Below, piece by piece: positions 1 through 23,813 of a stretch of DNA of 23,813 nucleotides. The notes under the pieces are model-generated. The model saw nothing but the letters and a program-made list of their open reading frames with translations, did no database searches and was not told the origin of the DNA. The DNA is from a virus, in the IMG/VR virus record IMGVR_UViG_3300038701_002211, positions 1 through 23,813 of that record; one strand, written 5' to 3'. How positions within the stretch are numbered: position 1 is the stretch's first letter; every line of letters begins with the position of its first letter. Both the position numbers and the translations under genes were made by a program.

Positions 1-95
1 GAATGGAAGGGAGAGCGCATGTAATTCGCGAGTTTTTCCTCTCTAGTGGGGTTATTTGGGAAGGATCATCTCAAAAGGCTGAAATATGGGAATAA
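1..95 (+). other. Left edge: possible 3' end of an upstream gene
   Basis: One + strand frame is open from base 3 to a TAA at 93-95. It could be the last 30 codons of a gene entering from the left and overlapping the next gene by 10 bases, which would fit the overlap style of this operon. The piece is too short to recognise. The other two + frames stop within the first 60 bases. A ribosome-binding-like AAAGG at 74-78 serves the gene starting at 86. I see no convincing promoter or terminator here. In lambda the cos site lies just left of the terminase genes, but I cannot identify a cos-like signal by eye. Confidence 0.25.
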
Positions 96-631
96 AATTC
101 TCCGGAAGCCTGAAGAGATCGACCAGCCTCGTCACATTTCTTGCAAAGCTAGACAGTCCTGCTTTGTCACGGGCGGTGGCTCGAGGACTTAACGAGCACG
201 CGGAAGAGCAACGCCGGATATCGGTGAAGGGAATCGTCTCCTACACGGGCGTTCCAAATTCTCGGGTAAGCCGGGTCACCAAGACGGTGAAGGCGGGTGT
301 CAGCTCAACGCTGATCGCCAAAGTCGTAACCGCGGATAAGGCGATCGGACTGGAAGAGTACGGCTCGCCCGTATGGTCCAGATCAATGCCTGGGGTTGAA
401 GCAACAGCTTGGAACCGGCGCCAGATCTTTGACGGAACTTTCATGGCGCGGGGCATGGTATTTCACAGGGTTGGTGCATCTCGAATGCCGATCCGCAAAC
501 TTTACGGTCCAGTGCTTGCCAACGAATTGGCGAAGCCAGATCGGCCAAACGTGCCAAGGGCGCGAGCATTTGCAGAGCTGGATCTTAAGAAGAGGGTCTA
601 TCGCCAGATCCTGCGAGAATTGGGGGCGTAG
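86..631 (+). CDS. Z: Prophage minor tail protein Z-like (lambda GpZ family)
   Basis: A 181-aa protein resembling the lambda minor tail protein Z family, whose members help finish the head-proximal end of the tail before it joins the head. The C-terminal half carries the recognisable stretch: a VFHRVG strand followed by RMPIRKLYGP at about residues 133-142, like the R-x-PI-x-K-x-YGP signature of the family. Lambda Z is 192 aa, so the length fits. The ATG at 86 has an AAAGG seven bases upstream. The stop TAG shares its last base with the GTG start of the terminase small subunit, which suggests translational coupling. The place is odd: Z normally follows the FII neck gene, not the 5' side of the terminase genes. 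Family call is by remembered motif; the role is inferred. Confidence 0.65.
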   Translation: MGIKFSGSLKRSTSLVTFLAKLDSPALSRAVARGLNEHAEEQRRISVKGIVSYTGVPNSRVSRVTKTVKAGVSSTLIAKVVTADKAIGLEEYGSPVWSRSMPGVEATAWNRRQIFDGTFMARGMVFHRVGASRMPIRKLYGPVLANELAKPDRPNVPRARAFAELDLKKRVYRQILRELGA

Positions 632-1158
632 TGGGGCAATCAGAACCGAGGCAGTTGATACCAGATGTCGTAAAGACGGTTGAGCTGTGCAAGCTCCTCG
701 ATGTCAGCAAGACAAAGCTCGCTGAACTCAAAAGTGCCGGCATTGTCGTTCCGGTCGACGGGGTGAGAGGCCATTTCAAAGCGATTGAGTCAATGCACGG
801 CTACATCGACCATTTGCGAAAGCGCAAAGCAGGTCAGGGCACAACACACAATCTGGCCGATGAGCGGGCAAAGACCGAAAAGGTAGAGCGAGAAATGAAG
901 GAAATGCGTCTAGCAGAAATGCAGGGGCAGGTCCTCAAGGTCGGTGAGGTGACGGCCAGCTGGTCAGCCTTTGGGCAGTTGGTCCGTCAGAAAGTAATGG
1001 GCCTTCCAAGTAAATTTCGTCAGGCGGTGCCGCATCTGACCAGCCACGATGCCGAAATGATGCGTGAGCAGTGCAGAGAGCTTCTGCAGGATCTTGCGGT
1101 TGAAGCCGAGGATGCTGTGATCGGCGCTACGGGTGATGGTCTGAATGCTGCTGAGTAG
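631..1158 (+). CDS. Terminase small subunit (Nu1-like DNA packaging protein)
   Basis: A 175-aa protein that probably recognises the packaging site on phage DNA and recruits the large subunit. The N-terminal part (about residues 10-50) has the look of the winged helix-turn-helix of Nu1-type proteins, with a conserved LCKLLDVSKTKLAELKSAG-like helix pair and a wing. A charged helical stretch (about 80-105, rich in Lys and Glu) follows, as in subunits that oligomerise through a coiled region. Lambda Nu1 is 181 aa. The start is GTG, overlapping the previous stop by one base, and the 3' end overlaps the large subunit by 14 bases. Its position directly before a GpA-type large subunit strongly supports the call. 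Confidence 0.8.
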   Translation: MGQSEPRQLIPDVVKTVELCKLLDVSKTKLAELKSAGIVVPVDGVRGHFKAIESMHGYIDHLRKRKAGQGTTHNLADERAKTEKVEREMKEMRLAEMQGQVLKVGEVTASWSAFGQLVRQKVMGLPSKFRQAVPHLTSHDAEMMREQCRELLQDLAVEAEDAVIGATGDGLNAAE

Positions 1159-2968
1159 CGCCAAACAGGCCCTTGCCAAAGGGCTTGCCAAATCGCTGAC
1201 GCCACCCGAGGCGCTTTCGTATTCCGAGTGGGCAAAAGAGCATTTCCGGCTGGCTGGCAATACGGCAGCGCCGGGGCGGTTCAAGCCGTGGAAATTCCAG
1301 CGCGGAATTCTGGATGCAATAGGTGACCCCAAAATTGAGCGGGTCTCGGTGATCAAGTCTGCGAGGACGGGCTACACTGTCTCGCTTGTGGCTGGCATTG
1401 GCGCATTTGCTTACAACGACCCGTGTCCGGTCATCCTTCTGATGCCGACAGAAGATGACTGTCGGGGCGTGATGGCGGATGAAGTGGATCCGGCATTTGC
1501 AGAGTCACCGATCCTTCAGAACCTGATGCCGCAAGGCAGACTGAGCGGCAAAAACAGCTACTTGAGCCGTCAATTTGTTGGCGGCGGCGGTCTAAAGGTG
1601 CTGGCGGCAGGCGCTGTCAGAAACCTACGGCGACACACCGCCCGAGTGCTGTTCATTGATGAAGTTGACGGCATGAAAATGACCGTCGAGGGAGACCCGG
1701 TTCGCATCGCTGAGAAGCGTACGCTCTCATATGCAGATCGGAAAATCGTCATCGGCTCCACACCGATCGACGAAGCGTCCTCGATCATTCTGCCGAAATA
1801 CAACGAGTCCGATCAGCGGATATTTGAAATTCCATGCTTGGAGTGTGGGGCGCCGTTTGAGCTATTGTGGGAGCACGTCGCTTGGACTGCCGGCAAGCCT
1901 GAGACGGCTCACTCTGTGTGCCCGAATTGTAAATCTAAGATTGATGAGCGTTTCAAACCAGAAATGGTTGAGGGCGGCGAGTGGCTGGCCACGCGGCCTG
2001 AAATAGAGAGCCATGCCGGATTTAGATTGAATGCGCTGATCTCACTATTCGCAAATGCGAGTTGGAAAAAACTTGCTGCGGAGTTCGAGACTGCGCAGCG
2101 TGCCGGCGACACCGATATGCAGGTGTTTTACAACACCGTGCTCGGCCGGGTCTGGTCGTCTGCAATCGAATATACGACTGAAGCCCAATTGATGGCTCGG
2201 CGCGAAAATCTCGGCATCGCTTGGGATGGCGTTCTGGACATTTGGCGCCAAGACATTCCGCCAGAAGTCATGTTCATGACGATGGGCGTCGACGTTCAGC
2301 ATGACAGGCTGGAGTGCACAATGCTTGGCCATACGCGCGACGGCGTAGTGGTCTTGGGGCATTATGTCATCTGGGGGCCGACAGATCTAAATTCGACATG
2401 GGATGAGTTGGATTCGTTGGTAACAACCGAGTTCAAACACCCTCTTGGCGGCTATTTGGGCTTTGATGCGACTGCGGTCGATGCCAGTGACGGCGGTCGA
2501 TATGACTATGTTCTGAACTATTGCGACCGATCGCGCGGTGAGAATGTCTATGCCGTGAAGGGCGCAAACGGGCAACGTCCAGTTCTGAAGGCGAGCAAAA
2601 CATCAAAGAGGTCGGCAACCAAGCCGTTGTTTATCGTCGGCGTGGATGTCGTCAAAACAGAACTCTTGGTCTCCCTGCCCCGAGGCAAGGATGAGCTCAA
2701 CCACATCCGTTTCTCCAACTCTCTGGATGAAGAGTATTTCATTCAGCTGACTTCGGAGCGGCGCGAGGTTCACTACAAACAAGGTCGCCCGGAAATCCAG
2801 TTTGTCCCAGTCGGTGGGCGCAAGCAGGAAGCGCTGGACTGCATGGTCTACGCTCAGGCGATCAAGCGCGTCATGCGCTTCGATTGGGACAAGCGACTTT
2901 TGAAACTGAAACAGCAAGAACCAGCCGGCGAGTCTTTAGCCGATCTGGTCAGCAGCCTTCACACGTAG
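1145..2968 (+). CDS. terL: Terminase large subunit, GpA family
   Basis: A 607-aa packaging motor that uses ATP to drive DNA into the procapsid and cuts concatemers at genome ends. Lambda GpA is 641 aa. Seen in the sequence: an adenine-binding-like PWKFQR (48-53), the unusual Walker A KSARTGYT (71-78), very close to the lambda form, Walker B LFIDEVD (169-175) with Asp172 and Glu173, a coupling motif GSTP (204-207), and a probable zinc knuckle formed by CLEC (231-234) and CPNC (259-262). The C-terminal nuclease domain begins near GVDVQHDRLE (381-390) with a candidate metal-binding Asp383, followed by GFDATAVDASDGG (about 438-450). All expected motor and nuclease landmarks are present, so the protein looks functional. 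The ATG lies inside the end of the small-subunit gene. Confidence 0.95.
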   Translation: MLLSSAKQALAKGLAKSLTPPEALSYSEWAKEHFRLAGNTAAPGRFKPWKFQRGILDAIGDPKIERVSVIKSARTGYTVSLVAGIGAFAYNDPCPVILLMPTEDDCRGVMADEVDPAFAESPILQNLMPQGRLSGKNSYLSRQFVGGGGLKVLAAGAVRNLRRHTARVLFIDEVDGMKMTVEGDPVRIAEKRTLSYADRKIVIGSTPIDEASSIILPKYNESDQRIFEIPCLECGAPFELLWEHVAWTAGKPETAHSVCPNCKSKIDERFKPEMVEGGEWLATRPEIESHAGFRLNALISLFANASWKKLAAEFETAQRAGDTDMQVFYNTVLGRVWSSAIEYTTEAQLMARRENLGIAWDGVLDIWRQDIPPEVMFMTMGVDVQHDRLECTMLGHTRDGVVVLGHYVIWGPTDLNSTWDELDSLVTTEFKHPLGGYLGFDATAVDASDGGRYDYVLNYCDRSRGENVYAVKGANGQRPVLKASKTSKRSATKPLFIVGVDVVKTELLVSLPRGKDELNHIRFSNSLDEEYFIQLTSERREVHYKQGRPEIQFVPVGGRKQEALDCMVYAQAIKRVMRFDWDKRLLKLKQQEPAGESLADLVSSLHT

Positions 2969-2974
2969 GGGCCG

Positions 2975-4660
2975 ATGGGATTTTTTGACCGCTTCCGCGG
3001 CACCAGAACCATAAACTCCGTGCCTCATGACCCCGGCTTCGGTGGCGTGGGGTCCATGGTCCTGAATATGTTCAGGCCCTCGCTCCGCGAGCAGCAGGAT
3101 GAGGTTTCGGACGCTTGGAATGAAACTGCTGCACGCGCTCTTCGTATGGTGGTCAACTCAGGATTTCTGACTGGAGCCGTCAATGCGGTTTCGGCTGCCG
3201 TGGTTGGTCCCGGACTGCGCCTTTCTCTTCGCCCCGACTACCAATCACTTGGTTGGGATGAAAAAGACGCTCGGGAATGGTCCTCAAAGGCTGAAAAGAT
3301 GTTCCGCGCTTGGGCGTCAACGCCGATGGAGTGCGATGCTGCGGGCGAATTGACTCTCTCTCAAATGCAGCAGGCTCAGTTCGCTGCATACCTCGCATAT
3401 GGCGAAAGTCTGGCGCTGATTCCTGTCGTCAAGCGATCAGGATCCTCGACGGCGACCAAGGTGTCTTTGGTTCCGCCTAGCCGCATCGAGGAAAAGAATG
3501 ATCCGCACAACAATCTGTATATGGGCGTGCGGACAAACAGATGGGGTATGCCCAAGGCGTACCGGATCAAAGAGTGGCGGGATGGCCAGTGGGTTGTTCG
3601 AGAACTAAAGGCCAGAGACCGGGGTGGCCTCAAAAACATCTCGCACTGCAAGGATCCTTCGATCGCCACCACACGGGGCTTCCCTATTTTGGGGCCAATA
3701 TTGAAGGCGTCCAAACAGTTCGATCAGTATGCAGACGGCAACATGCAGAAGATGATGATTCAGACCATCTTCGCTGCGGTTCTGACCTCAAAAACAGCTG
3801 GCCCAGCTGCTTTCGATGGCATCATGACGGACACGGATCGCAAGGGTCTGGAGAGTTTCGCCAAGCAAAGAAAGCAATGGTATAGTTCGGCCAAAATCGA
3901 CCTGCGAGAGCACGGCAGAATTGCTCACTTGGCGCCCGATGATGAGCTCAATTTCGTTGAAGCCAAAGGCGCAAGTGCTGATTACGACATCTTCGTTCAA
4001 TGGCTGCTCAGAGAAATCGCTGTGGGGCTGGGTGTGACATATGACACCGTGTCCGGCGATGATCGCGGCGCAACGTACTCGTCGATCCGCATGGGCAGCG
4101 CAAAGGAATGGCTCCGCGTTGAGAAGTGGCGCGAAAACATCGTCATCCCTTTCTCAAACGCAGTTCTGATCCGCTGGATGGATGAGGCAATCGCTACTGG
4201 TCGGCTGGACTTTCCGGGCGGCTATGAGGTCTGGCGTGAGAACATGTCCTACGCCGCAAGGGGAACATGGGCTGGCCCTGCGAAGCCACAAGCCGATGAT
4301 TTCAAAACTGCTCGAGCACATGAGGTGTTGAAGGACGTTGGCGCGACAACTCTGCGAAACATCTGCGAGGAATATGGCTGGGACATCGGCGATATTATGG
4401 AAGGGCAGGCCCGCGAAAACGAGCGGGCAAGAGAGCTCGGACTTCCTTTGCCATGGGCGCCGAAAGACCTTCTTGAAACCGACGAGGGGCTTGATCTGGA
4501 GTTGAATGCGCCTCCCGACGAAGGCCCCACTGACAAAAGGCGTCGAAAGAGCCCAAGCCGCAAACGAAATCGACCTGCGCCACGAAATCCGAGTGACAAA
4601 GAACCTACCGGCACAAATCTCAATGTCGATTTGGAAGAGGATATGATCAATGGCGATTGA
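2975..4660 (+). CDS. B: Phage portal protein, lambda family
   Basis: A 561-aa portal subunit. Twelve copies would form the ring at one capsid vertex through which DNA enters and leaves. The N-terminal stretch (RALRMVVNSGFLTGAVNAV, about 54-72) and the GDDRGATYSSIRMG motif near residues 360-373 are typical of lambda gpB-type portals (lambda B is 533 aa). A basic patch rich in Lys and Arg (about 521-537) lies just before an acidic C-terminus. Patches like this could touch DNA, but that is an inference. The gene starts six bases after the terminase stop, without the small gpW gene that sits between A and B in lambda. Its last 11 bases overlap the next gene. Confidence 0.93.
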   Translation: MGFFDRFRGTRTINSVPHDPGFGGVGSMVLNMFRPSLREQQDEVSDAWNETAARALRMVVNSGFLTGAVNAVSAAVVGPGLRLSLRPDYQSLGWDEKDAREWSSKAEKMFRAWASTPMECDAAGELTLSQMQQAQFAAYLAYGESLALIPVVKRSGSSTATKVSLVPPSRIEEKNDPHNNLYMGVRTNRWGMPKAYRIKEWRDGQWVVRELKARDRGGLKNISHCKDPSIATTRGFPILGPILKASKQFDQYADGNMQKMMIQTIFAAVLTSKTAGPAAFDGIMTDTDRKGLESFAKQRKQWYSSAKIDLREHGRIAHLAPDDELNFVEAKGASADYDIFVQWLLREIAVGLGVTYDTVSGDDRGATYSSIRMGSAKEWLRVEKWRENIVIPFSNAVLIRWMDEAIATGRLDFPGGYEVWRENMSYAARGTWAGPAKPQADDFKTARAHEVLKDVGATTLRNICEEYGWDIGDIMEGQARENERARELGLPLPWAPKDLLETDEGLDLELNAPPDEGPTDKRRRKSPSRKRNRPAPRNPSDKEPTGTNLNVDLEEDMINGD

Positions 4661-4919
4661 TTATGAAACGCTCTTCGGAGGGGATGACTATGATCCCTGC
4701 CTGATCGCAAGAACCCTTCGCCCAACGCTTATGCAATTGATCGTTGAAGGGCAGGTTCAGACCGTGAAGTTTCGGGATCGTGAGGTTCGCTACGGCGTAA
4801 GGGAGATCGACGAACTCAGAGGTCTTGTCGAGCAGATGGAATCTGAATGCCGGATCAAAAACGGCGACACATCGGGCATTCGAAAAGCCATTACGGCTGG
4901 CCAGGTCCACTGCGACTAG
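4650..4919 (+). CDS. W: gpW-like head-tail joining protein (probable)
   Basis: An 89-aa protein. Residues 22-67 align by eye with lambda gpW (68 aa): LRPTLMQLIVEG matches the first helix, VQTVKFRDREVRYG matches the short hairpin with its charged turn, and a closing helix follows (IDELRGLVEQME). In lambda, gpW stabilises filled heads by plugging below the portal and forms the site for FII. There are about 20 extra residues at the N-terminus and about 20 at the C-terminus. AGAGG at 4636-4640 precedes the ATG by nine bases. The gene lies after the portal instead of between terminase and portal, so the call rests on sequence pattern, not position. It could alternatively be an unrelated small head protein. 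Confidence 0.6.
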   Translation: MAIDYETLFGGDDYDPCLIARTLRPTLMQLIVEGQVQTVKFRDREVRYGVREIDELRGLVEQMESECRIKNGDTSGIRKAITAGQVHCD

Positions 4920-4929
4920 GAAATTTGCA

Positions 4930-6204
4930 ATGAACATTTTAAGCGCTGCACTCGCTCAGGAATGGGCGATGCCGGAAGATCATGTCCGCAATTTACTGGC
5001 CATCGCTGCCCGCGAGAACGAAATTTCGGATACGGCACTCGAATCCTACCGGGCTGATCGTCAGGATGAAGAGACGGGGCTCAGCATCCGAGGTGATGTT
5101 GGCGTGATCAATGTCGCGGGGCCGCTGTTCAAGTTTGCAAACCTGTTCACTGTGCTCTCAGGCGCAACATCATATCAGATGACGGCACTTGCCCTCCAAC
5201 AGGCAGCTGATGACCCCCAAATTCGGTCAATTGTTATTCAGTTTGACACTCCGGGTGGGATGGTCAGTGGGTGCGATGAGCTCGCAACTGCGATCCATTC
5301 CGCTCGGAAAACTAAGCCAGTTTACGCTTATGTCTCAGGCATGGCCGCATCGGCCGGATACTGGCTGGCATCGTCGTGTGAGAAGGTGATCATAAGCCCA
5401 GCCTCAATGGTGGGCAGCATCGGTGTTGTGCGCGCCTGGCAGGATGACACAAAGCGCAAGGCTGCAGCTGGCATCGAGACCATCGAAATTGTCTCGTCAC
5501 AGTCTCCCGACAAGCGCCCCGACCACAGCACAGATGAGGGACGTTCTGTTCATCAGAAACAGGTCGACGACTTGGCAGACGTGTTCATCAAATCCGTCGC
5601 CGAAAACCGCGGCGTTTCAGCTGATCAAGTTGCGAAAGAGTTTGGCGCCGGTGGCGTCGAGATCGGTGCAAACGCCGTGTCGAAGGGCATGGCCGATGCA
5701 ATCGGTCAATTTGAGGACCTTATCGCCGTCCTCTCAACCGAAGCCTCATCGCTTGATGGGGCCATCACAGGAGGACAGCTAGTGTCCAATAACACCAAGA
5801 ATGAGCCGGCTGCCTCTGAACCAGCAGCCCCCGACACCAAAGCAATCGCAGATCAGGCGAAAGCGCATGTGGTCGAGGTAATGAAGGCGGGTCGCGAGAA
5901 CGGGCTGAATGAAATGTCCGACGCAGTGCTCGAAGACTCGGCGTTCAACGATGTGCCAACAGCCTCGATCGTGGGCTTGATCAATACCGTTGGCGCGTCC
6001 CTCAAAGAGCGGGCTTCTTCGTCGACGCAGACCTCGCGAGGGGCAAAAGACGCTCAAGACGCCAAATCTGACTACGCAGATGAGGCTGCCGAAAACGGCG
6101 CAATCGGCGCAGGCCTTGCAGGTGATGAGCCACAAACCCCCAAAAAACCGGAAGACAAATCCGGGGAAGTTTGGGGCGCCTTCAAGAAACCCAACGCCGC
6201 GTAA
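4930..6204 (+). CDS. C: Head maturation protease, S49/GpC type, with scaffold domain
   Basis: A 424-aa capsid protease (lambda C is 439 aa) of the SppA/ClpP-like S49 family. It should cleave scaffold and other head proteins inside the procapsid. The protease domain covers about residues 50-265. It shows QFDTPGG (104-110), the nucleophile region MAASAGYWLAS with likely catalytic Ser141, and SMVGSIGVV (159-167). The general-base lysine is probably in SPDKRPD near residue 195. After about 285 the sequence becomes charged and low in complexity, as expected for a scaffold. The ATG at 4930 is chosen over an in-frame start at 4825 because it has AGGAAA just upstream and avoids a long overlap with the gpW-like gene. 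An internal start gives a separate scaffold product. Confidence 0.9.
   Translation: MNILSAALAQEWAMPEDHVRNLLAIAARENEISDTALESYRADRQDEETGLSIRGDVGVINVAGPLFKFANLFTVLSGATSYQMTALALQQAADDPQIRSIVIQFDTPGGMVSGCDELATAIHSARKTKPVYAYVSGMAASAGYWLASSCEKVIISPASMVGSIGVVRAWQDDTKRKAAAGIETIEIVSSQSPDKRPDHSTDEGRSVHQKQVDDLADVFIKSVAENRGVSADQVAKEFGAGGVEIGANAVSKGMADAIGQFEDLIAVLSTEASSLDGAITGGQLVSNNTKNEPAASEPAAPDTKAIADQAKAHVVEVMKAGRENGLNEMSDAVLEDSAFNDVPTASIVGLINTVGASLKERASSSTQTSRGAKDAQDAKSDYADEAAENGAIGAGLAGDEPQTPKKPEDKSGEVWGAFKKPNAA
5769..5774 (+). promoter_or_regulatory. Internal Shine-Dalgarno AGGAGG within the protease gene
   Basis: This full-consensus ribosome binding site lies inside coding sequence, seven bases before an in-frame GTG. 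It is stronger than the site in front of the complete protease gene, which would favour scaffold over protease in amount, as head assembly requires. Confidence 0.75.
5782..6204 (+). CDS. Nu3: Nu3-like scaffold protein from internal in-frame start
   Basis: A GTG at 5782 is in frame with the protease gene (codon 285) and is preceded by a perfect AGGAGG at 5769-5774 with a seven-base spacer. It would give a 140-aa protein equal to the C-terminal part of the protease. It is rich in Ala, Lys, Asp and Glu with predicted helix (about 20-65) and ends in a short basic/hydrophobic tail (VWGAFKKPN). In lambda, Nu3 is made the same way from inside gene C and acts as the internal scaffold for capsid assembly. 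The nested arrangement and the strength of the ribosome binding site are seen directly. The scaffold role is inferred from lambda. Confidence 0.75.
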   Translation: MSNNTKNEPAASEPAAPDTKAIADQAKAHVVEVMKAGRENGLNEMSDAVLEDSAFNDVPTASIVGLINTVGASLKERASSSTQTSRGAKDAQDAKSDYADEAAENGAIGAGLAGDEPQTPKKPEDKSGEVWGAFKKPNAA

Positions 6205-6232
6205 CGGCTGAGAAAGGTCGAAAGGAACCCCC

Positions 6233-6622
6233 ATGACCGTATTGAACGAAAACATGCGCCGGACTGCGGCATTCCTCATTTCAGAGGAAGAAGCCTACCG
6301 CTCGCGTGAGCAGGTGCAGGTTATCCCAGGTGCAAGCACCACCTTGGATGCCGGCACCATCTTGGGAAAAGTCACCGCTACAGGCAAATACGTCCAATTG
6401 GATACGAGCGAGTCTGACGGATCCCAAACAGCTGCAGGCATCCTCTATGAAAGCGCAGCCGGCGTCGGCGCTTCTGACGAAGTAAAGCGCACCATTATCG
6501 CCCGTGATGCGCAGGTCATTGAAGGCCTACTGGTGTACCCCAGCGGGCTGAACGCTTCTCAAACTGCGGCCGTGACGGCAGAACTCGTCGGCCTCGGAAT
6601 TATTGTCCGGAAGGAGGCATAA
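6233..6622 (+). CDS. D: Head decoration protein D
   Basis: A 129-aa member of the lambda gpD family (lambda D is 110 aa). Trimers bind the expanded capsid at the threefold positions and stabilise it against DNA pressure. The family pattern is visible: a disordered N-terminal arm, then PGASTTLDAGTILGKVT (32-48), a GILYESAAG strand (about 69-77) and the closing segment ELVGLGIIVRKEA. AAAGGA about seven to eight bases before the ATG fits a strong start. It sits between the protease/scaffold and the capsid gene exactly as in lambda, and its stop is three bases before the capsid ATG. High expression is expected because it is needed in about the same copy number as capsid protein. Confidence 0.93.
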   Translation: MTVLNENMRRTAAFLISEEEAYRSREQVQVIPGASTTLDAGTILGKVTATGKYVQLDTSESDGSQTAAGILYESAAGVGASDEVKRTIIARDAQVIEGLLVYPSGLNASQTAAVTAELVGLGIIVRKEA

Positions 6623-6624
6623 TC

Positions 6625-7635
6625 ATGCTGCTGGATATTTTCAAACAAAACGCTTTTGCGACCACTACGCTGACAGCGGCCATCAAGGACATGGAGTTCA
6701 AGCCGAGTTACCTGACTCAGCTTGGCATCTTTGATCCAACGCCCATTCGCGGATACACGTTCGCGGTCGAAGGCACGGCAAACAGCCTCAAGCTGATCGA
6801 GACCTCGCCACTGGGCGCTCCGCCAAAAGATCGCACGCCAGATGCGCGTAACATGCGTGACTTCCGCACGGTTCGCCTTGCTGAGCGATTTAAGCTCAAC
6901 ATGGTGGAGCTCTCCGGGATTCGTGAATTTGGCTCGGAGGAGCAGCTCAAGCAAGTCGCTCAGGAAGTGGCCATGCGCTTCACGCAGATCCGGGAAGATA
7001 TGGAACTGACACGTGAATTCCATATGCTCGGGGCAATTCAGGGCATCCTCCTTGATGCCGATGGAACAACCGCGCTTTACAACTACTGGGACGAGTTTGG
7101 CCTTTCTGCTCCCACCAACTTCTCACTGGCCCTCAACACCACCTCAACGAACGTCCGCACCAAATTGCATGAATTAACCCGCGCGCAGGCGCGGGCTTCA
7201 AAAGGTGCAATCGGCCCTGGCGTGAAGTGGCACGCACTTGCCGGTGACGAGTTTTTCGACAAGCTGGTCGATCATGAAAATGTGAGGGCGTCCTACCTGA
7301 ATTACCAAGCAGCTGCGGAGCTCCGCCAGAACAAAGCGTTTGGTAGCTTTGAGTATGGCGGCGTTATGTTCCACAACTATCGAGGAACCGATGACAACTC
7401 GACAGTTGCTGTTGATAACGACAAAGCGATCCTTTTCCCGGTGGGTGCTCGTGATGTCTTCAAAGAAGTGCTGTCGCCCGCGGAATTTGATCCTTGGGTC
7501 AACACCCTAGGCCAGCGGGAGTACGCCTTCACAATCCCTGACCTCGAGCGCGGCGCGTTTGTGCATGGCGAGTTGTATTCCTACCCGCTTTATATGTGCC
7601 AGCGCCCACAGGTACTTCGCACTCTGACTGCCTAG
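6625..7635 (+). CDS. E: Major capsid protein E
   Basis: A 336-aa capsid subunit of the lambda gpE family (lambda E is 341 aa) with the HK97-like fold expected for the family. The recognisable parts are the N-terminal PSYLTQLGIFD (about 17-27), the central REDMELTREFHMLGAIQG (about 122-139) and the C-terminal LPVGARDVFKEV-like section followed by a receptor-proximal FDPWVN motif and PLYMCQRPQVL. AAGGAGG at 6611-6617, seven bases before the ATG, is one of the best ribosome binding sites in the window, as expected for the most abundant protein. A short GC-rich hairpin (7178-7195) lies within the gene. A terminator follows immediately. Confidence 0.95.
   Translation: MLLDIFKQNAFATTTLTAAIKDMEFKPSYLTQLGIFDPTPIRGYTFAVEGTANSLKLIETSPLGAPPKDRTPDARNMRDFRTVRLAERFKLNMVELSGIREFGSEEQLKQVAQEVAMRFTQIREDMELTREFHMLGAIQGILLDADGTTALYNYWDEFGLSAPTNFSLALNTTSTNVRTKLHELTRAQARASKGAIGPGVKWHALAGDEFFDKLVDHENVRASYLNYQAAAELRQNKAFGSFEYGGVMFHNYRGTDDNSTVAVDNDKAILFPVGARDVFKEVLSPAEFDPWVNTLGQREYAFTIPDLERGAFVHGELYSYPLYMCQRPQVLRTLTA
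7178..7195 (+). other. GC-rich hairpin inside capsid gene
   Basis: CCCGCGC and GCGCGGG pair perfectly over seven bases around a GCAG loop. No T-run follows, so it is not a terminator. It may simply reflect Ala/Arg codons in the capsid protein, or it may slow translation at this point. Confidence 0.3.
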
Positions 7636-7670
7636 GCCCCCTCAGCCCAGACGATAGTCAGTTGCGTGGC

Positions 7671-7705
7671 GAGGGAGGCTCACCCCCTCTGGGCCTCCCT
7701 CTTTT
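7671..7705 (+). terminator. Rho-independent terminator after capsid gene
   Basis: A nine-base perfect stem (GAGGGAGGC at 7671-7679 with GCCTCCCTC at 7693-7701) has a 13-base loop and is followed by TTTT. It lies in the 91-base gap between the capsid gene and the neck genes, one of the few gaps in the window. The short T-run suggests partial termination, which would leave more transcript for head genes than for the downstream neck and tail genes. No clear promoter is visible between it and the next start. Confidence 0.75.
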
Positions 7706-7726
7706 CCTCAATTCGGAGAATTCAAA

Positions 7727-8191
7727 ATGAAAATCGTTCACCAAGGCTCTGCGCCTCAGGTTTTGTTCCTGAAGAGCGGAAACGTCACGGTTGATCCCGG
7801 CAAAACGCTTGAAATCAATAAGTCCGATCTCACGGATCGCGCCAAACGCCTCCAGCACACCTACGAGTCCAACGGCATGTATTTCAGCGAACAGGATGCC
7901 AAGGCGGCAGCCGAAGAGCAGGAAGCTGCCGTAAAGCTGGCAGAGGAAGCTGCCAAGAAAGAGGCCGAAGCGAGCGACAAGCTTGCGAAAGCCCAAAAGC
8001 TTCTCGATCAGGCGGCTGTAGAATCCGAGGCCGCAAAAAAGGATCGCGATGAAGCCCAGAAACTTCGCGATGATGCTGAGGCTAAAAAGCAGGAAGCTCA
8101 AAAACTTCTCGATCAGGCGGCTGCTTCCAAGCAAAAGTCATCAGATGATGACAAGAAGAGCGGCGACGAAAAGGCCCCCGCAGGTAAGTAG
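7727..8191 (+). CDS. Coiled-coil protein in the FI position
   Basis: A 154-aa protein I do not recognise by family. The first 50 residues look like a small beta domain (QVLFLKSGNVTVDPGKTLEI). From about residue 60 to 140 it is almost entirely Ala, Lys, Glu, Gln and Asp in a pattern typical of a long coiled coil, ending in a charged tail. The phrase AQKLLDQAA occurs twice, 35 residues apart, with a weaker copy (AQKLRDDAE) between them. It occupies the place of lambda FI, a poorly conserved acidic protein that helps packaging, between capsid and FII. Shared position is the only link; there is no clear sequence match. Start ATG has TTCGGAGAA (GGAG) upstream. Confidence 0.75.
   Translation: MKIVHQGSAPQVLFLKSGNVTVDPGKTLEINKSDLTDRAKRLQHTYESNGMYFSEQDAKAAAEEQEAAVKLAEEAAKKEAEASDKLAKAQKLLDQAAVESEAAKKDRDEAQKLRDDAEAKKQEAQKLLDQAAASKQKSSDDDKKSGDEKAPAGK
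8000..8123 (+). repeat. 19-bp direct repeat within the coiled-coil gene
   Basis: The 19 bases at 8000-8018 (CTTCTCGATCAGGCGGCTG) recur exactly at 8105-8123, a distance of 105 bases or 35 codons. A degenerate copy lies around 8052-8080. The repeats keep the reading frame, so gain or loss of one unit would change the coiled coil by 35 residues without breaking the gene. Confidence 0.8.
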
Positions 8192-8193
8192 CG

Positions 8194-8604
8194 ATGGTGT
8201 CGGTATTTGCCCAACTCGAAGAGCGAGCTTCTGCTGCTGTAGATCATGTCTACGCTGAGCGCGTGCGCATTGACCGAAAGCTGATGCGGAAGAGCGCCTT
8301 CGAGGCTGCCGCCGATGACAATCGAACATCCATCACGGTGCTGGGCGTTGTCGACATAAACCCCAAAACGATCGAGTTGGCGGACAAAAGTGAATATGAC
8401 GGTATGGGCGCCCAGATACGCGGCGAGTCCGTTCATGTTTCATTTGACCTAAGTCGCTTTGAGACTGATGACGATAGACCCGCCCAAGGCGATAGGTTGA
8501 TTGCAGAGGACCGGAGCCCTGCACCTGCTTATCGGGTGACAAGGGTCGACCCTGACGGGTTGGGCCGCATCGTTTGCGTTTGCGCCCTCGACGGGACCGA
8601 CTGA
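8194..8604 (+). CDS. Head-tail attachment protein, FII-like (probable)
   Basis: A 136-aa protein that probably binds the portal/gpW face of the head and offers a surface to the tail. Lambda FII is 117 aa. The N-terminal helix (FAQLEERASAAVDHVYAER) and the C-terminal strand set (GDRLIAEDR, then YRVTRVDPDGLGRIVCVCAL) resemble the FII layout, where the ordered beta barrel ends in a hairpin carrying a DRVSPD-like turn. The call is supported by position: capsid, FI-slot, then this gene. Its TGA overlaps the next ATG by one base, so the two are likely coupled. An HK97-type connector is an alternative reading. Confidence 0.55.
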   Translation: MVSVFAQLEERASAAVDHVYAERVRIDRKLMRKSAFEAAADDNRTSITVLGVVDINPKTIELADKSEYDGMGAQIRGESVHVSFDLSRFETDDDRPAQGDRLIAEDRSPAPAYRVTRVDPDGLGRIVCVCALDGTD

Positions 8605-9368
8605 TGCTCGTTTCAATCCTTGTTCGTGAGACACTGCGGCAACTTTTGCTCAATCAGACTTGGGCGGGTTCTGACATTTACGACCAGCCTATTGATCCTC
8701 TGGATCTGATGATGAGCCGGGAGTCTGACGCACGAAATCGAGCCGCTATCTCGGTTTACACGCACAGCCAAGACAGCAAGGACGATGGAGAGGGCAGTCA
8801 GGCCGAGACGCAAACCATAGACGCGAGAATCCTGATTTACGCCCCTTCCGGACGAATAGAAATCCCGGATTCTGTGAACCTGGCGCTGGACGCTGATTCC
8901 GTTGGCTTGACTCTCAATTTGATGGCCAGGCAGTGCGAAGCGGCCATCCATCGCAATGTCGAGCCGTGGTCTGAGATGTGGCGCCAAGTCAGCCGAAATT
9001 TTATCAGAACAAACAGCCGGTATCTGCTTCTGGAAACCGAAGACGGCGTGAGATTCCCGACCGTCGAAATTCAATACAGCATCAATTGCATTCCGGAACC
9101 CAAGTTCAATTGTGACGAGTTGTATGGGAATTGGAAGCTGTTTGATGCGGCTCTCCGTGAGGGTGGCTCGCCAACTCTGGTGGCGATCGCAGATATGATG
9201 AAGTCCTCAATCGTCGCGCCGGAATCTCTGTTGCCGGGCGAGGCATTCCAAATAAACCACCAGACAACAAATCAAGAGACGCGCAATCTGGGCTTTGGCT
9301 TGATTGAAGGCGCAGGCGACACTTTGCTCGAAGACATCGGCGTTTCGGTTGAGCCTTTGGAAGATTAA
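8604..9368 (+). CDS. Unknown neck protein, candidate tail terminator/completion
   Basis: A 254-aa protein not recognised by family. The ATG at 8604 overlaps the previous stop (TGATG) and is preferred over an upstream in-frame ATG at 8574. The N-terminus MLVSILVRETLRQLLLNQTW looks like the helix that opens many tail-terminator and neck proteins. Beta-rich sequence follows (TIDARILIYAP, then RYLLLETEDGVRFPTVEIQYSI-like). The section after about residue 160 is less structured, with acidic residues near the C-terminus. It lies where the lambda-type head genes meet the P2-type tail genes. No P2 R or S tail-completion homologue is visible elsewhere in the window, so it may do that job. This is inference from position. 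Confidence 0.55.
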   Translation: MLVSILVRETLRQLLLNQTWAGSDIYDQPIDPLDLMMSRESDARNRAAISVYTHSQDSKDDGEGSQAETQTIDARILIYAPSGRIEIPDSVNLALDADSVGLTLNLMARQCEAAIHRNVEPWSEMWRQVSRNFIRTNSRYLLLETEDGVRFPTVEIQYSINCIPEPKFNCDELYGNWKLFDAALREGGSPTLVAIADMMKSSIVAPESLLPGEAFQINHQTTNQETRNLGFGLIEGAGDTLLEDIGVSVEPLED

Positions 9369-9371
9369 CCC

Positions 9372-9902
9372 ATGGACATGCGATACCTCCAAATATTGGA
9401 GAAGCTGGGTGAGCACGAGCGGCGTCTTGCTGGCATAAATGTCCGCGGCAAGGTCTTAGAGGTCGATGCGCCAAAGCGGCGATTCAGGATGTCTCTGGGT
9501 GTCGACGAGGACGGCAAACAAGTTCCAGGGCCTTGGATGGTAGTGCCGCAGATTGCAGGAGACTTGAAGGTTCATAGTCTTCCGGTCGTAGGGCAGACGA
9601 TGGAAGCAACTGGGTCGGCCGGAGACCTCGAGCAGGCATCTGGCCGACCATTTTATTGGTCGGATGATTTTCAAAGTCCGTCAGATTCGGGCGACGAACA
9701 CGTCCTGACATTTGGTGATCTCAAACTCACCCTGCACGCTGGCGGGATCAGCCTATCAATCGGCGGCACATCGTTTGAGTTCAGCGCAAATGGCATGAAC
9801 CAGACGGGCGGGCGGATCACGCACGATGACAAGGTTATTGATGCGACTCATACGCACGACAACGTAAAATCCGGGTCGGACACGACCGGGGAAGTCACTT
9901 AG
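9372..9902 (+). CDS. V: Baseplate spike protein V
   Basis: A 176-aa member of the P2 gpV/Mu gp45 spike family. A trimer forms the needle at the centre of the baseplate that pierces the outer membrane. Order of parts: N-terminal helix (LEKLGEHERRLAG), an OB-fold (about 22-90, with VRGKVLEVD and LPVVGQTME), a beta-helix stem of alternating short strands (about 110-150), and the tip THTHDN with His160 and His162. In P2 gpV and Mu gp45-type spikes, a His-x-His near the end binds iron at the sharp apex. P2 V is 211 aa, so this spike is somewhat shorter. It opens the baseplate block V, small gene, W, J, I. Confidence 0.92.
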   Translation: MDMRYLQILEKLGEHERRLAGINVRGKVLEVDAPKRRFRMSLGVDEDGKQVPGPWMVVPQIAGDLKVHSLPVVGQTMEATGSAGDLEQASGRPFYWSDDFQSPSDSGDEHVLTFGDLKLTLHAGGISLSIGGTSFEFSANGMNQTGGRITHDDKVIDATHTHDNVKSGSDTTGEVT

Positions 9903-9911
9903 GAGCAAAAG

Positions 9912-10091
9912 ATGTCGACAGAGACAAAGCGTTACACCGTCCTGACGGAACAAAAGCGAGTAGCGGCACAGCGAAACCCAGGGAAGGGCCAAACTATCGA
10001 GCTTACCGAAGAGCAGGCAGCACATCCTTTGCGAGTCGGGCAGATTTCCCTGAAGGTCCGGGCAAAACCTGCCAGCGGAGACGAGAAGTAA
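9912..10091 (+). CDS. Small 59-aa protein between spike and baseplate W
   Basis: An ATG at 9912 with AGGAG at 9901-9905 (six-base spacer) opens 59 codons ending in TAA at 10089-10091. The gap between V and W would otherwise be nearly 200 bases in an operon with almost no gaps. The product is basic: it begins MSTETKRYTVLTEQKRVAAQ, has TIELTEEQAAHPLRVGQIS in the middle and ends in a charged tail. The phrase T-V-x-L-T-x-E-Q-A...L...G-x-I resembles short phage proteins and C-terminal ends that often sit next to structural genes, but I cannot name the family. Spacing to the next ATG is three bases. It is probably translated; the function is unknown. Confidence 0.7.
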   Translation: MSTETKRYTVLTEQKRVAAQRNPGKGQTIELTEEQAAHPLRVGQISLKVRAKPASGDEK

Positions 10092-10094
10092 TCC

Positions 10095-10475
10095 ATGGCA
10101 GGCGTCAACGCTCACACCGGCGAAATGATTGATGGCGAGACTCATATCATCCAATCGCTGGAGAAAATCATCACTACAGCTCAAGGGGAGCGCGTGATGA
10201 GAGAGTGGTTTGGCAACCCTGGTCTCGACATCTTGGGGGACAACATCACTCAGAGCGTGCTGCTGAAATGGTTCGGCATTCTTTACTCGCTGATCGACAT
10301 CTTCGAACCAAGAGCCGACATCGACAGATTCATTCCGAACAGCGTCGATCGCGCCGGCCTTTTCGATTTCACGATGAGCATCAAGTTTCGGCCATACGCG
10401 CATTTGGACTTCAACCAGTCACCAGTTTTCGTGACGGTGAAGGATGGGGCGGTTCGCATAGAGGACGGGCAATAG
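10095..10475 (+). CDS. W: Baseplate wedge protein W (gp25-like)
   Basis: A 126-aa protein of the GPW/gp25 family (P2 W is 115 aa). It bridges the spike hub, the baseplate wedges and the first sheath ring, and carries the lysozyme-like fold shared with T4 gp25. The family signature is visible: an early IIQSLEKIITTAQGERVMR segment (about 19-36), then WFGNPGLDIL (about 38-47), and further on ...LIDIFEPRADIDR. The E-R-V-M-R part is close to the EPR core of gp25-like proteins that helps lock the wedge. The gene lies directly before J as in P2. It should not be confused with the lambda gpW-like gene at 4650. Confidence 0.93.
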   Translation: MAGVNAHTGEMIDGETHIIQSLEKIITTAQGERVMREWFGNPGLDILGDNITQSVLLKWFGILYSLIDIFEPRADIDRFIPNSVDRAGLFDFTMSIKFRPYAHLDFNQSPVFVTVKDGAVRIEDGQ

Positions 10476-10478
10476 CAT

Positions 10479-11333
10479 ATGACGACTGCAACGCTGCCTG
10501 CCCCCGCGATTGTCGAGGCGCTTGATTTCGAAGATGTCTTTGCGCGCCTGAGAGATGATGCCGTTCAGGCTTTCTCTGATGCCGGCGTGAACTACGATGT
10601 CGGAAACCTTGAAACAGATCCCGTTGTCATCGTCCTCCAAGCCGCGGCAGCAAGCGAAGTGCGGCTAAGAGCGCGGATCAACGAAGCGGCTCGAGCTCAG
10701 CTTCTTGTTTACGCGAGTGGAACCGACCTTGACCATTTAGCTTCATTTTACGGTGTGACTCGGGTCGTCGACGAAACTGACGCTCAGCTCAAAGAGCGGG
10801 TTTATTTGGCGATCGCGGGACGGTCACCAGCGGGCGGCAGGTCGTGGTATGAGGCAAGGGCGAGAGAAGCAGACCCAAGGGTCAAAGCAGCACTCGCAAG
10901 GCGCCTAGATAGCTCGCCCACGATAACGATTGCGGTCCAGCACGTTGACCCAGATGCCGATGCCGCTGAATTGGAGGGCCTGAGAAGCACCGTAGAGGCG
11001 TTTCTGGAGCGTTCTGATGTTCGAGTGCTGTCAGACAAGATCAGCGTCGTCGTGGTCTCTGAGCGCTTGGAGAACATCGTTGCCAACGTATATTTGGTGG
11101 ATGGAGAGGCCGAAACAGCGTTTTCAACACTTGAAGATGATTTGAGATCTGCGTGGGAGAAAGAGGGCAGCCTCGGTAGAGATCTCACTGTCTCTTGGAT
11201 CATTGCACAACTGCAGAAATCGGGCATCTATCGAGTGGAGGTTTTGCAGCCAGTGTCTGATGTCGTCGTCAAGTCCGCTGAGTCCATCAAACTCGCTCAA
11301 GTTCAGGTTAATCTGGTGGGTTACGGCTTCTGA
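10479..11333 (+). CDS. J: Baseplate wedge protein J
   Basis: A 284-aa wedge protein of the P2 gpJ family (P2 J is 302 aa), related to T4 gp6, which forms the ring of the baseplate. Visible landmarks are the N-terminal helix pair ending in ASEVRLRARINEAARAQLL (about 55-73), the conserved GTDLDHLASFYGVTR (about 79-93), the segment SPAGGRSWYEARAREADPRV (about 114-133), and a C-terminal domain with repeated beta-alpha units. Its stop TGA shares its last base with the ATG of the next gene (CTGATG), which suggests coupled production of J and I as wedge partners. Confidence 0.93.
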   Translation: MTTATLPAPAIVEALDFEDVFARLRDDAVQAFSDAGVNYDVGNLETDPVVIVLQAAAASEVRLRARINEAARAQLLVYASGTDLDHLASFYGVTRVVDETDAQLKERVYLAIAGRSPAGGRSWYEARAREADPRVKAALARRLDSSPTITIAVQHVDPDADAAELEGLRSTVEAFLERSDVRVLSDKISVVVVSERLENIVANVYLVDGEAETAFSTLEDDLRSAWEKEGSLGRDLTVSWIIAQLQKSGIYRVEVLQPVSDVVVKSAESIKLAQVQVNLVGYGF

Positions 11334-12583
11334 TGCTTTCAGATCTCCTTCCCAAGGGTAACAGCACGCTCTTTGAGAGAGCCTTTGCGAACTCACTGGA
11401 GTTTGGCGACGACACGATTGCCGCGATTGACGGGATCACTGACGCAAAATTGGTGGATGTCCCATCGAGTTTTGTTGCGCCGCTGCTGCTTGAGTATGGC
11501 GTTGCTGCAGTCGCCCGCTTCCACGACGACCAAGAAGCCTTGGTTCGACTCGCTTTCGATTGGCAGCAAATCCGCGGCACACCCGCGGCCTGGAATCAGG
11601 CGCAGGCGTGGAACGGGTTCTCCGCCGAGGTGGATGACCTCCGTGAATGGCGGCGCCGCTGGAACCGATATCACGCGGACACTGGCAATCTGCCGGAGGA
11701 CGCCCGAGAGGTTGAGCACCTGCTCGACGCCGAGTTTTTGGCGCGGTTCGCGCAGCCGGAACGTTCGGTCTATTTCCGCGGCTTCTATGATTACGATTTG
11801 CCGGCCAAGCAATGGTCAAAGCAGGCATGGTCGAATTCGATGTGGAGCGCATCGTCCGGCGTAAAAGTGCCAGGCGGTGAGACCAAGTGGTCTTTCAAGC
11901 GCACCCATCAATTGCAGGCAAATTCGGAGATTGCGGCAGGCTTGAGCGCGCAGCATCTGGCCGATTGGGCGGATACACCACGCGGCGAGCTCATGCTCGC
12001 CCGGCTCGATGATTCCGGCGTTGCGCGCAACATCACATGGGGCAGCTTCGCTTGGGACACGCCGGATTTGACGTGGGAATCGCTGGTTGTGCCAGACGGT
12101 TCAACGGGCGACCCGTCCGATAATCAGGATGATGTGAGTTGGAACTCTTTCCCTTGGGAAACGCCAGGGGTTAGCTGGGATGGCATCACGGATTCCGAAG
12201 CATTCTATGCCAGCCGACTGCTGAGCCTGAACGCCTATATCGGCTTCTTTGACGAGACCGGCGCACTCATCGGCGCGCAGCGGGTGATACGGCCAAGCAA
12301 CGTCACCGGAGAGGTTGCGCCCGGCGATGATCTCATCGCGTTGCGGTTCATTGCGACCACGCCGTTCAAGGCCGCGCCAAACGCGAAGGTCGCGGGCGTC
12401 GGGCTTCTGCTTGGTGCGTATCCGAAGGCGGACTTACCCCAAATGCAAAGGTGGATTGGCCCTGATGACATCATGGTCGAGTACCCGGAAACACTCGAAC
12501 TTTTGACCGCCGCCTATGCGCCGGTCGACTTCACGATGACCCACTCCATTCGCGAGCGGGTCGAGTTCACAGCGATATTTTAG
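11333..12583 (+). CDS. I: Tail protein I, enlarged
   Basis: A 416-aa protein. The first 130 residues or so match the P2 gpI tail protein pattern: LLPKGNSTLFERAFANS at the start and YGVAAVARFHDDQEALVRLAF-like helices up to GTPAAW (83-87). P2 I is only 176 aa, so more than half of this protein is extra. The added part is Trp-rich and holds two copies of an 18-residue unit: ITWGSFAWDTPDLTWESL (234-251) and VSWNSFPWETPGVSWDGI (268-285). A beta-rich domain ending in IREREVEF-like sequence follows. Protein I links the baseplate to tail fibres; the extension may be the docking site for the large DUF4815-like protein downstream. From about 11600 the DNA becomes richer in G and C at third positions. 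Confidence 0.85.
   Translation: MLSDLLPKGNSTLFERAFANSLEFGDDTIAAIDGITDAKLVDVPSSFVAPLLLEYGVAAVARFHDDQEALVRLAFDWQQIRGTPAAWNQAQAWNGFSAEVDDLREWRRRWNRYHADTGNLPEDAREVEHLLDAEFLARFAQPERSVYFRGFYDYDLPAKQWSKQAWSNSMWSASSGVKVPGGETKWSFKRTHQLQANSEIAAGLSAQHLADWADTPRGELMLARLDDSGVARNITWGSFAWDTPDLTWESLVVPDGSTGDPSDNQDDVSWNSFPWETPGVSWDGITDSEAFYASRLLSLNAYIGFFDETGALIGAQRVIRPSNVTGEVAPGDDLIALRFIATTPFKAAPNAKVAGVGLLLGAYPKADLPQMQRWIGPDDIMVEYPETLELLTAAYAPVDFTMTHSIRERVEFTAIF
12032..12187 (+). repeat. Two Trp-rich repeat units coded in tail gene I
   Basis: Codons for residues 234-251 (12032-12085) and 268-285 (12134-12187) encode the same pattern: [IV]-[ST]-W-x-S-F-x-W-[DE]-T-P-x-x-[ST]-W-[DE]. The units are 34 codons apart. 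Partial relatives with WSKQAWSNSMW lie upstream near residues 161-171. They look like copies of a short beta motif that stacks Trp residues. Confidence 0.7.
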
Positions 12584-12592
12584 GAGCCGTTT

Positions 12593-15500
12593 ATGGCTGC
12601 AGATCCATCAACGTTCGGCGTTCCAGCGCCGGACGGTGGCACGATTGCTGATGCCTACGACCGACACTCGGTCAAAGGCGCGCATCAGGTCATCTTCCGC
12701 GATGGCATAGGCTATTTCTCCCAAGGAGCGGAGATCAATGAAGCGCTTTCCATTCAGGATCAGAAACGCAAAAGCATCGGCGACATGGTGGCCAATGATG
12801 GCGATGTGGTCGATGGCAACGAGATATTCATCGACAAGGATGCAGAGACCGCAACGATCGGGTCTGGCCGCATCTATTTCGACGGCCAAGCCTCCGATGT
12901 GCCCGCCGCAGTTCTGACAAGCGTTCCAATGACAGGCCGCGTCGTGATCGGCGTGCGCCAGACAGAAACGCTGGTCGACGAAAACGACGATGATGACCTT
13001 CTGGGCTTCCTCGACGAAGCCTCCGCCGAGCCCGGTGCCGTGCGCGTCATGAGCGCGTTTGTTTGGGGTTTCGACGGCGACGGTGGATCGCCGGTCATTC
13101 CGGTCTATCGGCTGGAAGACGGCACTGTGATAGATCAGACACCACCGCCTGGGCTCTCGGACATCGAAGACTTTGTGGCGCGCTATGACCGCGGTGCGCA
13201 TGGCAATTACATTGTGTCCGGTGCCGAGTGCCAAGCCGTGGCCAAAGAGGGTAATTCGCAGCGCTTTTCGATTGGGGCCTTTGAGGCCAACATCTATGGC
13301 CGCAAGCGGACGCGCAATGTGGATAGCGTTCTGGTCGTCGAGGAATCGCCGGATGTTGGCGAGATCGTCGGCGAGGTCCATTACTTCGAGGCGAACTCTG
13401 GCCCGAATATGCAAATCTCTGTGCGTGCGACGCCGGTTTCTTCGGTCGAAACCATCCTGATCGAAAAAGAAGCGACCGATACGCTCATCAAAGGCGTGAC
13501 CAACAGCTCGGAAACTCTGTCAAACACGAGCGTTTTGAGGATTGTCTCGGTTGCTGAAGGCGGCACAGCTTACACCGCCGATACCGACTACGTTCTTGAC
13601 GGAAACACCATCTCTTGGGCGCCGGGCGGTGCAGAGCCGGATGAAGGCGATAGTTACACGGTGACCTATCGCTATCTGGATGCGGTGTCGGAAATCAGCT
13701 TCGACAATACGAGTATCACGGTCGGCGGTGGCGTGGCCGGTGGCCAGATCATCCTTTCCTATTTCTACAAGCTGCCCCGCATCGACCGCATCTGCGTGAA
13801 TACCGATGGCCAGATTGTCTATGTGGAAGGGCAGTCCGCGCGCGTGAGCCCCCGCGCGCCCATCGTGGCCGAGACGCTTCTGTCGCTTGCGACGATTTCG
13901 AACAATTGGGTGACCAAGCCAGCCGTTTCAAATGATGGCGTCCGCTCATATCCGTTTGAAACCATCGACAGCATGTATAACCGCATGGTCGATGTGATCG
14001 ACATCGTTGCCATCGAGCGCGCAAAGCGAGACATCGATAGCCGGGAGCCCGGAACAAAGCTCGCCATTCTCGCCGACAATTTCGAGAATGAGCGCTATCT
14101 GGACTCGGGCTCCGCCCAGACCCTTTCGGTAGTCGCCGGAACGGCTCAGCTTGCCGTTGATACCGTGCAGCACAATGTGCGACTGCCCGCGCCGCTCATG
14201 CTGCCATATGTCGAGGAAACCATTCTCGAACAGGACTTCGTGACGGATTGCGGGAAGATCAATCCATATCAGAACTTTGCGCCGCCACCGCTCGAAATGA
14301 CGCTCGTGCCTGCGCAGGATTTCTGGACACAGCGCCAAGAGGTTGTCACGCCGGTCGACACCGTGTTTCTCGGCCAAGGCAACAGCCAACGGGTGCTGAG
14401 CGAAGAGCAGATTACGGTTGTCGAAACCGATGAGGTGGAGACGCTTCGCACGATCGCGGTCCAGTTTACCGTCAAAGGGTTAGGCGACGGAGAAGCACTC
14501 ACCGTTCTGACATTCGATGGCCGGGACGTGCTGCCCGATCCGGCACCTGTGGCAAATGCTCAGGGCGTTGTAACCGGCAACTTCAATATCCCCGCAGGCG
14601 TGCCAACCGGCATCAAGCCGGTGGTGGCATTCGGAGCAGACCAGACACGTCCTGCCAACGCGACATTCCGGGGCAGTCACTCCATTCAGACGACCATTCG
14701 AGGCACGCTGCGGACGGTTGAGCGGTTCAATTCGGTCGCGCCGGTTTCTTCTGCTGGAAGCAATGGCCGTCGCGATCCCGTGAAATTCCAACAGTGGACT
14801 TGGGGCACGGACTCCAACCCAAACTCATCATCGCCGGAAAGCGGATTTGCGGGCGGCGGTCGCTTCGAGGTCATCGACCCGGTTGCACAAAGCCTTGCCC
14901 TTCCGCTTGTGGGGCGGTTCATCACCTCATTTGAGGCGCGCATTTGTAACATCGGCGACCGCGCCAATGAGGTGCTCGCCGATATCGTCACTACGAGCAA
15001 TGGCATCGCGACAAACGATATCATCGCACGGGCGCGCAAAGAGGGTGCGGACCTCATTCAGGGCAATTGGAATAATTGGACATTTGAGCGCCCGGTTTTC
15101 TTGCCGGAAAACACCTTCTTCGCGGTCGCTCTGAAAACCGATGACGCAGACCACTCGGTTTCTCACGCCAAGCTGGGCGGCTTTGACGCTGCCAAGCAGC
15201 AGCATGTGACGGCACAGCCTTACACGGTTGGCGATATGCAGGATGGCTCGAACGGCGTCTCCTACCGCACCCTGCCTGATCAGGACTTGACCCATCGATT
15301 GAATGCAGCCCGGTTCACGCAGAACATTCTTCGCACGTCACTCGATCCGATTGCGGTTGTGAATCTGACCGATCTTCTCATTCAGGCGGACATTCTGCTG
15401 CCAACTGATGATTGTGCGGCGTTCTTCGAGGTGCAGCTTGGCGCGGGCGGCGAGATCTATCGCATTGAGGCCGGTCGACCCCTTGAACTTCTCAAAGAGT

Positions 15501-15907
15501 TCACGGGCAATCTGCTCATCACGATTGTTCTGAACGGATCTTCTCTGGCCAGCCCGCAGGTTAGCCAAGACATCGTGATCACGACCGGCACCATGCGTGA
15601 ATTTGGAGTGATTGTGTATCGGGCGGGCGACTTCGGATCGAACGTCAATCTGCACGCCCGCACAAAATCGCTCATCCCCGGCGAAGCCACGCTCAAGGTG
15701 GAATACGATCTTGGTGCCGACGACAACTGGACCGAGATCACCGCAGGCCCTGCCGAAGCATTGAACGATGGCTGGTTTGACCGTGGCTTTGTCGAAAGCT
15801 CGGTGGCTGCTGCCGACAATCTGCGCTTCCGGGTGACCCTCACGGGCACACCGGCAAGCCGCCCATCTCTCGCGACATTCCGCGCATTTTCACTCGGAGC
15901 TAACTGA
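12593..15907 (+). CDS. Large tail/baseplate protein, DUF4815-like
   Basis: A 1104-aa protein. It begins with GGTIADAYDRHSVKGAHQVIF (about 15-35), which I associate with the DUF4815 family of contractile-tail phages. The opening is followed by FRDGIGYFSQGAEINEALSI-like sequence. Repeated Ig-like/beta stretches come next (about 300-400: VLRIVSVAEGG, DYVLDGNTISWAPGG, DSYTVTYRYL). A middle part of adhesion-like beta domains holds about 590-690. The C-terminal section (about 740-1100) contains PVAQSLALPLVGRFITSFE and other beta-sandwich strands. It sits between tail protein I and the fibre, so it probably forms a baseplate arm or fibre stalk that carries the fibre. No catalytic motif is evident. 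Family call is from memory and the role is inferred. GGAG precedes the ATG. Confidence 0.75.
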   Translation: MAADPSTFGVPAPDGGTIADAYDRHSVKGAHQVIFRDGIGYFSQGAEINEALSIQDQKRKSIGDMVANDGDVVDGNEIFIDKDAETATIGSGRIYFDGQASDVPAAVLTSVPMTGRVVIGVRQTETLVDENDDDDLLGFLDEASAEPGAVRVMSAFVWGFDGDGGSPVIPVYRLEDGTVIDQTPPPGLSDIEDFVARYDRGAHGNYIVSGAECQAVAKEGNSQRFSIGAFEANIYGRKRTRNVDSVLVVEESPDVGEIVGEVHYFEANSGPNMQISVRATPVSSVETILIEKEATDTLIKGVTNSSETLSNTSVLRIVSVAEGGTAYTADTDYVLDGNTISWAPGGAEPDEGDSYTVTYRYLDAVSEISFDNTSITVGGGVAGGQIILSYFYKLPRIDRICVNTDGQIVYVEGQSARVSPRAPIVAETLLSLATISNNWVTKPAVSNDGVRSYPFETIDSMYNRMVDVIDIVAIERAKRDIDSREPGTKLAILADNFENERYLDSGSAQTLSVVAGTAQLAVDTVQHNVRLPAPLMLPYVEETILEQDFVTDCGKINPYQNFAPPPLEMTLVPAQDFWTQRQEVVTPVDTVFLGQGNSQRVLSEEQITVVETDEVETLRTIAVQFTVKGLGDGEALTVLTFDGRDVLPDPAPVANAQGVVTGNFNIPAGVPTGIKPVVAFGADQTRPANATFRGSHSIQTTIRGTLRTVERFNSVAPVSSAGSNGRRDPVKFQQWTWGTDSNPNSSSPESGFAGGGRFEVIDPVAQSLALPLVGRFITSFEARICNIGDRANEVLADIVTTSNGIATNDIIARARKEGADLIQGNWNNWTFERPVFLPENTFFAVALKTDDADHSVSHAKLGGFDAAKQQHVTAQPYTVGDMQDGSNGVSYRTLPDQDLTHRLNAARFTQNILRTSLDPIAVVNLTDLLIQADILLPTDDCAAFFEVQLGAGGEIYRIEAGRPLELLKEFTGNLLITIVLNGSSLASPQVSQDIVITTGTMREFGVIVYRAGDFGSNVNLHARTKSLIPGEATLKVEYDLGADDNWTEITAGPAEALNDGWFDRGFVESSVAAADNLRFRVTLTGTPASRPSLATFRAFSLGAN

Positions 15908-15909
15908 TC

Positions 15910-16962
15910 ATGTCAGAGACGACACCGAATATTGGCCTGAAGCAGCCTGTCAGCACCAACCTTCTGCGCAATGATGTGACGAAGTTCCGCGAGAACAACG
16001 TCACGCTTGATGGCCTTGTTGCGGCTTTGCAGCAGGCGCAGGCGCTCAAGGCTCCCCTCGCATCCCCCGCACTGACCGGCACGCCAACCGCGCCGAACCT
16101 GCCGGGTTCGCCGACCGATGGGCAGATCGTCAATTACAAGGCGCTCACCGACGCAATCGCTGTTGCCGTTTCCGACTTGCTCGGAGGCGCGCCCGAAGCA
16201 TTTAACACACTGAACGAGCTGCGACTTGCGCTCGGAGATGATGCAGACTTTGCGGCGACTGTGACAACAGCGCTTGCAGGCAAACTGGCACTGGATGGCT
16301 CAACTGCCATGACGGGTGATCTTCAAATCACCGGCGCAAATGACGAGCTGCGCGGCATCTTGTTCCAAACGCTTGGCAGTGACCGGGCCTTCCTCGGCCT
16401 GTCTGATGACGGTGAGTCCGGCAGCGACAGCGGGTCGAGCATTGTTCTGAAGGTGATGGATGACGCGGGGGGCGCTGCGCATACACCGCTAACGATAGAT
16501 CGTGCAACTGGCATCGTCAGTATGCCGAAGACACCTAGAATGACCGCAGGTATATCGGCGGGCGGTTATCTTGTGTGGTCTCCGGGGCAGTACGGACTTG
16601 GAACAATCCATGAGGAGATCGGCGCAGATATCTTCAGTCTAGGAGCCTCACTTGGCGGATATGACGTCGTTCATGTCAATCGTTCGGGTTGGTATGACCT
16701 CCGCGGGAGAGCCGACCTAACGACAAGTCGGAACAACGTTTTGCGGCTCATCAAGAACGGGAACACCGCAGCACAGCTTTTGGCTCTCAACTACGACGGC
16801 TCATTCACTTCGGGACGCCACGTCAATGTCGTGACCGATGCGCAACGGCATTATCTCGCAGCCGGCGATTACCTGAACTATTACGTCCCACCAGGAACCG
16901 CGGTCGAGGCTTGGCACGCTCCCGGCGTCACTCAAATCGAAGTCGAATATCTGCACGATTAG
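15910..16962 (+). CDS. Tail fibre / receptor-binding protein
   Basis: A 350-aa protein with typical fibre architecture. The N-terminus is an attachment region (residues 1-45). KAPLASPALTGTPTAP (48-62) is the well-known fibre repeat unit. LLGGAPEAFNTLNELRLALG (90-109) and KLALDGSTAMTGDLQI (125-140) are the conserved collar segments of many P2/Mu-type fibres. After about residue 205 the sequence changes to a compact beta-rich C-terminal domain (SRSGWYDLRGRADL-like, then GRHVNVVTDAQRHYLAAGDYLNYYVPPGTAVE), resembling a C1q/TNF-like jelly roll. This part should bind the host surface. The stop overlaps the AGGAG of the next gene. The C-terminal codons use more AGA, ATA and CTA than the N-terminal part, which hints at domain exchange. 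Confidence 0.88.
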   Translation: MSETTPNIGLKQPVSTNLLRNDVTKFRENNVTLDGLVAALQQAQALKAPLASPALTGTPTAPNLPGSPTDGQIVNYKALTDAIAVAVSDLLGGAPEAFNTLNELRLALGDDADFAATVTTALAGKLALDGSTAMTGDLQITGANDELRGILFQTLGSDRAFLGLSDDGESGSDSGSSIVLKVMDDAGGAAHTPLTIDRATGIVSMPKTPRMTAGISAGGYLVWSPGQYGLGTIHEEIGADIFSLGASLGGYDVVHVNRSGWYDLRGRADLTTSRNNVLRLIKNGNTAAQLLALNYDGSFTSGRHVNVVTDAQRHYLAAGDYLNYYVPPGTAVEAWHAPGVTQIEVEYLHD

Positions 16963-16970
16963 GAGATAGT

Positions 16971-17600
16971 ATGAAAACCATTTCAATCAAACTGAGCGAC
17001 GCTCAATACACCGCCTTCACTTCCGCGACCTTTGATGTTGAAGCCCACATGGTTGGCATTGCGGAGGGCTTGGCCAATAAGGCAGCCGACAAGATCATCG
17101 CGTCCGAACAAGCCCGCGTTCTTGGAACGGATGAGCAGCTTCCCGCCGATCTTGACCAGATCGTCCTTAATGCCTTCACCAACGGGCATGTGAAAACCGT
17201 TGCGGAACGCAATGCGGAGGCTGAGGCAGCCGCGACCATCGGTGAACGTCCCACAACCGATCCAGAGGAAGTGCAGCGCCAAACAGTTCTCGCCCACGCA
17301 CTCGCTCTAAAAGTCGGCATGGTCAACTCTACCCGGACAGACGGCGAAGCCGATCCGGTTACGGTCGAGGGTCTTTCTGCAATCGAGGCGCGCTACTCAC
17401 GATACATTGCGGCCTTTCTGACCGACAAAGAACTTGGCGTAGACGTGTCTGATCGTCTGGACACTGTTCGGCTCATTCGCGCTGGCGAGACGTATTTCGA
17501 AGCGGTGAATGCTGCCGCCAAAACCATCATCGACGCCGGTGATGCCGCAGACCCCGTTGCTTCAGACGGACGTTGGCCGGACCTGCCGACCGCTTCCTAA
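16971..17600 (+). CDS. Unknown protein after the tail fibre
   Basis: A 209-aa protein that I do not recognise. AGGAG at 16961-16965 precedes the ATG at 16971 by five bases; a longer in-frame start at 16911 would overlap the fibre gene and is rejected. The first 80 residues read as two helices around SDAQYTAFTSATFDVEAH. The middle (about 85-105) is a charged linker rich in Ala and Glu. The second half (about 110-195) contains a helical domain with SRYIAAFLTDKELG and LIRAGETYFEAVNAAAKTII. The slot after a fibre is often used for a fibre assembly chaperone, so that is one possibility. No trace of the known tail fibre assembly families is seen. Cytoplasmic, with no signal peptide or membrane segment. 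Confidence 0.6.
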   Translation: MKTISIKLSDAQYTAFTSATFDVEAHMVGIAEGLANKAADKIIASEQARVLGTDEQLPADLDQIVLNAFTNGHVKTVAERNAEAEAAATIGERPTTDPEEVQRQTVLAHALALKVGMVNSTRTDGEADPVTVEGLSAIEARYSRYIAAFLTDKELGVDVSDRLDTVRLIRAGETYFEAVNAAAKTIIDAGDAADPVASDGRWPDLPTAS

Positions 17601-17603
17601 CCC

Positions 17604-17990
17604 ATGTCAGCATTTACCGGCCCGCTTCAAGTCGAGTTCGGTGAAGACGGCAGAACGGCAACGCTTTTAAGCCCGCTAGTATGGGAAGTCGACGAGCTTG
17701 GCTCTGGTCGCATCGTCTGGGTGCCGGAAGGCTTCACAAGCGACGGCGCAAGCGTGCCGCGCGCCTTCTGGGCGGTTGTGCCGCCTCACGGTCATAGGGG
17801 CGTTAGAGCAGCCTTTCTGCACGATTACGGGATCGATCGCATCAAGCGGGGCGATCCCCACCCGCACATGCCGACGCGGCTTGCAGCCGATCGTCAGTAT
17901 TACCTCGCGCTTCTCGCGTGCGGGGTTGGGCCAACTATGGCCCGAACCATGTTCCTGAGCGTTCGCGCTCGGAGCCTTGGGCTGGTCTGA
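17604..17990 (+). CDS. DUF1353 domain protein
   Basis: A 128-aa protein with the complete DUF1353 signature: VPEGFTSDGASVPRAFWAVV (about 40-59), a Gly/His turn (PPHGHRG), and RAAFLHDYGIDR (about 68-79) with the conserved His-Asp pair. The family is common in phage and prophage genomes, and its biochemical function is unknown to me. The conserved Asp, Ser, His and Asp residues make an enzyme conceivable, but nothing here proves it. It lies between an unknown gene and the sheath, outside the usual P2 tail plan, so it may be an accessory gene. The start at 17604 follows the preceding stop by three bases and has a weak ribosome site (CTAACCC). Confidence 0.85.
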   Translation: MSAFTGPLQVEFGEDGRTATLLSPLVWEVDELGSGRIVWVPEGFTSDGASVPRAFWAVVPPHGHRGVRAAFLHDYGIDRIKRGDPHPHMPTRLAADRQYYLALLACGVGPTMARTMFLSVRARSLGLV

Positions 17991-18006
17991 CCCCATCAGG
18001 CCAAAT

Positions 18007-18020
18007 TGAGCTTCGGCTCA
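18007..18020 (+). other. UUCG-loop hairpin upstream of sheath gene
   Basis: TGAGC pairs with GCTCA around a TTCG loop, the C(UUCG)G arrangement known for extra stability. It lies in the 66-base gap between the DUF1353 and sheath genes. No T-run follows, so it is not a classic terminator. It could be an RNA processing or stability element at the start of the tail-shaft genes. I found no convincing -35/-10 pair and no P2-type TGT-N12-ACA activator site in the gap. Confidence 0.4.
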
Positions 18021-18056
18021 TCCTCAAAATCCACCGCAATTTTTAGGAGATTGCAC

Positions 18057-19505
18057 ATGACCGAGCTACAAGCCGGCATTAAACATATCCGTGACGGTGT
18101 TGAGCCTCAGGTCATCAACACGGCGGATATGAGCGTCATCGGAATCATCGGCACAGCTCCTGCTGCGGATGACTCTATTTTCCCGCTCAATACGCCTATT
18201 CAGGTTGACGCGAGCGACAAGTTCAAACTCTTGGGCTTAGGCACGACTGGCACTCTGCCTGATGCCATCAAGGCGGGAACCCGCAATGTCGTGGTGCGCG
18301 TTGAAGACGACGCCTCTGCCGCCACCGTCATCGGGAATATGCTTGGCTCTCAGGCAGCAGGTAGCGGCGTGTGGGCATTTCTCGACGCTACGGATGACCT
18401 TGGCATCACGCCTCGGCTTCTGATCGCGCCTGGCTACACTTCACAAGCTGCTGCTGGCTTGGTCTCGATCAATGTCGCAAATGGCGGCGAAGGCTACACG
18501 AGCGCAACGATCGCCCTGAGCGGTGGGGATGGCACCGGCGCCACGGCTGAGGCCATCATCGTTGATGGTGAGATCGTGACAATCGCACTGACATCGGCCG
18601 GCACTGGCTACACATCGGCGCCCACGATCACCATCACGGGTGACGGCTCCGGCGCTGCAGCGACAGCTGTTCACTCAACAGCGGGTAATGCCGTCTGCGC
18701 GATCATGCCAACGATTTGCCGGAAGCTGAGTGCTATCTTCCTGCCCGAAGGCCCGACTGACAGCCGAGCGAATGCGCTGACATGGCTTGAAGCTCTTCCT
18801 GCGTCTGAGTTCATCGCGCACCCGCTCCGCCAGACGGTTACTGTGCAGTCGGGATCAAGCCTTGTTGAAAAACCGGCATCTCCATTTGTGGTCGCTGGTT
18901 GGGTCAATCGCGATGCTGAGACAGATGGCGTTCCAACTCGAGCCGCAGCAAATATGCCGTTGGAGGGTATTGTGGGTGTGACGCCATCAATCCCGTTCGA
19001 CATCACAGATGGCTCAAGCCTTGGTCAGCAGGATCTGGAAAAATCTTTCGGCATCATTGTTCAGGGGCAGACTGGTAGCGCGACGACGCTCACGGACAAG
19101 GGCTTTTCGTTTTGGGGAACCGACACGCTGTCGGAATCCAGCGAGTTCAAATTCGCGAACGTGCTGCGAATGCGGCTCTTCATCCACCTCACGCAGGTTC
19201 GGACGGTCCGGGTTTATCTTGGCAAATTCAACATTACGACCCAAACGGTGCAGGCGATCCTGAACACAATGAAGAGCCAGCTCTCTCAACTGAAAGCTCA
19301 GGAATACATTCTTGATTACCGTCTGAACTTCAATCCCGACCACAACCTGCCAGGCGAACTCCGCGCCGGGCAGATCGACACGATAATCAATGTCGAAGAA
19401 CCGCCCGTTCTCAAGAAAATGATCATCCGCTCGCGTCGTTATGAACAGGCTCTGACAGCACTTTCTCAGACCATCTCAACGCGCCTGCGCACGTTCGTGA
19501 ACTAA
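18057..19505 (+). CDS. FI: Tail sheath protein with inserted repeat domain
   Basis: A 482-aa contractile sheath subunit (P2 FI is 396 aa). Its rings surround the tube and shorten on injection. Typical sheath parts are the N-terminal HIRDGVEPQVI arm and SVIGIIGTAP (26-35), RLLIAPG (120-126), and the C-terminal core FANVLRMRLFIHLTQ (366-380) with DYRLNFNPDHN and GELRAGQIDTIINVEEPP. Between RLLIAPG and the helix NAVCAIMPTICRKLSAIF lies an insertion (about 137-206) of two Gly-rich repeats, GEGYTSATIALSGGDGTGATA and GTGYTSAPTITITGDGSGAAA. The ATG at 18057 has AGGAGA seven bases upstream; a TTG start at 18006 would run through the hairpin and is rejected. The tube gene follows 19 bases later. Confidence 0.93.
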   Translation: MTELQAGIKHIRDGVEPQVINTADMSVIGIIGTAPAADDSIFPLNTPIQVDASDKFKLLGLGTTGTLPDAIKAGTRNVVVRVEDDASAATVIGNMLGSQAAGSGVWAFLDATDDLGITPRLLIAPGYTSQAAAGLVSINVANGGEGYTSATIALSGGDGTGATAEAIIVDGEIVTIALTSAGTGYTSAPTITITGDGSGAAATAVHSTAGNAVCAIMPTICRKLSAIFLPEGPTDSRANALTWLEALPASEFIAHPLRQTVTVQSGSSLVEKPASPFVVAGWVNRDAETDGVPTRAAANMPLEGIVGVTPSIPFDITDGSSLGQQDLEKSFGIIVQGQTGSATTLTDKGFSFWGTDTLSESSEFKFANVLRMRLFIHLTQVRTVRVYLGKFNITTQTVQAILNTMKSQLSQLKAQEYILDYRLNFNPDHNLPGELRAGQIDTIINVEEPPVLKKMIIRSRRYEQALTALSQTISTRLRTFVN

Positions 19506-19524
19506 TCCCGAAAGGATCATTCTG

Positions 19525-20064
19525 ATGAAAAATTCACACCTGACTCTGACGGGCGTATCGCTGTATTGCGGTGATGCAGATCCGAACGATGCAATCTACC
19601 TCACATTGAAATCCATCCAGCTTCCCGATCTTCAGGAGAAGATGATTGAGATCTCCGGTGCAGGCGCCCCGATGGATTTCGAGGCCGGCACCCGCCAAAT
19701 GAACGCCCTGATGCTGTCGTTCTCGCTCCACGGCTTCAATCCAAACGTGGATAAGCACTTCATGTCGCCGACCGGAAAGCGCTTGAAATACACCATCCGC
19801 GGAAACCTCTACGACTCTCGCGAGCAGGTTGACCAATCCTACGTGGGTGTTGTCGAGGGCCGGATGACGAAGGCGACCCCATCGCAGTTTGAGCGATCGT
19901 CCGGGACAGATTTTGACTATGAAGTCCGCAGCATCTCGTCATACGAATACTCCATCAATGGTGGCGAGAAATTCTATAGCAACCTTTTCGAAGGCCCGGC
20001 TGCCACCCGCGTTGATGGCGTTCCTGTCCATCAGGATTTCGCCGCAAACTTGGGGCTTCTGTAA
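19525..20064 (+). CDS. FII: Major tail tube protein
   Basis: A 179-aa tube subunit of the P2 FII family (P2 FII is 172 aa). Stacked hexamers form the inner pipe for DNA. Family landmarks are ISLPDLQEKMIEISGAG-like sequence near 29-46 (QLPDLQEKMIEISGAGAPM), FSLHGFNPNVDKHF (about 66-79), the middle hairpin IRGNLYDSREQ (about 90-100), the VEGRMTKATPSQFERSS segment (about 110-126) and YEVRSISSYEYSINGGEKFY (about 132-151). AAAGGA lies nine bases before the ATG. It directly follows the sheath and precedes the chaperone gene, the usual order in P2-like tails. Confidence 0.93.
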   Translation: MKNSHLTLTGVSLYCGDADPNDAIYLTLKSIQLPDLQEKMIEISGAGAPMDFEAGTRQMNALMLSFSLHGFNPNVDKHFMSPTGKRLKYTIRGNLYDSREQVDQSYVGVVEGRMTKATPSQFERSSGTDFDYEVRSISSYEYSINGGEKFYSNLFEGPAATRVDGVPVHQDFAANLGLL

Positions 20065-20067
20065 ATC

Positions 20068-20439
20068 ATGGAAAACCCTGAGGTTGAGCAAAATGATGAC
20101 GGGCCGAAAGTGGCCCGCATTGTTTCCAAAACGCCGCGCGAGAAGACCGTCAATTTGTCGTGGCCGGTGGAGTTTGATGGCAAGCTCTATGAATCCGTCA
20201 CCATCAAGCGCATCAGCGGTAAAGAGGTTAGGGACTATTTCGAGCTTTTGGCGGATGAAGATAACGAGGGGGATGTCATCCCTCCATTTCTGGAAAACAT
20301 CCCGCAAGAAGTCTGGGACTGTCTGGATGACGACGATCGCTTCCTCATCGAGGAGCAGTCTGAGGATTTTATGCCCCGGCGATTGAAGGCTTTGATTCAA
20401 TCCGCCCCTGGAACATCGAGCGATACGCCGGAATCGTAG
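20068..20439 (+). CDS. E: Tail assembly chaperone E
   Basis: A 123-aa protein in the position of the tail assembly chaperone between tube and tape measure. These proteins coat the tape measure before the tube polymerises around it. The middle VNLSWPVEFDGKLYESVTIK-like stretch (about 29-48), followed by RISGKEVRDYFELL (about 48-61), fits the Mu gp41/P2 E type of chaperone (P2 E is 91 aa). The N-terminus is acidic and disordered. The C-terminus after DFMPRRLKAL is short and Ser/Thr-rich. The -1 frame below this tail is open and protein-like, so a longer E+E' form is expected. The weak ribosome site suggests coupling to the tube gene. Confidence 0.85.
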   Translation: MENPEVEQNDDGPKVARIVSKTPREKTVNLSWPVEFDGKLYESVTIKRISGKEVRDYFELLADEDNEGDVIPPFLENIPQEVWDCLDDDDRFLIEEQSEDFMPRRLKALIQSAPGTSSDTPES

Positions 20440-20603
20440 CCAAAGCATTCTCCACTCCGATCATGGATGTTCTGGGGTGGGACTATTTTCGCATCATCCG
20501 GCTTCTGGCTGATGCGCTGAATTCTGAGCGTGGGTTCTATGTTCAAGATCCCGCGCCAGAAGCCCTTCGCAAACGAGGTATTGGACTGTGGCACGCACGC
20601 TAG
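20068..20603 (+). CDS. Chaperone fusion E+E' by predicted -1 frameshift
   Basis: The -1 frame is open from 20364 (after TGA at 20361-20363) to TAG at 20601-20603, past the E stop. Its sequence looks like real protein: PWNIERYAGIVAKAFSTP, then IMDVLGWDYFRIIRLLADAL, and it ends GIGLWHAR. It has no good start of its own; the ATG at 20463 lacks a ribosome site. Slippage would give about 178 aa (P2 E+E' is 142). Two places suit a one-base slip on a single tRNA: TTTT at 20367-20370 (codon TTT before ATG) and CCCC at 20405-20408 (codon CCT). Neither is a classic heptamer such as T-TTT-TTG. A nearby downstream RNA structure was not worked out. The fusion overlaps the tape measure start by 16 bases. 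Confidence 0.7.
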
Positions 20604-22771
20604 TCGGCGAACTTATTCTTACGGCTCAGGACAAGATGAGCCCGAAAGCAAGGGCGGCAGCGGACACGACCATTTCCGCTCTGAACCGGATTGATAGACG
20701 CGCGGCAGCCCTCGGTCGCGCGAGCTGGGGCGCTGGCTTCCAAACCCAGCTACAAAAACTCCGCCTTTCGACCACCGATATGCGAAAGGTTGAGACCTCT
20801 TGGAATCAGCTGATTGCTAATCTGGACAAAAACAACATTCGCGGTGCGATGCGAAAGCAGAACATCTCGAACTGGAAAACCTCGACGGTTTCTCACTTTG
20901 GTGCAGTTAAGGCAGCGGCCCGAGACGCTGAAGAGCGTCAAGTTGCGATGTTCCGTACTGTGGAAAAAGAGGCCAGAGCGCACCAACAGCGTATGAAAAA
21001 AATCAACGATTCCCTTGCGACATCCGTGCGCCCTGCGCTCGTTGCCTTTGGCGCTTACACTGGCGTTTATGCAGGTGGCCTTGCTGCACGCTTCGCAGCC
21101 CATGCAGGCGGCTCGAGAATGCGAGAACTTTACCGCCAAGACACGGGCGGCTTGAACGAACTCGAGCAGGAAAAGATCACAAGCCGCTCGCTAGATCTCG
21201 GGCGCAAATACCCGTCCATGAACACTGTCGAAATCATGGAGCTATTTCGTGTCACCCGGAACCTCATGGGCGACGTGGACCGTGCCAGCGCAATCATTGA
21301 AGAGCTCGTAAAATCCTACATCGCGATCCAGTCAGCGCAGGGAACAAACGTCGCTGACAGCGCTCTCGCAAAAGTCCTACGCGGTATCGACAATCTCGGC
21401 CTGAACAAAGATGGCAAGGCCGGCGAAGATCTTGTGATCAGCACACTTGATGCACTCACTCGAGCTGCGCAGGTCGAAGGTGTCGACTTCGCTGTGGAGA
21501 GTATTCTGCAATTTGCCAGACGGTCCAAAGTTGCAGGCCCAGCAATGGATTCAGAATTTATCGGTGCAGTCGCGCCAGCCCTCATTCAAGACTCCGGTGC
21601 AGACCAAGCAGGCAACGCTCTCGCCATGGTCTTTAAATCCTTCGCCATCGGCAATGGCACAAACACCGCCTCCAAACGCAATCGCGAGGCCCGGAAAGCC
21701 ATTGGCATTCTTTCGGATGACGGCCGCACTGTGATCGAAAGCGATATGCTCGGCAAAAACCCCTACGACTGGGTGAAGCAAATACTTGTGCCCGCCCTGA
21801 AAAATTCAGGGGTCGATATGGGCAATCCAACGGAGATTGCAAAGGAAGTTGGCAAGCTGACCGGCAACACCAACGCTTCAGGCATCCTCACCCGCATGAT
21901 CACCCAGCAAGAGCAGATAGACCGATCCATTCGCCAATATCGTGGGGCCGTGGGAATCGATGACGCCATCAATGCCCGCAATAAAGACCCATTCGTGGCG
22001 TTCTCAGGCCTCACATCTGCACTTCAGAACTTATCGGCAGCGGTTCTGCCAATGGAGACGATCACAAGCGGCTTGAACTCACTCACGGACGGCCTGAACA
22101 GTCTTGCGGGTATCTTTGAAGGCGATAGCACCCTCGCCAAATTGGGAGCTGTTGCGGGCATCGGTGGGGCAGGCTTTGCCGCCTATAAAGGCGGCAAGGG
22201 CATTGTCGGACTGATCGCGGCCGGGCCAGAACTTCGCCAAGCAGCGCAAGAATTAAAAGCCGCAGCGAGATCAATGGACGGCAGCGATGGCAAGAACAAG
22301 AAGAGCAATAGCAAGGGCTGGGGGCCGATCGCAGGATATGGTGCCGCTCTACTTGCTTGGCTGGGAATGGAAGCGGGAAAGCAGTATCTGGCGCAGGGCA
22401 ACCGCGACCGTATTTCGCACATGAACAAGGTCCGCCCAACAGGCAACGGGCCTACTCAGCCCACCGTGCACTCATACCGCGGAGCTGAATCAGCATCGAT
22501 GTCGGCTCTTTCCAAAAATGGCATGGAGATCGACGATTATAGAGATGCCTGGCGCCACAAAGACATTCCTACTGAAGAGATCCGGCAAGCCGCGCAGTTG
22601 GTGAAAAGGCTCGACACAACCGTCACGCCGAATGTTCAGACAGCTGCCATCGATGCTGCCCAAGGCAAAGCGGAGAAGCTGCTTAACACCCTTCGCCAGA
22701 TCGGGCCAACGCTCGCTCAGAGTTCAAGCTCAATAGACAATGCGTTTTCTGATGTGGGGGCAGCGCCGTAA
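20588..22771 (+). CDS. T: Tail tape measure protein
   Basis: A 727-aa tape measure that sets tail length and is expelled during injection (P2 T is 815 aa). The GTG start has GAGG nine bases upstream. The N-terminal 140 residues are charged and helical. Three hydrophobic, Gly/Ala-rich segments lie near residues 147-175, 514-548 and 577-601, as expected for parts that insert into the host membrane. The section SRSLDLGRKYPSMNTVEIM (about 199-217) matches the tape-measure core shared by many contractile and non-contractile phages. If about 1.5 angstroms of tail per residue applies, the tail would be roughly 110 nm. No lysozyme or peptidase domain is visible. The E' frame ends inside the first codons. 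Confidence 0.93.
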   Translation: MARTLVGELILTAQDKMSPKARAAADTTISALNRIDRRAAALGRASWGAGFQTQLQKLRLSTTDMRKVETSWNQLIANLDKNNIRGAMRKQNISNWKTSTVSHFGAVKAAARDAEERQVAMFRTVEKEARAHQQRMKKINDSLATSVRPALVAFGAYTGVYAGGLAARFAAHAGGSRMRELYRQDTGGLNELEQEKITSRSLDLGRKYPSMNTVEIMELFRVTRNLMGDVDRASAIIEELVKSYIAIQSAQGTNVADSALAKVLRGIDNLGLNKDGKAGEDLVISTLDALTRAAQVEGVDFAVESILQFARRSKVAGPAMDSEFIGAVAPALIQDSGADQAGNALAMVFKSFAIGNGTNTASKRNREARKAIGILSDDGRTVIESDMLGKNPYDWVKQILVPALKNSGVDMGNPTEIAKEVGKLTGNTNASGILTRMITQQEQIDRSIRQYRGAVGIDDAINARNKDPFVAFSGLTSALQNLSAAVLPMETITSGLNSLTDGLNSLAGIFEGDSTLAKLGAVAGIGGAGFAAYKGGKGIVGLIAAGPELRQAAQELKAAARSMDGSDGKNKKSNSKGWGPIAGYGAALLAWLGMEAGKQYLAQGNRDRISHMNKVRPTGNGPTQPTVHSYRGAESASMSALSKNGMEIDDYRDAWRHKDIPTEEIRQAAQLVKRLDTTVTPNVQTAAIDAAQGKAEKLLNTLRQIGPTLAQSSSSIDNAFSDVGAAP

Positions 22772-23187
22772 TGCTTTACGCTCTTGGTCCGGTTCTCTTT
22801 GACATAAAAGTCAATCCTCGGTCGGTCGAGGAGTCCGAAGAGAGCGCATTTGCCGTCCATGAGGTGGTTGGGACAGGGCCGGTCTATGAAGACATGGGTG
22901 AAGGGCAGGCGACCTTCTCCCTGTCGGGCAAGATCTACCCCGAAGAGTTCGGTGGCTTGGCTGGCATTACGGCGCTGAAGGCGGCTCGTGTGGCCAAGAC
23001 TCCGGTACCCCTCATTCGCGGTGATTTTGTTCCACAAGGTTGGTTCCTCATCAATTCACTTCGCGCAGGCCACGGCATGATCAACGAATGGGGCGTAGGT
23101 CGAGAAGTCGACTTCGAGGTCGAATTGTTCCGCACTTCCACGCCCGGCGCGGGACAGGCCGCAAGCATATTGAGGTTATTCGGATGA
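22771..23187 (+). CDS. U: Tail protein U
   Basis: A 138-aa protein of the P2 gpU family (P2 U is 159 aa), which acts near the tail tip and is needed for tail completion. Typical features are the opening MLYALGPVLFDIK, the core strands ATFSLSGKIYPEEFGGLAGI (about 50-69), and the late part IRGDFVPQGWFLINSLR with a GVGREVDFEVEL strand. The start overlaps the tape measure stop by one base (TAATG) and the end overlaps X by four (ATGA), so T, U and X are probably translated as a coupled set. Confidence 0.92.
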   Translation: MLYALGPVLFDIKVNPRSVEESEESAFAVHEVVGTGPVYEDMGEGQATFSLSGKIYPEEFGGLAGITALKAARVAKTPVPLIRGDFVPQGWFLINSLRAGHGMINEWGVGREVDFEVELFRTSTPGAGQAASILRLFG

Positions 23188-23417
23188 GCCCATTTATCAT
23201 CGCAACCCCATCGTATGCAGGGCAATCTCTCCCGAGTTTAATTTGGGCCACGCTGCAGCGCCAGCCGTCCGGGCTTTATGAGGAGGTATTAGACCGTCAG
23301 CCCGAACTGGCTGATATGGAGGATGGCCTCCCACTCGGCACTGAGGTCCGGATTTATGCTGAAGAAGCTGTCGAGCCGAAGGCCGCGGCGCAAACCGTAA
23401 TTCGCCTCTGGGACTGA
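23184..23417 (+). CDS. X: Tail protein X (LysM-like)
   Basis: A 77-aa protein of the P2 gpX family (P2 X is 67 aa), a small LysM-like protein between U and D. The family pattern is visible: GQSLPSLIW near the start, the helix GLYEEVLDRQPELADM (about 31-46) and GLPLGTEVRIYAEEA (about 49-63), where P2-type members read L-P-x-G-x-x-V-x-L-P. The ATG at 23184 forms an ATGA overlap with U. A longer frame from 23040 is rejected because it would lie inside U. It probably helps position the spike or hub at the tail tip. Confidence 0.9.
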   Translation: MSPFIIATPSYAGQSLPSLIWATLQRQPSGLYEEVLDRQPELADMEDGLPLGTEVRIYAEEAVEPKAAAQTVIRLWD

Positions 23418-23419
23418 CT

Positions 23420-23813
23420 ATGATCTGGGAAGAGCTGTGCAAGATACTGATCAATGGCAATGATGTCACTGATCGGTTCGCTCCGCGCATGAAATCGCTC
23501 AGCGTTAGCCTGCCTTCGAACAAATCGGCGGCAAGCGCGCAAATGACGTTGCACGACAATGAGGGGCGCCTGTTCCTGCCGCGAGACCGAGATCCTGTAC
23601 TGATCTCAATCCGCGGCAATGAGGTGTTCCGTGGGTATGCGGCTGTACCCACCCATACCGGAGGCAAGGGTGCCGGCCGTGAACTGTCCATTTCTGCAAG
23701 TTCGATCGATCAGGGCGGAAAAATCAAAGAACCCGCGTTGCGAAGCATGGATGACGCTGATTTTGCCTCGGTGGCGGAGGCGTGGGGCAAGAAAGCCGGC
23801 GTGAATGTTCCCT
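23420..23813 (+). CDS. D: Late gene D protein, 5' part only
   Basis: This gene runs off the right edge; 131 codons are present. The ATG at 23420 is two bases after the X stop. The translated part reads IWEELCKILINGNDVTDRF, then PRMKSLSVSLPSNKSAASAQMTLHDNEG, FLPRDRDPVLISIRGNEVFRGYA and further to KKAGVNVP. This matches the opening of the P2 gpD/phage protein D family (P2 D is 387 aa), a hub component below the tube that is related to the first half of T4 gp27. The pattern of a V-T-D-R-F turn, a long loop and an I-x-x-G-x-x-x-F-x-G-x strand is characteristic. The rest of the protein is outside the window. Confidence 0.9.
   Translation, partial: MIWEELCKILINGNDVTDRFAPRMKSLSVSLPSNKSAASAQMTLHDNEGRLFLPRDRDPVLISIRGNEVFRGYAAVPTHTGGKGAGRELSISASSIDQGGKIKEPALRSMDDADFASVAEAWGKKAGVNVP

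Follow-up and report, generated by a model that had tools for sequence, protein, structure and literature searches.

A probable nested scaffold gene inside the S49 head protease gene of an IMG/VR virus, with an internal start kept among its relatives

Does the head protease gene at 4930-6204 (+ strand) of this virus make one protein or two? The gene lies in the window, that is, the whole stretch of 23.8 kb that was analysed, an IMG/VR virus record that is perhaps a fragment since its record class is 'linear'. An earlier note had proposed that a GTG at 5782 starts a scaffold gene nested in the protease gene, after the design of lambda C/Nu3, which has reportedly been known since Shaw and Murialdo in 1980. 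We conclude that the locus very probably makes two proteins in that design, a protease-scaffold fusion and a nested scaffold consisting of the free tail. The precedent comes from lambda and Mu, where the shorter of the two products serves as the abundant scaffold and the longer one as the minor protease (PMC8508860, PMC4378225, PMC3224144, PMC10275583, PMC3185693, PMC10695390).

The window carries a lambda-type head module in the order terminase, portal, 89-aa ORF, S49 protease, D, and E. The portal protein (2975-4660, + strand) matches PF05136 at 1.7e-68, the head decoration protein of gpD type (6233-6622, + strand) PF02924 at 2.2e-26, and the major capsid protein of gpE type (6625-7635, + strand), whose start is preceded by AAGGAGG, PF03864 at 1.9e-75. 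The order portal, protease/scaffold, D, and E that marks the lambda C/Nu3 type is thus found in the window, with the 89-aa ORF (4650-4919) between portal and protease. This ORF shows a weak match to phrog_17985, a family of unknown function, and AmM-1 has a similar-sized ORF at the same place (L020:2196-2453). The major capsid proteins nearest to that of the window (52-53% identity) belong to two phages in which a DUF2213 protein replaces the S49 protease (L014:3513-4628 and L018:2483-3607), which suggests that the capsid module and the protease module are swapped separately; in both, an inner Shine-Dalgarno (SD) start lies just past the DUF2213 domain. Further along the window, a tail sheath gene (18006-19505, phrog_23) makes a contractile tail probable. 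At about residues 150-228 the sheath has further matches to numerous families of baseplate and other virion proteins (phrog_701, phrog_708, phrog_2885, and more); this part is perhaps an inserted, widely shared domain.

The outer gene encodes 424 aa, with a protease domain followed by a C-terminal tail. The match to PF01343 (1.8e-26) ends at residue 272, and the match to the head maturation protease family phrog_53 (8.9e-77) covers residues 2-403. Pfam found PF01343 and NfeD1b_N only, and not the Mu-like_Pro domain PF10123 that is characteristic of Mu I/Z. The S49 relatives align with the window protease from residue 1. Among 46 sequences compared, Ser141 is invariant and Lys195 is present in at least 90%; we take these two to be the S49 catalytic residues. 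S49, SppA, and ClpP-type proteases were among the matches listed by Foldseek against viral models, and a search of PDB sequences returned SppA and NfeD-type proteases.

The sequence confirms that the GTG at 5782-5784 (+ strand) is codon 285 of the outer gene, in frame with the ATG at 4930, and that AGGAGG (5769-5774, + strand) stands seven bases upstream of it, across the spacer ACAGCTA. Translation from this codon would give 140 aa (5782-6204, + strand) ending at the stop of the protease gene. In the AlphaFold2 model the protease extends to about residue 277, residues 278-299 (5761-5826, + strand), which hold codon 285, form a disordered linker with pLDDT below 50, and helices follow between 303 and 364. 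Measured from the end of the Pfam match (272) or of the well-folded region in the model (about 277), the internal start comes 8-13 residues after the protease, which bears out the placement given in the earlier note. An in-frame internal SD start with a shared stop is therefore found at the boundary of protease and tail. Two other ORFs touch the site. One (5423-5782) runs forward in a different frame and ends in a TAG that shares bases with the GTG; the other (5779-6279) is antisense. Both were taken as spurious, judged by their coordinates only.

To see how far the site extends beyond the window, we collected 159 loci, 152 with and 7 without an S49 match, the former comprising 139 viral and 13 bacterial loci. 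Seven viral loci were dropped because the tail was too short or could not be mapped (among them L119, where the gene is split), and the remaining 132 genes were reduced to 69 non-redundant ones at 70% identity, the window included. By the rule applied, a start codon counted when it was in frame, fell within a zone 8-40 codons beyond residue 265, where the protease core ends, and had an SD match of 4 or more bases. Such a start was present in 66 of the 69 genes; 40 had a match of at least 5 bases and 18 one of at least 6. ATG is used at 60 of the 66 sites, GTG at 5, and TTG at 1, so the GTG of the window is a minority choice. The test of loss in close relatives, which the earlier note had named as one that could overturn its proposal, did not overturn it: leaving the window aside, 65 of the 68 non-redundant relatives keep the site, among them 9 of the 10 nearest, and the nearest of all (L108, 55% protease identity) reads AGGAGG-N7-ATG. 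It is absent from L027, L037, and L123, the protease of L037 being 47% identical to that of the window. Additional S49 phages from GenBank, outside the 69, have it in 7 of 10 fused genes and lack it in L163, L164, and L172; in L163 and L027 an AGGA stands 12 bases before an ATG, just past the spacer limit.

As a control, bacterial SppA-like genes were scanned (13 loci, mostly Rhodocyclales and few of them independent). None of the 13 had an SD of at least 5 bases in the zone. A 4-base match stood before some start in 10 of 13, mainly one shared GTG, and before ATG in 1 of 13; the 4-base threshold alone is thus permissive for genes of this sort, and more weight goes to the counts at 5 and 6 bases. 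Run on Mu as a positive control, the scan finds the Z start where it is annotated.

What the tail does is a separate matter. When 63 inner products, not counting that of the window, were combined into a profile, it matched lambda C 309-439 from its first residue (E 1e-15) and also the inner product of AmM-1 (E 3e-12), whose protease is of the ClpP family. The 140-aa tail of the window did not match this profile at E 10, and against PHROGs it gave nothing relevant, the best being a holin at E 0.36. A profile of its four nearest tails ranked it below a shuffled copy, and in the full-length profile it scored 410.1 bits versus 404.8 (sd 2.2) for shuffled tails, a weak gain of 5.3 bits reached by 16 of 1000 shuffles. 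The claim that the nested product is a scaffold therefore rests on position, nesting, conserved architecture, predicted structure, and the relatives, and not on a clear sequence match of the window tail to known scaffolds. A conserved basic C-terminus failed as a scaffold mark, since no more than 36 of 64 inner products are positive over their last 20 residues. Tryptophan makes up 12 of 1600 positions in the last 25 residues of the inner products, the window included, and 10 of 7607 before them, which is suggestive only. The tail of the window ends (about 6160-6204) with a single tryptophan in EVWGAFKKPN, a loose ending seemingly common to L108, L028, L029, and L109, and this is possibly the capsid-binding end of the scaffold.

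The tail also occurs by itself. In Sulfurimonas phage SNW-1 (L165:892-2210) and in the IMG/VR locus L119 (near 3357), the first gene ends directly behind the protease domain and is followed by a separate ORF that has an SD of its own, AAGGAG and GGAGG, respectively. Both ORFs match the 63-product profile (E 1.2e-19 and 4.5e-15), and neither was in its training set. In this S49 family the tail can thus be a protein in its own right, and, judging by their sequences, we regard the two loci as natural fissions of the nested gene. Beyond S49, an SD start soon past the protease domain was found in five of six hand-picked members of other protease families (L014, Ssp-JY39, AmM-1, PCA1, and Mu, and not in Turba).

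Could the site be an accident of the linker? AGGAGG would then be two glycine codons that happen to precede a valine codon, and only the fusion would be made. The window considered alone gives this idea some room. AGGAGG-N(4-10)-RTG occurs twice with 2.24 expected (at least two in 62 of 100 shuffles), so that, taken by itself in the window, the motif is not beyond chance. The RNA near the site shows no unusual openness (0.34 unpaired versus 0.41 along the gene), and three of the 69 genes do without the site. Against this, AGGAGG as such is depleted, with 4 copies on both strands versus 9.9 expected, and the only two copies with RTG at that distance are the one at codon 285 and the one before the major capsid gene (start at 6625). 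GGA accounts for only 4 of the 35 glycine codons of the protease gene, and 2 of those 4 form the AGGAGG. Shuffling the linker codons within each gene 300 times gave means of 15.1, 4.9, and 1.3 genes for at least 4, 5, and 6 bases and maxima of 24, 14, and 5, all below the counts observed. Equal-sized zones elsewhere in the gene, in frame and at 4 bases, gave 7-24 of 69 for any start and 1-14 for ATG, and the other two frames of the same zone 10 and 0 of 69 for any start. The zone of +8 to +40 was chosen after a first look at the data and favours the result somewhat; it hardly accounts for such a margin. Across the 66 sites the SD falls in every codon phase (29, 19, and 18), and no two of the 66 preceding hexapeptides are alike. 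We therefore reject the view that the motif persists because the linker peptide is conserved; what is kept is the signal in the RNA, and the peptide may vary. With the nearest relatives keeping the site as well, we reject a chance origin as very improbable.

Two further explanations accept the conserved site or the tail and deny that the internal start supplies the scaffold; we hold each of them to be just as unlikely. The nested product might be made and serve, for example, as an adaptor or in regulating the protease, with the scaffold coming from another gene, an idea that draws on the missing scaffold signature in the tail of the window. The gene nevertheless precedes the decoration and capsid genes just as lambda nu3 and the gpC gene of WO do, the tails of relatives match lambda 309-439, and the tail of the window is predicted to be helical with a C-terminal tryptophan like those of its near relatives. 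Alternatively, the tail might act as a scaffold only while fused, or be freed when the protease cleaves its own linker, with the internal start unused here. L037 and L123, which keep the tail without an internal SD start, would fit, but they are exceptions, and the two relatives with a separate tail gene speak for a free tail as the rule.

For the two-product reading, we infer translation, coassembly, and cleavage from lambda and Mu. Ribosomes starting at ATG 4930 would make the 424-aa S49 protease fused to the scaffold tail, and those placed by the AGGAGG at the internal GTG 5782 would make the 140-aa tail alone. By this analogy, the free tail would be the main, abundant scaffold, coassembling with the major capsid protein into the procapsid; the shared tail would carry the minor, fused protease into the shell, where it would later degrade the scaffold. 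The proposed greater strength of the inner site holds for the window, where a 6-base match faces a 4-base AGGA, as would fit an excess of scaffold. It does not hold in general, since of 65 relatives only 28 have the stronger SD inside, 19 have two equal ones, and in 18 the outer SD is the stronger.

The same scan, applied to lambda itself (L160, NC_001416 3600-7400), gave AGGAGG-N4-ATG at codon 309 of C (record position 5342, L160:1743) as the best internal site, so that the likeness to C/Nu3 holds at the level of the signal too. The RefSeq start of nu3 (5132, L160:1533) is codon 239, lies inside the protease domain, and lacks a 4-base SD match. Lambda 309-439 corresponds to positions 1-131 of the 131 of phrog_8399, 'head scaffolding protein', with both ends coinciding, while phrog_8940, 'capsid assembly protein' (201 positions), matches the longer lambda form; both nu3 starts thus seem to be present in public records. 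Purified Nu3 is about the size of the shorter form. On the sequence evidence, the RefSeq start of lambda nu3 may be wrong.

As the earlier note had expected, annotation passes over such products: among named relatives with annotation and a fused S49 gene, 14 were examined, and none lists a nested CDS. Nested scaffolds escape standard gene calling, but they can be found by the simple rule of looking for an SD and a start 8-40 codons beyond the core of the protease, giving head modules their missing scaffold gene and making the ratio of protease to scaffold and its evolution testable over many phages. No article surveying nested starts across S49 head proteases turned up in the literature searched, most subscription journals being outside its reach. 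With less confidence than for the window itself, we lean towards a wider reading, in which the nested start is a near-universal, independently maintained part of the lambda-type head module. It would stand behind unrelated proteases (S49, ClpP-type, DUF2213, and Mu type), shift freely in position and codon phase, sometimes split off, and go mostly unannotated, the RefSeq start of lambda nu3 possibly being 70 codons too early.

Compared with lambda C/nu3, the window has the same S49 protease, the same in-frame nested start with AGGAGG shortly past the core, the same shared stop, and the same order of portal, protease/scaffold, D, and E. It differs in using GTG with a 7-base spacer where lambda has ATG with a 4-base spacer, in an outer start that has only AGGA whereas that of lambda also has AGGAGG, and in a tail not recognisably related in sequence to Nu3. 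SNW-1 and L119 share with the window a protease of the same S49 family followed by a scaffold, which in them is a separate gene and not a nested one. Mu I/Z likewise has a nested in-frame scaffold with an SD, annotated as an internal start, but the I protease belongs to the Mu-like_Pro family (PF10123 match) and that of the window to S49. For gene 27 of PaMx73, a Mu-like phage of Pseudomonas aeruginosa, an internal start at Val 177 after an SD has been predicted in a protease gene (PMC4378225); there the protease is of Mu type and the start a prediction, whereas the protease of the window is S49. The window is thus very probably a further case of a design already known from lambda C/Nu3, Mu I/Z, and, as a prediction, PaMx73; its breadth, with the arrangement standing behind S49, ClpP-type, DUF2213, and Mu-type proteases, may be less familiar.

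Follow-up and report, generated by a model that had tools for sequence, protein, structure and literature searches.

Does the tail chaperone gene E of a P2-type phage yield one protein or two, and, if a second and longer product is made by a ribosomal frameshift, at which bases does the ribosome slip? This question is raised by a viral DNA stretch of 23,813 nucleotides (IMG/VR record IMGVR_UViG_3300038701_002211; hereafter, the window), for which the original prediction was a −1 frameshift producing an E+E' chaperone, with the slip at either TTTT (20367–20370) or CCCC (20405–20408). Our analysis indicates that a programmed −1 ribosomal frameshift, close to the end of E, very probably gives rise to E+E' in the window. 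The predicted frameshift is supported by homology, by position, by the selection acting on E' and by the conservation of the slip site in about 80 loci.

The window belongs to a contractile-tail phage of the P2 type. As in the P2-type gene pair, tail tube and tape measure genes flank the locus and a −1 ORF overlaps the end of E (Table 1). E itself weakly matches the E/41/14 chaperone family (Phage_TAC_7, PF10109; 16.7 bits, E 0.008, below the cut-off of 25) and matches the tail protein family phrog_166 with an E value of 4.9e-4. The tape measure protein has a weak match to the tail protein family phrog_788, and its first 16 nt are shared with the end of E'. Between the gpU-like gene and the next gene, a short ORF (23187–23417, of uncertain start, with TTG 23040 listed) occupies the position of P2 tail gene X. 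Residues 145–228 of the tail sheath (18438–18689) form an inserted Gly/Thr-rich repeat domain that resembles stretches of other virion proteins (phrog_701, phrog_460, and phrog_708).

Table 1. Features of the E/E' locus and its surroundings in the window.
Feature	Position	Strand	Basis or detail
Tail sheath	18006–19505		phrog_23
Tail tube protein (FII)	19525–20064	+	PF04985, 51.5 bits
E, zero-frame tail assembly chaperone, 123 aa	20068–20439	+	ORF, stop TAG 20437–20439
GAGGAG, Shine-Dalgarno-like	20349–20354	+	12 nt upstream of T_TTT
Putative slip tetramer T_TTT	20367–20370	+	Zero frame GAT TTT ATG
Predicted E' extension, −1 frame, 77 codons after the shared Phe	20370–20603	+	Stop TAG 20601–20603
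Predicted stem-loop	20378–20406	+	10 bp, one bulge, 8-nt loop; 7 nt after T_TTT
Tape measure protein, GTG start	20588–22771	+	ORF; position between E/E' and gpU
gpU-like tail protein	22771–23187	+	PF06995, 75.6 bits

Relatives were gathered with E as the main probe, so that the search would not prejudge the question of E'. Viral contigs yielded L001–L004, L008, and L010–L012, and bacterial genomes, in a search centred on a Rhizobium genome, yielded L017–L019, of which L018 has Rhizobium sp. Root274 as its host. A profile added many loci from the Rhizobiaceae, its order and its class, and two further profiles run on viral contigs gave extra loci among L070–L102. With duplicates removed, 81 loci remained, and the slip site could be placed in 77: 67 in a recognised T_TTT or T_TTC class, one with a doubtful T_TTC, and nine with GGGAAAG. 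No match was obtained by tblastn for the window's E and E' against cultured phages, or for the relatives' E against phages and against plasmids, and no relatives were recovered with the tape measure as probe.

The −1 frame follows a TGA at 20361–20363 and is open for 79 codons from 20364 to the TAG at 20601–20603, which confirms the extent originally given for it between E and the tape measure. Since this upstream stop and the E stop at 20437 limit the overlap, any −1 shift must fall between 20364 and 20437. Past the E stop, the −1 frame runs for 30–67 codons in 77 of 77 loci (median 49, sd 8.4); the +1 frame of the same loci is erratic (3–235 codons, sd 36). Measured from the slip, E' comprises 50–80 codons in the 77 loci, and the −1 ORF overlaps the end of E in all of them. 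Interruption of the −1 frame by a stop in relatives had been raised as a possible objection, and no such stop occurs among the loci with a placed slip site. The window's E' shares 41–48% identity with those of the first four relatives, and the alignments have a common core of roughly F(Y/F)AP..EG..W..(R/E)Y.G.V...F.TPI..V..(M/W).W.EI..WY.EA.

Past the E stop, the dN/dS values of E' are 0.05–0.36 within the L002–L004/L017 group, 0.15 for L026/L027, and 0.14 for L059/L060, and the same changes appear non-synonymous when translated in the other frames. Between L002 and L003, none of the 69 bases of the E/E' overlap differs, as compared with a dS of 0.94 in the upstream E codons, so that synonymous sites appear frozen from the slip site onward. 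The window and its closest relative, L001, give a dN/dS of 0.54, but they are too diverged for this measure, with synonymous sites near saturation. Judged from the close pairs of relatives, E' is under purifying selection, contrary to the concern that the −1 frame might be free of it. Comparison at this level establishes E' as a real, selected coding region that is read in the −1 frame.

The AlphaFold2 model of E', based on a 27-row alignment, contains a confident helical core (pLDDT 94–97, residues 21–50). A Foldseek search of the PDB with this model returned nothing significant, and the window's own E' matched no family in Pfam or PHROGs. A profile search against known chaperone extensions, proposed at the outset as a check, did find a counterpart: in hhalign, the E' profile (A9) aligned with P2 E' at 84.9% (E 6e-6) over 36 residues. 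Moreover, E' of L066 matches PF06528 at 34.8 bits (cut-off 23) and E' of L044 scores just below this cut-off, which links the window's group to P2. At the profile level only, these matches point to homology between E' and P2 E' (PF06528).

The slip site was located with a codon test based on a protein alignment of the loci, which placed no constraint on the nucleotides; codons were then read at the conserved Phe of E. The codon before this Phe specifies Asp, Pro, Ala, Gly, Arg or Val and has T as its third base in 68 of 70 loci; codon usage for these amino acids in the rest of the genes predicts 19.6, shared ancestry being ignored in these counts. The Phe itself is TTT in 67 of 70 loci, versus 55 of 260 (21%) elsewhere, shared ancestry again being ignored. 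Two loci, L040 and L042, have the Phe without a preceding T, seven further loci have Leu in the slip column, and all nine carry GGGAAAG two codons downstream; the T run is thus not kept where another slip site exists. If the whole family uses one site, this site must lie between −4 and +21 of the Phe codon, limits set by the last −1 stop upstream and by the earliest E stop. In P2, the slip column reads GGT TTT TTG. Taken together, the comparison identifies TTTT at 20367–20370 as the putative slip site, the first of the two runs originally proposed.

Most relatives carry a heptamer in this column: among the 81 loci are 45 with T_TTT_TTG, six with T_TTT_TTT, two with T_TTT_TTC, and one with T_TTC_TTG. 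The tetramer class, defined by a next codon that cannot re-pair, comprises T_TTT_ATG (seven loci, the window included), T_TTT_ACG (three), T_TTC_ATG (two), and T_TTT_CTG (one). The remaining loci comprise nine with GGGAAAG, one doubtful case (L106), and four without a site. Relatives with TTG, TTT or TTC as the following codon conform to the canonical heptamer X_XXY_YYZ, whereas the T_TTT_ATG of the window does not, because the tRNA for ATG cannot re-pair on TAT; what the window has is a Z_ZZN (U_UU.U) tetramer, T_TTT, with the Phe codon in the zero frame. Several loci stand apart in this column. L034, L035, L036, L039, L040, L042, L045, L046, and L063 have the lambda-type G_GGA_AAG two codons downstream; L044 (GGT TTT ATG GGG CGG AAG) and L038 (GCT TTT ACG GGG CGT CAG) are possible intermediates between site types. 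In L097, the end of E (CCT ATG TTG CCC CGG) has neither T_TTT nor GGGAAAG, and E' stays open for a further 54 codons beyond the E stop. In L108 (Microcystis phage Mae-JY30, PP438422; 5872–6237), an unannotated −1 ORF with the E'-like peptide MTAEIAHVLSTPVPAVRKLPILLFVRMHAQARRIIRATRG follows an E-like gene whose end is without T_TTT.

In the proposed mechanism, tRNA-Phe would decode TTT at 20368–20370 and slip back by one base onto TTT at 20367–20369, and translation would continue in the −1 frame (TAT GCC CCG ...) to the TAG at 20601. The tRNA decoding ATG would be unable to re-pair after the slip, making the site a single-tRNA U_UU.U tetramer. In E. coli, U_UU.C and U_UU.U are barely shifty alone and shift with a downstream structure, and both are used by IS1/IS3-family elements (PMC4066793); a single-tRNA slip at the TTT of the window is thus plausible. 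The suggestion that the signal may be new is only partly borne out: T_TTT_ATG occupies the column of the P2 heptamer T_TTT_TTG, and U_UU.U has a record of shifting in E. coli and of use by IS elements (PMC4066793). Tetramers reach at best about a tenth of the best heptamer in E. coli (PMC4066793), so that the shift rate in the window could be low. Two chaperones with their first 101 residues in common would result, E of 123 aa and E+E' of about 178 aa. The predicted junction is ...EEQSEDF-YAPAIEGF..., whichever ribosomal site slips, and would give, for example, the peptide FLIEEQSEDFYAPAIEGFDSIR in the window; in relatives, junction peptides of the type ...QAFYAPPFEGGGR, with F then Y across the slip, are expected. 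If the two behave like lambda gpG/gpGT and their P2 counterparts, the tape measure would be coated by E, and the tail tube protein would be recruited by a small number of E+E' molecules. We infer the shift, its rate and this division of labour between E and E+E'.

A local stem-loop downstream of the tetramer probably raises the shift rate. Folding of the RNA beyond 20367, which had been recommended, gives this 10-bp structure a dG of −10.8 kcal/mol (shuffle p 0.05; over 40 nt, z −2.05, with 8 of 200 shuffles as good). In an 84-nt fold, it disappears (z 0.08) and an alternative longer-range fold exists; its role thus hinges on local folding ahead of the ribosome. A published rule places effective hairpins 4–10 nt after the motif, with a first G–C pair and at least 7.6 kcal/mol (PMC4066793), and the stem-loop of the window, with its 7-nt spacer, first G–C pair and dG of −10.8 kcal/mol, conforms to it. 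Its action as a stimulator is moderately supported. Across the family, downstream hairpins compared with their own shuffles are stronger at tetramer loci (mean z −1.19; 7 of 13 at p ≤ 0.1) than at heptamer loci (mean z −0.38; 12 of 55), with p 0.013 in a plain Mann–Whitney test that ignores kinship; L038 and L011 (11 bp, spacer 6) are among the strongest. Six independent pairs on the tree gave 2.6 for, none against and 3.4 ties (median p 0.25), that is, the same direction, although six pairs cannot reach significance. Only the plain test is thus suggestive of a hairpin that compensates for the tetramer. The GAGGAG could act as an internal Shine-Dalgarno stimulator; across the family, such sequences showed no clear excess over the numbers predicted from the residues (9 versus 7.2 and 30 versus 22.2).

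The alternative that survives best, very unlikely as it is, holds that the site of the window is a decayed heptamer and that the phage, or a defective prophage, has largely lost frameshifting, leaving E' as a remnant. Indeed, ATG as the second codon abolishes tandem re-pairing and the nearest relative, L001, has T_TTT_TTT (support 100/97). However, E' of the window is still open and conserved, the local stem-loop is present, the T before the Phe codon is kept in 13 of 13 tetramer loci, and the L002/L003/L004/L017 clade retains the same T_TTT_ATG together with an E' dN/dS of 0.05–0.36. Somewhat less likely again is a slip elsewhere in the overlap, for instance at T_TTG near 20392 or at the second run originally named, CCCC at 20405–20408 (C_CCT), C_CC.U being a mildly shifty tetramer in E. 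coli (PMC4066793). This C-run exists where it was reported, but it lies outside the −4 to +21 bracket, and relatives have no conserved C-run there, whereas T_TTT is kept against codon usage. In loci such as L038 and L052, moreover, the E frame ends 21–24 nt after the Phe codon, ahead of the aligned position of CCCC, and this candidate was rejected.

It is very unlikely that E' is a separate short protein made without a frameshift, by ribosomes that either start at ATG 20463 or re-initiate past the E stop (20439). The −1 frame had originally been described as having no start of its own; in fact this ATG is in frame, 24 nt past the E stop, but it is without a Shine-Dalgarno-like sequence, and a large part of the conserved core (GFYAP..EG..W..RY.G.V...FSTPI) precedes it and is kept in the −1 frame. 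A start there combined with a Shine-Dalgarno-like sequence is limited to 3 of the 77 loci, the first half of E' is without a start codon in L002, L003, and L017, and a separate start would leave the T_TTT column unexplained. Transcriptional slippage on the T-run as the source of −1 messages is barely credible, since RNA polymerase slippage needs longer runs and, although a run of eight Ts is seen in L001, there are only four in the window and four to six in most loci.

With the programmed ribosomal frameshift at T_TTT as the preferred reading, the history of the site can be considered. In the tree of E+E' fusions, the window is sister to L001 (support 100/97), and the heptamer and tetramer states require at least nine changes on the best tree. 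Among the relatives, the shorter U_UUU signal appears to have been gained and lost several times. It is conceivable, though we lean slightly against it, that P2-type phages of alphaproteobacteria switch repeatedly between T_TTT_TTN and T_TTY tetramers (T_TTT_ATG, T_TTT_ACG, T_TTC_ATG, and T_TTT_CTG), with a proximal stem-loop offsetting the lost second re-pairing; T_TTT_ATG_GG forms could then be stepping stones to the lambda-type G_GGA_AAG.

The closest known system is E/E+E' of P2 (AF063097). The P2 frameshift was reportedly described by Christie et al. in 2002 and Xu et al. in 2004. As in the window, the P2 genes lie between the FII tail tube and T tape measure genes, and a short E' ends over the tape measure start; the −1 shift at the end of P2 E is the counterpart of the one predicted here. 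T_TTT_TTG of P2 occupies the same column as the slip site of most relatives of the window. Yet, E is longer in the window (123 versus 91 aa), its site is a single-tRNA T_TTT_ATG tetramer rather than a heptamer, and a stem-loop is predicted downstream, whereas P2 and its Burkholderia relatives, which carry TTTTTTG, showed no hairpin (PMC3091744). Sites of the Z_ZZN type in IS1/IS3-family elements likewise combine a single-tRNA −1 slip motif with a hairpin 4–10 nt after it and shift appreciably only with a stimulator (PMC4066793). Those tetramers serve to make transposase fusions, whereas that of the window would serve a tail chaperone in place of the heptamer of sister phages.

In lambda, many short and few extended chaperones are made from G/GT (PMC5009743), and the same short/extended logic would apply to the window, although its tail is contractile and its slip motif differs; nine distant relatives have G_GGA_AAG, the lambda-type site, two codons beyond the T_TTT column. 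Achromobacter phage Mano (MT708550; L107, 5454–5890) has, by annotation alone, a two-piece frameshift chaperone in the same place. The end of its E reads GGT TTT CTC, with T_TTT as the only evident slip motif, of the tetramer type and in a cultured phage; the one-tRNA form is thus not confined to the group of the window. No similarity between the Mano E and E was detected by tblastn. The −2 frameshift of Mu gp41 does not apply, since both the window and its relatives encode E' in the −1 frame. E/E+E' of the window appears to work like that of P2 and is best classed as a divergent member of the P2 type.

The relative amounts of two tail-building proteins are set by tail chaperone frameshifts, which gene finders miss at sites other than standard heptamers; PRFect, by its described motifs, includes no lone four-base run for −1 shifts. 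The present finding amends how this phage group is annotated, its E' being without a family model of its own. The roughly 80 homologous sites, using one or two tRNAs, would offer a natural series on how slip-site strength and stem-loop strength are traded at a conserved output.
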